From NCBI RefSeq assembly GCF_000768675.1, contig NZ_AVPI01000023.1, positions 1 through 64,000 of the forward strand: a stretch of DNA of 64,000 nt, given 5' to 3'. Shown piece by piece: positions 1-64,000 of the stretch. Each line of letters opens with the position of its first letter. Position 1 is the first letter of the stretch. Below the pieces are notes generated by a model. That model was not told the origin of the DNA. It did no database searches and worked only from the letters and a program-made list of their open reading frames with translations. Source of the stretch: Knoellia flava TL1. Its GTDB lineage: Bacteria > Actinomycetota > Actinomycetes > Actinomycetales > Dermatophilaceae. A program made the position numbers and the translations under genes.

Positions 1-729
1 CACGTGCCGCTCGCACCCCCGCCCCCGCCGCGTCCGCGTCGCCGCACCGCCGGCTTCGCCGGGTTCGCCCTCGTCCTGGGCCTCGCGGCCGTCGGCTACG
101 GCGCCGGGCTCATGCTCGACGGCCCGGTCGGCTTCCCCGGCTCGCAGGAGCTCTTCGGCGGCGTCCTCGCCCTCGGCGCGGCCTCCCTCGCGACGATGAT
201 CATCGGCCTCACCGGACGACGCAGCCTCCTCTCGGCCACGCTCGTCGCGATCCTCGGCCTCGGTGTCGGCACGGCCGGCATCGTCGAGAGCTCGTGGGAG
301 GGCGACCGCGGCGTCCGGACCTGGACCCCGTCAGCCTCGACGACCCCGCAGGAGTTCGACCACAGCGTCGGGCGCACGACGGTCGACCTCCGTCCGCTCT
401 TCGCCTCGATCGCGGCCCGGCCCACCTCGTCCGGGGGCTCGGTGCCCGTGCCGGACCCCGCGGTCGCGCCGCAGGACCTCGACATCGAGCAGGGCGCGGG
501 TGAGATGACGATCCTCGTCCCCGCCGGCGCCAACGCCCAGATCCGGGCCAAGGCCGAGTTCGGCGAGGTCCGTGTCGTCGGCAACCTGCCCGAGGGCTTC
601 TCGAACCGCGACGACGGGCGCAACGACGGACCGAGCGAGACGCTGAGCCTCGACCTCGGCACCGGCGCGCCCGACGTCATCATCCGCGCCGACATCACCG
701 TCGGCCAGATCACCATCCAGGAGGGCTGA
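1..729 (+). CDS. LiaF-like membrane protein, C-terminal part (cut by window edge)
   Basis: The frame is open to the first base of the window, so the gene almost certainly starts upstream; the GTG at base 4 is only the first in-window start. What remains (about 243 codons) begins with a Pro/Arg-rich stretch, followed by three hydrophobic segments (about residues 17-40, 50-70 and 75-97). The tail of about 110 residues is soluble and beta-rich, of the kind found at the C-terminus of LiaF/PspC-type envelope-stress membrane proteins. I infer an envelope-stress or surface-sensing membrane protein; the PspC domain, if any, would lie outside the window. The next gene follows 3 bp after the stop, suggesting an operon. 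Confidence 0.55.
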   Translation, partial: HVPLAPPPPPRPRRRTAGFAGFALVLGLAAVGYGAGLMLDGPVGFPGSQELFGGVLALGAASLATMIIGLTGRRSLLSATLVAILGLGVGTAGIVESSWEGDRGVRTWTPSASTTPQEFDHSVGRTTVDLRPLFASIAARPTSSGGSVPVPDPAVAPQDLDIEQGAGEMTILVPAGANAQIRAKAEFGEVRVVGNLPEGFSNRDDGRNDGPSETLSLDLGTGAPDVIIRADITVGQITIQEG

Positions 730-732
730 CCC

Positions 733-1122
733 ATGAGCCGGCACGACGACACGACCCGCATCGAGACCCTCCTCGACGAGTCCGGCGCCGACAAGGACTC
801 CGGCACCAACGAGGACTCCCGCACCACCGAGGACGCCTCCGCCACCTCGACGCCGGCGGCGTCGGCGTCGGCGTCGACGAACGCACCGTGGTCGCCCTAC
901 GAGGTGCACCGGTCCACGCCCGAGTTCAAGTCGGGCCCGGCCCCGACGACCTCCGTCGTCGGCCTCCTCGGCCTGCTCACCGTCATCGCGGTGCTCGTCG
1001 CGCAGGCCACCGATCTCGACATCCCCTGGGGTGTCGTCGGACCCGTCGCCGTGGTGGGCGCCGGCGTCCTGCTCGTCGTCCTCGGGCTGGCGGGCCTGCG
1101 TGGTCAGCGGTACAGGGGCTGA
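733..1122 (+). CDS. Small two-TM membrane protein, hypothetical
   Basis: This 129-residue protein is encoded just behind the LiaF-like gene. The first 50 or so residues are acidic and Ser/Thr/Ala-rich, and the second half carries two adjacent hydrophobic helices (about residues 72-90 and 98-120) ending in a basic tail. I do not recognise a named family. The topology suggests a small integral membrane protein with a cytoplasmic N-terminus. The tight spacing suggests co-transcription and a shared envelope role. It ends 4 bp before the convergent Nudix gene. Confidence 0.6.
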   Translation: MSRHDDTTRIETLLDESGADKDSGTNEDSRTTEDASATSTPAASASASTNAPWSPYEVHRSTPEFKSGPAPTTSVVGLLGLLTVIAVLVAQATDLDIPWGVVGPVAVVGAGVLLVVLGLAGLRGQRYRG

Positions 1123-1126
1123 GGAC

Positions 1127-1810
1127 TCACGCGGGTTCGCCGGCGACGGCGAGCGCATCGGGGACCGAGCTCGCGAGCGGCAGGCTCGCGAGCTCGGTCT
1201 CCGTCACCCACCGGGCCGCCGAGGTCGAGCCACCCACGTCGAGCACGACGGGGTCGGTCGGCTCGTGACAGGCCGCGGTGTGGAAGAGCCGCACCGCGTG
1301 GAAGTCCTCGACCCGTCCGCTCGGCGCCCGGCCGACCCAGTGCCGCGTGAGCACCGTGAGGAGCCGCACGTCGGTCACCCGCTGGCCGGTCTCCTCGTGG
1401 ACCTCGCGGACGACGGCGTCGACTGGCTGCTCACCCGGGTCGAGACCCCCGCCGGGCAGGTTCCACAGACCGGCCGCGTTGGTCCGTTCGGAGAGCTCGG
1501 TGAGGAGCACACCCCGGCTGCTGCGCACGACGGCATATGCCGCGATGCGTTGGTAGGGAACGGCGTTCGCGACGTCGACCTCCGTGAGCCCGTCGTCGCG
1601 CGGCACACTCGGACCGGTGGCGGCGGTGACGTCGTCGCGGAGGCGTTGGACGGCATACCGGATCTCGAGGTCGTCGGACGTGCTGCGGACGGCGGACAGC
1701 GGTGAGCCGGCCCAGCCGAGCGCGGCGAGCTCCGTCGCGGGGTCCGTGCCGTGCCCGAGCTCGAAGCGGGCCACCTCCTCCCCCGCGTGGAGTGCGACGA
1801 CGGCGATCAC
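1127..1810 (-). CDS. Nudix hydrolase
   Basis: The 227-residue protein has a complete Nudix box at about residues 120-142 (GGG-x5-E, then REVHEETG), the Mg-binding signature of enzymes that cleave nucleoside diphosphates linked to another moiety. The substrate cannot be read from the sequence. About 85 residues precede the Nudix fold and match nothing I recognise. The GTG start overlaps the stop of the upstream glycosyltransferase (GTGA), so the two are translationally coupled. Two copies of the GTATGCCG-type motif lie in the gene: one in the Arg-Tyr-Ala-Val stretch near residue 51, and an overlapping double site near residue 91. Confidence 0.85.
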   Translation of the reverse strand: MIAVVALHAGEEVARFELGHGTDPATELAALGWAGSPLSAVRSTSDDLEIRYAVQRLRDDVTAATGPSVPRDDGLTEVDVANAVPYQRIAAYAVVRSSRGVLLTELSERTNAAGLWNLPGGGLDPGEQPVDAVVREVHEETGQRVTDVRLLTVLTRHWVGRAPSGRVEDFHAVRLFHTAACHEPTDPVVLDVGGSTSAARWVTETELASLPLASSVPDALAVAGEPA

Positions 1811-2952
1811 CGGGCGGCCTCGTGGAGGGACCGTGCCCGGGCGTACTCGTCGAGCGTCGCGTCGACGACGCGCTCCCAGGACTGCGCGGGCGACGTCCCG
1901 AGGTTGTGGGCCCGCAGCCGCGCCAGCTCCTCGGGGTGGGCAGCGAGCTCCGCGAGGGCCGTCGCGAGACCCGCGTCGGACGAGCGGAGTATGCCGTCGC
2001 GCCCGTCCTCGACGAAGTCGTCGACCCCTGTGCCCTTCCGGGCCAGGACCGCGAGACCCGCGGTGCGCGCCTCGAGGGCCGCGATGCCGAAGGCCTCGAG
2101 CCGTGCGGTCGTGAGGTAGGCGTCGCTGCGCCAGTGCAGGTCACGCAGGGCGTCGCGGTCGAGGCGTCCCGGCGTGTGCACCCAGTCGACGCCGTGGCGG
2201 TCGAGCTCCGCCCGCACGAGCCGCCGCTGAGGTCCGTCACCGATGAGGTGGGCCTCGAGGCGCGCGCCGGGCGCCAGGGTGTGGAGCCGCTCGCGGGCCC
2301 CGCGCAGCACGTGGACGAGGGCGCCGGGTCGCTTGCGCCGGACGAAGCGCAGCGCGCTGACGACGCGCACGACGCCGTCGTCGGGTCGCTGCGTGCCGAG
2401 GTCCTGCGGTGGCCGCCAGTGGTCGACGTCGATGCCGTTGCCGAGGACGTGCACGTCCGTCGTGCCGGCGACCTCGCCCACCCGCTCGGCGGCCATCGCC
2501 GACACCGCCGACAGGGCGACCCCGGCGTCGTGCCAACGGCGCGCGTGGCCGAGCAGCCGGAAGACCGGGATGCTGCGGTCGAGGACGCAGTGCCAGGTCG
2601 TCGCCGTCGGCAGACCGGCGCCGAGCGCGACGCCGACCATGTCCGTGGCGAAGGGGCTCACGACGCCCATGTGCGCGTGCGCGACGTCGAAGCGGCCGTG
2701 GCGGAGGAGGGCGGCGACCTCGTCCTTGACGAACGGGTTCACCGGCGGCGCCCCCGGCACGCGCAGCGGGAGGCGGTGGACGGTGACGCCCCCGGACGAG
2801 GTCGTCGAGTGCTCTCGGGTGTCGCCTGCGGTCGCGGTGACGACCTCGACCTCGTGCCCGGCCGCGGCGAGCCGGTGCGCGAGGTCGTGCACCTGGACCT
2901 CGATCCCGCCGACGCGCGGCAGGTAGCAGTCCGACAAAAGGGCGATCCTCAC
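1807..2952 (-). CDS. GT4-family glycosyltransferase
   Basis: The protein has the GT-B layout of retaining GT4 enzymes. The N-terminus RIALLSDCYLPRVGGIE carries the Gly-Gly acceptor loop. The linker contains GNGIDVDHW, and the C-terminal half carries the EAFGIAALEA-type nucleotide-sugar motif. Such enzymes transfer a sugar from an NDP donor to lipid or small-molecule acceptors at the membrane; MshA and the Pim transferases are relatives. The GTG at 2952 starts exactly at the conserved strand; an ATG at 2970 would add six residues. It is divergent from the PIG-L gene only 35 bp away, and the three neighbours look like a small glycoconjugate locus. Confidence 0.85.
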   Translation of the reverse strand: MRIALLSDCYLPRVGGIEVQVHDLAHRLAAAGHEVEVVTATAGDTREHSTTSSGGVTVHRLPLRVPGAPPVNPFVKDEVAALLRHGRFDVAHAHMGVVSPFATDMVGVALGAGLPTATTWHCVLDRSIPVFRLLGHARRWHDAGVALSAVSAMAAERVGEVAGTTDVHVLGNGIDVDHWRPPQDLGTQRPDDGVVRVVSALRFVRRKRPGALVHVLRGARERLHTLAPGARLEAHLIGDGPQRRLVRAELDRHGVDWVHTPGRLDRDALRDLHWRSDAYLTTARLEAFGIAALEARTAGLAVLARKGTGVDDFVEDGRDGILRSSDAGLATALAELAAHPEELARLRAHNLGTSPAQSWERVVDATLDEYARARSLHEAAR

Positions 2953-2974
2953 GAGAGACCAGCCTGCCATGCGT

Positions 2975-2980
2975 CAGGAT
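2975..2980 (+). promoter_or_regulatory. -10 element of a near-leaderless promoter (PIG-L gene)
   Basis: CAGGAT lies 7 bp before the ATG at 2988, so transcription would start at or next to the start codon. No ribosome binding site is needed under this reading. The element overlaps the alternative ATG at 2979, arguing against that start. Confidence 0.4.
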
Positions 2981-2987
2981 GGACGCG

Positions 2988-3833
2988 ATGACTCGCACGC
3001 TCGTGGCCTTCCACGCCCATCCCGACGACGAGGCCCTCCTCACCTCCGGCACCATGGCCAAGGCTGCAGCGCAGGGGCACCGCGTCGTCCTCGTGGTCGC
3101 GACCGACGGCGCCCTGGGCCTCGCGTCCGACGACTTCCGCACCGACGGCGACCTCGCCGCGACCCGGCTCGACGAGACCCGCGCCTCCGCCGAGGTCCTC
3201 GGGGTCGACCGCGTCGAGTGGCTGGGCTACGCCGACTCCGGGCACGACGGCCCGGTGCCCGAGAACCCGCCCGGGCGGGTGCGCTTCTGCCGGGCCCCGG
3301 TCGAGGAGGCCGCCGAGCGCCTCGCCGCCGTCCTCACGACCGAGCGCGCCGACGTCCTCCTCACCTACGACGCCGCCGGTGGCTACGGGCACCGCGACCA
3401 CGTGCGCGTGCACGAGGTCGGCGCCCGGGCCGCCGAGATCGCCGGCACCCAGCGGGTGCTCGAGGCCACCGTCCCGCGGGACACCATCGCCCGGGCCGTG
3501 CGGCTCGCGGCCAAGGTCTATCCCTTCCCGAAGGAGTTCGACCCGACGAGCTTCGAGCGGGCCTTCACCGCACGGGCCGACATCACCCACCGCGTCGACG
3601 TCCGCCGTCACATCGCCGCCAAGCGCGCGTCGATGCGCGCCCACGCCTCTCAGGCCTCCAACGACGGCTCGCAGAGCGGGGACAGGACTCTCGCCGCGTT
3701 CCTGAGGATCCCGCGCCCGCTCTTCGACCTCGTCTTCGGGCGCGAGTGGTTCCGCGACCCGAGCGTGGGGCGCGGCGGCAACGGGACGGGTGCGGACGGC
3801 ATACGGACCGACGTCTTCGAGGGGCTGGCATGA
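2988..3833 (+). CDS. PIG-L family deacetylase (LmbE-like)
   Basis: The 281-residue protein carries the zinc motif AHPDDE at residues 10-15 and the second metal/active-site motif GHRDHVRVH at about 132-140. These are the hallmarks of the PIG-L/LmbE fold that removes N-acetyl groups from GlcNAc-containing small molecules and glycolipids (MshB, Mca, PIG-L). Lacking Mca-specific features, it is more likely a GlcNAc-conjugate deacetylase of unknown substrate. The start at 2988 is chosen over 2979 because a -10-like CAGGAT abuts it. Its stop overlaps the ATG of the next gene (ATGA), so the two are coupled. Confidence 0.85.
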   Translation: MTRTLVAFHAHPDDEALLTSGTMAKAAAQGHRVVLVVATDGALGLASDDFRTDGDLAATRLDETRASAEVLGVDRVEWLGYADSGHDGPVPENPPGRVRFCRAPVEEAAERLAAVLTTERADVLLTYDAAGGYGHRDHVRVHEVGARAAEIAGTQRVLEATVPRDTIARAVRLAAKVYPFPKEFDPTSFERAFTARADITHRVDVRRHIAAKRASMRAHASQASNDGSQSGDRTLAAFLRIPRPLFDLVFGREWFRDPSVGRGGNGTGADGIRTDVFEGLA

Positions 3834-4885
3834 GTCCGCGCGCGAAGCAGCTCCTGCGTGCCGTCATCGGGCTGGGTCTCGCCGCCGCCCTGCTGGGCTG
3901 GGGCTTCCCCAAGGTCGCCAAGACGACGTGGGGTGAGGTCTTCGACCAGCTCCAGCGGGTGACCGTCGTGGAGTCCCTCGGGTTCCTCGGGCTCGTCCTG
4001 CTCGGCCTCGGTTGCTACACGTTCACCTTCACCGGGTCGCTGCCCGGCCTGAGCCAGTGGCGCGCCTTCATCGTCAACATCTGCGGCTCGTCGGTGAGCA
4101 ACCTCCTCCCCGGTGGCGGGGCGGTGGGGCTCGCGGCGACCTACACGATCCTCCGGTCGTGGGGCTTCAGGAACCGCGACGTGTCGACCTCCGCCATCGT
4201 CACCGGCGTGTGGAACACCCTCGCCCGGATCGCGCTGCCGATCGTCGCCATCGTCATGCTCTGGTTCGGCAACGACGGCCTGCCGAGGTCGCTCACGAGC
4301 GCGGCCTGGGCAGCCACGATCTCGGGGTTGGCCATCTTCGCCGCGTTCGTCGCGATCCTCGCGAGCGAACGGGCGGCCCAGAGCATCGGGCGCGGGCTCG
4401 ACCGGGTGCTGGGCCCGCTCTTCCGCCGGCGCAAGCGCACGATGAGCGTGAGCGAGCTCGTCCACGACATGCGCGGCCGGATCAACGAGGTCGTCCGCAC
4501 CGGCTGGGTGCAGATGACGCTCGGGATGATCGGGTTCTTCGGCTTCTACTACCTGCTCTTCGTCCTCATCATGCGGACCGTCGGCGTCGACATGCTGCCG
4601 CTGGGGATCCTCTTCGCGGCGTTCGCCATCGGGCGCCTGCTCACGGCGGTGGGAGTCACGCCGGGTGGTGTCGGCGTCACCGAGATCGCCTCGGTCGCGG
4701 CGCTCGTCGGCTGGGGCGCCCCACCGGAGGCCGCGGCCGCCGGCATCTTCCTCTTCTCGATCTTCACGCACCTCATGGAGGTGCCCCTCGGCGCGCTCGG
4801 GTGGCTCGCGTGGTCGATGAGCCCGCGGGTCAAGGGCGCCTCCGGCGAGGACGAGGACGAGCCCGCCCGGGCCGTCACCCCCTGA
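3830..4885 (+). CDS. LPG-synthase-type (UPF0104) integral membrane protein
   Basis: The 351-residue protein is almost entirely transmembrane, with about 8-9 hydrophobic segments. Diagnostic points are the GSSVSNLLPGGGAVGLAATY segment (about residues 85-105) and the late TPGGVGVTEI motif (about residues 279-288), both typical of the lysylphosphatidylglycerol-synthase transmembrane (flippase-like) family. The soluble aminoacyl-transfer domain of MprF is absent, so a lipid-flipping or glycolipid-handling role is more likely than lysinylation. It overlaps the PIG-L gene by 4 bp and ends in an acidic tail. The combination with GT4 and PIG-L suggests assembly and translocation of a deacetylated glycolipid; that link is inference. 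Confidence 0.8.
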   Translation: MSPRAKQLLRAVIGLGLAAALLGWGFPKVAKTTWGEVFDQLQRVTVVESLGFLGLVLLGLGCYTFTFTGSLPGLSQWRAFIVNICGSSVSNLLPGGGAVGLAATYTILRSWGFRNRDVSTSAIVTGVWNTLARIALPIVAIVMLWFGNDGLPRSLTSAAWAATISGLAIFAAFVAILASERAAQSIGRGLDRVLGPLFRRRKRTMSVSELVHDMRGRINEVVRTGWVQMTLGMIGFFGFYYLLFVLIMRTVGVDMLPLGILFAAFAIGRLLTAVGVTPGGVGVTEIASVAALVGWGAPPEAAAAGIFLFSIFTHLMEVPLGALGWLAWSMSPRVKGASGEDEDEPARAVTP

Positions 4886-4907
4886 GCCGACGTTGCCGGG
4901 GTCGAGC

Positions 4908-7583
4908 TCAGTCCTGGACGAAGACGAGCGCCATCGGGGTCTGCTCGCTGCCCTGGCCCAGCGGGTTGTCGGCGAACATCTCCTCGAACCGGGTCTTGTC
5001 GCCGGGGACGTCGCTGCCGAGGACGTTGCGGCCGATGTCGTTGGCGTCCATGACGATCGTCCCGGCGAACTGGTCCTGGTATGCCGTCGGCACCCGGTCG
5101 CGGATCGCGCGCGACAGCCGCGCGGCCACCCGGTCGGGGTCCTTGGGCGCCAGCTTGGCCGAGACGTTCGACGGGTAGGCGCTGTACTCGGTCGGGCCGT
5201 CGATGGCGCGGATGTCGTTGCCAACGAGCTCGTAGAAGAGGCCCTTGCGCCCGATCGCCTTGCCCACGGCACCGCCGGCGGCGGCGTAGAGGACGCGCGG
5301 GAGGCCTGCCTCCTCGATGGCGAGCTGCATCGTGAACGGTGAGCCGAGGCCGATGCCGGCCGGGGTGCGGGTGACGTACTTCGACAGGATGCGCGCCGGC
5401 TTGCCGACCTTGATGTCCCAGATGAAGTACGACCGCCCCTGCGTGATGGCGATGATCTTCTCGGAGATGAAGAGGTACCAGCGGCCCTTCGTCGCGGCGT
5501 CGTGCTCGGGCCCGCCCTGGGGCAGGGTCGCGAAGAACTCCTCGATGCGCGGCAGCACCTTGGCGTCGAGGTCGTCGTCGGCGGCGAAGAGATCGGTGCG
5601 CAGCGGGTAGCGGCGCACGGTCTCGCCGCGCTCGGTCGTGATGTCGAGGGCCTTGCCGGCGTTGGGCTCGAGGTCGGACTTCGGCGCCGCCTGGACCTGC
5701 GCCTTCTCCTCCTGCGGGGCCTCGTCGAAGAACTCCTGGAGCCACAGCTCGAGGTTGAGGAAGCGCCAGAACATCATCGTGTCGGCGTTGTTGCTGCCCT
5801 TGATCCAGCCCTCGAAGGCGTGGAGCACCTCGGTCTGCTCGAAGTACGGACGGTTGGCGAAGGACTCGCTGAGGAAGATCGAGTAGAAGTGGTTCTTGAG
5901 CCGCATGAACCACTCGGACTGCGGCGTCGTGAAGCCGATCTTGTTGCGGCGGCGGTTGATTGACTCGGGCAGCAGGCCGCGGGTCGCGTCGCGCAGGATG
6001 CGCTTGTTCCAGCCGTCCTTGATGATCGCCTCGTCGGTGAGGCTGAAGATGAACTTCACGACCTCCTTGTCGAGGAACGGCACGCGCCCCTCGAGCGAGA
6101 ACCGCATCGTGTTCTTGTCCTCGTAGCGCAGCAGGCTCGGCAGGCTGTTGTGGAAGAGGTCCTCGATGAGCCGCTTCTTGAGGTTCGACTGCTCCACGGG
6201 GAAGCGCTCGTCGGTGAACTGCGAGGTGAAGTCGCGCTTGAGCAGCGAGGTCACCGGCACGTCCTTGCGGCCCTTGAGCTTGGCCTTGACGCGGAAGCGG
6301 CCGAGGCGGAAGAGGACGTCGAGGCTCTTGCTCAGCTCGGCGGCGGCGACCTTGGCGCCCTGCGCCCGCAGCTGGCGGAGGTAGACGGCGTAGTAGGGGA
6401 TGTAGCCGGCCATCATCTCGTCGGCGCCCTGACCGTCGAGGAGGACCGTGACGTGCTTGGTGGCCTCGCGCATCACCTGGTACTGCGCGTAGGGGCCGCT
6501 GGAGATGAGCGGCTCCTCCTGGGTGCGCACGAAGTCGCGCAGGTCGGCCTTGAACTCGTCGGCGGTCGGGAGGATCTTGTGGCCGTCGACGTGCCCCTTG
6601 CAGATGTCGAGGACGGCGTCGACGTACTGCTCCTCGTCGTTGATCGAGTTCGGGAAGACGGCGCTGAAGGTGTTCTGCTGCACGCCGACCGACCGGGTGC
6701 GCTCGTCGCCCTCGTTGATGAGCTGGTTGATGACGACGGCGACGGCCGAGCTGTCGAGGCCGCCCGAGAGCGACGTGCCGACGGGGACCTCGGACTGGAG
6801 ACGGAGCCGCACGGCCTCGACGAAGCGCTCCTTGTACTCGGCCGCGGCGGCGTCGTCGTAGGGGCGCTGCTCGAGCGCGAGCTCGGCGAGCTCCTCGCGC
6901 AGGCGGGTGAACATCGAGCGCCGGATGCCGTCGGCGTCGGCCTCGAGCATCTCGCCGGGCTGGAGCCGCTCGATGCCGTCGAAGAACGTCTCCGTGCCGT
7001 CCTCGTGGGCGCGGAAGCGCAGGTAGCGGTAGATCGAGCGCTCGTTGGGCTTCTTCTCGTAGAGCCCGCTGGCGAGGATCGGGCGGATCTCGCTGGAGAA
7101 GAGCAGGGCCTCTCCGGTGACGTCGCCGTCGGAGGCGGGCACCCGGCATACGTAGACGGGCTTGATGCCGAAGTGGTCGCGCGCGAGGGTGAGCCGCTGC
7201 TCGTCGCGGTCCCAGATGGCGAGGCCGAACATGCCGTTGAAGCGGTCGAACGCCTCGCCGCCCCACTGCGCGAACGCCTGGAGGACGACCTCGGTGTCGC
7301 TGTCGGTCTCGAACGTGCGGCCGAGGCCCTCGAGCTCGGCCCGCAGGTCGAGGTAGTTGTAGACCTCGCCGTTGTAGGCGATCGTGTAGCGCCCGTCGGC
7401 CGTCGCCATGGGCTGCTGCCCGTGCGCGACGTCGATGATCGACAGCCGCCGGTGCGCGAGTCCGCACGGTCCCTCGACGAAGAGCCCGTCGCCGTCGGGA
7501 CCTCGGTGCTGCTGGCAGTCGTTCATCGTGGCGAGGAGAGCCTCGTCCGCCGGAAGTCCGTAGTAGCCCGCGATGCCGCACAT
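4908..7583 (-). CDS. asnB: Asparagine synthetase (glutamine-hydrolysing) with fused CofE/COG1478-like C-terminal domain
   Basis: Residues 1-200 form the class II glutamine amidotransferase domain: Cys2 in MCGIAGYYG, RRLSIID, and YNGEVYN. Residues about 230-640 form the AMP-forming synthetase domain, with the pyrophosphate loop SGGLDSS at about 272-278. The protein should make asparagine, or amidate a carboxylate, using glutamine and ATP. Ordinary relatives end near residue 640. Here about 240 more residues continue in frame, with FISEKIIAITQGRS, TPAGIGLGSPFTMQLAI, VDANDIGRNVLG and DNPLGQGSEQTP. These match what I remember of proteins annotated F420-0:gamma-glutamyl ligase (COG1478). The fusion suggests both reactions act on one substrate or pathway. 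The gene stands alone, convergent with the membrane protein gene. Confidence 0.85.
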   Translation of the reverse strand: MCGIAGYYGLPADEALLATMNDCQQHRGPDGDGLFVEGPCGLAHRRLSIIDVAHGQQPMATADGRYTIAYNGEVYNYLDLRAELEGLGRTFETDSDTEVVLQAFAQWGGEAFDRFNGMFGLAIWDRDEQRLTLARDHFGIKPVYVCRVPASDGDVTGEALLFSSEIRPILASGLYEKKPNERSIYRYLRFRAHEDGTETFFDGIERLQPGEMLEADADGIRRSMFTRLREELAELALEQRPYDDAAAAEYKERFVEAVRLRLQSEVPVGTSLSGGLDSSAVAVVINQLINEGDERTRSVGVQQNTFSAVFPNSINDEEQYVDAVLDICKGHVDGHKILPTADEFKADLRDFVRTQEEPLISSGPYAQYQVMREATKHVTVLLDGQGADEMMAGYIPYYAVYLRQLRAQGAKVAAAELSKSLDVLFRLGRFRVKAKLKGRKDVPVTSLLKRDFTSQFTDERFPVEQSNLKKRLIEDLFHNSLPSLLRYEDKNTMRFSLEGRVPFLDKEVVKFIFSLTDEAIIKDGWNKRILRDATRGLLPESINRRRNKIGFTTPQSEWFMRLKNHFYSIFLSESFANRPYFEQTEVLHAFEGWIKGSNNADTMMFWRFLNLELWLQEFFDEAPQEEKAQVQAAPKSDLEPNAGKALDITTERGETVRRYPLRTDLFAADDDLDAKVLPRIEEFFATLPQGGPEHDAATKGRWYLFISEKIIAITQGRSYFIWDIKVGKPARILSKYVTRTPAGIGLGSPFTMQLAIEEAGLPRVLYAAAGGAVGKAIGRKGLFYELVGNDIRAIDGPTEYSAYPSNVSAKLAPKDPDRVAARLSRAIRDRVPTAYQDQFAGTIVMDANDIGRNVLGSDVPGDKTRFEEMFADNPLGQGSEQTPMALVFVQD

Positions 7584-7673
7584 GTGTCAGGGGTCCTCAG
7601 TTCTCGTCAGGGGATCCGGTCAAGGGTATGCCGTCCGCTCACCCGCACGACACGGCGCGAGGTGGCGTCGCGG

Positions 7674-9257
7674 TCACTCCCACTCGATGGTGCCCGGCGG
7701 CTTGCTCGTGACGTCGAGCACGACCCGGTTGACCTCGCGCACCTCGTTGGTGATGCGGGTCGAGATCTTGGCGAGCACGTCATAGGGGACGCGCGTCCAG
7801 TCCGCCGTCATCGCGTCCTCGGACGACACGGGCCGCAGCACGACGGGGTGGCCGTAGGTGCGGCCGTCGCCCTGGACGCCGACAGAGCGGACGTCGGCGA
7901 GCAGCACGACCGGGCACTGCCAGATCTCTCGGTCGAGCCCGGCCGCGGTGAGCTCGTGGCGGGCGATCTGGTCGGCGGCGCGCAGGATGTCGAGCCGCTC
8001 CGCCGTCACCTCGCCGACGATGCGGATGCCGAGGCCGGGGCCCGGGAAGGGCTGGCGCCAGACGATGCCCTCGGGCACACCGAGCTCGAGGCCGACCTGG
8101 CGCACCTCGTCCTTGAAGAGGAGGCGCAGCGGCTCGATGAGCGTGAACTGGAGGTCGTCGGGCAGGCCGCCGACGTTGTGGTGGGACTTGATGTTGGCCG
8201 TGCCCGTGCCCCCGCCGGACTCGACGACGTCGGGATAGAGGGTGCCCTGCACGAGGAACTCGACCGGGTGGCCGTCGCGCTCGGCCGAGCCGACGACGTC
8301 GCGGGCCGCCTGCTCGAAGACGCGGATGAACTCGCGCCCGATGATCTTGCGCTTCTCCTCGGGGTCCGAGACCCCGGCGAGGGCGTTCAGGAACTGCTCC
8401 TTGGCGTCGACGACGACGAGGTCGACCCCGGTCGCCTCGACGAACTCCTTCTCGACCTGCTCGGCCTCGCCGGAGCGCAGAAGCCCGTGGTCGACGAAGA
8501 CGCAGGTGAGCTGGTCACCCACGGCCCGCTGCACGAGCGCCGCGGCGACCGACGAGTCGACGCCGCCCGACAGCGCGCACAGCACGTGCTTGTCGCCGAC
8601 GGTCTCCTTGACCTGCTCGACGAGCGACTCGACGACGTTGTGCGCCGTCCAGTCGCCGGAGAGGCCCGCTCCGCGCAGGAGGAAGTTCTCGAGCACCCGC
8701 TGGCCGAAGGTCGAGTGCATGACCTCGGGGTGCCACTGCACGCCGTAGAGCCGGCGCTCGTCGTCCTCGAAGGCGGCGACCGGCGCGCCGGACGTCGTCG
8801 CCGTGACCCGCATGCCCTCGGGCGCGGCCGTCGCGGCGTCACCGTGGCTCATCCACACCGACTGGTCTGAGGGCTGGCCGTTGAAGAGGGTCGACTCGGT
8901 GTCGGAGACCTGCGCGGGGGTCGAGCCGTACTCACCCAGACCGGTCCGCTCGACGGTGCCGCCCAGCGCCTGGACCATCGCCTGGAAGCCGTAGCACATG
9001 CCGAAGACCGGCACCCCGGCCTCGAGCAGCGACGGGTCGAGGCTCGGCGCTCCCTCCTCGTAGACCGAGCTCGGCCCGCCGGAGAGGATGATCGCCGCCG
9101 GCTCCTTGGCGAGCATCTCGCTCGCCGCCATCGTCGAGGGGACGACCTCGCTGAAGACGTTGGCCTCGCGCACGCGGCGCGCGATGAGCTGGGCGTACTG
9201 GGCGCCGAAGTCGACGACGAGCACCGGGCGGTCGGACAGGTGGGGGGTCTCGCTCAC
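7674..9257 (-). CDS. guaA: GMP synthase (glutamine-hydrolysing)
   Basis: The 527-residue protein converts XMP to GMP with ATP and glutamine. The N-terminal amidotransferase has its catalytic Cys at 88 (FGMCYGFQ) and the His/Glu pair in GVQWHPEV (about 173-180). The ATP-pyrophosphatase domain begins at the loop ALSGGVDSS (about 229-237), and the C-terminal dimerisation part ends in KPPGTIEWE, as in full-length GuaA. The GTG start at 9257 lies 6 bp behind a TAGCCT -10 box, so the mRNA is probably leaderless. It follows a gene set on the same strand (UdgX, SURF1, DUF3817). guaB and guaB3 lie 10-15 kb away. Confidence 0.97.
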
Positions 9258-9263
9258 GCAGAC

Positions 9264-9269
9264 AGGCTA
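9264..9269 (-). promoter_or_regulatory. -10 element, leaderless guaA promoter
   Basis: Read on the minus strand, TAGCCT lies 6 nt before the GTG start of guaA. This spacing puts the transcription start at the start codon, a frequent arrangement in actinobacteria. No -35 is obvious. Confidence 0.5.
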
Positions 9270-9303
9270 CCGGCGGCGCCGGACGCCACGGTCGGGCCGT
9301 CGG

Positions 9304-9672
9304 TCAGTGGGCGGCCAGGCGGCCCTCGACCTCGGCGGCGACGCGGCGCTCGACCCAGAACGAGAGGAAGGGCACGCAACCGGCGAGCATGACGCCGACC
9401 ATCCTCGGCAGCGACCAGCCCACCTTGAAACCCAGGTTGGCGGTGGCGACGAGATAGACCATGTAGATGAAGCCGTGGGGCTGCGGCCACCACTTGAGCG
9501 GGTTCTGGTCGCCGCTCATCGACGTCGCGTACTCGAGCACCATCTCGACGACGAGCACGAGCAGGCCGACGCCGACGATGAACGCCATGACCTTGAAGAA
9601 GGTCAGCGCCTTGCGCGCCGCCGTCTCGTCCCGGATCTCGCGCTGCGTGCTGGTCTGGCTCACGTCACTCAC
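9304..9672 (-). CDS. DUF3817 integral membrane protein
   Basis: This short protein (about 122 residues) has three hydrophobic helices. The sequence PHGFIYMVYLV in the middle is the conserved core of the DUF3817 family, found in many actinobacteria and often next to guaA. Its function is unknown; membrane location is clear. The GTG at 9672 overlaps the stop of the SURF1 gene (GTGAGTGA), implying coupled translation; an ATG at 9681 is the alternative. Confidence 0.75.
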   Translation of the reverse strand: MSDVSQTSTQREIRDETAARKALTFFKVMAFIVGVGLLVLVVEMVLEYATSMSGDQNPLKWWPQPHGFIYMVYLVATANLGFKVGWSLPRMVGVMLAGCVPFLSFWVERRVAAEVEGRLAAH

Positions 9673-10441
9673 GCGCACCATTGTCGCCGCTCGCCTCGAG
9701 CACCTCGGCAGCGGCCTCGTCGTCGTCGCGCTTCTCGTCACGCACGATCCGCCACCACATGTAGAGCGCGAAGAGCGCGAAGGCCCACCACTGGAACGCG
9801 TATGCCGCGTTGCGCCACTTGAAGCCCGTCTCACCCGACGGGGTCGGCACCCGTTCCATCGAGCCGAGCGTGGTCGGCGGCGCGGCCGGCGACTCCTCCT
9901 GCTGGAAGACGAACGCGTTGTAGAGGTCGCCCGGCCAGCGCCCCACGAGCACCGAGGTGTCGACCGAGCCGAGCTGGCCCTCGGGAGGTGCCTGGCCGGC
10001 ATACGGGGACTCGGGCGGAGCCAGCCCACCCGTGACGGTGACGGAGCCCGACGGGACCGGCGGCAGGTCCGACGGCGAGGTGACGAAGCCGCGCAGCACC
10101 GGCAGGGTCGCGCCCGTGGACGCGACCCGCAGCGGCGCGACGACCCAGAAGCCTGTGCGCCCGTCCAGCCGCCGGTTGGCGACGACGACCTGGTCGGTCC
10201 CGAACTCCCCGGTCGCGGTGACCGGGCGGGTGCTCAGCTCCCCGGGGAAGTCGGAGTGGGGACGCAGGACGGTCTCGACGGCGACCGGCTGCTGGGAGCG
10301 GGCCCGTTCGAGCGACTCGCGCAGCGCCTCGTCCTCGGCGACCCCCAGCTGCCACCGGCCGAGCTGGACGAAGGCGATGACGACGAGGACGGCGACCGCG
10401 AGCAGCGCGAGGTTGCGGGGCTTGGTCGCGGTCCGGAGCAC
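9665..10441 (-). CDS. SURF1 family cytochrome oxidase assembly factor
   Basis: The 258-residue protein has the SURF1 plan. An N-terminal transmembrane helix (about residues 10-29) is followed by LGRWQL, a periplasmic/extracellular domain with VLRGFV and the NAFVFQ segment, and a C-terminal helix (about 220-240) in NAAYAFQWWAFALFALYMWW. SURF1 proteins help insert haem into the aa3-type cytochrome c oxidase. The GTG at 10441 is the first plausible start before the first helix; a longer reading would run into the UdgX gene. It sits 38 bp after udgX and overlaps the DUF3817 gene. Confidence 0.85.
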   Translation of the reverse strand: MLRTATKPRNLALLAVAVLVVIAFVQLGRWQLGVAEDEALRESLERARSQQPVAVETVLRPHSDFPGELSTRPVTATGEFGTDQVVVANRRLDGRTGFWVVAPLRVASTGATLPVLRGFVTSPSDLPPVPSGSVTVTGGLAPPESPYAGQAPPEGQLGSVDTSVLVGRWPGDLYNAFVFQQEESPAAPPTTLGSMERVPTPSGETGFKWRNAAYAFQWWAFALFALYMWWRIVRDEKRDDDEAAAEVLEASGDNGARE

Positions 10442-10479
10442 CCGACGAGCGTAGACAAGGGTCCTGAGAGTCGTGCTGG

Positions 10480-11178
10480 TCAGGTCAGCAGCTCGGCTGC
10501 CACGCGCAGGTCGGCGACGAGCGCGGCGAGGTCCTCGTCCCGCCGACGCGAGCGCAGCACCGACGCCGGATGCGGCGTCGCGAGAGTGAACTCCCCGCGG
10601 TGCGCGGGCCACGCCTGCGGCCACGGCAACCACCGACCCCGACTCTCCCCAACGCGGAAGGTCGCGCCGAAGGCCTCCTGGCCGGCGGTCGCGCCCAGCA
10701 GCACGGCCCCCCGTGGCCGCACCCGGTCGAGCTCGGCGAGCAGCCACGGCTCGCACTTCGCCACCTGCCAACGGGCAGGGGACTTGTGGATGCGCTTGCC
10801 ACCCCGGTCGGTGTGACGGAAGTGCTTGACGACGTTGGTCCGGTAGACCGCCGAGGGGTCCAGCCCGGCCTCCGTCAGTGCCGCGTCGAGCAGCCTGCCG
10901 GCGGGGCCGACGAACGGCTCGCCCTCGACGTCCTCCCGGTCCCCCGGCTGCTCACCGACGAGGACGAGCTCCGCGTCAGCCGGACCTGATCCCATGACGG
11001 CCTGCGTCGTGTCGCGGAAGAGGTCGCACCCGCGGCACCGCTGGGCCGCGTCGGCCAGGGCGGCGACCGACCGTCCCCGCGGCACCCACTCCGACGCTCC
11101 CGGCCAGTCGCCGGGTCGCGCCCGACCGTCCGCTGCCGACACCACGTCTCCTGACACCTCGCGACTCGTCGCTCGCAC
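10480..11178 (-). CDS. udgX: UdgX-type uracil-DNA glycosylase (covalent uracil-DNA binder)
   Basis: The 232-residue protein has the family 4-like uracil-DNA glycosylase core with Fe-S Cys residues (CRGC at about 48-51 and Cys142). It has motif GEQPGD (75-80), the R-loop KRIHKSP (128-134) and HPASVLR (203-209). The KRIH R-loop histidine defines UdgX, which in Mycolicibacterium smegmatis forms a covalent bond with the deoxyribose after uracil excision. NVVKHF, in place of the Cys-containing motif of family 4, agrees with UdgX. The long N-terminus (about 45 residues) is uncertain; later GTG codons could be the start. It heads a set with SURF1 and DUF3817. Confidence 0.88.
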   Translation of the reverse strand: MRATSREVSGDVVSAADGRARPGDWPGASEWVPRGRSVAALADAAQRCRGCDLFRDTTQAVMGSGPADAELVLVGEQPGDREDVEGEPFVGPAGRLLDAALTEAGLDPSAVYRTNVVKHFRHTDRGGKRIHKSPARWQVAKCEPWLLAELDRVRPRGAVLLGATAGQEAFGATFRVGESRGRWLPWPQAWPAHRGEFTLATPHPASVLRSRRRDEDLAALVADLRVAAELLT

Positions 11179-11262
11179 CTACCCGGCGCCGCCAAGGACA
11201 AACGCCGCGCGCCGGAAACTCGGTGGCTCGGCGTCGGTGCCGGCTCCTACCGTGGAGGGGAC

Positions 11263-13026
11263 ATGCCGACGACACCCTGGCCCTACGCGCTCCCCGACGA
11301 GGCCACTCCCCCACACGACGCCGACCGCCTCCTCCTCTGGCTCGTCCGGCGACAGTGGCGCACCATCGTCGGAGGCGCGGCGTTCGGCATCCCGTGGATG
11401 CTCTCGATCGCCCTCGTGCCGGCCGCGATCGGCAAGGCCATCGACGACGGGCTCGTCGCGCGCGACGGCCGGGCGCTCGTGCTCTGGTCGGCGGTCATCC
11501 TCGGCATGGGGCTCGTCAGCGCGGCGACGACCAACCTGCGGCACTGGTTCGCGGTGCGCAACTGGCTCTTCGCCGCCTTCCGGTCGGCGATCGTCACCGA
11601 GCGCGCGGTCCGTCGCGCCGGTCCGGCGCTGACCCGCGAGAAGCCGGCCGGCGAGGTGCTCACCGCCTTCGCCAATGACTTCTGGAAGGTCGGCAACGTC
11701 TTCGACGTGTCGGCGCGGTTCGCCGGTGCGATCGCGAGCTTCGTCGTCGTGTCCGTCATCCTGCTCAGCGGCTCGGTGCTGCTCGGGCTCGTCATGCTCG
11801 TCGGCGGCCCCCTGCTCCTTGCCTCGCTCGCCTTCGTCATGCGGCCGCTCCAGAAGCGGCAGGAGGCGCAGCGCACCGAGTCCGGCGAGCTCACCGCGCT
11901 CGGCGCCGACACCGTCACGGGTCTCCGCGTCCTGCGCGGCGTCGGAGGTGAGGAGACCTTCCTCAGCCGGTATGCCGGCCAGTCCGGTCGCGTGCGCGCC
12001 GCCGGTGTGCGGCTCTCGGGTGTGCAGGCGTTGCTCGACGCGTCGCAGGTGCTGCTGCCGGGCGTCTTCGTCGTCGTCGTGACAGGACTGGGGGCCCACC
12101 TCGCGGTGGCCGGCGACATCTCGCCCGGGCAGCTCGTCGCGTTCTACGGCTACACGGCGTTCCTCACGATGCCGCTGCGCACAGCGACCGAGTTCGTCAA
12201 CAAGCTCATCACGTCGCGGGTCATGGCCCGGCGGCTCGTCTCGATCCTCGCCGCCGAGCCCGACCACCCCGTGCACAACTCGCCAATTCCCTCGTTGTGC
12301 ACGGGGGCGCCGGACCGCACGAGGGGAATCGGCGAGTTGCGCACGGGTGAGCTCGTCGACCCTGAGTCCGGGGTGCGGATCGTGCCGGGCGAGCTCACCG
12401 CCATCGTCTCAGCCCGGCCGGAGGAGTCGGCGGCGATCGCCGCGCGCCTCGGCCGCACCGTGCCCGGGCGGCACGGCGTCACCTGGGCCGGCGTCGTCCT
12501 CGACGACGTGCCCATCGAGGACGTGCGGCGCACGATCGTCGTGTCGCAGGCCGACCCGCACCTCTTCAGCGGCCCGGTCCGCCGCGAACTCGGCGCGCTT
12601 GACCAGCCCGACGACGACGCGCTGCTCGCCGCGCTGCACACCGCCGACGCGATGGACGCGGTGGAGTCGATCGACGGCGGCCTCGACGGTGAGCTCGAGG
12701 AGCGCGGACGCTCGCTGTCGGGCGGCCAGCGCCAGCGGCTCGCCCTCGTCCGCGCGCTGCTGCGCGACCCCGAGGTCCTCGTCCTCGTCGAGCCGACGAG
12801 CGCCGTGGACGCGCACACCGAGGCGCGCATCGCCGAGCGCATCCCCAAGCACCGCAGCGGTTCCACGACCGTCGTCGTCACGGCCAGCCCACTCCTGCTC
12901 GACCGCGCCGACCGGGTCCTCCTCGTCGAGGACGGACAGGTGACCACGATCGGGACGCACCGCGACCTCGTGCACGGCTCACCGGCATACAGACGCGTCG
13001 TGCTGCGCGAAGTGGAGGAAGAGTGA
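11263..13026 (+). CDS. ABC exporter half-transporter with degenerate ATP site (subunit 1)
   Basis: A six-helix exporter domain (about residues 25-320) precedes a nucleotide-binding domain (about 360-575). The signature RSLSGGQRQR at about 483-492 is perfect. The Walker A position (about 376-395, IVSARPEESAAIAARL) has lost the GxxGxGKS/T loop. Walker B reads LVLVEPTS, with Val in place of the Asp, and the H-loop His is absent (VVTASPLL). This chain cannot hydrolyse ATP on its own and needs the next gene's product. An imperfect 80-bp palindrome forms the coding sequence of the linker (residues about 335-361). The start has a strong GGAGGGG ribosome site. Confidence 0.88.
   Translation: MPTTPWPYALPDEATPPHDADRLLLWLVRRQWRTIVGGAAFGIPWMLSIALVPAAIGKAIDDGLVARDGRALVLWSAVILGMGLVSAATTNLRHWFAVRNWLFAAFRSAIVTERAVRRAGPALTREKPAGEVLTAFANDFWKVGNVFDVSARFAGAIASFVVVSVILLSGSVLLGLVMLVGGPLLLASLAFVMRPLQKRQEAQRTESGELTALGADTVTGLRVLRGVGGEETFLSRYAGQSGRVRAAGVRLSGVQALLDASQVLLPGVFVVVVTGLGAHLAVAGDISPGQLVAFYGYTAFLTMPLRTATEFVNKLITSRVMARRLVSILAAEPDHPVHNSPIPSLCTGAPDRTRGIGELRTGELVDPESGVRIVPGELTAIVSARPEESAAIAARLGRTVPGRHGVTWAGVVLDDVPIEDVRRTIVVSQADPHLFSGPVRRELGALDQPDDDALLAALHTADAMDAVESIDGGLDGELEERGRSLSGGQRQRLALVRALLRDPEVLVLVEPTSAVDAHTEARIAERIPKHRSGSTTVVVTASPLLLDRADRVLLVEDGQVTTIGTHRDLVHGSPAYRRVVLREVEEE
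12268..12347. repeat. Imperfect palindromic element inside the ABC gene
   Basis: Bases 12268-12294 and 12320-12347 are inverted copies (CCCGTGCACAACTCGCC and its complement) with two substitutions and one indel, separated by 25 bp. The left arm itself contains an inverted pair, GTGCACAA/TTGTGCAC (12271-12302). The element keeps the reading frame and encodes a linker rich in Pro, Ser, Thr and Gly between the membrane and ATPase domains. It looks like a small mobile palindromic repeat inserted into a tolerant linker. Confidence 0.6.
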
Positions 13027-13042
13027 TGAGGAGGAGCGACCG

Positions 13043-14836
13043 ATGACCCCGATCCTCCAGCAGCTCGGCGAGACCGACCACGCCAAGCGGTCGCTGCCCA
13101 TCGCGAGCCGGCAGATGGTGGTCGCACACACGCGCGTGCTGCTGCGCGACCACCGCCGTCCGCTGCTCGTCGTCCTCGCGCTGCACGGCCTGGCCGCGCT
13201 CGTGGGGCTCGTCGGCCCGTGGGTCGTCGGGCAGGTCGTCGAGGAGGTGACCCGCTCCGGTCCGCGTGCGGCGAGCCTGCAGCGGATCGACGTGCTCATC
13301 GCGGTCCTCGTCGCCGCGATCCTCGCCCAAACGGTGCTCACCTGGTTCGCGCGGCGGGCGGCGTTCATCCTCTCCGAGCACGTGTTCGCCCGGCTGCGCG
13401 AGGACTTCGTCCGCGACGCCGTGCGCCTGCCGCTCTCGACGCTCGAGCGCGCCGGCACCGGTGACCTCGTCGCACGCACGACGAACGACATCGACGCGAT
13501 GACGCACGTCATCAGGTTCGGCATCCCGGCGATCGTCGTGTCGGTCATGTCGGTGACGGCGACGGTCGTCGCGGCCGTGCTCACCTCGCCGCTGGCGGCG
13601 CTGGCGCTGCTCACCCCGCTCGTGCTCCACGTCCCCTCGACCCGGTGGTACCTCAAGCGCGCGGGACGGGTCTACCTCTGGGAGCACGCGAGCTACGCGC
13701 GGCTCAACTCAGTCGGCGCCGAGACGATCGACGGCCTCCGGACGATGGACAACCTCGGGCTCTCGGCCGAGCGCGCCGCACGGTTCGACGAGGCCCTCGA
13801 CGAGGCCGGCCGCGCCGAGCGGGTCGGCGTCGGCCTGCGCCTGCGGTGGTTCCCGTGGCTCGAGATCGGCTTCTTCCTCCCCGTCGCCGTCTCGGTGCTC
13901 TGGGGCGGGTGGCTCGCGTGGAACGGTCACATCTCGATCGGCGCCGCCACCGCCGTCACGCTCTACATCCAGCAGATGCTCGACCCGCTCGGAGACCTCA
14001 TCAGCTGGCTCGACGAGATCCAGTTCGCTGCGACGTCCCTCGCCCGCGTGCTCGGCGTCGGCGAGGTGCCGCCCGACCGCATCGCCACGGGCGAGGAGCC
14101 GCGGGGCGAGACCATCGAGGTCGAGGACGTCCGCTACTCCTACCGCGAGGGCCGCGACGTCCTGCACGGCGTCTCGCTGACCCTGCGCCCGGGCGAGCGC
14201 CTGGCCATCGTGGGGCCGTCCGGCGCGGGCAAGTCGACGCTCGGCCGGCTCATGGCGGGCATCGACGGGCCGCGCACCGGCCGGGTCACCGTCGGCGGCG
14301 TTCCGCTCGTCGACCTCCCGCTGTCGGCACTGCGCGGCGAGGTCGCCCTCGTCACCCAGGAGCACCACGTCTTCGTCGGCACCGTCGGTGACAACCTGCG
14401 CCTCCCGCGACCGGAGGCCACCGAGGACGACATGTATGCCGCGCTCGCGGCGGTCGACGCTGCCGGCTGGGTGCGTGCCCTGCCCGACGGCCTCGACACC
14501 ACGGTCGGCTCCGGCGGTCACGAGCTGAGTGAGGCCCAGGCCCAGCAGCTGGCGCTCGCCCGGCTCGTCCTCGCCGACCCTCACACCCTCGTCCTCGACG
14601 AGGCGACCTCGCTTCTCGATCCGCGCGCCGCGCGCCACCTCGAGCGCTCGCTCGCGGCGGTGACCCGGGGGCGCACGGTGGTCGCGATCGCGCACCGGCT
14701 GCACACGGCATACGACGCCGACCGGGTCTGCGTCGTCGACAACGGACGGATCACCGAGCTCGGCACCCACGACGAGCTCATCGCGCGCGACGGCGCCTAT
14801 GCCGCGCTCTGGCGCGCCTGGCGCGACGAAGGGTAG
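13043..14836 (+). CDS. ABC exporter half-transporter with intact ATP site (subunit 2)
   Basis: The 597-residue partner has the exporter membrane domain (about residues 40-330). Its ATPase domain has an intact Walker A GPSGAGKST (about 391-399), Walker B LVLDEATSLLD (about 515-525) and H-loop VAIAHRL (about 548). The ABC signature is altered, reading ELSEAQAQQ (about 493) instead of LSGGQ. Its Walker motifs pair with the intact signature of subunit 1 to form the only competent ATP site. It starts 16 bp after subunit 1 behind a GAGGAGG ribosome site. The substrate is unknown; lipids, peptides or drugs are typical of this class. Confidence 0.9.
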   Translation: MTPILQQLGETDHAKRSLPIASRQMVVAHTRVLLRDHRRPLLVVLALHGLAALVGLVGPWVVGQVVEEVTRSGPRAASLQRIDVLIAVLVAAILAQTVLTWFARRAAFILSEHVFARLREDFVRDAVRLPLSTLERAGTGDLVARTTNDIDAMTHVIRFGIPAIVVSVMSVTATVVAAVLTSPLAALALLTPLVLHVPSTRWYLKRAGRVYLWEHASYARLNSVGAETIDGLRTMDNLGLSAERAARFDEALDEAGRAERVGVGLRLRWFPWLEIGFFLPVAVSVLWGGWLAWNGHISIGAATAVTLYIQQMLDPLGDLISWLDEIQFAATSLARVLGVGEVPPDRIATGEEPRGETIEVEDVRYSYREGRDVLHGVSLTLRPGERLAIVGPSGAGKSTLGRLMAGIDGPRTGRVTVGGVPLVDLPLSALRGEVALVTQEHHVFVGTVGDNLRLPRPEATEDDMYAALAAVDAAGWVRALPDGLDTTVGSGGHELSEAQAQQLALARLVLADPHTLVLDEATSLLDPRAARHLERSLAAVTRGRTVVAIAHRLHTAYDADRVCVVDNGRITELGTHDELIARDGAYAALWRAWRDEG

Positions 14837-14840
14837 GGCG

Positions 14841-14881
14841 ACGGGTGCCACCCGCTGCACGGACGACCGGGTGGCAGCCGT
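14841..14881. terminator. Hairpin between convergent genes
   Basis: ACGGGTGCCACCCG pairs with CGGGTGGCAGCCGT (13 of 14 bp, 13-nt loop) in the 44-bp gap between the ABC gene and the convergent GMC gene. No T-run follows, but the position fits a bidirectional terminator. Confidence 0.55.
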
Positions 14882-16662
14882 CAGACGGTGCGCAGGACCG
14901 GCATGCCGAGGTCGACCCCGGTGCCGTCGACCGCCCGCACTCCGCGCACCTCGTGCACCGCGGGGTTGCGGGCAGGCACGGGCTCGAGCCGCTCGTAGTC
15001 GGCGCCCTGCTGTGGACGCGGGTCGAGGTCACCGCGGTTGGGCCACAACGACATCGCGCGCTCGGCCTGTGCCGTAATCGTCAGCGAAGGGTTGACGCCG
15101 AGGTTCGCCGAGACCGCGGACCCGTCGACGACGGAGATGCCGGGGTGCCCCCACAGGCGGTGGTAGGGGTCGATGACGCCGCTCGTCGGGCTCTCGCCGA
15201 TGGCGACGCCGCCGAGGAAGTGGGCTGTGAGAGGGACGTCGAAGACCTCGCCCCACGTGCCGCCGGCGACGGTGTAGTCGCCGGTCACGTCCTGCAGCCG
15301 CCGGGCGACGACGTGCATCGCGTCGTGCCCCTCCTTGATGAAGCTCGGGTTCGGCTCGCCGTGCCCCTGCTGGGAGGTGAGCCGGCGCCGGCCGAGGAGG
15401 CCTCGGCGCCCGGACACGCGCAGCGAGTTGTCGTGCGTCTGCATGACGAGGCCGATGACGGTGCGCTCGCTCCATCGCCTGGCCATCGGGAACTGCCTGA
15501 GCAGCGCCTGTGGCTGCTTCGCGAGCTCGATGAGGAACTGGACCGGTCGGGGCCACCGGGTGTCGCCGGGCACCATGAGGGTCGTGAGCAGCCCCATCGC
15601 GTTGGAGCCGGGGCCGTAGCGGACGTTCTCGACGTGCGTGTCCTCGGTGGGGTGGAACGACGCCGTGATCGCGATGCCCTCGGCGAGACCCGCCTCGGGG
15701 TGCGGGTGCTCGGTCATCGCTCCGAGCAGGGCCTCGCTGTTGGTGCGGGTGAGGTGCCCGAGCCGGTCGGAGATCCGGGGCAGCTCGCCCTCGTCGCGCA
15801 TCGCATGGAGCAGGGTCTGGGTCCCCCACGTCCCTGCGGCGACGACGACATGCCGTGCCGTGACGACCTGCTCGTCGCGTCCGTGCGTCGGACCGGTGCG
15901 TTCGTGGAGGACGCGATAGACCTCCTGCCCGTATGCCGTCCCCTCGCCGCCCGTGCCCGGCACGACTCCCAGCCGGGTCACCGTGCGCATCGGCTCGATG
16001 ACGACACCGCGGCCCTCGGCGAGGTGGAGGTAGTTCTTGCGCAGGGTGTTCTTGGCACCGTGCCGGCAGCCCACCATGCAGTTGCCGCACCGGGTGCAGC
16101 CCGTGCGGCGCGGGCCGGCGCCTCCGAAGTAGGGGTCGTCGACCTCGACGCCGGGCTCGCCGAAGAAGACGCCGACGGGTGTCTTGCGGAAGGTCTCGGG
16201 GACGCCCATGTCGGCGGCGGTGTCGCGCCAGATCTGCTCGACCGGTCCGTCGCACGGGTTCTCGACGACGCCGAGCATCGCCGACGCCGTCTCGTAGTGC
16301 GACGCCAGCTCGGACGACCAGTCCGTGATGTGGCCCCACTGCTGGTCGCGGAAGAACGCCTCCGGCGGGACGTAGAGCGTGTTCGCGTAGTTGAGCGACC
16401 CACCGCCGACGCCCGCGCCCGCAAGGATCATGACGTCGGGCAGCCGGTGGATGCGCTGGACCCCGAAGCAGCCGAGCCTCGGCGCCCAGAGGTAGTTGCG
16501 CACGTCCCACGACGTCGTCGCGAAGTCCTCGTCCTCGAAGCGCCGACCCGCCTCGAGCATGAGGACCGAGTAGCCCTTCTCGGCCGCGCGCAACGCGGCG
16601 ACCGACCCGCCGAAGCCGGTCCCGATGACCACGACGTCGACGTCGGTCTCCGGCGTGCTCAT
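14881..16662 (-). CDS. GMC family FAD oxidoreductase (cholesterol-oxidase-like)
   Basis: The 593-residue protein begins with the FAD-binding fold VVIGTGFGGSVAAL (about residues 10-23) and ends with the GMC C-terminal signature (VVDGSAVSANLGVNPSLTI). About residue 184 it has a Cys-rich stretch, CTRCGNCMVGCRHGAKNT, typical of the bacterial ChoD-like branch and possibly metal- or Fe-S-binding. It likely oxidises an alcohol, possibly a sterol or hopanoid; the substrate is not proven. It starts 29 bp after the dehydrogenase gene on the same strand, suggesting an alcohol-to-aldehyde-to-acid pathway. The ATG at 16662 is the only start that leaves the FAD motif at the N-terminus. Confidence 0.85.
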   Translation of the reverse strand: MSTPETDVDVVVIGTGFGGSVAALRAAEKGYSVLMLEAGRRFEDEDFATTSWDVRNYLWAPRLGCFGVQRIHRLPDVMILAGAGVGGGSLNYANTLYVPPEAFFRDQQWGHITDWSSELASHYETASAMLGVVENPCDGPVEQIWRDTAADMGVPETFRKTPVGVFFGEPGVEVDDPYFGGAGPRRTGCTRCGNCMVGCRHGAKNTLRKNYLHLAEGRGVVIEPMRTVTRLGVVPGTGGEGTAYGQEVYRVLHERTGPTHGRDEQVVTARHVVVAAGTWGTQTLLHAMRDEGELPRISDRLGHLTRTNSEALLGAMTEHPHPEAGLAEGIAITASFHPTEDTHVENVRYGPGSNAMGLLTTLMVPGDTRWPRPVQFLIELAKQPQALLRQFPMARRWSERTVIGLVMQTHDNSLRVSGRRGLLGRRRLTSQQGHGEPNPSFIKEGHDAMHVVARRLQDVTGDYTVAGGTWGEVFDVPLTAHFLGGVAIGESPTSGVIDPYHRLWGHPGISVVDGSAVSANLGVNPSLTITAQAERAMSLWPNRGDLDPRPQQGADYERLEPVPARNPAVHEVRGVRAVDGTGVDLGMPVLRTV

Positions 16663-16691
16663 GGCGTGACCGTCGTCGTATCCGTTGCGGC

Positions 16692-18284
16692 TCAACGCAG
16701 TCCCAGCGCCTTGAACGCGCGCAGGCAGAGGGTGAGGCCCTTGGTGTAGGTCTCCTGCGAGACGCCGGGCAGTCCGGCCATCGGGCCGGTGACGTGCTGC
16801 GCGGTGACGTTCTGGCTCTCGGTGTACTTGAGGATGCCCTCGCGGCCGTGACGCCGCCCGACGCCCGACGCCTTCATGCCGCCCATCGGCGCGCCGGTGC
16901 TGGCCCAGGCAGGGATGTAGGCGTCGTTGATGTTGACCGTGCCCGTGCGGATGCGCGAGGCGATGCGACGGGCGCGCCGCACGTCGCGGCTCCACACCGA
17001 CGCATTGAGCCCGTACTCGGTGTCGTTGGCGAGCGCGACGGCCTCCTCGTCGGAGCCGACCTCGTAGACGGACACGACCGGTCCGAAGGTCTCGCCGTCG
17101 CGGCACTCCATGTCGGGCGTGACGCCGGTGAGGACGGTCGGCTCGTAGACGAACGGGCCGACGTCCGGGCGGGCGCGACCCCCGGTGAGGACGACCGCTC
17201 CCTTGGCGCGCGCGTCCTCGACGTGGCGAGTGACGGTGTCGAGCTGCGCCTGGTTGACGAGCGAGCCCATCTCGGGGCCGTATTCGAGCTCGGTGCCGAG
17301 CCGCAGTGACTCGACCGCCTCGACGAACGAGGTGACGAACTCGGCGTGGACGTCGCGGTGCACGAGGAGCCGCTCGGCGCTGATGCAGACCTGGCCACTG
17401 CCGCTGAAGCACGCACGCAGAGCCCCCGCGACCGCCTTGGGCACGTCGGCGTCGGCCGCGACGTACATCGAGTTCTTGCCGCCGAGCTCGAGGCTGAAGC
17501 CGACGAGCCGCTGTGCCGCCGCGACGCCGACGGTGCGGCCGGTCGGGGTCGAGCCGGTGTAGCAGACGTAGTCGGTCTGGTCGACGACCGCCTGTCCGGT
17601 CGACGAGCCCGGGCCGAGCACGACCTGGAGCACGCCCTCGGGCAGTCCAGCCTCGACGAGCAGCTCGTGGGCGGCGAGTGCCGTGAGCGAGGTCTGCTGG
17701 TCCGGGCGCAGGACGACGGCATTGCCGGCCATGAGCGCCGGCAGGGCGTCGGTGATGGCGAGGATGAGCGGGAAGTTCCACGGCGAGACGATGCCGACGA
17801 CGCCCTTGGGCAGGTGGCTCACGACGGTCTGCGTGAGCACCGGGAAGACACCCATCGGGCGCTCGTCGCGCAGGTAGGACGCGGCCCGCCGGGCATAGTG
17901 CCGCGCCGTGTTGGCGGTGTCGGCGATCTCGGCGAACGCGTCGTGGCGGGTCTTGCCGCTCTCGAGCTGGATGAGGTCGAGGAGCTCGACCTGCCGGTCG
18001 AGCACGAGGTCGTGGAACCGCAGCAGGATCCCCGCTCGGTGCGAGAGCGGCGTGCGCTCCCACCCCCGCTGGGCGGTCCGGGCGGTCGCGACCGCGACCG
18101 CGACGTCCTGTGCCGTCGACACCGGCAGCGACGCGAGCGGCGCGCCCGTCATCGGGGTCGAGCTCACGTGCTGCTCGGCACCCGGACCGGCGACGACGTG
18201 GGAGGCGAGCCGGCGCGCACGGCTCGGGTCCACGGCATACGTGGCGGTGGGGTCGAGCTCCGGGTCTGCGATGACGTCGGCCAT
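16692..18284 (-). CDS. gabD2: Succinic semialdehyde dehydrogenase (aldehyde dehydrogenase family)
   Basis: The 530-residue protein has the ALDH motifs PWNFPL, the general base Glu in LELGGKNS (about residue 265) and the nucleophile Cys in GQVCISAERL (about residue 300). It oxidises an aldehyde to the acid with NAD(P)+. The long N-terminal extension and overall sequence resemble the actinobacterial GabD2 group, annotated as succinic semialdehyde dehydrogenase. Pairing with the GMC oxidoreductase would also fit another aldehyde. A TACTCT box lies 6 nt before the ATG, so the mRNA is probably leaderless. Confidence 0.85.
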   Translation of the reverse strand: MADVIADPELDPTATYAVDPSRARRLASHVVAGPGAEQHVSSTPMTGAPLASLPVSTAQDVAVAVATARTAQRGWERTPLSHRAGILLRFHDLVLDRQVELLDLIQLESGKTRHDAFAEIADTANTARHYARRAASYLRDERPMGVFPVLTQTVVSHLPKGVVGIVSPWNFPLILAITDALPALMAGNAVVLRPDQQTSLTALAAHELLVEAGLPEGVLQVVLGPGSSTGQAVVDQTDYVCYTGSTPTGRTVGVAAAQRLVGFSLELGGKNSMYVAADADVPKAVAGALRACFSGSGQVCISAERLLVHRDVHAEFVTSFVEAVESLRLGTELEYGPEMGSLVNQAQLDTVTRHVEDARAKGAVVLTGGRARPDVGPFVYEPTVLTGVTPDMECRDGETFGPVVSVYEVGSDEEAVALANDTEYGLNASVWSRDVRRARRIASRIRTGTVNINDAYIPAWASTGAPMGGMKASGVGRRHGREGILKYTESQNVTAQHVTGPMAGLPGVSQETYTKGLTLCLRAFKALGLR

Positions 18285-18290
18285 TACCTG

Positions 18291-18296
18291 AGAGTA
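18291..18296 (-). promoter_or_regulatory. -10 element, leaderless gabD2 promoter
   Basis: On the minus strand TACTCT is followed by six bases and then the ATG at 18284, which places the transcription start at the start codon. Confidence 0.5.
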
Positions 18297-18349
18297 ACCT
18301 CCCGGCGCCGCGCAGGACAGGGGACGACGGTGAGACCTGCGCCCCACCG

Positions 18350-18369
18350 CCGAGGGTCTCGGCCCTCGG
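18350..18369 (-). terminator. Hairpin directly after guaB3
   Basis: CCGAGGG and CCCTCGG flank a 6-nt loop immediately after the guaB3 stop codon. It is compact and GC-rich without a T-run, so it is only a candidate terminator. Confidence 0.4.
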
Positions 18370-19491
18370 TCAGCCGCCCTCGTAGGGGGCGATGACGACC
18401 TCGACCCGCTGGAAGTCCTTGAGCTCGGTGTAGCCGGTCGTCGCCATCGCGCGGCGCAGCGCACCGACGAGGTTGGTCGTGCCGTCCGCGACCCTGCTCG
18501 GCCCGAAGAGGACCTCCTCGAGCGAGGCCACGGCCCCGACCTCGACGCGCCCGCCACGCGGCAGCTCGGGGTGGTGCGCCTCCGGGCCCCAGTGGTACCC
18601 GCGCCCGGGCGCCTCGGTCGTGCGGGCGAGCGCCGCGCCGAGCATGACGGCATCGGCACCGCACGCGACGGCCTTGACGATGTCGCCGCTCGTGCCGACG
18701 CCTCCGTCGGCGATGACGTGGACGTAGCGGCCGCCGCTCTCGTCGAGGTAGTCGCGCCGGGCGGCGGCGACGTCGGCGATCGCCGACGCCATCGGCGCGT
18801 GGATGCCGAGGGTGCGGCGGGTCGTGTGCGCCGCTCCCCCGCCGAAGCCGACGAGCACGCCGGCCGCGCCGGTGCGCATGAGGTGCAGGGCGGCCGAGTA
18901 GGACGCGGCCCCGCCGACGATGACGGGCACGTCGAGCTCGTAGATGAAGCGCTTGAGGTTGAGCGGCTCGGCGCGGCCCGAGACGTGCTCGGCCGAGACG
19001 GTCGTGCCGCGGATGACGAAGAGGTCCACCCCGGCGTCGACGACGGTCTTCCAGAGCTGCTGGGTGCGCTGCGGGGTGAGCGCGCCGGCGACCGTCACCC
19101 CCGCGTCACGGATCGTGCGCAGACGCTCGACGATGAGCTCGGGGACGATGTCGGCGCGGTAGATCTCCTGCATCCGCGCGGTCGCGAGCGCCGGCTCGAG
19201 CGTGGCGATCTCGGCGAGCAGCGGCGCCGGGTCCTCGTAGCGGGTCCACAGGCCCTCGAGGTCGAGGACGGGCAGGCCGCCGTGCTTGCCGAACGCGATC
19301 GCGGTCTCGGGCGACATCACCGAGTCCATCGGGGCGCCGATGACCGGGAGGTCGAAGTGGTAGGCGTCGATCTGCCACCCCACGGAGACCTCCTCGGGGT
19401 CGCGCGTGCGGCGCGAGGGCACCACGGCGATGTCGTCGAAGGAGTATGCGCGCCTGGCCCGCTTGCCACGTCCGATCTCGATCTCGTTCAC
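18370..19491 (-). CDS. guaB3: GuaB3-type IMP dehydrogenase-related protein
   Basis: The 373-residue TIM-barrel protein shares the IMPDH fold (APMDSVMSPETA, and the phosphate-binding IADGGVGTSGDI) but has no CBS domains. In the active-site loop, where true IMPDH has the nucleophile Cys (GSICTT), it reads GFGGGAAHTTR with no Cys. From memory, the M. tuberculosis GuaB3 (Rv3410c) is also Cys-less, so this is a lineage trait. Classical IMP dehydrogenase chemistry looks impossible; the role is unknown, perhaps regulatory or a different purine reaction. The GTG start lies 6 bp behind TAGGCT, a likely leaderless promoter. Confidence 0.85.
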   Translation of the reverse strand: MNEIEIGRGKRARRAYSFDDIAVVPSRRTRDPEEVSVGWQIDAYHFDLPVIGAPMDSVMSPETAIAFGKHGGLPVLDLEGLWTRYEDPAPLLAEIATLEPALATARMQEIYRADIVPELIVERLRTIRDAGVTVAGALTPQRTQQLWKTVVDAGVDLFVIRGTTVSAEHVSGRAEPLNLKRFIYELDVPVIVGGAASYSAALHLMRTGAAGVLVGFGGGAAHTTRRTLGIHAPMASAIADVAAARRDYLDESGGRYVHVIADGGVGTSGDIVKAVACGADAVMLGAALARTTEAPGRGYHWGPEAHHPELPRGGRVEVGAVASLEEVLFGPSRVADGTTNLVGALRRAMATTGYTELKDFQRVEVVIAPYEGG

Positions 19492-19497
19492 GCCCGC

Positions 19498-19503
19498 AGC
19501 CTA
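19498..19503 (-). promoter_or_regulatory. -10 element, leaderless guaB3 promoter
   Basis: TAGGCT on the minus strand lies 6 nt before the GTG start at 19491, the same geometry as at guaA and guaB. Confidence 0.5.
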
Positions 19504-19638
19504 GCCACGTCGGCAGGAATAACAGATTGGCGCCGATGGTTGGGCGAGGAGCACAATGACGGGTGCGGATCGTCCCGCATGCCGGCAATGGAGCCGACTT
19601 TCCACATTTTTGCCCTTTGCCCTCGAGGAGACACGCCT

Positions 19639-21267
19639 GTGTCAAGCCCTGCCCACACCGAGTACCCCGACAAGATCGACGGTGCCGTCCTCAAGATCGC
19701 GGGTGTCGTCGTCCTCGGCGCCATCATGTCGATCCTCGACATCACCGTCGTCAACGTCGCGCTGCCGGAGCTGCAGACGACGTTCACCGGCGTCGACGAC
19801 CCGCTGCCGTACTCCACCGTCGCCTGGACCGTCACCGCCTACACGCTGGCTCTCGCCACCGTCATCCCGCTCACCGGGTGGGCGGCCGACCGCTTCGGCA
19901 CCAAGCGCCTCTACATGCTCGCCCTCGGCCTCTTCACCATCGGCTCCGTCCTCTGCGCCGCGGCGACGAGCATCAACCTGCTCATCCTCTTCCGCGTCAT
20001 CCAGGGCCTCGGCGGCGGTCTGCTCATGCCGCTCGGCATGACGATCATGACGAAGGCCGCGGGTCCGGCCCGTATGGGCCGCCTCATGGCGATCCTCGGC
20101 ATCCCGATGCTGCTCGGCCCCATCGGTGGCCCGATCCTCGGCGGCTGGCTCATCGACACGGTGTCGTGGCACTGGATCTTCCTCATCAACCTGCCGCTCG
20201 GCCTCGGCGCGCTCGCCTACGCCTGGTGGGCCCTGCCCAAGGACGCCCCCGAGCCCAGCGAGTCGTTCGACTTCGTCGGCATGCTCCTCATGAGCCCGGG
20301 TCTCGCCGCGTTCCTCTACGGCATCTCCTCGATCCCGGACGAGGGGTCCTTCTTCGCCCCCAAGGTCATCGGCTTCGCCGGCCTCGGCACCGCGCTGATC
20401 ATCGCGTTCGTCTTCTACAGCTTCAGGCCCGAGCACCCGCTGCTCGACCTGCGCCTGTTCAAGAACAAGAACCTCACGTGGTCGGTCATCACGATGTTCA
20501 TCTTCGCGGGCGCCTTCTTCGGCGGCCTGCTCCTCGTGCCGACCTACCTGCAGACGGTGCGCGGCGAGGGTGCGCTCGACGCCGGCCTGCTCGTCGCCCC
20601 GCAGGGCATCGGCGCCATGCTGACGATGCCGATCGCCGGTGCTCTCGCCGACAAGTTCCCGGTCGGTCGCATCGTCCCCGTCGGGCTCGCGACGATCACG
20701 GCGGGCATGTTCGCCCTCACCCGGGTCGACGGCGACACGTCCTACTGGGGCTACCTCATCCCCGTCCTGTTCGTCATGGGACTCGGCATGGGTGCGACGA
20801 TGATGCCGCTCATGACCTCCGCGCTCAGGACCCTCACGGCGCATCAGGTGGCCCGCGGCTCGACGCTGCTCAACATCACCCAGCAGGTCGCCAGCTCCAT
20901 CGGTGTCGCGATCATCTCGGTCGTCCTCACCAACGGCCTCAAGAACGACGCCCTCGTCTCGCAGGCCACGGCCTTCGGTGAGGCGTCGAAGGCCAACCCG
21001 AACGACCCGTCGCTGCTCCAGCAGTTCCCGCTCGTCGGCGAGATCCTCGGCCGCTTCGGCAACGACGTGGCAGCCGGTCAGGCAGCCCTGCAGAGCGCCG
21101 TCCAGAACGCGATGGGCGAGGTCTTCGGTGACACCTTCCTCGTCGCCGCGATCATGGTCGCCTTCACCCTCGTCTCCGCGGCCTTCCTGCCGCGCAAGCA
21201 CGAGGAGAGCCACCTGCTCGACGACGAGGATGCGGCCGAGGTCGCTCCCCCGGTCGTCCTGCACTGA
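19639..21267 (+). CDS. MFS drug exporter, DHA2 (EmrB/QacA) family, 14 TM
   Basis: The 542-residue membrane protein has the DHA2 signature of motif C-like helices and the N-terminal SILDITVVNVALPEL. It also has the loop GWAADRFGTKRLY (motif A) and about 14 hydrophobic segments. The Asp in the first helix (LDITVVN) is the typical proton or substrate acidic residue. Such proteins expel lipophilic drugs or metabolites using the proton gradient. The GTG start at 19639 is chosen because GAGGAG lies 8 bp upstream; longer readings would enter the divergent guaB3 promoter. No dedicated regulator gene is adjacent. Confidence 0.9.
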   Translation: MSSPAHTEYPDKIDGAVLKIAGVVVLGAIMSILDITVVNVALPELQTTFTGVDDPLPYSTVAWTVTAYTLALATVIPLTGWAADRFGTKRLYMLALGLFTIGSVLCAAATSINLLILFRVIQGLGGGLLMPLGMTIMTKAAGPARMGRLMAILGIPMLLGPIGGPILGGWLIDTVSWHWIFLINLPLGLGALAYAWWALPKDAPEPSESFDFVGMLLMSPGLAAFLYGISSIPDEGSFFAPKVIGFAGLGTALIIAFVFYSFRPEHPLLDLRLFKNKNLTWSVITMFIFAGAFFGGLLLVPTYLQTVRGEGALDAGLLVAPQGIGAMLTMPIAGALADKFPVGRIVPVGLATITAGMFALTRVDGDTSYWGYLIPVLFVMGLGMGATMMPLMTSALRTLTAHQVARGSTLLNITQQVASSIGVAIISVVLTNGLKNDALVSQATAFGEASKANPNDPSLLQQFPLVGEILGRFGNDVAAGQAALQSAVQNAMGEVFGDTFLVAAIMVAFTLVSAAFLPRKHEESHLLDDEDAAEVAPPVVLH

Positions 21268-21285
21268 CCGTCACCACCACCCCCG

Positions 21286-21355
21286 ACTTATTGCCAGTTG
21301 TGGCCCATCTCGGGTCGGCTCGCCGCCGGCTCAGACGCCACAACTGGCAATAAGT
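21286..21355. repeat. Perfect 19-bp inverted repeat with 32-bp spacer
   Basis: Arms 21286-21304 (ACTTATTGCCAGTTGTGGC) and 21337-21355 are exact complements in the gap between the MFS gene and the peptidase gene. It is AT-richer than its surroundings and not followed by a T-run, so a palindromic repeat element is as likely as a terminator. It has the same general build as the elements at 12268 and 24831. Confidence 0.75.
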
Positions 21356-21369
21356 TGTTCTGGGGTCGG

Positions 21370-21375
21370 CATGCT
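21370..21375 (+). promoter_or_regulatory. -10 element, leaderless peptidase promoter
   Basis: CATGCT, then six bases, then the ATG at 21382; the same string is seen before the GTG at 38026. Confidence 0.4.
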
Positions 21376-21381
21376 GGGCGC

Positions 21382-22413
21382 ATGGACGCACCCCGCCCCG
21401 GACCGCTCAACGCCATCACCGACGTCGCCGGCCTGAGGGTCGGTCAGGTCACCCGCGACGAGCCGGGCTGGCTCACCGGCGTGACGGTCGTCGTCCCACC
21501 CGAGGGCACGGTCGGCGGCGTCGACGTCCGCGGCGGCGCCCCGGGCACGCGCGAGACCGACCTCCTCTCCCCCACGTGCATGGTGGACCGCGTCGACGCC
21601 GTCGTCCTCTCCGGCGGCAGCGCCTTCGGCCTCGCGACCGCCGACGGCGTCATGAAGGAGGCGTATGCCGCCGGGCTGGGCTGGCCGGTCGGCGAACCCA
21701 CGCAGGTGGTCCCCATCGTGCCCGCGGCCGTCGTCTTCGACCTCGGCCGCGGCGGCGTCTTCGAGAACGCGCCGACGGCCGAGGACGGTGCTCAGGCCTG
21801 GCGCGAGGCCACCGACGGGGCCGTCGAGCAGGGCGCGGTCGGGGCCGCGACCGGTGCGCGGTCCGGTGGCCTGCGCGGCGGCGTCGGCACGGCGAGCGCC
21901 GTCGTCGACGGCGTCACCGTGGGAGCGCTCGTCGTCGTCAACGCGATGGGCTCACCCTGCGCTCCCGACGCAAGCCTGTATGCCGTCCGCTCCGGTCTCG
22001 CGGACGAGTTCTCCGACGCGCCCGCTCCCAATCCTGCTGCGGCACAGGCCTACTGGGAGGAGCAGGCCGCCGCGCTGGATGAGCTGCGCGCCGGGACCGC
22101 GACGACCCTCGCCGTCGTCGCGACCGACGCCTCCCTCACCAAGGTGCAGTGCCGCAAGCTCGCCGAGGTGAGCCACGACGGACTGGCGCGGGCGCTCTCA
22201 CCGGCGCACACGGCATACGACGGGGATGCGGTCTTCGCCCTGGCGACCGGTGACGGCGAGGCGCCCGACGAGCTCGACCTCGTCCGGGTGCAGGCCGTGG
22301 CGGCCGACTGCGTCACGCGCGCGATCGGGCACGCCATGCTCGCCGCGACGTCGGTGGACCGCACCGAGGACGGTGGGGTGGCGCTCCCCTCGTGGCGGGA
22401 CCGCCTCACCTGA
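21382..22413 (+). CDS. P1 family (DmpA-like) peptidase
   Basis: The 343-residue protein has the conserved start PGPLNAITDVAGLRVG and the VLSGGSAFGLATADGVM block. Its glycine-rich core is GAATGARSGGLRGGVGTAS, as in the DmpA/BapA family of self-cleaving aminopeptidases and beta-peptidases. These precursors cut themselves into two chains and release N-terminal residues from short peptides. I cannot place the cleavage residue with certainty. It appears to be a single gene with its own leaderless promoter. Three GTATGCCG-type motifs lie within it. Confidence 0.85.
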   Translation: MDAPRPGPLNAITDVAGLRVGQVTRDEPGWLTGVTVVVPPEGTVGGVDVRGGAPGTRETDLLSPTCMVDRVDAVVLSGGSAFGLATADGVMKEAYAAGLGWPVGEPTQVVPIVPAAVVFDLGRGGVFENAPTAEDGAQAWREATDGAVEQGAVGAATGARSGGLRGGVGTASAVVDGVTVGALVVVNAMGSPCAPDASLYAVRSGLADEFSDAPAPNPAAAQAYWEEQAAALDELRAGTATTLAVVATDASLTKVQCRKLAEVSHDGLARALSPAHTAYDGDAVFALATGDGEAPDELDLVRVQAVAADCVTRAIGHAMLAATSVDRTEDGGVALPSWRDRLT

Positions 22414-22434
22414 GGCGGCGCGCGGAGGTTTTGG

Positions 22435-22593
22435 TCAGCCGAAGTGGCGGATCATGAACTCGGTGTCGACGTCCTTGCCGCCCGTGGGGTCCGGCGGGAG
22501 CGTCGTCTCGACCGAGACCACCATCTCCTCGGGACGGACGCGCGGCAGGTCGACGTGCACCCGCTGCTCGAGGTCCTTCTGGCTGTCGGTCAT
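22435..22593 (-). CDS. Small conserved-looking hypothetical protein (52 aa)
   Basis: The minus strand encodes a 52-residue acidic protein starting MTDSQKDLEQRV and ending FMIRHFG. A strong AGGGAGGG ribosome site lies 4-5 bp before its ATG, and its stop falls in the 20-odd bases after the convergent peptidase stop. No family is recognised. It lies just downstream of guaB on the same strand (47 bp gap), so it may be co-transcribed with it. Confidence 0.55.
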   Translation of the reverse strand: MTDSQKDLEQRVHVDLPRVRPEEMVVSVETTLPPDPTGGKDVDTEFMIRHFG

Positions 22594-22640
22594 CGCGCCC
22601 TCCCTGCGTCCGCTGGTCGCACCAGTGTGACGCAGGATCG

Positions 22641-24257
<1,617 letters not shown>

Positions 24258-24263
24258 TCATCA

Positions 24264-24269
24264 AGTCTA
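24264..24269 (-). promoter_or_regulatory. -10 element, leaderless guaB promoter
   Basis: TAGACT on the minus strand lies 6 nt before the ATG at 24257. The remaining gap up to whiB (24270-24516) contains a short hairpin (CACGGGG/CCCCGTG at 24327-24349) and presumably the whiB promoter, for which TAGCCT near 24441 is the best -10 candidate. Confidence 0.5.
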
Positions 24270-24516
24270 GGGCAGGGGAGGCGAGGCTCCGAACCGGCGC
24301 CGGACCGCGGGCGCCGGCGCTCAGGGCACGGGGTAAGGACGGCCCCGTGTCGGAGACGACTGACCTGCGAAGTCACGTCCGGGTGTCGGTCTTTGCCAAG
24401 TTCTTACTCGGGCCAGACCCCCGTCTTGCCTTGTCGTTCCTAGCCTGACACTGCCCACGAGGGGTGTGGAGACGACCAGGTCGCCGACTCGGCGGCCACG
24501 GTGGACAGGAGGGGAC

Positions 24517-24804
24517 ATGACCGACATCGCACGACTTCCCAAGCCGACTCTCGATGTGTGGGAGTGGCAGTTCCAGGGTCACTGCCGCCAGGTGAGCCCT
24601 GAGGTCTTCTTCCACCCCGAGGGCGAGCGCGGCAACCAGCGGCGCAGCCGTGACGACCGCGCCAAGGCGGTGTGCGACTCGTGCCCGGTGCTGCGCCGGT
24701 GCCGCGAGCACGCTCTCGCCTCGCGCGAGCCCTACGGGGTCTGGGGCGGCATGACCGAGGACGAGCGCATCCGCGTCCTCAACCAACGTGAGCTCGCGAG
24801 CTGA
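24517..24804 (+). CDS. WhiB-family Fe-S regulator (WhiB3/WhiD type)
   Basis: The 95-residue protein has the four cluster cysteines (Cys23, 53, 56, 62; the last three as CxxCxxxxxC) and the GVWGG turn (74-78), followed by basic residues. The Trp-rich start (VWEWQFQGHC) and FFHPEGERG match WhiB3 of mycobacteria and WhiD of Streptomyces. These bind a 4Fe-4S cluster and the primary sigma factor to control redox, acid stress or differentiation genes. An ACAGGAGGGG ribosome site precedes the ATG. The 5' leader could be about 65 nt if TAGCCT near 24441 is the -10. Confidence 0.93.
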   Translation: MTDIARLPKPTLDVWEWQFQGHCRQVSPEVFFHPEGERGNQRRSRDDRAKAVCDSCPVLRRCREHALASREPYGVWGGMTEDERIRVLNQRELAS

Positions 24805-24830
24805 CCGCCCTCGCCGCGAGTGATCGAACC

Positions 24831-24922
24831 GCCGGGTGGCTGGGAGTGACCAGGGACACTCCCAACCATCCGGCACACGGGCCGGGTGGCTGGGACGGAT
24901 CAGGGTGTGATGTCCCAGCCAC
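24831..24922. repeat. Tandem pair of related palindromes
   Basis: GCCGGGTGGCTGGGA occurs at 24831-24845 and again at 24881-24895. The first copy forms an 18-bp hairpin with 24857-24874 (two pairs G-T). The second forms an 11-bp hairpin (GTGGCTGGGAC/GTCCCAGCCAC, 24886-24896 with 24912-24922). It resembles a REP-type intergenic element. Confidence 0.6.
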
Positions 24923-24938
24923 TCGTCCAGCCCGAGCC

Positions 24939-24968
24939 CGAGGCCCCGTCCGTGCGGACGGGGCCTCG
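24939..24968. terminator. Strong GC hairpin between convergent genes
   Basis: CGAGGCCCCGTCCG and its complement form a 14-bp perfect stem with a minimal loop, 19 bp beyond the stop of the racemase and downstream of whiB. It is probably a bidirectional terminator; no T-run is present. Confidence 0.65.
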
Positions 24969-24987
24969 GGGCGCGAGCAGGCGAGCG

Positions 24988-25677
24988 TCAGGAGAGCATG
25001 AAGTCCACGCCCGCGGCGGCGTGGATCGCGGTCGTGTCATAGAGCGGGACCGTGCTGTCCTCATCCGAGACGAGCAGGGAGATCTCGGTGCAGCCGAGGA
25101 CGACAGCCTGTGCCCCGCGCTCGACGAGCGCGGCGATGACCTCGCGGTAGGTCTCGCGCGACTCGTCGCGCACGACGTCGAGGCAGAGCTCGTCGTAGAT
25201 GATCCGGTGCACCTCTGCGCGCTGCCGCTCGTCAGGCACGAGCACATCGAGCCCCCGCTCCTCGAGCCGGCCGGTGTAGAAGTCCTGCTCCATCGTGAAC
25301 GCCGTGGCCAGCAGACCGACCCGCTCCAGGCCGTCGGCGGCGATGGCGTTTGCGGTCGCGTCGGCGATGTGGAGGAGCGGTATGCCGCAGGCCTGCTCGA
25401 GCTCGCCGGCCACCTTGTGCATCGTGTTGGTCGCGAGGAGCAGCGCCTCGGCCCCGCCGGCCTCGAGGCCTCGGGCCGCCTCGGCGAGGGTCGCGAGGGT
25501 CGCGTCCCAGTCACCGTCGTGCTGGGCCTGCGCGACGGGTGCGAAGTCGACGCTGTGGACGAGCAGCCGCGCGGAGTGCAGGCCGCCCAGCCGCTCCGCG
25601 ACACCGCGGTTGAGCATCCGGTAGTAGCTCTCCGTGCTCGTCCAGCTCATCCCGCCGAGGACACCCAGCATGCGCAT
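24988..25677 (-). CDS. Aspartate/glutamate racemase family protein
   Basis: The 229-residue protein begins MRMLGVLGGMSW and has ATNTMHK (about residue 80) and VLGCTE (about residue 190), the two active-site loops of the PLP-independent Asp/Glu racemases. Only the second loop has Cys; Thr sits in the first, as in the YgeA-like broad-specificity or glutamate-preferring branch. It may supply a D-amino acid or act on another substrate. The ATG at 25677 is chosen because TAGGGT ends 7 nt before it; a GTG at 25686 would overlap that box. Confidence 0.85.
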   Translation of the reverse strand: MRMLGVLGGMSWTSTESYYRMLNRGVAERLGGLHSARLLVHSVDFAPVAQAQHDGDWDATLATLAEAARGLEAGGAEALLLATNTMHKVAGELEQACGIPLLHIADATANAIAADGLERVGLLATAFTMEQDFYTGRLEERGLDVLVPDERQRAEVHRIIYDELCLDVVRDESRETYREVIAALVERGAQAVVLGCTEISLLVSDEDSTVPLYDTTAIHAAAGVDFMLS

Positions 25678-25684
25678 GTCTCGC

Positions 25685-25690
25685 ACCCTA
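25685..25690 (-). promoter_or_regulatory. -10 element, leaderless racemase promoter
   Basis: TAGGGT on the minus strand lies 7 nt before the ATG at 25677. Its divergent twin for the S4 gene is only 20 bp away. Confidence 0.45.
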
Positions 25691-25709
25691 GGCCACGAGC
25701 GAGCACGCC

Positions 25710-25715
25710 TATCCT
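25710..25715 (+). promoter_or_regulatory. -10 element, leaderless S4-protein promoter
   Basis: TATCCT followed by six bases and the GTG at 25722; no ribosome binding site is visible. Confidence 0.5.
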
Positions 25716-25721
25716 TGGCGC

Positions 25722-25943
25722 GTGAGCACCACCGAGATCCCCATCGCCGGCGAGAGCATCCGCCTCGGCCAGCTCCTCAAGTTCGCCTCCGTCGTCGAGG
25801 ACGGCGCCGACGCCCGGGCCGTCATCGAGGCGGGCGAGGTCGAGGTCAACGGCGAGGTCGACACCCGGCGCGGCCGCCAGGTGCGCCCGGGCGACACGGT
25901 GACCTACGCCGGCGAGACGTTCGCCGTCGTCGCCGAGGCGTAG
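25722..25943 (+). CDS. Small S4-domain RNA-binding protein
   Basis: The 73-residue protein is essentially one S4 domain: IRLGQLLKFASVVEDGADARAVI (residues 13-35), then a strand with EVEVNGEVDTRRGRQVRPGD. This is the YaaA/YbcJ-like stand-alone type that binds structured RNA, probably ribosomal. Its exact target is unknown. It has its own leaderless promoter. It ends 7 bp from the convergent TetR gene. Confidence 0.85.
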   Translation: MSTTEIPIAGESIRLGQLLKFASVVEDGADARAVIEAGEVEVNGEVDTRRGRQVRPGDTVTYAGETFAVVAEA

Positions 25944-25950
25944 CGGCCCG

Positions 25951-26526
25951 TCAGGCGCGGGGCGCGACGAAGGGGACGAGGACCTCGTCGACGAGCTCGA
26001 CCACGAGGTCGTCGTCGATGGGGTCGCCGCTCACGAGGAGCCGGTGCCACAGCACGCTCTGGCCCAGCTCGCGGGCGATGTGCACCGGCACGTCCGCGCG
26101 CACGTCGCCACGCTCGACACCACGCTCGAGCAGCTCGGCCATCTGAGCCTTCCGGTGGCCGATGAGGTCACGGGCCAAGGTCTCCGCGAGCTGCTCGTCC
26201 TGCACCGCGGCGGCAACGACCCCGCGCAGCATGCCCGCCTGCGGTCCGGTGAAGAGTGCCGCCCAGCCGCGCAGGACCGCGAGCATGTCGCCGCGGTAGC
26301 TGCCGGTGTCCTCGTGGGGGATCGCCGCACGCGCCATGCCGACGAGGGTGTCGCGCAGCAGCGCTCGGCTGTCCGGCCACCGCCGGTAGAGCACGGCCTT
26401 GCTCGTCCGCGCCGCTCCGGCCACCGCCTCCATCGTCACCGCCGACGGGCCGCCGGAGGCGAGCAGGTCGAGAGCGGCCGCGCGGATGGCGTCGTCGAGC
26501 TCGGCCCCACGTCGTCGTGTCGCCAT
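25951..26526 (-). CDS. TetR-family transcriptional regulator
   Basis: The 191-residue protein has the N-terminal helix-turn-helix (about residues 10-55; MEAVAGAARTSKAVLYRRW) and an all-helical ligand domain. The ATG at 26526 has a GGGAGG ribosome site; an ATG at 26550 would lack one. It is divergent from the DAPG-hydrolase-like gene, and a 20-bp palindrome lies between them, so it very likely represses that gene and itself. The inducer is unknown, possibly an aromatic polyketide or related phenolic. Confidence 0.9.
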   Translation of the reverse strand: MATRRRGAELDDAIRAAALDLLASGGPSAVTMEAVAGAARTSKAVLYRRWPDSRALLRDTLVGMARAAIPHEDTGSYRGDMLAVLRGWAALFTGPQAGMLRGVVAAAVQDEQLAETLARDLIGHRKAQMAELLERGVERGDVRADVPVHIARELGQSVLWHRLLVSGDPIDDDLVVELVDEVLVPFVAPRA

Positions 26527-26553
26527 GCCACCTCCCAGCCACCCACACATCCG

Positions 26554-26573
26554 AAGAAACGCTTGCGTTTCTT
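26554..26573. promoter_or_regulatory. Probable TetR operator
   Basis: AAGAAACGC-TT-GCGTTTCTT is a perfect 9-bp inverted repeat with a 2-bp centre, in the 104-bp gap between the divergent tetR and hydrolase-like genes. An extra half-site, GAGAAACGC, occurs about 30 bp further on. This size and position are typical of TetR-family operators. Confidence 0.75.
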
Positions 26574-26630
26574 GCCCGTCGCCTCTACCGTCGAAGAACG
26601 AGAAACGCCACCGTACCCTATGGAGACGTC

Positions 26631-27260
26631 ATGACCCTCCCCGTGCTCTACCCGCTCCGGTCCACGAGCTCGGCGACGGTGCGCTTCACCAACGCCCCGC
26701 ACGGTCGCCGTCGGGTCACCATCGACCACCGCCCCCTCGCCGGCGTGACCCCCGCGATGCTGCTCGACTGGTTCACCCACCTCGACGGCACCCTCACCTA
26801 CGGCGGGCAGACCGTCCCGCGCTACCTCGCGTGGCACCCACTCGACCACATCCGCTGGGAGCTCGCCCGGCCCGCACCCGGCGGAGGGGCGGCCGAGGGC
26901 GCTCGCTTCCGGATCGTCGAGGCGTTCGGTGGCAACCCGGCATACCGGATCGACATCGTCGACCGCGTCGAGAAGCTCGATGAGACCGGCATCCGGCTCG
27001 TCACGCGGATCGCCGGTGTCGTCGTCGTCATGCTCGAGCACACGTGGTCGGCGTGCGACGAGGGCACGCACTACGTCTCGGTCATGGACCTCGGCGCCCG
27101 CAGTGCGGTCATGCGACCGGTCAACGCCCTCCTGCGGCGGCGCTTCCCCGACGACATGGCGCGCGCCTGGGTCCGCCACAACATCGAGGAGGTGGGGCAG
27201 CTCGAGCACCTGCTGCCGCGCCTGGCATCCGCTGAGATGGCGGCTGGGAGGACGGCCTAG
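26631..27260 (+). CDS. DAPG hydrolase (PhlG)-like protein
   Basis: The 209-residue protein has WHPLDHIRWE (about residues 67-76), FRIVEAFGG (about 90-98), GTHYVS (about 145) and RHNIEEVGQ (about 182-190). These resemble the Bet v1-like zinc enzymes PhlG and phloretin hydrolase, in which His, Glu and a late HxxxE bind zinc. Such enzymes cleave C-C bonds in acylated phenols such as 2,4-diacetylphloroglucinol. The assignment rests on motif memory. A TetR gene is divergent, giving a classic inducible detoxification pair. Its stop overlaps the stop of the convergent manA. Confidence 0.6.
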   Translation: MTLPVLYPLRSTSSATVRFTNAPHGRRRVTIDHRPLAGVTPAMLLDWFTHLDGTLTYGGQTVPRYLAWHPLDHIRWELARPAPGGGAAEGARFRIVEAFGGNPAYRIDIVDRVEKLDETGIRLVTRIAGVVVVMLEHTWSACDEGTHYVSVMDLGARSAVMRPVNALLRRRFPDDMARAWVRHNIEEVGQLEHLLPRLASAEMAAGRTA

Positions 27261-28303
27261 CCGTCGACGCGCGGCGGCATGCAGCGGATGAGCGTGACGC
27301 CGCCGGACACGGTGACGTCTCCCGCGCTGTGCGGCACGAGCAGCACGTCACCCGCGGCCACCTCGCGCGTCCCCTGCCTCGTCGTCAGGGTGCCCGCCCC
27401 GCTCACGACAACGGTGGCCGCGTATGCCGCGTCGACCGTGACGTCGCCGCTCACCGGCCGCACGACCTCGGCGCAGAAGTAGGGGCTGGCCTCGTCGGGG
27501 AGGGCGGGCCCGGAGCCCTCGACGTCGCTCCACCGTCGACGCAGCGACGCCAGCCGCTCCTGGTCGACAGGGCCGTGGTCGACGCTGCGCAGGGCGAGCG
27601 GGCGGTCGAGGCCGAGGAAGGCGTGGTCGAGCTCGAGGCCGAAGCGCTCGTGCTCGAGCATGACCGAGAAGTCGGTCGGCTCCTGGAGCTCGAGGATGAG
27701 GACGCCCTCGCCGATCGCATGGGGCTGGCCGGCGGGCACGAGGACGGCGTCGCCGGCGCTGACCTCGATCGGGTTGAGCGCGGCGAGGAGCCGCTCGTCC
27801 TGCGCGTCGACGAGGCCGGCGAGGTCGTCGTCGGACAGCGCGTCGCGGAAGCCGACCCACACCGTCGCACCGGGCTCGGCGACGAGGACGATCCACGCCT
27901 CCGTCTTGCCGTGGTCGCAGTCGAGGTGGGCGGTGGCGAACTCGCGGCTCGGGTGCGAGTGCACCGGGAGCCGCTCGCCGCTGTCGAGCAGCTTGGTGAG
28001 CAGGTTGGGGTCGCCCCCGAAGCGGGCGACGTGCGCCTCGCCGAACCAGCCCTCTGCGTCTGCCGCGAGCGCCTCGGGCAGCTCGGTGCCGTCCTCGAGG
28101 GTCGTCACTCCCCCGCCACCCTCGGCGAAGAGCCGGGCCGTGGACCCGACCCAGTCCTCGGGCCGGTAGCCGTCGAAGTCGGCGGGGACGTCGAGCCCGC
28201 GGAAGGCGAGGATGCGCTCGCCGCCGCGGTAGAAGCGGCGCGGGGTGTTGACTGCGAGAGCCGCCGTCGTGGCGTGCGCCGCGCTCGTCGAGGTGTCGGT
28301 CAT
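27257..28303 (-). CDS. manA: Mannose-6-phosphate isomerase, class I
   Basis: The 348-residue protein interconverts mannose-6-P and fructose-6-P. Zinc-binding features of type I PMI are visible: LPVHSHPS (about residues 108-115), KTEAW (about 127-131) and PAGQPHAIGEG (about 186-196). The last corresponds to the PxGxxHA motif of the cupin. The ATG overlaps the stop of the upstream LacI regulator (ATGA), so the regulator and enzyme are co-expressed. The secreted GH92 mannosidase is divergent from the regulator; together they form a mannose-release and use locus. Confidence 0.9.
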   Translation of the reverse strand: MTDTSTSAAHATTAALAVNTPRRFYRGGERILAFRGLDVPADFDGYRPEDWVGSTARLFAEGGGGVTTLEDGTELPEALAADAEGWFGEAHVARFGGDPNLLTKLLDSGERLPVHSHPSREFATAHLDCDHGKTEAWIVLVAEPGATVWVGFRDALSDDDLAGLVDAQDERLLAALNPIEVSAGDAVLVPAGQPHAIGEGVLILELQEPTDFSVMLEHERFGLELDHAFLGLDRPLALRSVDHGPVDQERLASLRRRWSDVEGSGPALPDEASPYFCAEVVRPVSGDVTVDAAYAATVVVSGAGTLTTRQGTREVAAGDVLLVPHSAGDVTVSGGVTLIRCMPPRVDG

Positions 28304-29358
28304 GGGAGTGCCTTCCGTGCACGGATGGATGCGGGGAGCCGTCCGGACTCCCTCACGAGGAGTCGGGTGGGCATGACCACCGTCTGGGCGGGCGACTCGT
28401 CGCCGAGGAGCCGTGCGAAGAGCTGGAGCACGGCCTTCTGCCCGATCGAGGCGGGGTCCTGGTGGATGACGGTCACCGAGGGGACGATGAGGTCGGCGAG
28501 CTCGAAGTCGTCGTAGCCGACGAGGCCGAGCTCGACGCCGACCTGGCGCATCGCGTGGAGCGCGGCGAGGGTCACCCGGTTGTTGCCGGTGATGACGGCG
28601 GTGATCGGCGTGCGCTCGCGCGACCACGCCTCGAAGCGGGCGCCGAGCGACTCGACCGTGTGCGGTCCCATCGCGATGCGGGTGTCGCCCGGGAGCCCGA
28701 GGGCGTCGTGGATCGCGACGAAGGCCTCGCGCCGCTGGCGCGCGGTCCAGAACTCGGCGTCGTCGCCGAGGAAGGCGATGCGGCGGTGGCCGTTGGCGAC
28801 GAGGTGCTCGACGGCGCTGCGGACACCGCCCGGGTTGTCACTGATGACGGTGTCGCACGGCTCGCCGCGGACCGGTCGGTCGACGTAGACGATCGGGGTG
28901 CCGCTCGCCGAGACGGTCGGGTCGGTCGCAGGCCGCTCGCCCGCGGGCACGACGACGAGGCCGTCGACGCGACGGTTGATGAGCCCCTCGAGGACGACCC
29001 GCTCGCGCGTCGGTGACCCCTCGGCCGACGCGGTGATGAGCTGGTGCTGGCGGACGCGGGCCTCACGCTCGACCGCGGCGCCGATCTGCGAGTAGAAGGG
29101 GTTGGCGAGGTCCTCGACGACGAGCGCGATGGTCTGGGTGCGCCCCTGGCGCAGGATGCGGGCGCCGTCGTGGCGCATGAAGCCGATGCGGTCGATGACC
29201 CCGCGAACGCGCAGCTCGGTGTCGCGTCGCACCCCCGGCTCACGGTTGACGACACGCGAGACCGTCTTCACGGAGACGTGGGCCTCGGCCGCGACGTCCG
29301 CCATCGTCGGTCTCGCCGATGTCCGCTTGCCTGACAACGCTGTCACAAGGTCGATCAC
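28300..29358 (-). CDS. LacI-family transcriptional regulator
   Basis: The N-terminal helix-turn-helix reads TMADVAAEAHVSVKTVSRVVN, followed by the periplasmic-binding-like sensor domain typical of LacI/GalR proteins. It probably controls manA, itself and the divergent GH92 gene, with mannose or a mannoside as inducer. The start is uncertain. GTG at 29358 or 29346 and ATG at 29304 (MADVAAE) are all possible, and a LacI-like operator at 29332-29345 would fall inside the longer versions. Its stop overlaps manA. Confidence 0.9.
   Translation of the reverse strand: MIDLVTALSGKRTSARPTMADVAAEAHVSVKTVSRVVNREPGVRRDTELRVRGVIDRIGFMRHDGARILRQGRTQTIALVVEDLANPFYSQIGAAVEREARVRQHQLITASAEGSPTRERVVLEGLINRRVDGLVVVPAGERPATDPTVSASGTPIVYVDRPVRGEPCDTVISDNPGGVRSAVEHLVANGHRRIAFLGDDAEFWTARQRREAFVAIHDALGLPGDTRIAMGPHTVESLGARFEAWSRERTPITAVITGNNRVTLAALHAMRQVGVELGLVGYDDFELADLIVPSVTVIHQDPASIGQKAVLQLFARLLGDESPAQTVVMPTRLLVRESGRLPASIRARKALP
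29332..29345. promoter_or_regulatory. Candidate LacI-type operator
   Basis: TGACAACGCTGTCA is a near-perfect 14-bp palindrome with the central CG typical of LacI/GalR operators. It lies at the 5' end of the lacI gene, facing the GH92 gene. Bases 29383-29549 hold the GH92 promoter region, with a second inverted pair, TTGTCCG/CGGACAA (29419-29447), and one GGCATAC motif at 29476. Confidence 0.5.
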
Positions 29359-29549
29359 ACCAAAAGACGTGGGCCGAGGCAACGTGGACCGAGCACACCA
29401 CGCCGGCGCAGCACCTCCTTGTCCGATCGACTGTCGCCACCGGACAAAGGTGAGGTCTCGGATTGCGGGGTAGACGGCATACGGAGAGGGTCGGGAGGAC
29501 GTCGGTCAAGGGTGACCGACCCTGCGTGGGCGACGAGCCCGGAGGAAAC

Positions 29550-32500
29550 ATGCGCCTGACGAACGCCATCCCACGAGGGCTGACAGCCGGGGCCCTGGCC
29601 CTCGCGGTCGGCACCGCGACCGCCGCGGGAGCCGTGGCCGCCACACCCCCGACCGCCGACCAGGCCGCCGCCGCAGCAGCACCCGAGGGTGCCGCCTGGT
29701 CGACGTCCTTCGAGAACGGCCAGCCCCAGCCGCTCGTGTCGACCGTCGAGGTCGACGAGTCGGGCCCGCGCCAGCAGAACGTCACCGGTGGCGTCCCCGC
29801 CGACGGCAGCCTGCTCGGCTCGGTCACCGGCATCACCGCGAGCGCCGAGAACCCGCCGGGGGAGGTGGCGTCCAACCTCACCGACTCCAACGCCGACACC
29901 AAGTGGCTCGCGTTCGCGACGACCGGCTGGGTCCGCTACCAGCTGTCCGCGCCCAAGCGCGCCCTCACCTGGTCGCTCACCTCCGGCAACGACGCCCCAG
30001 AGCGTGACCCCAAGGACGTCACGCTGCGCGGCTCGACCGACGGGACGACGTGGACCGACATCGACCGTCGCACCGGCCTCGCCTTCGCCTCGCGCGGGCA
30101 GAAGCAGACCTTCACCGTGACGACGCCGGGTGACTGGTCGTACTACCGGCTCGACGTCACCGCCAACAACGGCGGCCCGATCGTCCAGCTCGCCGACTGG
30201 GGCCTCTTCGGCGACGTCGACTCCTCCGAGCCCGAGATCGCGCCCATGGTCTCCACCGTCGGCTCCGGACCGCGCTCGGGCTTCAACATCAAGTCGCTCG
30301 TCGGGTGGACGGGCGTGAAGTCGCTGCGCTACGGCGGCTCGCACACCGCCGCGGGCCGCGGGTTCGCCTGGAACCGCCTCTTCGACGTCGACGTGCCGGT
30401 GGGTGACCGCTCGCGCCTGACCTACAAGATCTTCCCCGACATGGTCGCGGGCGACCTCACCTACCCGTCGACCTACACCGCCGTCGACCTGCGGTTCACC
30501 GACGGGACGTTCCTCTCGAGCCTCGGCGCCAAGGACATGCACAGCACCGCGGCCTCGCCGAACGGTCAGGGCGTCGGCAAGATCCTCTACGCCAACCAGT
30601 GGAACTCGGTGCAGATCGACCTCGGCCCCAAGGCCGCCGGCAAGACGATCGACGCAATCCTCCTCGGATACGACAACACCGCGAACCCGACGAAGGAGAC
30701 CATCTTCGGCGGCTTCGTCGACGACATCGAGGTCGACCCCTCCCCCGCCGCCCTCGACCGCTCCAGCCCCACGTATGCCGTCGACGTGCGTCGTGGGACC
30801 AACTCCTCAGGCTCGTTCTCGCGCGGCAACAACCTGCCGATCAGCGCCGTCCCCAACGGCTTCACGTTCTTCACCCCGCTGACGAACGCGAACAGCCAGA
30901 CGTGGCAGTACTACTGGCAGGCCGGCAACAACGCGCAGAACCGCCCGACGCTCCAGGGCCTCGGCATCTCGCACGAGCCGTCGCCGTGGATGGGTGACCG
31001 CAACCAGATGTCGGTCATGCCCTCGATCACGCAGGGCGTCCCCACCGGCAGCGCGAGCGGCCGGGCCATCCCCTTCGACCACGACGACGAGGTCGCCCGT
31101 CCGGACCACTACCGGGTCCACCTCGACGGCGGCATCATCGCCGAGACGGCCCCCGCCGACCACGGTGGCGTGTGGCGTTTCACCTTCCCCGAGAGCGCCC
31201 CGACCGGCAGCCTCGTCGTCGACACCGTCGACAACAACGGCTCGTTCACGGTCGACCCCGCCACCGGCACGATGACGGGCTGGGTCGACAACGGCAGCGG
31301 CCTGTCCGTCGGCCGCAGCCGGATGTTCGTCCACGGCACGTTCGACCGACCGGCGAAGGCCGCCGGCACCGCGCCCAACGGCCACACGGGCACGCGCTAC
31401 GCGACGTTCGACACGACGAGCGACCGTGACGTCGAGCTGCGCATCGCCACGTCGTTCATCTCGCTCGACCAGGCCAAGCGCAACGCCGACCTCGAGCTCA
31501 CCGGCCGCTCGTTCAACGACGTCCAGGGTGACGCGAAGGCCAAGTGGGACGAGCGCCTGAGCGTCGTCGAGGTCGAGGGCGCCAAGGACGACGAGATCCG
31601 CACGCTCTACTCGAACCTCTACCGGCTCAACCTCTACCCGAACAGCCAGTTCGAGAACACCGGCACCGCCTCGGCGCCGCGCTACCAGTACGCCAGCCCG
31701 GTGTCGCCGAAGTCCGGCAGCGCCACGGCGACGACGACCAACGCCGCCATCAAGGACGGCAAGATCTACGTCAACAACGGCTTCTGGGACACCTACCGGA
31801 CCGTGTGGCCGGCCTACTCCCTGCTCTACCCGGAGATCGCGGCCGAGATCGCCGACGGCTTCGTCCAGCAGTACCGCGACGGCGGCTGGGTGGCCCGCTG
31901 GTCCTCGCCGGGCTACGCCGACCTCATGACGGGCACGAGCTCGGACGTCTCGTTCGCCGACGCGTTCGTCAAGGGCGTCGCCCTGCCGGACAAGCTCGGC
32001 ACCTACGACGCGGGCCTGCGCAATGCGACCGTGCTCCCGCCGAGCTCGGGCGTGGGCCGCAAGGGCCTCGCCACGTCGCAGTTCCTCGGGTTCACCCCGG
32101 ACAGCACGCACGAGAGCGTGTCGTGGGGCCTCGAGGGCATGATCAACGACTTCGGCATCGGCAACCAGGCCGCGAAGCTCGCGACCGACCCCTCGGTGCC
32201 GGCCGCGCGAAGGGCCACGCTCCAGGAGGAGTCCGAGTACTTCCTCAAGCGGGCCACCGACTACACCAACCACTTCGACCCCAAGACCGGCTTCCTGCGG
32301 GTGCGTCAGGCCAACGGTGAGTTCGCACCGAACTTCGACCCCGAGGTCTGGGGCGGTGGCTACACCGAGACCAACGGCTGGAACTTCGCCTTCCACGCAC
32401 CGCAGGACGGCAACGGCCTGGCCAACCTCCTCGGTGGCAGGGAGGCGATGGCGAAGAAGCTCGACACCTTCTTCACCACCCCCGAGACCGGCACGAAGCC

Positions 32501-34631
32501 GGGCAGCTACGGCGGCATCATCCACGAGATCATCGAGGCGCGCGACGTCCGGATGGGCATGTTCGGGATGAGCAACCAGGTCTCGCACCACATCCCGTAC
32601 ATGTACAACTACACGGGCAAGCAGTACCGCACGGCCGAGAAGGTGCGCGAGATCCTGCGCCGCCTCTACGTCGGCAGCGAGATCGGCCAGGGCTACCCCG
32701 GCGACGAGGACAACGGCGAGCAGTCGGCCTGGAACACCCTCTCCTCGCTCGGCATCTACCCGCTCCAGGTCGGCTCGGCCCAGTGGGCCGTGGGTTCGCC
32801 GAAGTTCACGAAGATGACCGTCCACCGCACGCAGGGCGACCTCGTCGTCAACGCGCCGAACAACTCGGACGAGAACATCTACGTCCAGAAGGTCACCATC
32901 AACGGCGAGGGCCACAAGGACGTCTCGATCCCGCACAGCAAGATCGCGGGCGCGACGACGATCGACTTCGCCATGGGCTCCACGCCGTCGGACTACGGCA
33001 GCAAGCCCAACGCCGCTCCCCCGTCGCTCACCAAGGGGGACGCCAAGCCGGCTCCCCTGCGTGACGCCACGGGTCCGGGTCGCGGCACGGCGACGGCACC
33101 GGGTGCGGCCAACGCCGCGGCGCTCTTCGACAACAGCTCGACGACGTCGACGACGTTCGCCTCGGCGACGCCCACCGTCACCTACACCCTCTCGGGCATC
33201 GGCCAGCGCGCCACCTTCTACACCCTCACCAACGGGGCCGCCGCCGGCGAGCCCACCGCGTGGCGGGTCGAGGGCCAGCGCAACGGCAACTGGGAGACCA
33301 TCGACACCCGGAGCAACCAGGCCTTCACCTGGCGGACGCAGACGCGGCCGTTCAAGGTCGCCGCTCCGGGGACTTACACGGCATACCGGCTCGTCGTCAC
33401 GGCGAGCAACGGGACGCCGACCCTGTCGGAGGTCGAGTTCCTCACCGACGGCTCGTTCGCGGAGAACACACGCATCAAGGTGAGCCCGTCGACCGAGCTC
33501 GAGGCCGTCGAGGGACAGGCCGTGAGCGGCCCCGTCGCCACCTTCTCCGGCGGCAAGGGCACGAGCGCGGACGCCTACACCGCCACCATCGCGTGGGGTG
33601 ACGGCACGACCTCGACCGGCACCATCACCGCCGGCGAGCTCGGCTCCTACACCGTGCGCGGCGAGCACACCTACGCCGAGCCCGGCTACTACGAGACCGT
33701 CGTGACGGTCAAGGACGCCAAGGGCAGCGCGAGCGGCAGGGGCGGGGTGACGATCCACCAGGCCGTCGTGCCGTCCTACGCCTCCGGGTTCAACCTGGTC
33801 TGCATCGGCGACCCGGGCCAGGAGATCCCCTGCGACGGCGGCCAGGCCGGCGTCTCGCGTCCGGCCCTCGCCGAGGCGGGCGCGTCCCCGGGCCGGCTCC
33901 TCACGGTCCCGGGCAGCGACCTCCGGTTCTCGATGCCGGCGATCCCGGCCGGGCAGAAGGACAACGCCACGGGTGCGGGCCAGACCCTCCCCGTGACGCT
34001 GGCCCCGGGCGCGACCAAGCTGAGCCTCATCGGCACGGCGACGCAGAAGGACCAGGACACGACCGGGACGGTGACGTTCACGGACGGGACGAGCACGGCA
34101 TACAGGATCCAGTTCGGTGACTGGTGCGGCTCGGCGAAGTTCGGCAACACGATCGCGGTCGAGATGACCTCCCGGCTCAACGGCACGAGCACGGACGGCT
34201 GCCACCTCAAGCTGTTCGCGACCGCGCCGCTGACGATCCCGGCGGGCAAGACCGTCCAGTCGGTGACCCTGCCGACGCAGACGGGTGACCCGCGCACCGC
34301 CGGACGGATCCACGTGTTCTCGGTCGCCGACAACGGCACGCCGCTCACGGTCGCCCCCGCGACCGGCGCGACGGCCAAGGCCGGCACCGCGTCCACGGTG
34401 ACGCTCGGGACGGTCTCGGGCGGCGTGCCCGCCGAGGGCGGCTACACCGCACGCGTCGCGTGGGGTGACGGCAGCGCCACGACCGACGGAGTCGTCACCG
34501 TCGCGGCCGACGGGACCGCCACCCTGAGCGGCTCCCACACGTGGGCCTCGGCCGGGACCTACACGGTGCGGGTGCTCGTCGGCGACAGCCGCAGCGACAC
34601 CCTCGCCACGGTGACCGTCACGGTCACCTGA
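29550..34631 (+). CDS. Secreted GH92 alpha-mannosidase, multidomain
   Basis: This 1693-residue protein has a Tat/Sec-like signal (MRLTN..., cleavage near AVAA, residue 33). Order: discoidin-like domain (about 80-222); beta domain (230-400); GH92 N-terminal domain (about 410-660); (alpha/alpha)6 catalytic domain (about 680-1140). The last carries WDTYRTVWPAY (about 745), HEIIEARDV (about 990) and GDEDNGEQSAW (about 1050). Then follow a second discoidin-like region (about 1180-1300), a PKD domain (about 1310-1400), an unassigned domain (about 1407-1595) and a C-terminal Ig/PKD-like domain. GH92 enzymes are calcium-dependent exo-alpha-mannosidases acting on mannans or N-glycans. The ATG has a GGAGGAAA ribosome site. 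The neighbours lacI and manA fit mannose uptake. Confidence 0.93.
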   Translation: MRLTNAIPRGLTAGALALAVGTATAAGAVAATPPTADQAAAAAAPEGAAWSTSFENGQPQPLVSTVEVDESGPRQQNVTGGVPADGSLLGSVTGITASAENPPGEVASNLTDSNADTKWLAFATTGWVRYQLSAPKRALTWSLTSGNDAPERDPKDVTLRGSTDGTTWTDIDRRTGLAFASRGQKQTFTVTTPGDWSYYRLDVTANNGGPIVQLADWGLFGDVDSSEPEIAPMVSTVGSGPRSGFNIKSLVGWTGVKSLRYGGSHTAAGRGFAWNRLFDVDVPVGDRSRLTYKIFPDMVAGDLTYPSTYTAVDLRFTDGTFLSSLGAKDMHSTAASPNGQGVGKILYANQWNSVQIDLGPKAAGKTIDAILLGYDNTANPTKETIFGGFVDDIEVDPSPAALDRSSPTYAVDVRRGTNSSGSFSRGNNLPISAVPNGFTFFTPLTNANSQTWQYYWQAGNNAQNRPTLQGLGISHEPSPWMGDRNQMSVMPSITQGVPTGSASGRAIPFDHDDEVARPDHYRVHLDGGIIAETAPADHGGVWRFTFPESAPTGSLVVDTVDNNGSFTVDPATGTMTGWVDNGSGLSVGRSRMFVHGTFDRPAKAAGTAPNGHTGTRYATFDTTSDRDVELRIATSFISLDQAKRNADLELTGRSFNDVQGDAKAKWDERLSVVEVEGAKDDEIRTLYSNLYRLNLYPNSQFENTGTASAPRYQYASPVSPKSGSATATTTNAAIKDGKIYVNNGFWDTYRTVWPAYSLLYPEIAAEIADGFVQQYRDGGWVARWSSPGYADLMTGTSSDVSFADAFVKGVALPDKLGTYDAGLRNATVLPPSSGVGRKGLATSQFLGFTPDSTHESVSWGLEGMINDFGIGNQAAKLATDPSVPAARRATLQEESEYFLKRATDYTNHFDPKTGFLRVRQANGEFAPNFDPEVWGGGYTETNGWNFAFHAPQDGNGLANLLGGREAMAKKLDTFFTTPETGTKPGSYGGIIHEIIEARDVRMGMFGMSNQVSHHIPYMYNYTGKQYRTAEKVREILRRLYVGSEIGQGYPGDEDNGEQSAWNTLSSLGIYPLQVGSAQWAVGSPKFTKMTVHRTQGDLVVNAPNNSDENIYVQKVTINGEGHKDVSIPHSKIAGATTIDFAMGSTPSDYGSKPNAAPPSLTKGDAKPAPLRDATGPGRGTATAPGAANAAALFDNSSTTSTTFASATPTVTYTLSGIGQRATFYTLTNGAAAGEPTAWRVEGQRNGNWETIDTRSNQAFTWRTQTRPFKVAAPGTYTAYRLVVTASNGTPTLSEVEFLTDGSFAENTRIKVSPSTELEAVEGQAVSGPVATFSGGKGTSADAYTATIAWGDGTTSTGTITAGELGSYTVRGEHTYAEPGYYETVVTVKDAKGSASGRGGVTIHQAVVPSYASGFNLVCIGDPGQEIPCDGGQAGVSRPALAEAGASPGRLLTVPGSDLRFSMPAIPAGQKDNATGAGQTLPVTLAPGATKLSLIGTATQKDQDTTGTVTFTDGTSTAYRIQFGDWCGSAKFGNTIAVEMTSRLNGTSTDGCHLKLFATAPLTIPAGKTVQSVTLPTQTGDPRTAGRIHVFSVADNGTPLTVAPATGATAKAGTASTVTLGTVSGGVPAEGGYTARVAWGDGSATTDGVVTVAADGTATLSGSHTWASAGTYTVRVLVGDSRSDTLATVTVTVT

Positions 34632-34646
34632 AGCCGGTTACGCCGA

Positions 34647-34698
34647 GTGTCGGGGATCCGGGCCGAAACCCTCGCGGGTGGGCCCGGATCCCCGACAC
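34647..34698 (+). terminator. Perfect 18-bp hairpin after the GH92 gene
   Basis: GTGTCGGGGATCCGGGCC pairs exactly with 34681-34698 across a 16-nt loop, 15 bp after the GH92 stop. It is a likely terminator for the mannosidase transcript, without a clear T-run. Confidence 0.7.
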
Positions 34699-34714
34699 CG
34701 GAGCAGCCTGAAAA

Positions 34715-34763
34715 ACGCGTATGCCGCGTGCTCCCCCTGTACGGGAGCACGCGGCATACGCGT
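34715..34763 (-). terminator. 21-bp hairpin terminator of groEL, built from two GTATGCCG motifs
   Basis: Arms 34715-34735 and 34743-34763 are perfectly complementary (7-nt loop). On the minus strand the hairpin is followed by GCGTTTTTC, so it fits an intrinsic terminator of the groESL transcript. Each arm contains the recurring motif: GTATGCC at 34719 and GGCATAC at 34753. Confidence 0.85.
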
Positions 34764-34785
34764 TGGTGCGGGAGGAGCGACCGGC

Positions 34786-36420
<1,635 letters not shown>

Positions 36421-36479
36421 CTAGTCAGTGGACCGTCAGGGCAGCAGGCGTGCCGCCGCGGTGCCGTGGTGGTGATGCG

Positions 36480-36523
36480 CGTATGCCGTGGGCGCACCGT
36501 GGGAGGTGAGCCCACGGCATACG
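36480..36523 (-). repeat. Hairpin between groES and groEL made of two GTATGCCG motifs
   Basis: CGTATGCCGTGGGC (36480-36493) pairs perfectly with 36510-36523 across a 16-nt loop. It lies in the 146-bp intercistronic gap (36409-36554). No T-run follows, so it may be an mRNA processing or attenuation hairpin, or a paired copy of the genome-wide motif. Confidence 0.7.
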
Positions 36524-36554
36524 TGGTGGTTCAGGTGGTGAGCCGTGGGCTCAC

Positions 36555-36848
36555 TCAGCCAACGATGGCGAGGATGTCGCGGGCGCTCAGGATGAGGTAC
36601 TCCTGGCCGCCGTGCTTGACCTCGGTGCCGCCGTACTTGCTGTAGATGACGCGGTCGCCGACGGTGACGTCGAGCGGGACGCGGTTGCCGTTGTCGTCGA
36701 TGCGACCGGGGCCGACCGCGAGGACCTCGCCCTCCTGGGGCTTCTCCTTCGCGGTGTCCGGGATGACGAGACCGGACGCCGTGGTCTGCTCGGCCTCGAG
36801 CGACTTGATGACGATGCGGTCCTCGAGCGGCTTGATGGAAACCGACAC
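36555..36848 (-). CDS. groES: Co-chaperonin GroES
   Basis: The 97-residue protein begins (V)[14 protein letters not shown] and has the mobile-loop region ([17 protein letters not shown], about residues 18-34). It also has [10 protein letters not shown] and the C-terminal strand, all standard for GroES, the lid of the GroEL cage. The GTG at 36848 is chosen because GGAGGT lies 6 bp upstream; a longer in-frame reading would run into the CIRCE sites. It is first in the groES-groEL operon. Confidence 0.97.
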
Positions 36849-36958
36849 TGTGTGACCTCCCCTTTGGGATGAGTCGAAGGTGGACAAATGCAGTTCGTGC
36901 GCTGCCGGCTTGGTGGTCCGCTTCGCCGTCGCGGGGGTCGAGTCGGTCCGCCGTGCGC

Positions 36959-36983
36959 TGGCACTCACCGGGGGCGAGTGCCA
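36959..36983. promoter_or_regulatory. CIRCE operator 1 (HrcA site)
   Basis: TGGCACTC-N9-GAGTGCCA matches the CIRCE consensus (TTAGCACTC-N9-GAGTGCTAA) with exact arms. It lies 111 bp upstream of groES. Confidence 0.9.
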
Positions 36984-37006
36984 ATGAGCCAAATCTAGGT
37001 CTGCGC

Positions 37007-37031
37007 TGGCACTCGGTCAACTCGAGTGCCA
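37007..37031. promoter_or_regulatory. CIRCE operator 2 (HrcA site)
   Basis: A second TGGCACTC-N9-GAGTGCCA lies 23 bp beyond the first, so groESL is probably doubly repressed by HrcA. The rest of the gap to the GNAT gene (37032-37129) shows only a weak GAGGG ribosome site. Confidence 0.9.
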
Positions 37032-37129
37032 GAACTCGAGGACCGTGTTCGCCGAGGGCAGACGCGGGCCGCGGACGGCGCGGCCAAAGGCGGTTGCGGC
37101 GGCGCGAGGGTGAGCGCGAGGGTTCGGGC

Positions 37130-37948
37130 ATGGACGCACCCGACCCCGCCACCCTCCTCGCCGCCTACGACGCCCAGCTGCGCCGGGAGGCCGAGCTCCC
37201 GTCGGCGCTCACCGTCACGCCGTGCGGACCGCTGCTCCTCGCCACCTACCTCGGCGGCCGGGGGTTCATCACCTACCGCAGCCTGGACACCGAGGAGGGG
37301 CCCGCGACGGAGGACTCCGTGCGGGCGCTCGTGACCGCGGCGGTGGCCCACTTCCGGGAACTGCCGGAGATCCGCAAGGTCGAGTGGAAGAGCCGCGGCC
37401 ACGACCACGCGCCGGGCCTCCACGAGGCGCTGGAGGCCGCGCGATTCGAGCCCGACGAGACCGAGTCGGTCATGATCGGCGACGCCCGGATGCTCGCGGT
37501 CGACATCGACCTCCCCGAGGGCGTGCGGGTCCGGCAGGTCACCGACGAGGCGGACGTGCGGGCGATGCTCGCCATGCAGGCCGAGGTCTTCGGCGACGAC
37601 CCCGACGAGGCGGCGGCCCACGACGCGCAGGTGCTGCACCGGCTCGCGACACGCGACGACATGGAGATGTGGGTCGCCGAGGTCGACGGGGAGGTCGTGA
37701 GCGCCGGGCGCCTCGAGCCGGTCGACGGCACCGACTTCGCGGGCATCTGGGGTGGTGCGACCCGACCGGAGCACCGGGGGCGCGGCATCTACCGCGCCCT
37801 CACTGCCGCCCGGGCGCGCTCGGCCATCGCCCACGGCAAGCGGTGGATCAACAGCGACTCGACAGAGTTCTCCCGGCCGATCCTCGAGCGCTCGGGGCTG
37901 CTCAAGGTCACGACGACGACGCCGTGGGTCTGGAGCAGAGAGGCCTGA
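37130..37948 (+). CDS. GNAT-family N-acetyltransferase
   Basis: The 272-residue protein has a C-terminal GNAT fold (about residues 125-260): WVAEVDGEVVSAGRLE, then the acetyl-CoA loop ATRPEHRGRGIYRAL (about 212-226; RGRGxYR). The N-terminal half (1-120) looks like a second, degenerate GNAT-like domain. Substrate unknown; amines, small molecules and proteins are all possible. It is divergent from groES. Confidence 0.8.
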   Translation: MDAPDPATLLAAYDAQLRREAELPSALTVTPCGPLLLATYLGGRGFITYRSLDTEEGPATEDSVRALVTAAVAHFRELPEIRKVEWKSRGHDHAPGLHEALEAARFEPDETESVMIGDARMLAVDIDLPEGVRVRQVTDEADVRAMLAMQAEVFGDDPDEAAAHDAQVLHRLATRDDMEMWVAEVDGEVVSAGRLEPVDGTDFAGIWGGATRPEHRGRGIYRALTAARARSAIAHGKRWINSDSTEFSRPILERSGLLKVTTTTPWVWSREA

Positions 37949-38013
37949 CGCGACCCGCAGGACACAACCTGATCTCGTTTTGCCGCTTCGGCGCGTTCGC
38001 CACCGGGACCGGG

Positions 38014-38019
38014 CATGCT
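38014..38019 (+). promoter_or_regulatory. -10 element, leaderless promoter of the SpoIID/LytB gene
   Basis: CATGCT, six bases, then the GTG at 38026; the same arrangement as at 21370. Confidence 0.4.
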
Positions 38020-38025
38020 GTGCGC

Positions 38026-40167
38026 GTGAAAAAGTTCCCTCTTCTCGCTGCCGCCGTGACGCTCGCCGCACCGGCACTGTGCGCGGCCACCGTTGCGTCT
38101 GCCGTGCCCGCGCCAGCCTCGACCCTCGCCGCCTCCGCCCCGACGACGGCCCCGGCCGTCGAGGACGCGACCCGACGCGCGACACCGGCGGCGGACACCC
38201 TCGCCACGCAAACCCCCGGCGAGCCCGAGGCAGGAGCCGACGCGAAGGTCGGCGTCGCCGGGTCGGCGACCGTGGTGGGGCTGCGTGGTCGCGGCTTCGG
38301 CCACGGGCGGGGGATGTCGCAGTGGGGCGCCCGCGGTGCGGCGAGCCAGGGGCTCACGGCCGACCAGATCCTCGCCTTCTACTACCCGAACACGGTCAAG
38401 ACCGACATCGGCAACCCGGAGGTGCGGGTCCGGCTCACCGCCTTCGACAGTCGGATTCCGGTCGTCGCCGCGGAGCCCGGACTCACCCTCACGGACGGGA
38501 CGTGCACGGCCGAGCTCACCGCCGACAACGCCAAGTGGTGGCGCGTCAGTCCGACCACCGGTGGCTACAAGGTGGAGGGCTACTTCACGTCGTCCACCGG
38601 GTTCGAGAGCTGGTACCAGTACCCCTCGACCTGCCCAGGCTTCTCGACCGCGACGAGCCTCACCTTCGTCGGCGACGGCTCCGTCGAGAGCTCGGTGCTC
38701 AAGACCCTCAACGGCAGCACCCAGCGTGAGTACCGCGGCGCACTGCGCTACGCCCGAGTCACCACCCGCTACACGGGGGGCCAGTCGAGCTTCCACTCGT
38801 TGGTCAACGTGCTGCCGATGAACACCTACCTGCGCTCGGTGGTCCCGGCCGAGATGCCGGCCTCCTGGGCCCTCGAGGCCGTCAAGGCACAGGCCGTGGC
38901 CGCGCGCTCCTACGCCGCCGCCCGGCTCGGCAGCCCCGACGGCTGGGACGTGTGCGACACGACCGCCTGCCAGGTCTATCCCGGGCTCACGAGCAGCAAC
39001 CCCGAGCACCCGAACTCCGACGCGGCCATCACCGCCACGTCGGGCCACGTGAGGAAGTACGGCTCGTCCGTCGCGCTCACGGAGTTCAGCTCGACGAACG
39101 GCGGGTTCACCGTCGGCAGCAACCTGGCATACCAGGTCGCCAAGGCGGACCCCTACGACGGCATCTACGCCGATGCCCCCGACACGTGGGCCTACCTCAC
39201 GATGCCCGTCACGGCGATCGAGAACGCCTGGCCCGCCATCGGCACCTTCAGGTCCGCGGAGCTCACGCGGGACAACAAGGGAGCGTGGTTCGGGGGCCGG
39301 GTCACGTGGATCACCCTCTACGGCTCGGCTGGTTCGGTCGGGGTCGCTCCGGAGACGTTCCGGAGCCGCCTCAACCTGCGCTCGACCTGGTTCATCCCCG
39401 TCGGCTCGTCCGTCGGCAGCGACTTCTCCGGCAACGCCTTCTCCGACCTCGTCGCCCGCGACGCCACCGGGCGGCTGTGGTCCTACCGCGGCGACGGGCG
39501 CGGCAGCTGGCTCGGCCGCACCGAAGCGGCGGCGGCCTTCCCCGCAGCCCCCGAGATCCTGGCGCCGGGAGACTTCTCGGGTGACGGCATACCCGACCTC
39601 ATGACCCGGTCGACGTCGACCGGAGCGCTCACGCTGCACCGCGGCACGGCCACCGGCACGATCGCGTCGGCGAGCCAGGTCGGCTCCGGGTGGCACAGCT
39701 TCACCGCGGTCGTCGCACCGGGTGACCTCGACGGGGACGGAGCGGTCGACATCCTCGGCCGCGACGCTGCCGGGGTGATGTGGCTCTACCCGGGCAACGG
39801 AGCGGGTTCGTGGAAGGCCCGCGTGAGCAAGGGAGCGGGCTGGGGCAGCCTGCAGGAGCTCGAGGCCGTCGGTGACTTCGACGGCGACGGCGGCACCGAC
39901 CTCATGGCCAAGAACTCCGCCGGCACTCTCTACCTGCTGCGCTTCTCGGCCACCGGCGCCTACCTCGGCAACAAGGCCATCGGCGCCGGATTCGGCTCGT
40001 TCTCCGGGTTCACCGGCATGGGTGACGTCGACGGCGACGGTGCGGTCGACCTCGTGACCCGCGACTCCACGGGCAAGCTGTGGGCCTACCGCGGCACCGG
40101 AACGGGCACCTTCACCACGCGCCTGGCGATCGGCTCGGGCTGGAACACCCTGACGTTCGGCAGCTGA
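38026..40167 (+). CDS. Secreted SpoIID/LytB-domain protein with FG-GAP (VCBS-like) repeats
   Basis: The 713-residue protein starts with a signal peptide (VKKFPLLAAAVTLAAPALCAATVASA) and a Ser/Thr/Ala/Pro linker. The SpoIID/LytB region (about 85-450) carries the signature GRGFGHGRGMSQWGARGAA (about 87-105) and the catalytic-type segment VLPMNTYLRSVVPAEMPASW. From about residue 464 come 4-5 FG-GAP beta-propeller repeats with DFDGDGGTDLMAK-type calcium loops. SpoIID enzymes are peptidoglycan lytic transglycosylases, and FG-GAP propellers mediate binding. I infer a cell-wall-acting secreted protein that attaches to a wall or host ligand. Confidence 0.88.
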   Translation: MKKFPLLAAAVTLAAPALCAATVASAVPAPASTLAASAPTTAPAVEDATRRATPAADTLATQTPGEPEAGADAKVGVAGSATVVGLRGRGFGHGRGMSQWGARGAASQGLTADQILAFYYPNTVKTDIGNPEVRVRLTAFDSRIPVVAAEPGLTLTDGTCTAELTADNAKWWRVSPTTGGYKVEGYFTSSTGFESWYQYPSTCPGFSTATSLTFVGDGSVESSVLKTLNGSTQREYRGALRYARVTTRYTGGQSSFHSLVNVLPMNTYLRSVVPAEMPASWALEAVKAQAVAARSYAAARLGSPDGWDVCDTTACQVYPGLTSSNPEHPNSDAAITATSGHVRKYGSSVALTEFSSTNGGFTVGSNLAYQVAKADPYDGIYADAPDTWAYLTMPVTAIENAWPAIGTFRSAELTRDNKGAWFGGRVTWITLYGSAGSVGVAPETFRSRLNLRSTWFIPVGSSVGSDFSGNAFSDLVARDATGRLWSYRGDGRGSWLGRTEAAAAFPAAPEILAPGDFSGDGIPDLMTRSTSTGALTLHRGTATGTIASASQVGSGWHSFTAVVAPGDLDGDGAVDILGRDAAGVMWLYPGNGAGSWKARVSKGAGWGSLQELEAVGDFDGDGGTDLMAKNSAGTLYLLRFSATGAYLGNKAIGAGFGSFSGFTGMGDVDGDGAVDLVTRDSTGKLWAYRGTGTGTFTTRLAIGSGWNTLTFGS

Positions 40168-40188
40168 GCCGGCCCTCCCCCGCAGACC

Positions 40189-40221
40189 CGGGCCGCGCTC
40201 CCCTCGTGGGAGCGCGGCCCG
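40189..40221 (+). terminator. Intrinsic-type hairpin after the SpoIID/LytB gene
   Basis: CGGGCCGCGCTCCC pairs perfectly (14 bp) with GGGAGCGCGGCCCG across the loop CTCGT, 21 bp after the stop. There is no T-run, but stem strength and position fit a terminator. Confidence 0.75.
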
Positions 40222-40291
40222 CTGCCGACAAGGAGCGGGTCCGGTCAGGGCAGGGGCACGAGCACTGCCCCGGAAATGAGAAGGTTGGCCA

Positions 40292-41530
40292 GTGGACGTG
40301 AGCGTGGTGAGGGCACTGGCAGCCCCCGAGGGGCAGGAGCTGCTGAGGTCCCTCCCTCCCTACGACGACTCGTCCGTTCTCACCCTGCAGAACCGGCTGC
40401 GCAGCGCCGGGCACGCGCCCGAGCTCGCCGCCGCCGCCCTCACCCAGCAGCGCCTCCGCGCCCGCGCGACCGCGAAGTTCGGTGAGTTCGCCGCCGACAT
40501 GCTCTTCACCCCCGACGGCCTCGAGCAGGCCACCCGACTCGAGGTGGCCGTCGCGCACGCCCACCGCTTCAGCCGGGCCAGCCTCGCCACCGTCCACGAC
40601 CTCGGCTGCGGCATCGGCGCCGACTCCGTGACCCTCTCCTCGCTCGGCGTCACCGTCCGCGGCGTCGACTCGGACCCCGTGACCGCCGCCGTCGCCGACG
40701 CCAACCTGCGCCCGTGGCCGGACTCCCGCGCCCGCCTCGGGCGCGCGGAGGACGTGCGCTTCGGTGTCGACCCGGGACGCAACCGCGTGGGCGCGTGGCT
40801 CGACCCCGCCCGCCGGACCCGTGGCGTCGCCGACGTCAACGGCCGCACCCGCCGCACCTTCCGCCTCGACGACATTTCGCCGTCGTGGGCCTTCGTCCAG
40901 GAGGTCGCCGCCGCCGTGCCCGCGACCGGGGTCAAGCTCAGTCCCGGCTTCGACCACGCCGCGATCCCCGCCGGGACCGAGGCGCAGTGGACCTCGTGGG
41001 CCGGCGACGTCGTCGAGTGCGCCCTCTGGTGGGGTCCGCTCGTCATGCGCCGCGGCCGCACCGCACGCGTCATGGGACCGGACACCGCCCCCGTCGTCGT
41101 CGACGAGTCGATGGCCGAGCCCGTGCCGCGGCTCGCCGGCTCGCTCGACGACGTCGGCCCGTGGCTGCACGACGTCGACAAGGCGGTCATCCGGGCCGGG
41201 CTCGTCGGCGCCGTCACCCGCGCGACCGGCGGCATGGAGTCCGACGAGGGCACCGGCTACGTCCTCGCCTCCCGCGACGTCTCGCTCCCCTACACCCGCC
41301 GGTATGCCGTCCACGAGGCGATGCCGTTCACCGTCAAGACCCTGCGCTCCTGGCTTCGCACGAACGGCGTCACCGGCCTGACGATCAAGAAGCGCGGCGT
41401 CCGGCTCGACGACGAGCAGCTGAGGCGTGACCTCAGGATCGGCGCCAAGGCGGGCGACGGTGAGCAGGCGACGGTCGTGCTCACCCGCGTCGGCGGGTCG
41501 CCCGTCGCGCTGGTCGTCTCCCCCGCCTGA
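40292..41530 (+). CDS. SAM-dependent methyltransferase with THUMP-like C-terminus
   Basis: The 412-residue protein has the class I methyltransferase motif VHDLGCGIGADS (about residues 102-113), followed by VRGVDSDPV. WLDPARRT (about 170) follows in place of the usual NPPY motif. The last 90 residues (SWLRTNGVTGLTIKKRGV and onward) match the THUMP-like tail seen in actinobacterial homologues, suggesting an RNA substrate. The exact target is unknown. The GTG at 40292 starts just behind AAGGTT, another near-leaderless arrangement. Confidence 0.75.
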   Translation: MDVSVVRALAAPEGQELLRSLPPYDDSSVLTLQNRLRSAGHAPELAAAALTQQRLRARATAKFGEFAADMLFTPDGLEQATRLEVAVAHAHRFSRASLATVHDLGCGIGADSVTLSSLGVTVRGVDSDPVTAAVADANLRPWPDSRARLGRAEDVRFGVDPGRNRVGAWLDPARRTRGVADVNGRTRRTFRLDDISPSWAFVQEVAAAVPATGVKLSPGFDHAAIPAGTEAQWTSWAGDVVECALWWGPLVMRRGRTARVMGPDTAPVVVDESMAEPVPRLAGSLDDVGPWLHDVDKAVIRAGLVGAVTRATGGMESDEGTGYVLASRDVSLPYTRRYAVHEAMPFTVKTLRSWLRTNGVTGLTIKKRGVRLDDEQLRRDLRIGAKAGDGEQATVVLTRVGGSPVALVVSPA

Positions 41531-41543
41531 GGCCGTCGAGGGG

Positions 41544-42374
41544 TCAGAGGTGCGGGTCGGGCTGCGCTCCGGCGTGACGCACGGCGGCCGCACCGGCGGC
41601 GAGCGCCCGGTCGAGCGCCGTCGACCGGTCGGCACCGGCCGCGAGGGCCGCTGCGAGCGCGCCGCAGAACGCGTCACCGGCGCCGGTGGTGTCCACGACG
41701 TCCTCGGGGTGGACGGCGTGCGCCGGGGCGGTCTCGCCGTCCCACGAGGCTCCGTTGGCGCCGAAGGTGACGAGCAGCGAGCTCGCCACGGCACCCGACT
41801 CCGCGAGCGCGACCATCTCGTGCTCGTTGGCGACCACCGGGTCGGCGAGGGCAACGACGTCGTCCGGGAGGGCGGCATACGGGGCGGTGTTGACGACGAC
41901 CCGGGCACCACGGTGCGACGCGCGGCGGACGGCCGAGCAGACGACCGGCAGCGGCACCTCGAGCTGGACGAGGAGGACGTCGCCGGGGCCGAGGTCGTCG
42001 ACGGCGTCGACCTCGGTGTCGTCGAGGCGGGCGTTGGCGCCGGGGACGACGATGATCGTGTTCTCGCCGCCGTCGTCGACGGCGATGAGTGCGTGGCCGC
42101 TCGCCTCGCCCTCGACGACACGGACGCGCGAGACGTCGACGCCGTGGCCGCGGAGCCGCTCGACGTAGGCCGAGCCACCGGCGTCGTCGCCGACGCACCC
42201 GACCATGGCGACCTGTGCGCCGGCGCGCGCCGCGGCGATGGCCTGGTTGGCGCCCTTGCCGCCGGCGAGCTGCTCGAGCCCCTCGCCGAGCAGGGTCTCC
42301 CCCGGCCGCGGGTGCCGTTCGACGCGGGTGACGAGGTCGACGTTGAGCGAGCCGAGCACCATGACGCGGCCCAT
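41544..42374 (-). CDS. rbsK: Ribokinase
   Basis: The 276-residue PfkB-family kinase starts VMVLGSLNVDLV and has the GGKGANQA sugar-binding motif (about residues 40-47). The catalytic base motif DTTGAGDAFCG is at about 227-237. It phosphorylates ribose to ribose-5-phosphate. Its ATG overlaps the stop of the nucleoside hydrolase gene (TGATG). The pair turns nucleosides into free base plus ribose-5-P. Confidence 0.92.
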   Translation of the reverse strand: MGRVMVLGSLNVDLVTRVERHPRPGETLLGEGLEQLAGGKGANQAIAAARAGAQVAMVGCVGDDAGGSAYVERLRGHGVDVSRVRVVEGEASGHALIAVDDGGENTIIVVPGANARLDDTEVDAVDDLGPGDVLLVQLEVPLPVVCSAVRRASHRGARVVVNTAPYAALPDDVVALADPVVANEHEMVALAESGAVASSLLVTFGANGASWDGETAPAHAVHPEDVVDTTGAGDAFCGALAAALAAGADRSTALDRALAAGAAAVRHAGAQPDPHL

Positions 42375-43348
42375 CAGCCTGCCGCCTTCGTCACGGTGTC
42401 GAGCCACAGCGCGGCGACGCGCGGGCCGTCGATCTCGAGCGCGACGTCGACCTGTGCCTCGGCGAGGCCGTGCGGGTCGTGGTCCATGTCGCCGGACCAG
42501 TCGCGGGTGTCGACGATCGTCCGGCCCCGCGTCCACGTGCCCGAGAGCTCGACCCGCACCGGGAGCCGCTGGGTCTGCACGGCGTCGGGGTCGAGGAGGA
42601 TCGCGACCGCGCCGGCGTCGCCGATCGTCGCGCTGTCGCTCTCGAAGCGGTGGCTCATGAAGCGCATGAGGCCTGCCGCGAGTGCTGCCGGGCCGCGCTC
42701 GTCGAGGGCAGCGAGCTCGTCGCACTGCGACAGGGTGATGCGGGGCTCGTAGAAGACGTCGAGGCCATACATCGTCACCGGCACCCCGTGGTCGGCGCTC
42801 GCGTCGAGGACGACGGCGGTGGCCTCCGGGTCGTGGAAGACGTTGAACTCGGCCGCCGCCGTGGCGTTGCTCACCATCGCGCCTCCGCCCATGAAGACGA
42901 TCCGTCCGATGCGGGCGAACGACTCGGGATACATGCGGGCGAGCAGGGCGATGTTCGTCATCGGTGCGAGCGGGACGACGGTCAGCGGGGTGCCGTGGGC
43001 GTGGGCCTCGTCGACGGTCTGCCGCAGGAGGTCGACGGCGTGCCTCTGGTCGGGCTTGCTCGTCGGGGGCGCCCAGCCGAGGTCGGCCATGCCGTCGTCG
43101 CCGTGCACGTGGCGGGCGTCGACGGGCCGCTCCAGCAGCGGGTGCGAGGCGCCAGCGCCGACCGGCACGTCCGCGCGCCCGCACACCTCGAGCACGGTGA
43201 GGGTGTTGCGCACGACGTCGGGCAGGGGTGCGTTGCCACCCACGCAGGTGACGGCCCGCAGGTCGATCCCGGGGTGCAGGGCGGCGAGCAGGAGGGCGCA
43301 GGCGTCGTCGACACCGGTGTCGACGTCGAGGAGCACGGGCAGGGACAT
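42374..43348 (-). CDS. Nucleoside hydrolase (IunH family)
   Basis: The 324-residue protein begins PVLLDVDTGVDDA, the Ca2+-binding DTDxGxDDA-type motif of nucleoside hydrolases. VPLAPMTNIALL (about residues 121-132) and the late DAGAVAILLDPD complete the signature. It hydrolyses ribonucleosides to base and ribose; purine versus pyrimidine preference cannot be read. It heads a two-gene operon with ribokinase. Confidence 0.9.
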   Translation of the reverse strand: MSLPVLLDVDTGVDDACALLLAALHPGIDLRAVTCVGGNAPLPDVVRNTLTVLEVCGRADVPVGAGASHPLLERPVDARHVHGDDGMADLGWAPPTSKPDQRHAVDLLRQTVDEAHAHGTPLTVVPLAPMTNIALLARMYPESFARIGRIVFMGGGAMVSNATAAAEFNVFHDPEATAVVLDASADHGVPVTMYGLDVFYEPRITLSQCDELAALDERGPAALAAGLMRFMSHRFESDSATIGDAGAVAILLDPDAVQTQRLPVRVELSGTWTRGRTIVDTRDWSGDMDHDPHGLAEAQVDVALEIDGPRVAALWLDTVTKAAG

Positions 43349-43355
43349 GATTCAG

Positions 43356-43381
43356 AGGGTATGCCGTGTGTCAGTTAGCGT
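43356..43381. promoter_or_regulatory. Divergent leaderless promoters flanking a GTATGCCG motif
   Basis: The 39-bp gap between divergent genes holds, on the minus strand, TACCCT (43356-43361, 7 nt before the ATG at 43348). On the plus strand it holds TAGCGT (43376-43381, 6 nt before the GTG at 43388). GTATGCC at 43359-43365 overlaps the first -10 box. Confidence 0.5.
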
Positions 43382-43387
43382 CGGGGC

Positions 43388-44656
43388 GTGACCTCTCGCT
43401 CCACCGCCCTGCCCCGCCGCCGGCTCACTGCTGCCGCCGCCCTCGCCCTCGTGGGCGCACTCACGGCGGCCTGCGGAAGCGGCTCGACGCCGTCCGAGAG
43501 CGCCTCACCGACGGGTAGGTCCGAGTCGTCCACGGCCGGGTCGGCCACGCCGTCCTCGAGTGCGACGCCCTCCTCGTCGGAGAGCGGCGAGCCACTCGAC
43601 GTGAGCGCGTGCGTGCGGCAGAAGGCGGACTCCCTCAGCGAGGAGCAGGCCATCGGGCAGCTCCTCATGGTGGCCTTCGACACCGCGGCGCCGCGCACGG
43701 CGCTCGACGACCTCATCGCGGAGCAGCACGTCGGCAACGTCATCTACCTCGGCGGCTGGGACGGCGCCGCCCGGGTCAAGGAGACGAGCGGGCACCTTCA
43801 GGACCAGGCCACGGAGACTGCCACGGGCGGCATACCGCTGCTTCTCGCTGCGGACCAGGAGGGTGGCGAGGTCCGCCAGCTCCGGGGTGAGGGCTTCACG
43901 AAGGTGCCGTCGGCCAAGGTGCAGGCGCAGATGTCGTCGAGCGAGCTCACCGCCGCCGCGAAGGGCTGGGCCGGTGAGCTCAAGGCGGTCGGCATCAACG
44001 TCAACCTCGCCCCGGTGACCGACACCGTGCCTGCGGACATCGGTCGGGCCAACGAGCCGATCGGCAAGTACGCGCGGCAGTACGGCTCGGAGCCGGCGAC
44101 GGTGACGAAGGCGTCGACGGCGTTCCTCAAGGGCATGATCGAGGGTGGCGTCATGGGCACGGTCAAGCACTTCCCGGGGCTGGGTCGCGTCGAGAACAAC
44201 ACCGACTTCAACACGACCGGCATCACGGATTCCGTTGCGACGCCGAGCGATCCGTTCCTCGCGCCCTTCACGGCAGGGGTCAAGGCGGGCGCCGGGCTCG
44301 TCATGGTGTCGTCGGCGCGCTACCCCGGGCTCGACGCGACGAAGACGCAGGCGATGTTCAGCAGGCCGATCATCACCGATCTGTTGCGGGGGCGACTCGG
44401 CTACGAGGGCGTCGTCATCACCGACGACATCAACGCCAAGGCGGTGCGCTCGATCCCGGCTGCGGAGAGGGCCACTCGCTACATCGAGGCCGGCGGCGAC
44501 ATCCTGCTCACGGGCGACCCCGAGTCGGTGCCGGGCATGATCGAGGCCCTGTCGTCGAAGGCACGGGCGGACGAGGAGTTCGCGACGCTGCTCGAGACGT
44601 CTGTGCTGCGGGTCGTCGCCCTCAAGGAGCGCATGGGTCTCGTGCGCTGCAGCTGA
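43388..44656 (+). CDS. GH3-family beta-N-acetylhexosaminidase lipoprotein (NagZ-like)
   Basis: The 422-residue protein starts with a lipobox (ALTAAC, Cys about 29) and a Ser-rich linker (30-70). The GH3 barrel follows, with the NagZ motif KHFPGLGRVENNTDF (about 258-272) and the nucleophile Asp in VITDDINA (about 344). Such enzymes cleave GlcNAc from muropeptides or chitooligosaccharides at the cell surface. There is no C-terminal GH3 domain, as in NagZ. It is divergent from the nucleoside hydrolase. Confidence 0.88.
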   Translation: MTSRSTALPRRRLTAAAALALVGALTAACGSGSTPSESASPTGRSESSTAGSATPSSSATPSSSESGEPLDVSACVRQKADSLSEEQAIGQLLMVAFDTAAPRTALDDLIAEQHVGNVIYLGGWDGAARVKETSGHLQDQATETATGGIPLLLAADQEGGEVRQLRGEGFTKVPSAKVQAQMSSSELTAAAKGWAGELKAVGINVNLAPVTDTVPADIGRANEPIGKYARQYGSEPATVTKASTAFLKGMIEGGVMGTVKHFPGLGRVENNTDFNTTGITDSVATPSDPFLAPFTAGVKAGAGLVMVSSARYPGLDATKTQAMFSRPIITDLLRGRLGYEGVVITDDINAKAVRSIPAAERATRYIEAGGDILLTGDPESVPGMIEALSSKARADEEFATLLETSVLRVVALKERMGLVRCS

Positions 44657-44687
44657 CGCCGCTGCGGACGTGCCACGTCGCGGCGTC
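44655..44687 (+). terminator. Hairpin at the end of the GH3 gene
   Basis: GACGCCGC pairs with GCGGCGTC, with an inner GACGT/ACGTC stem; the structure begins within the stop codon. The remaining gap to 44817 is AT-richer and shows nothing else I can name. Confidence 0.55.
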
Positions 44688-44817
44688 TGTCATTCGTCGT
44701 CATTTGCTGCTGGAGGGCCCGCACCAAAGAATCCGCTCATGTAGCCGCGTTGTGGTCGCTAGTCGAAAAGCTACTCAGTCCAGCCCAGAGCGACGCACCT
44801 CCCCTCGGGTCTCCTCG

Positions 44818-45270
44818 TCACGAAGGGAAGTCGTGACCGGCGTCCAGGCGCAGCTGGAGCAGGATGTCGAGAGCGATCGAGTCACCGTCCCGGCCGCCGG
44901 CTCCGACTTGGAGCGGGGCGTCGGTGGGCTCGAGGTGGACGCCGGTCAACCGTCCGCGCAGGCTGGGCGGCACGACGAGGACGTACCAGCGGCCGTCCGT
45001 GCCGACCGCCGCACTGCGGTCCCGGCGCACGTACCAGCCGACGACGTCGGTGCGCAGGCTCCCGCTCCCGCTGTAGGGACGCGCCCGCAGACGGGTCGGT
45101 TCGACACCCGCCGACCGCATCTGCCCGGCGAACGCGGACACCATCTCCGCTGCCCTGCGGGCCTCGGCCTCCGCGACCCGCGCCGCAGCCGCGGCGTGGT
45201 ACTCGGCGTTCTCCCGAGCCTCGCGGCGACGGACCGCCGCCGGGTCTTCGGGCTCGCTCTCCGGGCGCAT
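44818..45270 (-). CDS. Hypothetical protein, 150 aa
   Basis: The N-terminal 40 residues are a charged Ala/Glu/Arg-rich helix (MRPESEPEDPAAVRRREARENAEYHAA), probably a coiled coil. The rest is a compact beta-rich domain (YVLVVPPSLRGRLTGVHLEP). No family recognised. The start is placed at the Met before the helix; a longer frame would reach 45375. The gene lies in a slightly AT-richer accessory-looking patch between two hypothetical genes. Confidence 0.5.
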   Translation of the reverse strand: MRPESEPEDPAAVRRREARENAEYHAAAAARVAEAEARRAAEMVSAFAGQMRSAGVEPTRLRARPYSGSGSLRTDVVGWYVRRDRSAAVGTDGRWYVLVVPPSLRGRLTGVHLEPTDAPLQVGAGGRDGDSIALDILLQLRLDAGHDFPS

Positions 45271-45428
45271 CGGCCGATCATCGCAGCCGGGAAGCCCACC
45301 ACGCCGACCGGCTCGTGTCCGCACTACCGGCGACCATTGGTCAAGACGTCGGTCGGGTGGAACCACGGCCACCAACTCGACGTCTCAGAGACGATGAGGT
45401 CGACGGGCGGCACGGAGGGCAAGAGCGG

Positions 45429-45626
45429 ATGAAGACGGTGATGGCGACGCTGGTCGTCCTGTGGCTCCTCGTGGGAGCTGTCGCAGCGTTCCAACGCGGC
45501 GACTTCGAGGACGGGAACTGCAGCTCGGTCGCGGACACCGCCGCCATCGTCGCCCTGGGTCCCTTCAACTACGCCGCGCCGGAGACACTGCTGGAGACCT
45601 GCTCGCAACCCACGCGTCAGGCTTGA
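45429..45626 (+). CDS. Small membrane protein, 65 aa
   Basis: One N-terminal transmembrane helix (MKTVMATLVVLWLLVGAVAAF) is followed by QRGDFEDGN and a second hydrophobic segment (about residues 32-48). This plan resembles short membrane proteins of unknown function seen in corynebacteria and mycobacteria. It stands alone on the plus strand between hypothetical and two-component genes. Confidence 0.6.
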   Translation: MKTVMATLVVLWLLVGAVAAFQRGDFEDGNCSSVADTAAIVALGPFNYAAPETLLETCSQPTRQA

Positions 45627-45674
45627 GCGCCCCTCGCGCCCGGAGCTGTCCGTCTCGACCTGTGTTGCCCCCTG

Positions 45675-46334
45675 CTACTGGTCGGCCTTCACGCGTCGGG
45701 TGTCATGGGCCCACATCGCGATCTCGACGCGGTTGCGGGCGCCGAGCTTGGTCATGAGCGAAGCGACGTGGGTCTTGACCGTGCTCAGCCCGACATAGAG
45801 CTCCGCGGCGATCTCGGCGTTGGTCCGCCCGCGCGCCACCAACGCGAGCACCTCCTCCTCGCGGTCGGTAATCGGCTCGATGGGCTGCACGGGCGCAACC
45901 GGCGCACTGTCGGCGAACGTCGCGAGCAGCCGGCGCGTGACGTTGGGTGCGATCAACGCGTCCCCGTTCGCGGCCGCGTGGATGGCCTGCACGAGCAGCT
46001 CCGGCCCGGCGTCCTTGAGCAGGAAGCCGCGCGCCCCGGCCCGCAGCGCACCGAGCACGTACTCATCGAGGTCGAAGGTCGTGATGACGACGACCGCCAT
46101 CGGGTCCGCCGCGTCTGGCCCCGCGAGCCGGCGCGTCACCTCGACACCGTCGAGCCCGGGCATCCGGATGTCGACGAGGAGGACGTCGGGACGCAGCCGT
46201 TGCGCCACCTCCACAGCCGCCAGTCCGTTCGCTGCCTCCCCGACGACCTCGATGCCGGGCTGCGCGCCGAGGATCATGACCAGCCCGGTCCGGACGAGGT
46301 CCTGGTCGTCGGCCACGACGACACGGACGCTCAT
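45675..46334 (-). CDS. NarL/LuxR-family response regulator
   Basis: The 219-residue protein has a receiver domain (VVVADDQDLVRTG..., phospho-acceptor Asp in VDIRMPGLDG at about residue 55). A C-terminal LuxR helix-turn-helix follows (ITDREEEVLALVARGRTNAEIAAELYVGLSTVKTHV, about 150-185). It is encoded directly after, and overlapping by 4 bp, the sensor kinase gene. Target genes are unknown; the divergent membrane protein gene at 47654 is a candidate. Confidence 0.95.
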   Translation of the reverse strand: MSVRVVVADDQDLVRTGLVMILGAQPGIEVVGEAANGLAAVEVAQRLRPDVLLVDIRMPGLDGVEVTRRLAGPDAADPMAVVVITTFDLDEYVLGALRAGARGFLLKDAGPELLVQAIHAAANGDALIAPNVTRRLLATFADSAPVAPVQPIEPITDREEEVLALVARGRTNAEIAAELYVGLSTVKTHVASLMTKLGARNRVEIAMWAHDTRRVKADQ

Positions 46335-47488
46335 GCGCCCGCCTCCACCGGCAGCACGGCCTCGACCACCCAGCCGCCCTGCGGCCCCGGCCCTGCCGAA
46401 AACGACCCACCGAGGAGCTGCGCGCGCTCGGCCATGCCCAGCAGGCCGAACCCTGGCTCGATCGCAGCGTGCACCTCGGTCCGGCCGTCGTCGGTGACGC
46501 GCAGCCTCACGACGTCGCCTTCACGGCATACGTCGATCGCGATGAGGGACGCGCCACGCGCGTGACGCACCGCGTTGGTGAGCGACTCCTGCGCGAGCCG
46601 GTAGAGCGCTGCGTCCACGGGTCGCGACAGTCGGGACAACGACCCCTCGAGCGAGACCACGACGGTTGGCACAACGTCGGCCCGCGCCAGCGCAGGCAGG
46701 TCCGCCACCCCCGGCTGCGGTGCGTAGTCGACGGCGTCCTCCTCGCGCAGCACCCGCACCATCGCCCTCATCTCCGCCAGCGTGCGTGACGCCTCCGACT
46801 CGATCGCGGCGAGCACCTCGACGGCCTTCTCGGGCTGCGCACTCGCGACGACCCCACCGGCCTGCGCCTGCACCGCGATCGCCGAGACGTGGTGGGCCAC
46901 GGTGTCGTGCAGCTCCCGCGCCAGCGCCACCCGCTCCTCGTTACGTATCTCGGACAGTTGACGACGCACGAGGTCCGCGCGGTAGCGGAACACCGCCGCG
47001 AGGGCGACGACGAGCAGGAGCAACACGATCCCGCCGAAGACGTCGGCCACACCCGCCGCACCGACAAGCATCCCCAGCGCGACGACGACCGTCACGAACG
47101 CCAACCCGACGAGCATCTCTCGCCCCGACCCCCACCGCACCAGCGAATACAGCAGGACGAGCACCGCCATCATGCAGAACAGCCCGGCGTCGCGAGTCCC
47201 GGTGACCAGCTGGAGAACCGACAGCACCAGCACGACGCCAAAGCCGAGCAGCGCGGCCACGAGAGGGCGGTCCCGCCGCCAGAGAAGGGCGGGCGCCAGC
47301 GCCAGGGCGAGCACCGCCACGAGCAGCCGCCAGGTCAGGTCCGGTCGCACCATGCCCTCGACCACCACCGCCACCGCGAACACCCCCACGAGCGTGCGGT
47401 CGAGCCGGCCCACGGGCGGCACGCCGACGGGCCGCGGCTCCTGCCAGAGGGAGCGCTCGGGCCAGAGGGAGCGGCGGACGGTGACCAC
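46331..47488 (-). CDS. Two-component sensor histidine kinase (HisKA_3 type)
   Basis: The 385-residue protein has 5-6 transmembrane helices (about residues 27-165). The dimerisation box ALARELHDTVAHHVSAIAVQAQ (about 192-213, phospho-His in HDTV) follows. The ATPase domain has LAQESLTNAVRHA, TDDGR and the GFGLLGMAERA lid. It senses a membrane or envelope signal and phosphorylates the overlapping response regulator. The GTG start is 6 nt behind TAGGCT. Confidence 0.95.
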   Translation of the reverse strand: MVTVRRSLWPERSLWQEPRPVGVPPVGRLDRTLVGVFAVAVVVEGMVRPDLTWRLLVAVLALALAPALLWRRDRPLVAALLGFGVVLVLSVLQLVTGTRDAGLFCMMAVLVLLYSLVRWGSGREMLVGLAFVTVVVALGMLVGAAGVADVFGGIVLLLLVVALAAVFRYRADLVRRQLSEIRNEERVALARELHDTVAHHVSAIAVQAQAGGVVASAQPEKAVEVLAAIESEASRTLAEMRAMVRVLREEDAVDYAPQPGVADLPALARADVVPTVVVSLEGSLSRLSRPVDAALYRLAQESLTNAVRHARGASLIAIDVCREGDVVRLRVTDDGRTEVHAAIEPGFGLLGMAERAQLLGGSFSAGPGPQGGWVVEAVLPVEAGA

Positions 47489-47494
47489 GGCCCA

Positions 47495-47500
47495 AGCCTA
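47495..47500 (-). promoter_or_regulatory. -10 element, leaderless promoter of the two-component operon
   Basis: TAGGCT on the minus strand, 6 nt before the GTG at 47488. The rest of the gap (47501-47653) holds an AAGGAG ribosome site for the divergent membrane gene and no other clear signal. Confidence 0.5.
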
Positions 47501-47653
47501 GGGATCGCGCCGCGACGACGTCTCCACCGAAAGGACGAGAGGCGAACCGTGCCATCGGCCGCCGAACCCCAGCCTCCGGGCCGAGGCGCCGACCACCCGA
47601 TCCCGGCGACCGTGGAGGCATCGATCCTCATCCACGACCCAAGGAGCCCCGCG

Positions 47654-48127
47654 ATGAGCACCCGTCACCCCACCACAGCCCTCGACGACCAGCCAATGCC
47701 GGTGAAGGCCAAGCTCGCCGCCGCCTGGACGAGTTTCGTGCTGCTCTACGCCTACGTCGACATCCTCGGCTTCTACACTCCCGGCACGATCGAGGAGATC
47801 CTCGACGGCAGGGTCTTCGAGTTCGACCTCTCCCAAACCTTCTCGATCAGCGCGCTGACCCTCGTATCGGTCCCGATCTTCATGATCGTCCTGTCGATGG
47901 CGCTGCCCGCCCGGATCAACCGCATCACGAACCTCGTGGTCGCCGCCCTCTATGTCCCCGCCACGGTGTTCAACGTCGCCGGCGGGTTCTACCTCTACTA
48001 CTACGGCTTCGGCGTCGTCCTCGAGCTCGTCGTCCTCGCCCTCATCGTGAGGTATGCCGTGACCTGGCCTCGCAGCGCAGAGTCACCGACCAGCCCCGAC
48101 CGGCAGGCCGTCCCCGCCTTCCGCTGA
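47654..48127 (+). CDS. DUF6326-type membrane protein
   Basis: The 157-residue protein has four hydrophobic helices. The region KLAAAWTSFVLLYAYVDILGFY (about 18-39) and the following PGTIEEIL look like the DUF6326 family. Its function is unknown. The ATG has AAGGAG 7 bp upstream. It is divergent from the sensor kinase operon and may be its target. Confidence 0.65.
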   Translation: MSTRHPTTALDDQPMPVKAKLAAAWTSFVLLYAYVDILGFYTPGTIEEILDGRVFEFDLSQTFSISALTLVSVPIFMIVLSMALPARINRITNLVVAALYVPATVFNVAGGFYLYYYGFGVVLELVVLALIVRYAVTWPRSAESPTSPDRQAVPAFR

Positions 48128-48159
48128 ACCGCAGCACCGAGCCACCGCTCCGGCAAACC

Positions 48160-49206
48160 TCAGGCGGAGATCTGGGTGACCGGCATCGACGAGTCGGCCG
48201 GCAGGTCGAGCCGCGACGCCTCCCGGCCCTTGAGCACCATCTGTGCACCGAGAGCGGCGACCATGGCGCCGTTGTCGGTGCACAGGCCGGGCCGGGGCAC
48301 GCGCAGCTCGATGCCGGCGTCCTCGCAGCGGGACAGCGCCATCGCGCGCAACCGGGAGTTCGCCGCGACACCGCCACCGATCTGGAGGTGCTGGGCGCCC
48401 TGCTCCTTGCACGCGAGGACGGCCTTGCGGGTGAGCACGTCGACGACGGCCTCCTGGAACGAGGCGGCGACGTCGGCGACCGGCACGGCCTCCCCCGCAG
48501 CCTCCTTGGCCTGCACCCACCGGGAGACCGCGGTCTTGAGCCCCGAGAAGGAGAAGTCGAAGCGGTGGCGCTCCATGTCACGCCCGGTCGTGAGGCCGCG
48601 AGGGAAGTCGATGCTGATCTCGCCGTCGCGGGCGGCGCGGTCGATGTGCGGCCCACCCGGGAAGGGCAGCCCGAGCACGCGCGCCACCTTGTCGAAGGCC
48701 TCGCCGGCGGCGTCGTCGATCGTCGAGCCGAGGCTGCGGATGTCGCTCGTGACATCGGGCACGAGCAGCAGCGACGAGTGGCCACCCGAGACGAGCAGCG
48801 CCATCGTCGGCTCCGGCAGCGGGCCGTGCTCGACGATGTCGACGGCGACGTGGGAGGCGAGGTGGTTGACGCCGTAGAGCGGCACGCCGAGCGAGAGGGC
48901 CAAGGCCTTCGCCGAGGCGACGCCCACCATGAGCGAGCCCGCGAGCCCCGGTCCCGACGTCACGGAGATGGCGTCGAGCTCGCGCAGCGTGACCCCCGCC
49001 TCGCGGCAGGCCCGCTCGATCGTCGGCACCATCTCCTCGAGGTGCGCCCGGCTCGCCACCTCCGGCACGACGCCACCGAAGCGGGCGTGGTCGTCGACGC
49101 TGCTCGCGACCGCGTCGACGAGCAGGGTCTCGCCCCGCACGATGCCGACACCGGTCTCGTCGCAGGACGTCTCGATCCCGAGGACCAGTGGCTGCTCTGC
49201 GCTCAT
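48160..49206 (-). CDS. tsaD: tRNA N6-adenosine threonylcarbamoyltransferase
   Basis: The 348-residue protein has the ASKHA fold with [14 protein letters not shown] (residues 10-23) and the metal-binding HLEEMVP (about 55) and [10 protein letters not shown] (about 115-124). VSGGHSSLL is at about 139. It transfers the threonylcarbamoyl group to A37 of ANN-decoding tRNAs with TsaB and TsaE, both encoded just upstream. Its ATG overlaps the rimI stop. It is the last gene of the chain alr-hydrolase-tsaE-tsaB-rimI-tsaD. Confidence 0.97.
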
Positions 49207-49709
49207 GACTGAGTTCCCCTCTCCCCCAGCATCTTTCGCATGACGAGGGCGTCGACGTTCCCGGGCTGGTAGTAGCCGCGGCGCACGGTGAGCACGGCAT
49301 AGCCGCGACGGTCATAGAGCGAACGCGCGGCCTCGTTGTCGGCGCGCACCTCGAGCATGAGGGCCTCCGCGCCACCGGCCGCCGCCCGCTCCTCGAGGTC
49401 GGTGAGCAGCTCGCCCCCGACACCGCTCCCGCGGTGTCCGGGTGCGACGGCTATGGTCATGAGGTCAGCGACCTGCCCGCCGTGGTCGATGCCTCCGTAT
49501 GCCGTGATCTCGCCGTCGCGCTCCACGGCCAGGTAGTCGCGGCGCGGGCGTCCGGCCAGCTCGCCCCACCACGACGCCTCGGACCACGCGTCGTCGGGGA
49601 AGGCCTCGCCCTCGAGCCGGACGAGGTCGGGGATGTCGGTCCACGCGAGCGGACGCACCCTGCCACCAACCGTCTCCGCCGCAACGCCCGTCGTCGACAC
49701 GGCCGTCAC
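49203..49709 (-). CDS. rimI: Ribosomal protein S18-alanine N-acetyltransferase
   Basis: The 168-residue GNAT protein has the acetyl-CoA loop [14 protein letters not shown] (about residues 87-100) and ends with the RimI-type [20 protein letters not shown]. It acetylates the N-terminus of ribosomal protein S18; in actinobacteria broader targets are likely. The GTG at 49709 overlaps the tsaB stop (GTGA). The gene order tsaB-rimI-tsaD is a common bacterial cluster. Confidence 0.9.
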
Positions 49710-50362
49710 CGCTTCGCCCGCTCGGCGGTCGTCAGCGCGTCGGGCCGGCGCAGGTAGAGCGGCTCGACCGGCATGTCCACGCCGTCGCGCAGCCGCTCCA
49801 CGGCCAGCCGCGCGAGCACCGTGGCGTCGACGTCGAGCACGGGCAGCGCGTTGGCGAAGAGCTCTGGGAAGAGACCGGGGCCGCGACCCGCGGTCGGCAG
49901 GGCGCGGACCTCGTCGGGCAGGTCCGCGGGACGGTCCACCGCCGGAGCGGTGAGGGTCTCCACGGCACCGGACCGGACGGCATACCGGGCCCAGTAGACC
50001 TCCTTGCGCCGGGCGTCGGAGGCGACGAGGAGCTCGCCGTCGACGAGTGGCGCCGACTGCGCAGCGAGGACGTCGAGGCTGCAGATGCCGTGGACCGGGA
50101 TGCCGAGGGCGTGGCCCATGGTGAGCCCGGTGACGATGCCGACCCGCAGCCCGGTGAACGGGCCGGGGCCGTTGCCGACGACGATGCCGGTGAGGTCTGA
50201 TGCCGTGACCGCGGCCGACGTGAGGCACGTCTCGACGAGCGGCGCGACCCACTCGGTGTGGGCACGCGGGTCGAGGTGCGAGGCCTGGGCGCGCACGCGC
50301 TCGTCGTCGTGGATCGCGACGGTGATCGCGGACGTCGAGGTGTCGATGGCGAGGATCAGCAC
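49706..50362 (-). CDS. tsaB: tRNA threonylcarbamoyladenosine biosynthesis protein TsaB
   Basis: The 218-residue protein starts with LILAIDTSTSAITVAI (ASKHA strand) and has VGNGPGPFTGLRVG at about residues 62-75, the hallmark of TsaB. It is the scaffold partner of TsaD. The GTG at 50362 overlaps tsaE by 7 bp. Longer upstream reading would merge with tsaE and is rejected. Confidence 0.95.
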   Translation of the reverse strand: MLILAIDTSTSAITVAIHDDERVRAQASHLDPRAHTEWVAPLVETCLTSAAVTASDLTGIVVGNGPGPFTGLRVGIVTGLTMGHALGIPVHGICSLDVLAAQSAPLVDGELLVASDARRKEVYWARYAVRSGAVETLTAPAVDRPADLPDEVRALPTAGRGPGLFPELFANALPVLDVDATVLARLAVERLRDGVDMPVEPLYLRRPDALTTAERAKR

Positions 50363-50811
50363 GGGACACCATCCTTCCAGCGCTCGCCGTGGCCGGAGAC
50401 GGCGACGGTGCGGCGCTCGGTCTCGGGGTCGGCCTCGAGGACGACCTCGAGCCGGTCGTCGGAGAGATCCTCGGCGAGGCCGTGGCCCCACTCGACGATG
50501 GTCACGCTCTGCTCGAGGTCGGCGTCGAGGTCGAGGTCGTCGAGCTCGGCGAACCCACCGAGCCGGTAGGCGTCGACGTGGACGAGCGGCGGGCCGTCGA
50601 CGAGCGACGGGTGGACGCGGGCGATGACGAACGTCGGCGACGTGATCGGTCCGCGCACGCCGAGCCCCTCGGCGAGGCCCTGGGTGAGGGTCGTCTTGCC
50701 GGCGCCGAGACCGCCCGTGAGGATGACGAGGTCACCGGCGCGCAGCGACTGCGCGAGGCTGCGGCCGAACTCGCGGGTGTCGTCGGCGGTGGCGAGGACG
50801 CGGGGGCTCAC
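50356..50811 (-). CDS. tsaE: tRNA threonylcarbamoyladenosine biosynthesis ATPase TsaE
   Basis: The 151-residue P-loop ATPase has GGLGAGKTTLTQGLA (about residues 33-47), SPTFVIA, VDAYRL and the EWGHGL motif (about 113). It drives turnover of the TsaB-TsaD complex. The GTG start overlaps the hydrolase stop (GTGA). Confidence 0.95.
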   Translation of the reverse strand: MSPRVLATADDTREFGRSLAQSLRAGDLVILTGGLGAGKTTLTQGLAEGLGVRGPITSPTFVIARVHPSLVDGPPLVHVDAYRLGGFAELDDLDLDADLEQSVTIVEWGHGLAEDLSDDRLEVVLEADPETERRTVAVSGHGERWKDGVPC

Positions 50812-52027
50812 GACGACGCCCTCGTGCGCGTGCGGCCCGTCTCGCGGCCCTCCCGACTCTCACGGCCCTCCCGACCCTCACGGCTCTCGCGCGCCTTGCG
50901 GACCCGACGGCCCTTGGCGATGTCGATGATCGTCCGGCGCACCCGCGGCTTGTCGGCGACGGCAACCGCGGTCGCGGCGTCGACCTCGGCGCGGTGCAGC
51001 AGCGAGAGGACTTGCCCCGTGATGATCTCGGGGTGCTCGAGCATGATGAGGTGCCCGGCGTCGCGGACGACGACGTGCTCGGAGCCGGGGAGGCGCTCGA
51101 CGATCTTCTCGCTGTGCGCCGGCGGGGTGAGCAGGTCGCCCTCGCCGTTGACGACGAGCACCTCCTTGTCGACGAGCGTCGTCAGCGTGTCGAGCTCGTC
51201 GTGGCCCTGGATCGCCGGGATGAACGCGGCCATGACCTCGAACCGCGTGGCGAGGATGAGGTCGGCGGTGAAGCGCACGAGCCCCTCGCTCACCGGTGAG
51301 TCGTAGGAGAACCGGTCGACGATCGAGCTCTCGACGTTGCGGCCGAAGCGGCGCACCGGCGCGAGCCAGCGCTGGTGGGGTGCGAGCCGCGAGAGCAGCC
51401 GCGGACCGACCTGACCGATGGCGCGGCCGACGAGCGGGCCCATGCCGAGGTCGGTGAGGCCCTCGCCGCCGGCCGCGGTCGAGATGAACGCCACCGCCAT
51501 GACCCTGTCGCGGACGAGCTCGGGGCTGTGGCGGGCGAACGCCATCGTCGTCATGCCGCCCATCGAGTGCCCGACGAGCGCGATCGGTCCTTCGGGACAG
51601 GTCGCGTCGATGACCGCGCGCAGATCGTGGGCGAGCTGCTCGATCGTGCAGCTCGAGAGGTCGGAGACCTCGGACTCGCCGTGGCTGCGCTGGTCCCAGA
51701 GCACGACGCGGTAGCCCGCCTGGACGAAGGCCCGGCGCTGGAGCACCCAGCTGCGCAGGCTGAGGCAGAAGCCGTGCGACATGACGATCGTCGGCAGGTC
51801 CGGGTCGAGGTCGCGGGGCGTGTCGATCTCGACGTGGAGGTTGAGGCCGTCGGTCGCGATGACCTTGAGCTCCTCGTCGGCGACGTGGGCGAACCCGTCG
51901 GCGGGGTCGAGCTCGTTGAGCCTGCGACGCTCCGCGGCAGCGCGGTCCGCCGCGACGCCCGCCGCTGCGGCCCCGGCGGCGGCAGCCGCCGCCGCTCCGA
52001 GTCCGATCGCCTTGCCGACGCCCGCCA

Positions 52028-52028
<1 letters not shown>
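50808..52028 (-). CDS. Alpha/beta hydrolase with charged repetitive tail
   Basis: The 406-residue protein begins with a hydrophobic Ala/Gly helix (residues 7-30). The alpha/beta hydrolase fold follows, with oxyanion motif MSHGF (about 83), nucleophile elbow GHSMGG (about 152-157) and a late His in DAGHLIMLEHPE. A tail of about 30 residues, starting RRVRKARES, repeats REGRE/RESRE units. It is probably an esterase or lipase; the substrate is unknown. It is embedded between alr and tsaE with overlapping codons on both sides, which is conserved in several actinobacteria. The tail encodes a short imperfect tandem repeat at about 50830-50890. Confidence 0.85.
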
Positions 52029-53203
<1,175 letters not shown>

Positions 53204-53297
53204 GGGACGTCCCAGTCTAGGTGGGCGCCCCCGGCGTCGGCCGATGTGGTCACTCCCTCAACCATCTCCGCGTGCCGACAGGCGGTTGCGCGGGCCG

Positions 53298-54788
53298 TCA
53301 GTGGCGGGCGAGAAGGTGCGCCACGGCATGCGGTATGCCGTGTGCGACCGCGAGCGCCCGCACCGGGCCTCCCGCTCCCACCCGGTCGGCGGCGACCCCG
53401 TGTACGAGGGCGCCGAGGGCCCCGGCGTCGGCCGGGTCGAGCCCGGCGGCGAGGAGGGTGCCGACGAGCCCGGAGAGGACGTCACCGGCACCGGCGGTGG
53501 CGAGCCACGCCGGCGCGTCGGCCTGCGAACGCACCGGCGACCCCGGGTCGGCGGGCACGACGAGCGTCGTCGAGCCCTTGAGGAGCACGGTCATGCCGGT
53601 GCGCTCGGCGAGGGCACGGGCGTGGCGAACGGGCTCGGCCTCGACGGCGCTGCGCTCGACCTCGGTGCGCGAGCGCGCCCGCGGGCCCGAGCCCAACCGC
53701 GTGAGCAGCCGCGCCAGCTCGCCCGCGTGCGGGGTGAGCAGGGTCGGCAGCTCACGGCGGGCCTCGATGACCTCGTCGTCGACGAGGTCGAGACCGCCGG
53801 CGTCGACGAGCACGGGCTCCTCACCGGCGAGGGCGCGGCGGGCGACCGCGAGCTGGGCGACCGCCTCGCGACGGCTCGCACGGACGTCGAGCCCGGGTCC
53901 GACGACCCATGCCTGCACGCGGCCTTCGCCGTGCACGGCCTCGGGGACCGCCGCGCGGACGAGACCCTCGGGTGTCGGGGTGCCGACGTAGCGGACCATC
54001 CCCGCCCCGGCCTCGACCGCCGCGGTGACGGCGAGCACGGCGGCGCCGGAGTAGTCCTCGCCCCCGGCGACGACGCCGAGGACGCCGCGCGAGTACTTGT
54101 CGTCGTCGGGTCCGGGCACCGGCCAGAGGTCGGCGACGTCGTCGTGGCCGAGGCGGACGACGGCCGGCTCGGTCTCGAAGGTGAGTCCGATGTCGACGAC
54201 GGTGAGCGTGCCGCAGGCCTGCTCGGTGGGCGGCAGGAGGTGGACCGGCTTGGCGACCGAGAAGGTCACGGTCTCGTCGGCGAGCACACCGTCGGGGTCG
54301 AACGCACTGCCGTCGGCGGCCTGTCCGGAGGGCAGGTCGACAGCGATGACGTGGGCGTCGTCGGGGATGGCGCGAACCCAGTCCGCCGCCTCACCGGGAA
54401 GTCCGGGACGGCCGCCCAGCCCGAGGACGCCGTCGAGGACGATGTCGGCCTCGGCGATGTCCTCGATGGCCTCGGCACCCGAGACGAGGACGACTCCCGC
54501 CGCGCGGGCGGCCTCGAGCGCCCCCTCGTGGGCCCTCCCCCGGTCGAGCGCGGCGGCGCAGGCGACGCCGGCCTCGGCGAGGTGCGCCACGGCATACAGG
54601 GCGTCCGCGCCGTTGTTGCCGGGGCCGACGAGGGCGATGACGGTCTCGGCGTCGAGCTGCGAGATGCGCGCCGCGACGACCTCGACGAGCCCCTCGACCG
54701 CACGGGCCATGAGCTCGCCCGAGGCGAGCTCCTCATCGAGGGCCGCCTCCGCGGCATACACGTCCTGAGGGCTCCACGCCTCGATCAC
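53298..54788 (-). CDS. nnr: Bifunctional NAD(P)HX epimerase/dehydratase
   Basis: The 496-residue protein fuses an N-terminal epimerase (about 1-215; VGPGNNGADALYAVAHL, VLDGVLGLGG) to a C-terminal ADP- or ATP-dependent dehydratase (about 225-490). The dehydratase has TPHAGELARL, LKGSTTLV and GAGDVLSGLVGTLL. It repairs hydrated NADH and NADPH. It is third in the glmS-acpS-nnr run. The gap to alr (53204-53297) shows no clear signal beyond the alr leader. Confidence 0.95.
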   Translation of the reverse strand: MIEAWSPQDVYAAEAALDEELASGELMARAVEGLVEVVAARISQLDAETVIALVGPGNNGADALYAVAHLAEAGVACAAALDRGRAHEGALEAARAAGVVLVSGAEAIEDIAEADIVLDGVLGLGGRPGLPGEAADWVRAIPDDAHVIAVDLPSGQAADGSAFDPDGVLADETVTFSVAKPVHLLPPTEQACGTLTVVDIGLTFETEPAVVRLGHDDVADLWPVPGPDDDKYSRGVLGVVAGGEDYSGAAVLAVTAAVEAGAGMVRYVGTPTPEGLVRAAVPEAVHGEGRVQAWVVGPGLDVRASRREAVAQLAVARRALAGEEPVLVDAGGLDLVDDEVIEARRELPTLLTPHAGELARLLTRLGSGPRARSRTEVERSAVEAEPVRHARALAERTGMTVLLKGSTTLVVPADPGSPVRSQADAPAWLATAGAGDVLSGLVGTLLAAGLDPADAGALGALVHGVAADRVGAGGPVRALAVAHGIPHAVAHLLARH

Positions 54789-54791
54789 GGC

Positions 54792-55142
54792 TCAGCCTTC
54801 CGCGATGACGACGGCCGAGGCGATCCCGGCGTCGTGGGAGAGGGAGACGTGCATGGAGGTGACGCCGAGCTCGTCAGCGCGTGCCTGCACGGTGCCCTGC
54901 ATGACGATGTGCGGGCGCCCGTCCTCACCACGCTGGACCGTGACGTCGGTCCACGCCAGTCCGACCGGGGCGCCCAGCGCCTTGGCGAGGGCCTCCTTGG
55001 CGGCGAAGCGGGCGGCGAGCGAGCGCATCGGCAGGCCGCGCTCGGCCTCGGTGAAGAGGCGGGTGCGCAGGCCGGGCGTGCGCTCGAGCGTCTCGGCGAA
55101 GCGCGGGATGTCGACGACGTCGATCCCGGTGCCGACGATCAT
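54792..55142 (-). CDS. acpS: Holo-[acyl-carrier-protein] synthase
   Basis: The 116-residue protein starts [14 protein letters not shown] and has [13 protein letters not shown] (about residues 46-58), the Mg2+/CoA motifs of AcpS. It attaches 4'-phosphopantetheine to acyl carrier proteins for fatty acid synthesis. It lies between glmS (30 bp) and nnr (3 bp). Confidence 0.95.
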
Positions 55143-55172
55143 CGCTGCGTCCCGCCCGTCACCGGCACCCGA

Positions 55173-57032
55173 TCACTCGACCGTGACGCTCTTGGCGAGG
55201 TTCCTCGGCTGGTCCACGTCGAGGCCCTTGGCGGTCGAGAGGTGCAGGGCGAAGACCTGGAGCGGCACGACGGTGAGCAGCGGCTGGAGCAGCGGCGAGG
55301 TCTGGGGCACGCGGATGACCTCGTCGGCGAAGGGCACGACGTCCTCGTCACCCTCCTGCGCGATGACGATGGTGCGGGCGCCGCGGGCGCGGATCTCCTG
55401 GATGTTGGAGACGACCTTCTTGTGGAGCTCGTGCGGGGTGTCGGGCCCGGGGACGACGATGAAGACGGGCTGGCCGGCATCGATGAGCGCGATCGGGCCG
55501 TGCTTGAGCTCGCCGGCGGCGAAGCCCTCGGCGTGGATGTAGGCGAGCTCCTTGAGCTTGAGCGCGCCCTCCATCGCGATGGGGAAGCCGACGTTGCGGC
55601 CGAGGAAGAGCACCGAGCGGGTGTCGGCCATGAAGCGGGCGATCTCCTTGACCCGCCCCATCGTGCCGAGGAGCTCCTCGATCTTGGCCGGGACCTCGTG
55701 CAGCTCCTTCATCACGGCCTGCGCGTCGTCGGCGTAGGTGCCGCCGCGCAGTTGCGCGAGGTAGAGGCCGAGCACGTAGCACGCGGTGATCTGGGCGAGG
55801 AAGGCCTTGGTCGAGGCGACGGCGATCTCGGGGCCGGCATGGGTGTAGAGGACGGCGTCGGACTCGCGCGGGATCGTCGAGCCGTGCGTGTTGCACACCG
55901 AGATCGTCAGGGCGCCGAGCTCACGGGCGTGCTTGACGGCCATAAGGGTGTCCATCGTCTCGCCGGACTGGCTGATGCTCACGACGAGGGAGCGCTCGTT
56001 GACGATCGGGTCGCTGTAGCGGAACTCGTGGGCGAGCGAGACCTCGACGGGGATGCGGGTCCAGTGCTCGATGGCGTACTTCGCGACCATGCCGGCGTAG
56101 GCGGCGGTGCCGCAGGCGACGACGGTGATGCGGTCGACGTTCTTGAGCTGCTCCTCGCTGATGCGCAGCTCGTCGAGGACGAGTCGACCGCTGTCGTCGG
56201 TGCGCCCGAGCAGGGTGTCGCCGACCGCGTGCGGCTGGTCGAAGATCTCCTTCTCCATGAAGGTCGCGTAGCCGCCCTTCTCGGCGGCCGCGGCGTCCCA
56301 CGTCACCTCGTAGGCCTTGCCCTCGGCCGGCGTGCCGTCGAAGTTGATGACCTCGTGACCGTCGGGCGTGATCGTGACGATCTGGTCCTGGCCGAGCTCC
56401 AGCGCTTGGCGGGTGTAGCCGATGAAGGCGGCGACGTCCGAGCCGAGGAAGTTCTCGCCCTCGCCGAGCCCGACGACGAGCGGGCTGTTGCGGCGGGCAC
56501 CGACGACGACTCCGGGCTGGTCCGCGTGGACCGCGAGCAGGGTGAACGCACCCTCGAGCCGGCTCACGACCTGACGCATGGCGGCCGTGAGGTCACCGGT
56601 CTCGTCGAAGGCGCGGCCGACGAGCTTGGCCGCGACCTCGGTGTCGGTCTCGCTCTCGAAGGTCACGCCCTCCGCGAGGAGCTCCTTCTTGAGCGAGTGG
56701 AAGTTCTCGATGATGCCGTTGTGGATGAGGGCGAGCTTGTCGTCGTCGCCACCGCGGTGCGGGTGCGCGTTGCCGTCGGTCGGGCCGCCGTGGGTCGCCC
56801 AGCGCGTGTGGCCGATCGCCGTCCGCGACGTCGCGAGCGGCTGTGCCTCGAGCGCGCCGCGCAGGTTCTCGAGCTTGCCTGCCCGCTTCTGCGACTCGAC
56901 GCCGTCCTCGGTGACGAGGGCGATGCCGGCCGAGTCGTAGCCCCGGTACTCGAGCCGCGCGAGGCCCTCCATGACGACGCCCTCGGCACGAGAGTCCATG
57001 GCCGGGCCGACATATCCGACGATTCCACACAT
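55173..57032 (-). CDS. glmS: Glucosamine-fructose-6-phosphate aminotransferase (isomerising)
   Basis: The 619-residue protein has an N-terminal amidotransferase (Cys2 in [19 protein letters not shown] near residue 100) and two SIS isomerase domains ([12 protein letters not shown] at about 355, and a second after 470). It ends NLAKSVTVE as usual. It makes glucosamine-6-P from fructose-6-P and glutamine for wall and mycothiol precursors. TACGCT lies 7 nt before the ATG. It heads glmS-acpS-nnr. Confidence 0.97.
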
Positions 57033-57039
57033 GGCCGCA

Positions 57040-57045
57040 AGCGTA
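57040..57045 (-). promoter_or_regulatory. -10 element, leaderless glmS promoter
   Basis: TACGCT on the minus strand, 7 nt before the ATG at 57032. No glmS ribozyme-like leader is possible with this spacing. Confidence 0.5.
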
Positions 57046-57083
57046 ATGGCTCGCTCGCCCACCCCCGAACCGTCGGCGTGGGC

Positions 57084-57089
57084 AACAAT
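57084..57089 (+). promoter_or_regulatory. -10 element, leaderless coaA promoter
   Basis: AACAAT lies 7 nt before the GTG at 57097, and it overlaps an alternative ATG at 57088. Confidence 0.4.
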
Positions 57090-57096
57090 GGCCCGC

Positions 57097-58080
57097 GTGT
57101 CTGCCACACCCGCCGAGCCCGGCGCGCTGCCGGAATCCACGGCACCGTTGCCCTCCCCCTACCTCGACTTCACCCGTGAGGACTGGGCCGCGAGGCGCGA
57201 CAACCACCCGCTCAGCCTCACCCCTGACGACGTCGCCAGGGTCACCGGTCTCGGCGACCGTGTCGACCTGCGCGAGGTCGAGCAGGTCTACCTCCCGCTC
57301 TCACGCCTGCTCTCCTTCTACGTCAACGCGACGGCCGGCCTGCACCGCGTGACGACCGACTTCCTCGGCGAGCGTCCGGCCAAGGTGCCCTTCGTCATCG
57401 GCATCGCCGGGTCGGTGGCCGTGGGCAAGTCCACGACCGCCCGCGTCCTGCGAGAGCTCCTGCGCCGCTGGCCCCAGACCCCGCGCGTCGACCTCATCAC
57501 GACCGACGGCTTCCTGCGCCCCAACGCCGAGCTCGAGGCGCGAGGACTCCTGCAGCGCAAGGGCTTCCCCGAGTCCTACGACCGGCGCGCCCTCCTGCGC
57601 TTCGTCGCCGACGTGAAATCCGGTATGCCGTCCGTGCCGGCCCCCGTCTACTCGCACCTCACCTACGACATCGTCCCGGGCGAGCAGATCGTCGTCGACC
57701 AGCCCGACGTGCTCATCGTCGAGGGCCTCAACGTCCTCCAGCCTGCGACGGTGCGCTCGGACCAGCGCACCCGGCAGGTGCTCTCGGACTACTTCGACTT
57801 CTCGGTCTACGTCGACGCCCCCGTGGAGCAGCTGCGCACCTGGTACGTCGAGCGCTTCCTGCGGCTGCGCGAGACCGCGTTCGCCGACCCCGAGTCGTAC
57901 TTCCACCGCTATGCCGACCTCACCGACTCGCAGGCGCGCGAGACCGCGTCGGGCATCTGGGAGCGGATCAACGAGCCGAACCTGCTCCGCAACGTCGAGC
58001 CCACGCGCGACCGGGCGACGCTCGTGCTCTCCAAGGGAGCCGACCATGCGGTGACCCACATCAGGCTCCGCCGGCTCTGA
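57097..58080 (+). CDS. coaA: Type I pantothenate kinase
   Basis: The 327-residue protein has the P-loop GSVAVGKST (about residues 105-113), [15 protein letters not shown] and IVEGLNVLQ, as in CoaA. It phosphorylates pantothenate, the first step to CoA. The GTG at 57097 is preferred because an AACAAT -10 box precedes it by 7 nt; an ATG at 57088 would add three residues. It is divergent from glmS. Confidence 0.95.
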
Positions 58081-58103
58081 CGCCACGCGTCGGGCGAACG
58101 CGA

Positions 58104-58135
58104 AGGACGCCGGGCCCCTCGGGGTCCGGCGTCCT
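58104..58135. terminator. Strong hairpin between convergent coaA and transglycosylase genes
   Basis: AGGACGCCGG...CCGGCGTCCT plus an inner CCCC/GGGG gives a stem of about 15 bp with a tiny loop, 23 bp after the coaA stop. It serves as a plausible bidirectional terminator. Confidence 0.75.
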
Positions 58136-58158
58136 CGTGCGTCAGGGAGTGGACCCGC

Positions 58159-58914
58159 TCAGTACCAGTGCGGGTAGCGCGCGTTCCAGAAGTCCCATGC
58201 CGCGCACGGCGAGCCGTACGACTGGTCGATGTACCAGAGGCCCCACTTGATCTGGGTGATCGGGTTGGTGCGGTAGTCCGCGCCGAACTTCGCCATCTTG
58301 CTCGCGGGCAGGCTCTGCGGGATGCCGTAGGCGCCCGAGGACGAGTTCTCGGCGGTGTAGTCCCACGAGCTCTCGCCCTCCCAAAGGAGGTTGAGGCAGC
58401 GCCACTGGCTGTCGCCCCAGCCGTGGTCCGCCATGAGCGCACGGGCGGCCGAGCGCGGGTCCTGCTGGGCGTTCGCGATCGCGGAGGCGCGGGCCTTGTC
58501 GCGGGCGGCCTTCTCGGCGGCGGCGGCGCGTGCCTTGGCGAGCGCGTCGGCCTTCGCCTTGGCGGCGGCGGCGTCGGCGGCGGCCTTGGCCTTCGCGTCG
58601 GCCTCGGCCTTGGCGCTGACGGCCGCGCGCTGGGTGTTGACCCCGGCGCGGTCACGGGAGATGCGGGCACTGTCGCTCGAGCTCTCGCGGGCGGAGAGGG
58701 CCGCCTGCATCGCCGCCGAGCTGCTCAGCGAGAAGGTGTCGGACTCGGCGACGGCGTCACTGGCGTTGACGCCGACGGCCCCGGTCCCGACCAGGGCCAG
58801 GGCCATGCCGGCCGTGACGGCGGGACGCCGGGCGACACCGAGGGCGACGGTCAGGGGGGCTTCGGATGGACGCGCGTGGCGCCCGCGGTGACGACCGCGG
58901 TACCGGCTGCTCAT
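58159..58914 (-). CDS. Secreted transglycosylase-like (SLT/Rpf-like) protein with Ala/Lys linker
   Basis: The 251-residue protein has a basic N-terminus, a hydrophobic segment (about residues 29-52) for export and a long Ala/Lys/Glu coiled-coil linker (about 85-150). The C-terminal domain (about 160-251) has CLNLLWEGESSWDYTAENSSSGAYGIPQ and ITQIKWGLWYI. These are typical of actinobacterial lytic-transglycosylase-like domains with the catalytic Glu in EGESSW. It likely cleaves peptidoglycan. The ATG at 58914 has GAGAGGAAA upstream; the 5' leader contains a hairpin at 58941-58970. Confidence 0.8.
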   Translation of the reverse strand: MSSRYRGRHRGRHARPSEAPLTVALGVARRPAVTAGMALALVGTGAVGVNASDAVAESDTFSLSSSAAMQAALSARESSSDSARISRDRAGVNTQRAAVSAKAEADAKAKAAADAAAAKAKADALAKARAAAAEKAARDKARASAIANAQQDPRSAARALMADHGWGDSQWRCLNLLWEGESSWDYTAENSSSGAYGIPQSLPASKMAKFGADYRTNPITQIKWGLWYIDQSYGSPCAAWDFWNARYPHWY

Positions 58915-58940
58915 TCGAAGGTTTCCTCTCCACACACGAA

Positions 58941-58970
58941 GCAGCCCGGCTGTCGAGGCAGTCGGGCTGC
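58941..58970 (-). promoter_or_regulatory. Hairpin in the 5' leader of the transglycosylase gene
   Basis: GCAGCCCGGC and GTCGGGCTGC form a 10-bp stem (one G-T pair) with a 10-nt loop, ending about 26 bp before the ATG. It could affect translation or mRNA stability. I see no known riboswitch fold. Bases 58971-59113 contain the promoter region, with no clear -10. Confidence 0.4.
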
Positions 58971-59113
58971 GTTACCAAATCGAGACCAACGTACGCGATG
59001 ACCCCGCGAAGGACCAAAACGGGACTCCCGTCGTGCTCACCGCCGAGCGGCACGAACGGGACACCGCGCGGTGACTCCCGTCACGATCGCACACGACCTC
59101 GGGCACGCGGACG

Positions 59114-59154
59114 CCGGTATGCCGTCCACGCACCTTGCGCGGACGGCATACCGG
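59114..59154. terminator. Hairpin made of two GTATGCCG motifs after phoH
   Basis: CCGGTATGCCGTCC pairs perfectly (14 bp, 13-nt loop) with 59141-59154. It lies 22 bp beyond the phoH stop in the 261-bp gap. Both arms contain the nonamer GTATGCCGT, and no T-run follows. Confidence 0.65.
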
Positions 59155-59175
59155 GTCGTGCGTGGTTCGGGACGC

Positions 59176-60600
59176 TCAGGCGAGCCCGTCCTCGGACTCG
59201 AGGAGGTCGGTGACGAGGGCCGCGATCGGGCTGCGCTCGCTGCGCGTCAGGGTGACGTGGGCGAAGAGCGGGTGACCCTTGAGCTTCTCGATGACGGCGG
59301 CGACACCGTCGTGGCGGCCGACGCGCAGGTTGTCGCGCTGCGCGACGTCGTGGGTCATGACGACCTTCGAGTTCTGGCCGATGCGCGAGAGCACGGTGAG
59401 CAGGACGTTGCGCTCGAGCGACTGCGCCTCGTCGACGATGACGAAGGCGTCATGGAGCGAGCGACCCCGGATGTGGGTGAGCGGCAGGACCTCGAGCATC
59501 CCGCGGTCGAGGACCTCCTCGACGACCTCGCGCGAGACGAGGGCGGAGAGCGTGTCGAAGACCGCCTGGCCCCACGGGTTCATCTTCTCCTGCTCGGAGC
59601 CGGGCAGGTAGCCGAGCTCCTGGCCGCCGACGGCGTAGAGCGGGCGGAAGACGACGACCTTGCGCTGCTGGCGCCGCTCCATGACCGCCTCGAGGCCGGC
59701 GCAGAGCGCGAGCGCGGACTTGCCGGTGCCGGCACGGCCGCCGAGGCTCACGATGCCGATGTCGGGGTCGAGGAGGATGTCGAGCGCGATCCGCTGCTCG
59801 GCGCTGCGGCCGTGGAGGCCGAAGGCGTCGCGGTCGCCCTTGACGAGGCGCACCTGCTTGTCGGCGCCGACCCGACCGAGGCCGCTGCCGCGCGGGGACA
59901 GGAGCTTGAGGCCGGTGTGGCACGGCAGCTCGGCAGCTCCGAGGTGCTCGAGGCGGCCGTACTCGTAGAGGTGGTCCATCTCCTCGGTCGTCACCTCGAC
60001 CTCGGACATGCCGGTCCAGCCGGAGTCGACGGCGAGCTCGGCGCGGTACTCCTCGGCCTCCATGCCGCAGGCCGACGCCTTGACCCGCATCGGCAGGTCC
60101 TTGCTGACGATCGTCACCGCGCAGCCCTCGTTGGCGAGGTTCTTGGCGACCGAGAGGATGCGGGTGTCGTTGTCGCCGAGGCGGAAGCCGGCCGGCAGCG
60201 ACGACGGGTCGGTGTGGTTGAGCTCGACCCGCAGGGTGCCGCCGGCCTCGCCGACCGGGACGGGTGCGTCGAGCCGGCCGGCCTGGATGCGCAGGTCGTC
60301 GAGCAGGCGGAGCGCGGTCCGGGCGAAGTAGCCCAGCTCCGGGTGGTGCCGCTTGGCCTCGAGCTCGGTGACGACGACGACGGGCAGCACGACCTCGTGC
60401 TCCTTGAAGCGCAGGAGGGCCCGCGGGTCGGACAGGAGGACCGAGGTGTCGAGGACGTAGGTCCTCAGACCGGGCTCCCCCACCGAGGCCGCCGAAGGAG
60501 CAGTGGTGGCCGTGGCGGCTGTGGTCGCGCGCTTGCGCTGCCGGGGGCTCCCGGCGGTGGTCGTCGGGGCGGAGGCGGTCGAACGCGGGGTCGTGGCCAC
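59176..60600 (-). CDS. PIN-PhoH protein (PhoH2 type)
   Basis: The 474-residue protein has a Ser/Thr/Ala-rich tail (1-42) and a PIN nuclease domain (about 46-180; [12 protein letters not shown] with acidic residues). A PhoH RNA helicase/ATPase domain follows, with P-loop [10 protein letters not shown] (about 285-294) and DEAQSL (about 393). PhoH2 proteins in actinobacteria are sequence-specific RNA unwinding and cleaving enzymes. The ATG at 60600 gives the natural N-terminus. Its 3' end is marked by the motif hairpin. Confidence 0.92.
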
Positions 60601-60892
60601 GGCAGGGCTCCTAGGCGCGCACGTCTACTGGTGCGCTGGCTCGAAGGTGTGGAACCCGGGCGGCCCGCTGCGAGCAGGGAGCCGGGACCGGTCCCTCCTC
60701 CGGAGCGTGGTGTGCTCCATGCGTTGGGCCTCCCGAACGCACCGAGGTGGTGCGTCAGTCGCGACGCTACGACCGGTCGGCGCCCGGCATACGGATGCTT
60801 GCGGCGTGTCGTGAGGTGTTCATCTGCGCTTCCCGCCGGGGACCACATCGGTCGCGTGACGGGTGTGACGGATGGTGCTCCTGTGCCAGAGG
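60601..60892. other. Non-coding gap between phoH and the cis-prenyltransferase
   Basis: About 290 bp without a supported gene. It holds one CGGCATAC motif (60786), a short hairpin ACGCACC/GGTGCGT (60737-60755) and presumably the phoH promoter near its left end. No RNA gene or repeat is evident. Confidence 0.5.
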
Positions 60893-61654
60893 TCAGGCGC
60901 CGAAGCGCCGGTGGCGCTCCCCGAACGCACGCAGCGCGCGAAGGAAGTCGACCTTGCGGAAGTCGGGCCAGTAGGCCTCGCAGAAGTAGAACTCCGAGTG
61001 CGCGCTCTGCCACAGCAGGAACCCGCCGAGCCGCTGCTCCCCCGAGGTGCGGATGACGAGGTCGGGGTCGGGCTGGCCCTTGGTGTAGAGGTGCTCGGCG
61101 ATGTGCTCGACGTCGAGGATCTCGGCGAGCTCCTCGATCGTCGTGCCGAGGTCGGCGTGCTCGAGCAGGAGCGAGCGGACGGCGTCCGCGATCTCGCGGC
61201 GCCCGCCGTAGCCGACGGCGACGTTGACGAGCATGCCGTCGACGTCGGCGGTGCGGGCGGCTGCAGCCTCGAGCCGTTCGCGGGTGGAGTCGGGCAGCAG
61301 GGACAGGGCGCCGACGACGTGGACGCGCCACCGGCGCTCGTCGGCGAGGTCGTCGACGGCCTGCTCGATGATGCCGAGCAGCGGGCGCAGCTCGGACTCC
61401 GAGCGGTTGAGGTTGTCGGTGGAGAGCAGCCAGAGCGTGACGACCTCGACACCGACCTCCTCGCACCAGCCCAAGAGGTTGGCGATGTTGTCGGCACCGG
61501 CCTGGTGCCCCTCGCTCGTGCCGGCGCCGCGCGCCTTGGCCCAGCGACGGTTGCCGTCGAGCATGACTCCGACGTGCCGGGGCACGCTCTCGGGGCCGAG
61601 GTGCTTGGCCAGACGACGCTCGTATGCCGTGTAGAGGACATCACTGAGCGCCAT
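60893..61654 (-). CDS. Cis-prenyltransferase (UppS-like, short-chain Z-isoprenyl diphosphate synthase)
   Basis: The 253-residue protein has the catalytic VMLDGNRRWAK (about residues 30-40) and SGEQRLGGFLLWQSAHSEFYF (about 208-228), the signature of cis-isoprenyl synthases. Context (HlyIII, mca, coaA, phoH) matches the M. tuberculosis Rv1086 region, whose enzyme makes Z,E-farnesyl diphosphate; this product may be the same, or undecaprenyl diphosphate. TACGGT lies 6 nt before the ATG, so the mRNA is probably leaderless. Confidence 0.92.
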   Translation of the reverse strand: MALSDVLYTAYERRLAKHLGPESVPRHVGVMLDGNRRWAKARGAGTSEGHQAGADNIANLLGWCEEVGVEVVTLWLLSTDNLNRSESELRPLLGIIEQAVDDLADERRWRVHVVGALSLLPDSTRERLEAAAARTADVDGMLVNVAVGYGGRREIADAVRSLLLEHADLGTTIEELAEILDVEHIAEHLYTKGQPDPDLVIRTSGEQRLGGFLLWQSAHSEFYFCEAYWPDFRKVDFLRALRAFGERHRRFGA

Positions 61655-61660
61655 GCCGTC

Positions 61661-61666
61661 ACCGTA
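61661..61666 (-). promoter_or_regulatory. -10 element, leaderless cis-prenyltransferase promoter
   Basis: TACGGT on the minus strand, 6 nt before the ATG at 61654. Confidence 0.5.
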
Positions 61667-61711
61667 CCGCCGGGCGCACAGGAGACGCAGAGCACGTCAC
61701 TGCGGCCCGGA

Positions 61712-61729
61712 ACCTACGCAAACGTAGGT
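61712..61729. promoter_or_regulatory. Palindrome upstream of the HlyIII gene
   Basis: ACCTACG-CAAA-CGTAGGT is a perfect 7-bp inverted repeat 15 bp before the HlyIII ATG. It may be an operator, or overlap the -10 box (TATCGT begins at 61729). Confidence 0.45.
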
Positions 61730-61744
61730 ATCGTTGGTACCCAC

Positions 61745-62443
61745 ATGAGCACCTCACGCGAGCCCCGCACGTTCGACGCCCTCGAAGAACGCGTCGATGC
61801 CGTGCTCGACGCCGTCAAGCCCAAGCTCCGCGGCTGGCTGCACCTCGCCATGGCGCCGATCGCCTTCATCGGCGGTCTCGTCCTCGTCGTCCTCGGCGAC
61901 ACCGTGCAGGCCCGGGCCGCGGCAGCGGTCTTCACCGTCACGGCCGTCTTCCTCTTCTCGATGTCGGCGGTCTACCACCGCGGCACGTGGTCACCGCGCT
62001 GGGGCACGGCCCTCAAGCGGATCGACCACTCCAACATCTTCCTCATCATCGCGGGCAGCTACACGCCGTTCGCGCTGCTCCTGCCCAGCGACCAGGCCCG
62101 CACCCTGCTCGCCATCGTCTGGAGCGGGGCCCTCCTCGGCGTCGTCTTCCGGCTCGTCTGGATCCACGCGCCGCGCTGGCTCTACGTCCCCGTCTACGTC
62201 GCGCTCGGCTCCGTCGCGGTCTTCTTCCTCGGACCGCTGCTGCGCCATGCCGGGACGACGGTCGTGTCCTTCGTCGTCGCCGGCGGGGTGCTCTACACCC
62301 TCGGCGCCCTCGTCTACGGCATCAAGCGGCCGAACCCGTCACCGCGCTGGTTCGGGTTCCACGAGATCTTCCACGCGCTAACGATCCTCGCGTTCGTCGC
62401 GCACTACATCGCCGCGTCCATCGCCCTCTACGACCGGGCCTGA
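61745..62443 (+). CDS. Hemolysin III family (PAQR-like) membrane protein
   Basis: The 232-residue protein has seven hydrophobic helices. The PAQR/HlyIII signature includes SAVYHRGTW (about residues 78-86), RIDHSNIFLIIAGSYTPF (about 97-114) and the late HEIFH (about 207-211). The conserved Ser/Asp/His residues suggest a zinc-dependent hydrolase fold. The cellular role is unknown. Its 3' end overlaps the convergent small membrane gene by 66 bp. Confidence 0.9.
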   Translation: MSTSREPRTFDALEERVDAVLDAVKPKLRGWLHLAMAPIAFIGGLVLVVLGDTVQARAAAAVFTVTAVFLFSMSAVYHRGTWSPRWGTALKRIDHSNIFLIIAGSYTPFALLLPSDQARTLLAIVWSGALLGVVFRLVWIHAPRWLYVPVYVALGSVAVFFLGPLLRHAGTTVVSFVVAGGVLYTLGALVYGIKRPNPSPRWFGFHEIFHALTILAFVAHYIAASIALYDRA

Positions 62444-62710
62444 CTCCGCGACCGGCGGCGACTGCCGGGCCTCCCCGCCCGCAGCCTCCTGCTCGGCGGC
62501 CTTCTGCTTGTAGGACATCCGCCGCAGGCGCGCGTTCATGTTGCGCATGAGCAGCCACAGCGAGATGACGAGGAAGAGGAACGCGACGAAGGCCCACAGC
62601 CCGGGCGCGGCCTGCTGGCTCGGCGTGAGGTCGTCCGTCGGGCTCGGCGACGGCGAGGGGGACGGGGAGAGCGGCATGGCAGCCGCGACGAGCAGTCGGT
62701 CGAGGATCAT
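62378..62710 (-). CDS. Small single-TM membrane protein encoded with mca
   Basis: The 110-residue protein has a Ser/Pro-rich N-terminus (SPSPSPSPSPTDD), one transmembrane helix (about residues 38-55), then a basic and an acidic tail. Its ATG overlaps the mca stop (ATGA). A small membrane protein in the same place next to mca is found in mycobacteria. The last 66 bp overlap the convergent HlyIII gene, which is unusual but both frames look real. Confidence 0.65.
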   Translation of the reverse strand: MILDRLLVAAAMPLSPSPSPSPSPTDDLTPSQQAAPGLWAFVAFLFLVISLWLLMRNMNARLRRMSYKQKAAEQEAAGGEARQSPPVAESGPVVEGDGRGDVVRDEREDR

Positions 62711-63648
62711 GCGGTGCGCTCCTTGCGTCCGTCGTGGGCGAGGGTGAGCGAGCCGGACGTCGCGAGGGCGTCGGCCTCGGCGACGTCGGTCGGCAGCCCG
62801 GCGAAGAGGTCGTCCTCGCCCTCGACGATCGGCACGTAGGACAGGCCCGCCTCGTAGTCCTCCCACGGCCAGATCCGGGCCTGCTCCTCGCGCGAGACCT
62901 TGAAGAAGGTGCCGTCGGGGTCGATCTGGGTCGCGTGCGCGAGCAGGGCGGCGTCGCGCCGGTCGAACCACTTCTCGGCCCGGATCCGCGTCGTGATCGT
63001 CCGCTCGCGGGCGGGGTCCCAGTTCTCCAGCCACGCGGCATACGGGCTCTCCTCGCCCAGCGCCGTGAGCGCCTCGTGGAAGGCGACGACGCGGCCACGG
63101 CTGAAGGTCTGGTTGTAGTAGATCTTGAGCGGCTGCCACGGCTGCCCGGCTCCTGGGTATGCGGTCGGGTCGCCCGCCGCCTCGAAGGCCGCCATCGAGA
63201 CGTCGTGGCACATGATGTGGTCCGGGTGGGGGTAGCCGCCGTTCTCGTCGTAGGTCGTCATGACGTGCGGACGGAAGCGGCGGATCTCGCGCACCAGGGC
63301 CTCGGTCGTCACCTCGAGCGGCTCGAGCGCGAAGCAGCCGTCGGGCAGCGGCGGCAGCGGGTCACCCTCGGGCAGGCCGGAGTCGACGAAGCCGAGCCAG
63401 GTGTGCTGGACGCCGAGGATCTCCCGGGCGCGGGCCATCTCGTCACGGCGGACCTGGGCGAGGTCGCGCAGGATGTGCGGGTCGTCGGCGAGGTTGGGGT
63501 TGAGCACGTCGCCGCGCTCGCCGCCGGTGCACGAGACGACGAGCACCTCGTGGCCCTCGTCGACGTACTTCGCCATCACCGCGGCGCCCTTGCTCGACTC
63601 GTCGTCGGGGTGCGCGTGGACGCACATGAGACGGAGGCGGTCAGACAC
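62707..63648 (-). CDS. mca: Mycothiol S-conjugate amidase
   Basis: The 313-residue PIG-L-fold enzyme has CVHAHPDDE (about residues 9-17), TYDENGGYPHPDHIMCHD (about 139-156) and IYYNQTFSRGR, as in Mca of mycobacteria and Streptomyces. It cleaves mycothiol S-conjugates to release mercapturic acids and thus detoxifies electrophiles; its presence implies the cell makes mycothiol. The GTG at 63648 is chosen because the conserved strand begins there. It overlaps the small membrane gene. Confidence 0.95.
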   Translation of the reverse strand: MSDRLRLMCVHAHPDDESSKGAAVMAKYVDEGHEVLVVSCTGGERGDVLNPNLADDPHILRDLAQVRRDEMARAREILGVQHTWLGFVDSGLPEGDPLPPLPDGCFALEPLEVTTEALVREIRRFRPHVMTTYDENGGYPHPDHIMCHDVSMAAFEAAGDPTAYPGAGQPWQPLKIYYNQTFSRGRVVAFHEALTALGEESPYAAWLENWDPARERTITTRIRAEKWFDRRDAALLAHATQIDPDGTFFKVSREEQARIWPWEDYEAGLSYVPIVEGEDDLFAGLPTDVAEADALATSGSLTLAHDGRKERTA

Positions 63649-63761
63649 GTCGAGGGTCCTTCGGGGTCGGGGGGTCGCGCAGGCGACAATGGACGCGGCC
63701 ACCATCTTCGCACCCGGCCGACGCGCCCGTGCGAGCCCCGTCGACAGGACCAGGAACCCGC

Positions 63762-64000
63762 ATGCCGCTCCCCCGCCCCGCACCCGGGACCGCGCACTGG
63801 TGGGTCGTCGGGATCCTCGGCGTGGGGATCATGGTCGCCGGGGTCGTGTGGTTCGGGCTCGCGTCGGCCAACGCGCTGCGGGCCGACGTCACGGCATACA
63901 GGGTCGTCTCCGACTCCGTGCTCGAGCTCGGCTACGACGTGCACCGGCCCGACGGTGCGGCGGTGCGCTGCACCATCGAGGCGCAGGACGTGCGCCACGG
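63762..64000 (+). CDS. DUF4307 protein (cut by window edge)
   Basis: The first 79 residues show one transmembrane helix (about 14-34) and the start of an extracellular domain (YRVVSDSVLELGYDVHRPDGAAVRCTIEA), matching the DUF4307 family. It is divergent from mca, as in mycobacteria. The function is unknown. The gene continues beyond the window. Confidence 0.75.
   Translation, partial: MPLPRPAPGTAHWWVVGILGVGIMVAGVVWFGLASANALRADVTAYRVVSDSVLELGYDVHRPDGAAVRCTIEAQDVRH

Follow-up and report, generated by a model that had tools for sequence, protein, structure and literature searches.

An AsnB-type amidotransferase fused to a CofE-like domain in Knoellia flava, with relatives in Actinomycetota and Patescibacteria

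What reaction would be served by a single protein that joins an asparagine synthetase-like amidotransferase to a domain resembling F420-0:gamma-glutamyl ligase? The question is raised by a gene in the window, by which we mean the whole stretch of 64,000 nucleotides that was analysed (Knoellia flava TL1, contig NZ_AVPI01000023.1). An earlier note on this DNA had described AsnB joined to a COG1478-like ligase domain at 4908-7583, and the description was borne out by the open reading frame, by Pfam and by a match of the C-terminal part to the CofE fold. The gene is a single ORF on the minus strand (4908..7583; all features given below are on this strand), with the ATG at 7583 and the stop codon at 4908-4910, and its product has 891 aa. 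The N-terminal part (approximately residues 1-217; 6933..7583) is a class II glutamine amidotransferase with the nucleophile Cys2 and the motifs YNGEVYN and SDTE, and is matched by Pfam GATase_7 at residues 44-170 (E 6.9e-43). An Asn_synthase domain occupies residues 250-616 (5736..6836; PF00733, E 1.9e-64), and the CofE-like domain extends from approximately residue 640 to 891 (4911..5666). All named closest matches are from Knoellia or Janibacter HTCC2649. A chance or assembly artefact was ruled out as the source of the fusion, the same frame being open across dozens of independent assemblies. Next to the gene is a block of LPG_synthase_TM, PIG-L, GT4 and NUDIX genes (1127-4885 of the window), which is convergent to the fusion and is conserved beside it in Knoellia and in several relatives.

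The C-terminal domain is distantly related to PF01996 (F420_ligase). The window protein alone is sub-threshold for this model, its C-terminal part scoring 18.9 bits against a cut-off of 25 bits (E 0.0012; 0.028 for the whole protein), but 18 of 19 relatives of the domain matched the model (best 3.2e-11) and several exceeded the cut-off, reaching up to 55 bits, so that the similarity to F420_ligase families put forward for residues 640-891 is significant in the relatives. Structure prediction, which had also been proposed, gave an AlphaFold2 model of the domain with a pLDDT of 86. When this model was used for a structural search, the only PDB entries to stand out were those of Archaeoglobus CofE (2phn; Z 13.2 over 184 residues, rmsd 4.0), the next unrelated chain having a Z of 4.6. 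PDB sequences were also searched with the domain, both as a single sequence and as a profile, and gave nothing meaningful; only the structural search succeeded. As modelled, the C-terminal domain has the CofE fold.

Conserved D, D/N, E and R residues were found across 24 diverse members of the domain family. The Glu of the SEKIIAIT motif (residues 707-714; 5442..5465) is invariant in 24/24, and D795 in IDGPTEYS (5181..5204) and D846 and N848 in VMDANDIGR (5028..5054) are likewise invariant. D795 and D846 align with the Asp residues of GID and DTxGR in CofE, which we take to be metal ligands of that enzyme. The family thus resembles CofE and the N-terminal domain of FbiB (PF01996, TIGR01916) in its fold, in the two aligned Asp residues and over approximately positions 2-138 of the 218 in the PF01996 profile, after which the match stops. 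It differs from them in the C-terminal third: the corresponding part of CofE, including the deazaflavin contacts, has no equivalent segment in the alignment of the domain family, which has an NPLGQ..xTP motif instead. The NPLGQ motif (4953..4967) is typical of the domain family but not of CofE. R234 of Af-CofE, which contacts the deazaflavin, lies in this C-terminal part of the enzyme (PMC10861534).

The AsnB half resembles asparagine synthetase B (TIGR01536, E. coli AsnB, human ASNS) in its domain order and in its motifs, with Cys2 (MCGI), YNGE, the PP-loop SGGLDSS (residues 273-279; 6747..6767) and the DE motif all intact. Apart from the extra CofE-like domain, it differs in the loop DGQGADE (residues 383-389; 6417..6437), which reads SGEGxDE in asparagine synthetases; the Knoellia protein has Asp for Ser-362 and Gln (Q385) for the essential Glu (human E364). 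When supplied with aspartate, ATP and ammonia, neither the E364Q nor the E364A version of human ASNS is active (PMC6748925). Residues 1-640 had been taken for a normal class B asparagine synthetase, a description that the Gln at this position contradicts. All intact AsnBs that partner the CofE-like domain and were examined have Q (the fusions, G716 and G242) or N (G020, G613 and G459) at the E364 position. Other AsnB proteins of those genomes mostly have E or D, the exceptions with Q being a paralogue of the NAGGN group in G242 and two domain-less copies (L116 and L124), which are members of the partner clade that lost the CofE-like domain. Among unrelated proteins, the NAGGN synthase group (TIGR03104; L225 scores 970 bits) typically carries Q at this position, where it is common (13 Q among 25 actinobacterial comparison proteins). 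The Q signature is therefore not unique to the partner clade; it counts against free aspartate as substrate and names no other. The partner AsnBs group as a single clade, with support of 100/98, apart from the NAGGN group.

Fused genes are present in Knoellia, Intrasporangium, Terrabacter, Humibacillus, Flexivirga and relatives (Intrasporangiaceae, Dermacoccaceae), and also in Coriobacteriia, Saccharibacteria, Roizmanbacteria and other Patescibacteria. The CofE-like domain was found in 22 of 58 near relatives, in 16 of 395 genomes of the class and in 21 of 287 Patescibacteria-side genomes; in the latter two sets it is mostly a stand-alone protein of approximately 235 aa, and many stand-alone copies lack an AsnB neighbour. 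Unfused AsnB and domain genes lie side by side in four further genomes. One of these, on the Intrasporangiaceae side (G020), has the pair at the same locus as the fusion. The other three (G459, G613 and G716) are Patescibacteria-side; the two genes overlap by four bases in G716, and the order lemA-M48-AsnB-domain-gatC-gatA in G613 is that found around the fused gene in Roizmanbacteria. Whether the two parts are fused or adjacent in relatives, a question raised with the original observation, can thus be answered with both: fused across Actinomycetota and Patescibacteria, adjacent in four other genomes. These data support the pairing of AsnB and domain as evolutionarily meaningful. In the tree, the actinobacterial fusions are nested inside the Patescibacteria fusions, and a further change of state is needed to accommodate G242. 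The root and direction of this tree are uncertain, and one fusion event with later fission would be compatible with it. One sequence labelled Candidatus Nomurabacteria (L053) groups tightly with Coriobacteriia in both trees, and may be mis-binned or a recent transfer. No match was found in the plasmid sequences searched, and none of the viral contigs searched carried the domain. Two unannotated sequences from human stool that are labelled bacteriophage (L259, MT835656.1; and MT838774.1) encode a stand-alone domain with 35-42 percent identity to that of L205; both could be contamination from Patescibacteria.

The two halves of the fusion have been under separate selection. In K. remsis, HTCC2649, the Terrabacter/Humibacillus/I. 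flavum group, G033 and G046, the AsnB catalytic motifs are lost while the frame remains open and the domain is conserved. The decay takes the form of Cys to Ser replacement, a broken PP-loop and deletions, in various combinations, and catalytic death of the AsnB half is inferred from these residues. Identity to the window protein is 55 percent for the AsnB half vs 89 percent for the domain in K. remsis, 42 vs 75 percent in I. flavum and 28 vs 60 percent in G046. Similarly, dN/dS against the window gene for the AsnB half is 0.11-0.13 in intact Knoellia and 0.46-0.54 in K. remsis and HTCC2649, and for the CofE-like domain it is 0.14-0.22 throughout. Based on block identities, the unit kept when the AsnB half decays starts at approximately residue 551 and comprises the last AsnB helices, the linker and the CofE-like domain (residues 551-891; 4911..5933). 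The tree requires at least three changes between an intact and a decayed AsnB half. The genomes of K. remsis, HTCC2649 and G046 encode no further AsnB. In two genomes in which the gene has been duplicated (G033 and G446), copy A has a degenerate AsnB and the domain, and copy B an intact AsnB and no domain, a pattern of complementary loss that shows both halves to be under selection. Copy B of G444 has a degraded domain from which invariant residues are gone (SGE for SEK, DADDRG, DDPWG), whereas copy B of G443 and that of G445 look intact in either half. Each half has been retained in some lineages without the other, so that joint action in cis is not a requirement.

The explanation that we prefer, which is plausible if somewhat short of probable, is that the protein is a fused pair of amide-forming enzymes, one for ligation and one for carboxyl amidation, with a substrate that is neither free aspartate nor F420. 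We infer both chemistries. The fold and conserved acidic residues of the CofE-like domain suggest that it would activate a carboxylate, with the help of NTP and divalent metals, for ligation to an amine. The intact Cys2, YNGE, PP-loop and DE motifs suggest that the AsnB half would hydrolyse glutamine, activate a carboxylate as acyl-AMP and then amidate it, and the Gln at a position essential in asparagine synthetase points to a substrate other than free aspartate. By analogy, the two halves would probably share a substrate, either a small molecule or an envelope precursor. The analogy is with the osmolyte NAGGN, for which the peptide ligase Ngg makes a dipeptide that is amidated by the AsnB homologue AsnO (PMC8070244). 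Like the AsnO/Ngg (TIGR03104) pathway, the Knoellia protein combines an AsnB-family amidotransferase having Gln at the E364 position with an amide-forming ligase. It differs in that its AsnB belongs to another clade and misses the TIGR03104 cut-off (N-acetylglutaminylglutamine amidotransferase; 306.8 bits vs 570.1), and in that its ligase is CofE-like, not Ngg-type, and often fused. Of the amidation/glutamylation step on one metabolite suggested in the earlier note, the pairing of amidotransferase and ligase stands, but action of the halves together in cis is not required. Glutamylation itself is a guess: homology to CofE implies carboxylate activation and amide bond formation, but does not imply which amine is added. 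Counting against the preferred explanation are the retention of the domain with a degenerate AsnB, which shows that one pathway in cis is not required, the many stand-alone copies without an AsnB neighbour, and gene neighbours that vary by phylum and name no substrate. A further point against it is that the window protein passes TIGR01536, the asparagine synthase equivalog (392.5 bits vs a cut-off of 267.1).

This last result would be expected of a true asparagine synthetase, in which the Gln is tolerated and free asparagine is made, the C-terminal domain being a separate activity carried along by fusion. Such a role is also favored by the absence of any PF00733 protein other than the fusion and GuaA from the Knoellia flava TL1 genome, and by one Roizmanbacterium in which the next gene encodes a class II aaRS of the D/K/N group and is followed by gatCAB. 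We nevertheless consider it unlikely, given that human ASNS E364Q is inactive (PMC6748925), that fixation of Q or N at this position extends over the whole intact partner clade, and that the three genomes with a dead copy noted above (K. remsis, HTCC2649 and G046) lack a second AsnB. In addition, no AsnRS was found above the cut-off in the Knoellia flava TL1 genome, nor any in the Knoellia genomes checked, and GatB is present in TL1, indicating that free asparagine is unneeded for translation in this strain. The suggestion that the protein possibly does not serve free asparagine synthesis fits these data as well as the Gln at the E364 position. Turning to the C-terminal domain, the proposal of a fusion between AsnB and an F420-0:gamma-glutamyl ligase, or a FolC2-type folate glutamate ligase, can draw on the distant PF01996 homology and on the inclusion in COG1478 of a proven folate ligase, the non-F420 enzyme CT611 of Chlamydia (PMC1971073). 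The window protein, however, has no match to TIGR01916 (CofE) or TIGR04132 (FolC2), and stand-alone relatives of the domain score at most 30.3 bits with TIGR01916, far below its cut-off of 180.65. The genome's own F420 genes include a proper FbiB on another contig (128 bits), and genomes of Patescibacteria and Coriobacteriia that have the domain (G452, G454-G456) contain no F420_ligase match except the fusion itself. A role in F420 synthesis in the literal sense is therefore unsupported, and was rejected on these grounds and for the missing F420-contacting end. FolC2 and the domain family would be alike as COG1478 members acting outside F420, but TIGR04132 had no match across the domain family, its sole match, below the cut-off, being to another COG1478 protein of a Roizmanbacterium. 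Either ligase identity is in our view highly improbable.

A distinct concern is whether the CofE-like domain is still a ligase at all, or instead a CofE-fold domain that binds a nucleotide or ligand in a regulating or scaffolding capacity. The restriction of the PF01996 match to approximately the first 138 of 218 positions is in keeping with such a change, as are the C-terminal third and NPLGQ motif unlike those of CofE. The contrary is suggested by acidic and polar residues that are invariant even between highly diverged members, among them the two Asp that match those of CofE in the alignment, by strong purifying selection on the domain after loss of the AsnB half and by the stand-alone proteins in many genomes, and we regard loss of ligase function as unlikely. 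A narrower proposal is that the pair builds or decorates an envelope polymer, joining an amino acid to a uronic-acid-like carboxylate and amidating another carboxylate. In two Patescibacteria (L201 and L205) there is overlap between the domain gene and a Wzy_C O-antigen ligase gene, and domain genes are convergent to MurJ in f38, to a sugar-transfer ATP-grasp gene (ATP-grasp_ST) in f19 and to LPGS/PIG-L/GT4 genes in Intrasporangiaceae. Only the two Wzy_C cases are same-strand, however; the best conserved operon, lemA-M48-[AsnB-domain]-gatCAB, is without an envelope glycan gene, and the neighbours vary by phylum. The neighbourhood, with synteny in Intrasporangiaceae being with convergent genes, gave no single answer. 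Envelope glycan neighbours in some lineages are suggestive only, and this specific proposal is unlikely as it stands; a soluble amidated dipeptide-like product and an envelope role are equally possible. At several f19 loci with the same gene order (L095-L099, L108 and L109), the end of rpoD, which encodes the principal sigma factor, is overlapped or almost reached by the stand-alone CofE-like gene. The latter faces the sugar-transfer ATP-grasp gene, and several of the loci have an alanine-racemase-like gene nearby.

The folds of both halves are known ones. The searches made of NCBIfam, Pfam and the literature gave no coverage of the architecture, of the C-terminal domain family or of the pairing between this family and a distinct AsnB clade, and no paper on an AsnB-CofE fusion or on COG1478 in Patescibacteria was found. 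Under present models such proteins would be called asparagine synthase and F420 ligase, probably wrongly in both cases. It is conceivable, though speculative, that they belong to an undescribed two-step pathway of ligation and carboxyl amidation for a metabolite or envelope component common to Patescibacteria, Coriobacteriia and a few actinobacterial families. In that case the history would include exchange of the fused gene between Patescibacteria and Actinomycetota, and complementary loss would have separated the activities again on repeated occasions. Saccharibacteria, one of the Patescibacteria lineages with the AsnB-CofE-like family, live on actinobacteria. Identification of the substrate would reveal a biosynthetic capacity that reduced genomes have retained, and would extend COG1478 by a reaction outside F420 and folate. 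The family itself offers natural experiments, in the form of AsnB-dead copies, domain-less copies and unfused pairs, on which residues and halves matter.

Several related arrangements were observed. A second, different fusion is present in the Patescibacteria-side genome G533 (L213:7076-8488, plus strand), where the domain is fused to adenylate kinase in a protein of 470 aa within a secY-map ribosomal operon. In Roizmanbacterium G453 (L170:7176-8501, minus strand), the gene for a class I glutamine amidotransferase (189 aa) is followed immediately downstream by that for a second COG1478 protein (TIGR04132-like, 251 aa), making this another glutaminase-ligase neighbour pair. In a Coriobacteriales MAG (L054:2218-4095 and 8204-10326), an AsnB with the usual GEG loop lies directly upstream of the fusion, and dapF and a dapL-looking aminotransferase gene lie downstream.

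Follow-up and report, generated by a model that had tools for sequence, protein, structure and literature searches.

The soil actinobacterium Knoellia carries a strict octamer, GTATGCCG, often with T as the next base, which is kept at fixed places in the genome, occurs in lineage-specific dialects among relatives, and is scarce in foreign DNA. Based on sequence analysis, here it is proposed that this octamer probably serves Knoellia and much of the Dermatophilaceae as a DNA uptake sequence, and that its inverted pairs would double as terminators. The first-pass annotation had taken a single inverted motif pair at the end of groEL as support for the uptake-sequence idea; beyond that pair, the abundance of the motif, its conservation in place, its dialects, and its scarcity in genomic islands suggest that uptake is the best explanation.

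Abundance and distribution of the octamer

The heptamer GTATGCC is present in 50 copies in the window (the whole stretch of 64,000 nucleotides analyzed), from 1652 to 63899 and on both strands, compared with 1.58 expected from shuffles (sd 1.29), with 39 copies in called genes and 11 between genes. The 3.56-Mb Knoellia genome has 2,577 copies (1281 + 1296) and keeps the octamer at about 0.7 copies per kb; such a short, strict motif is thus extremely over-represented throughout the genome, as are the DNA uptake sequences (DUS) and uptake signal sequences (USS). The most enriched 8-, 9-, and 10-mers of an 864-kb sample, obtained with no prior choice, are all parts of this motif, GTATGCC being followed by G in 99% of cases and then by T in 57%. 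Octamers with one mismatch are at background level (478 vs. 518), so the motif is strict. Genic copies mostly read Tyr-Ala (TAT GCC) or, reversed, Ala-Tyr (GCA TAC), and 48% of the TAT codons in the 864-kb sample belong to the motif. Motif density according to our own simple gene caller is 1.54/kb between genes vs. 0.61/kb within genes; about 70% of the copies are genic, more than 90% are unpaired, and the flanks of the copies are unrelated to each other.

With six deserts of more than 7 kb set aside, the copies are spaced more evenly than random (CV of 0.82 vs. 0.90-1.12). The deserts are low in GC (0.62-0.68 vs. 0.72 in the window), and their genes resemble IS3-type transposases, a serine recombinase, and glycosyltransferases, as judged by eye from the translations. 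Similarly, 5-kb windows below 68% GC have a motif density of 0.25/kb vs. 0.77/kb elsewhere. The motif is, as in DUS/USS systems, scarce in what appears to be recently acquired DNA, its foreign origin being deduced from low GC together with mobile and surface-sugar genes.

The octamer size, its spread over the genome, its scarcity in islands, and its lineage-specific sequences would also fit a Chi-like recombination signal, by comparison with the Chi sites of RecBCD/AddAB, which would act inside the cell by favoring the incorporation of tagged DNA or repair, and not as a surface tag. However, Chi and KOPS usually show a strand skew along the replication arm, whereas the octamer is balanced between strands in 8 of 8 segments of 60-300 kb each, which speaks against a polarity of the Chi or KOPS type. 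Being recruited into inverted hairpin pairs is also not a known trait of Chi, and this explanation is considered unlikely.

Conservation in place and dialects among relatives

Across nine Knoellia genomes, 489 of 637 aligned motif copies in the ComEC region are intact (77%), compared with 22% for octamers in general, 20% for octamers lying up to about 30 bp away, 26% for same-composition words, and 29% for other TAT/ATA octamers; this is a single locus with non-independent genome pairs, the contrast being large all the same. The aligned Knoellia DNA is about 77-85% identical in the pairs printed. At this locus, the copies are kept in place beyond their surroundings, as described for DUS/USS.

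The family holding Knoellia, Phycicoccus, Intrasporangium, Ornithinimicrobium, and Dermacoccus is taken here to be the GTDB family Dermatophilaceae, and GTATGCC is well above control in over half of its sampled genera. In 22-kb loci, the motif is present in Phycicoccus elongatus, Humibacillus, Terrabacter, Intrasporangium oryzae, and Ornithinimicrobium cavernae, and absent from those of Dermacoccus abyssi and Intrasporangium flavum. Genus and family codes given below (g17, f19, etc.) are handles, save where a named record matched. A one-base dialect, GGATGCCG, is found in place of GTATGCCG in genera g17 and g26, while genus g44 is mixed and has GGATGCCG alongside GTATGCCG; GGATGCCG is also raised in one of two genomes of genus g2. 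The same dialect is also found in the majority of the genomes sampled from f19, another family in this order (G108, G124, G139, G179, and others), with up to about 2,450 copies per strand (counted as GKATGCCG), and some members of f19 are without it. In genera g37 and g38, GTATGCC is replaced by an unrelated nonamer, CGAAGGGGG, which is dispersed at 650-985 copies per strand in G044, G045, G080, and G081 (L058-L061, L107-L110), from genera without GTATGCC. Because Janibacter indicus (L167) has five CGAAGGGGG copies in 12 kb, this lineage is probably Janibacter. Lineage-specific dialects, a further trait of DUS/USS, are represented by GTATGCCG, GGATGCCG, and the mixed genus g44, with CGAAGGGGG as a replacement.

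Other enriched words were recorded in single lineages. These include GTACGCCG in g23/g40, GTACGGCG in G075, and GTATGCGG in g20, which are kept as candidate dialects only, since GTACG words are common in several other actinobacteria too. Phycicoccus sp. Go_SlDig_bin_253 (L162) has more copies of GAATGCCG (14) than of GTATGCCG (8) in 22 kb, possibly as another one-base dialect or as a mixed genome. In Hamadaea tsunoensis (L215), the palindromic octamer GCGTACGC is about nine-fold enriched in 22 kb and is perhaps a HIP1-like motif.

The motif labels are placed non-randomly on the ComEC tree, which is a gene tree with a midpoint root. GTATGCCG is found on either side of the first split, two changes are required to account for the three GATG genomes, and the CGAAGGGGG genomes cluster with a support of 99/86.

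Abundant motifs such as the cyanobacterial HIP1 exist, and non-palindromic sites of 7-8 bp are typical of some methylation and defense systems, so the octamer could in principle be bound or modified by a nucleoid-associated protein, a methyltransferase, or a defense system. This is quite improbable, as such a site would be a less simple account of the 77% position-specific conservation, the terminator-like pairs, and the mixed one-base dialects, and restriction sites are usually avoided, not enriched.

Inverted motif pairs and the probable groEL terminator

The groEL gene (34786..36408, minus strand; NCBIfam GroEL) is followed, 21 bp downstream of its stop, by a perfect hairpin at 34714..34764 on the minus strand, identified by direct sequence read, RNA fold, and terminator scan. 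Its left stem arm, AACGCGTATGCCGCGTGCTCCC (34714-34735), and its right arm (34743-34764) enclose a 7-nt loop, CCTGTAC (34736-34742). The left arm contains GTATGCC on the plus strand (34719..34725), where the next G completes the octamer (34719-34726), and the right arm contains it on the minus strand (34753..34759; full octamer 34752-34759). AAAAA at 34711..34715 on the plus strand corresponds to TTTTT after the stem in the groEL direction (minus strand), its last two bases also pairing within the full stem. The facing motif copies, the 7-nt loop, the perfect hairpin, and the five Ts described in the first-pass annotation were all recovered by direct reading; the 21-bp stem given there is the same hairpin minus its outermost A-T pair, the full perfect stem being 22 bp.

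The RNA fold of this hairpin has -48.8 kcal/mol (z = -9.8), and no known RNA family came near its gathering score at the site. A terminator scan of 34400-37200 gave five hits vs. 0.8 expected in shuffles, the groEL hairpin being one of them and by far the longest. Among the motif hairpins inspected, the anatomy of an intrinsic terminator (a GC-rich hairpin with a T-run just past a gene) is clear in this one only. Such anatomy and position fit the earlier proposal that the motif pair forms the groEL terminator, and the hairpin is likely a tag pair serving as an intrinsic terminator. Because most other motif hairpins have no T-run, it would be the clearest terminator among them, and the effect of the others is putative.

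Two more inverted motif pairs are found in the window. One forms a hairpin without a T-run between groES and groEL (36480..36523, minus strand), with -37.2 kcal/mol and a z of -7.2 for the surrounding 66 nt; being inside the groES-groEL operon, it could tune the GroES/GroEL ratio. The other forms a hairpin at 59114..59154 (minus strand), 21 bp past the stop of the minus-strand gene 59176-60600. A strong hairpin that does not contain the motif (z of -7.8, with -54 kcal/mol for 66 nt) also lies at about 34646-34699, between groEL and the converging plus-strand gene of a GH92 glycosidase, which ends at 34631; this hairpin is likely the end of the GH92 transcript. Upstream of groES are two CIRCE-like operators (GCACTC-N9-GAGTGC) at 36958-36984 and 37006-37032, as expected for HrcA control.

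Counted over the whole genome with a gap of 6-30, convergent pairs number 54 and divergent inverted pairs 31, with 11.7 of each expected from independent placement, and there are 13 tandem pairs vs. 23.3 expected. The first-pass annotation had staked its reading on inverted pairs being more common than independent placement of the motif predicts, and this holds, with 85 inverted pairs vs. 23 expected (inverted vs. tandem p = 4e-14). Taken together, 33 motif-bearing genomes have 1278 convergent, 714 divergent, and 416 tandem pairs vs. 316, 316, and 631 expected, respectively, with expectations calculated from rounded genome sizes. The divergent pairs were dropped as a separate puzzle, GGCATAC..GTATGCC also being an inverted repeat that forms hairpins; since both inverted orders are able to form hairpins, tandem pairs are the proper control. 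An origin of the excess as a by-product of intergenic clustering was ruled out, as tandem pairs are not enriched, the exceptions being G002 (Knoellia remsis; 108 vs. 39 expected), G025, and G040, where they are in excess. The surplus of inverted, potentially hairpin-forming pairs is a further likeness to DUS/USS. Close inverted pairs hold at most about 7% of the copies in this genome. Of the 62 perfect hairpins found between genes in the sample, 11 contain the motif, most of them without a T-run, and among the motif hairpins inspected there a clear T-run is found at groEL only. The use of pairs depends on the lineage, G050 having 207 convergent pairs. In G025, convergent pairs are nearly absent (3) vs. 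32 divergent, the reverse of other genomes, and a short motif array with a 16-bp period is found at G028:C4:85761-85831.

The explanation by ordinary dispersed terminators or REP-like repeats, in which the hairpins came first and the single copies are their remains, would suit the textbook terminator form of the groEL hairpin and the motif-bearing share of intergenic hairpins; however, it is contradicted by conserved, unpaired, and mostly genic copies with unrelated flanks, by the share of TAT codons within the motif, and by sites that persist while their flanks diverge, making it very improbable.

Competence genes and proposed mechanism

The Knoellia genome G000 encodes ComEA, ComEC, a Tad ATPase, and TadE-like proteins (Tad locus); this is the competence machinery associated with DUS/USS as gene presence, which does not show competence. 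No PilB-level ATPase is among the matches listed for G000, so a type IVa pilus was discarded as receptor carrier, and a ComP-like receptor is unlikely because the best T2SSE match is at the Tad/CpaF level, not at the PilB level. ComEC was ruled out as a motif-tracking gene, being nearly universal with or without the motif. The Tad locus by itself does not follow the motif either, since genera lacking the motif also have Tad-type ATPases. No motif-tracking gene has thus emerged so far, which is a point against the uptake reading.

The motif is interpreted as an uptake tag because it has the same set of traits described for the neisserial DUS, in addition to the ComEA/ComEC/Tad locus, and it is provisionally assigned to the DUS/USS kind. 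In the proposed mechanism, a surface DNA-binding competence protein, which may be ComEA or a protein located at or close to the Tad pilus, would prefer free DNA bearing the octamer, and the tagged DNA would pass through ComEA/ComEC and recombine into the chromosome. Across many generations, biased uptake would maintain and spread the tag, and some intergenic tag pairs may have become terminators, as in Neisseria. A more specific version is favored with somewhat less assurance, namely a monoderm system with an independent tag and a receptor tied to the Tad pilus/ComEA and not to a type IVa pilus that bears ComP; its dialects would extend over two families of actinobacteria, one lineage having switched fully to the unrelated tag CGAAGGGGG.

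A literature search limited to open-access papers found neither uptake or transformation data for the Dermatophilaceae nor an earlier description of an uptake sequence in actinobacteria. If the uptake preference holds, the octamer would represent an uptake-tag system in Gram-positive bacteria, none having been found reported in that literature. It would have a separate actinobacterial origin, and its dialects, mixed-dialect genus, losses, and full replacement would be natural replicates bearing on whether uptake tags accumulate by drive or by selection. Natural competence would also be predicted in many soil and wastewater bacteria (Knoellia, Terrabacter, Intrasporangium, Ornithinimicrobium, and Tetrasphaera-like lineages), and octamer-labelled donor DNA would be a practical handle for transforming them.

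Comparison with known uptake systems

To our knowledge, self-recognition uptake tags are established in two Gram-negative families only, the DUS receptor of Neisseria being ComP. The USS of the Pasteurellaceae has a short strict core with about one copy per 1-2 kb, in genic and intergenic positions and in inverted pairs. The Knoellia octamer is similar in its short strict core, density, genic and intergenic copies, and inverted pairs; however, its sequence is unrelated, the cell envelope and pilus are different, and near-miss copies are not in excess in Knoellia.

Among actinobacteria, the Tad/Flp-dependent natural transformation of Micrococcus luteus needs comEA, comEC, and tad genes, a combination that is frequent in the group according to the authors (PMC4322843), and Knoellia G000 is likewise an actinobacterium with ComEA, ComEC, and a Tad locus. 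An uptake sequence is not mentioned in the searched passages of PMC4322843 and PMC6370729.

In the Neisseriaceae, DUS occur in thousands of copies and in dialects differing by one to a few bases; one genome has two dialects, there are relatives without DUS, and inverted pairs are putative terminators (PMC3630211). Neisserial DUS sites are exactly conserved, have slightly more divergent flanks, and are absent from recently acquired genes (PMC2397512). Degenerate copies are notable in that family (21% more in one genome; PMC3630211), unlike in Knoellia, where octamers with one mismatch are not in excess, which is counted against an uptake function. The Knoellia octamer differs further in its unrelated sequence, DUS dialects sharing a CTG core, and in its monoderm host, where a ComP-type IVa pilus is not expected, as no PilB-level ATPase is among the listed matches. 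In one lineage of the Dermatophilaceae, the octamer has also been exchanged entirely for a motif of unrelated sequence, and the putative system of the family is known here from the sequence pattern. The octamer nevertheless resembles the neisserial DUS in its abundance, dialects, two-dialect genus, motif-free relatives, inverted pairs, and site conservation.
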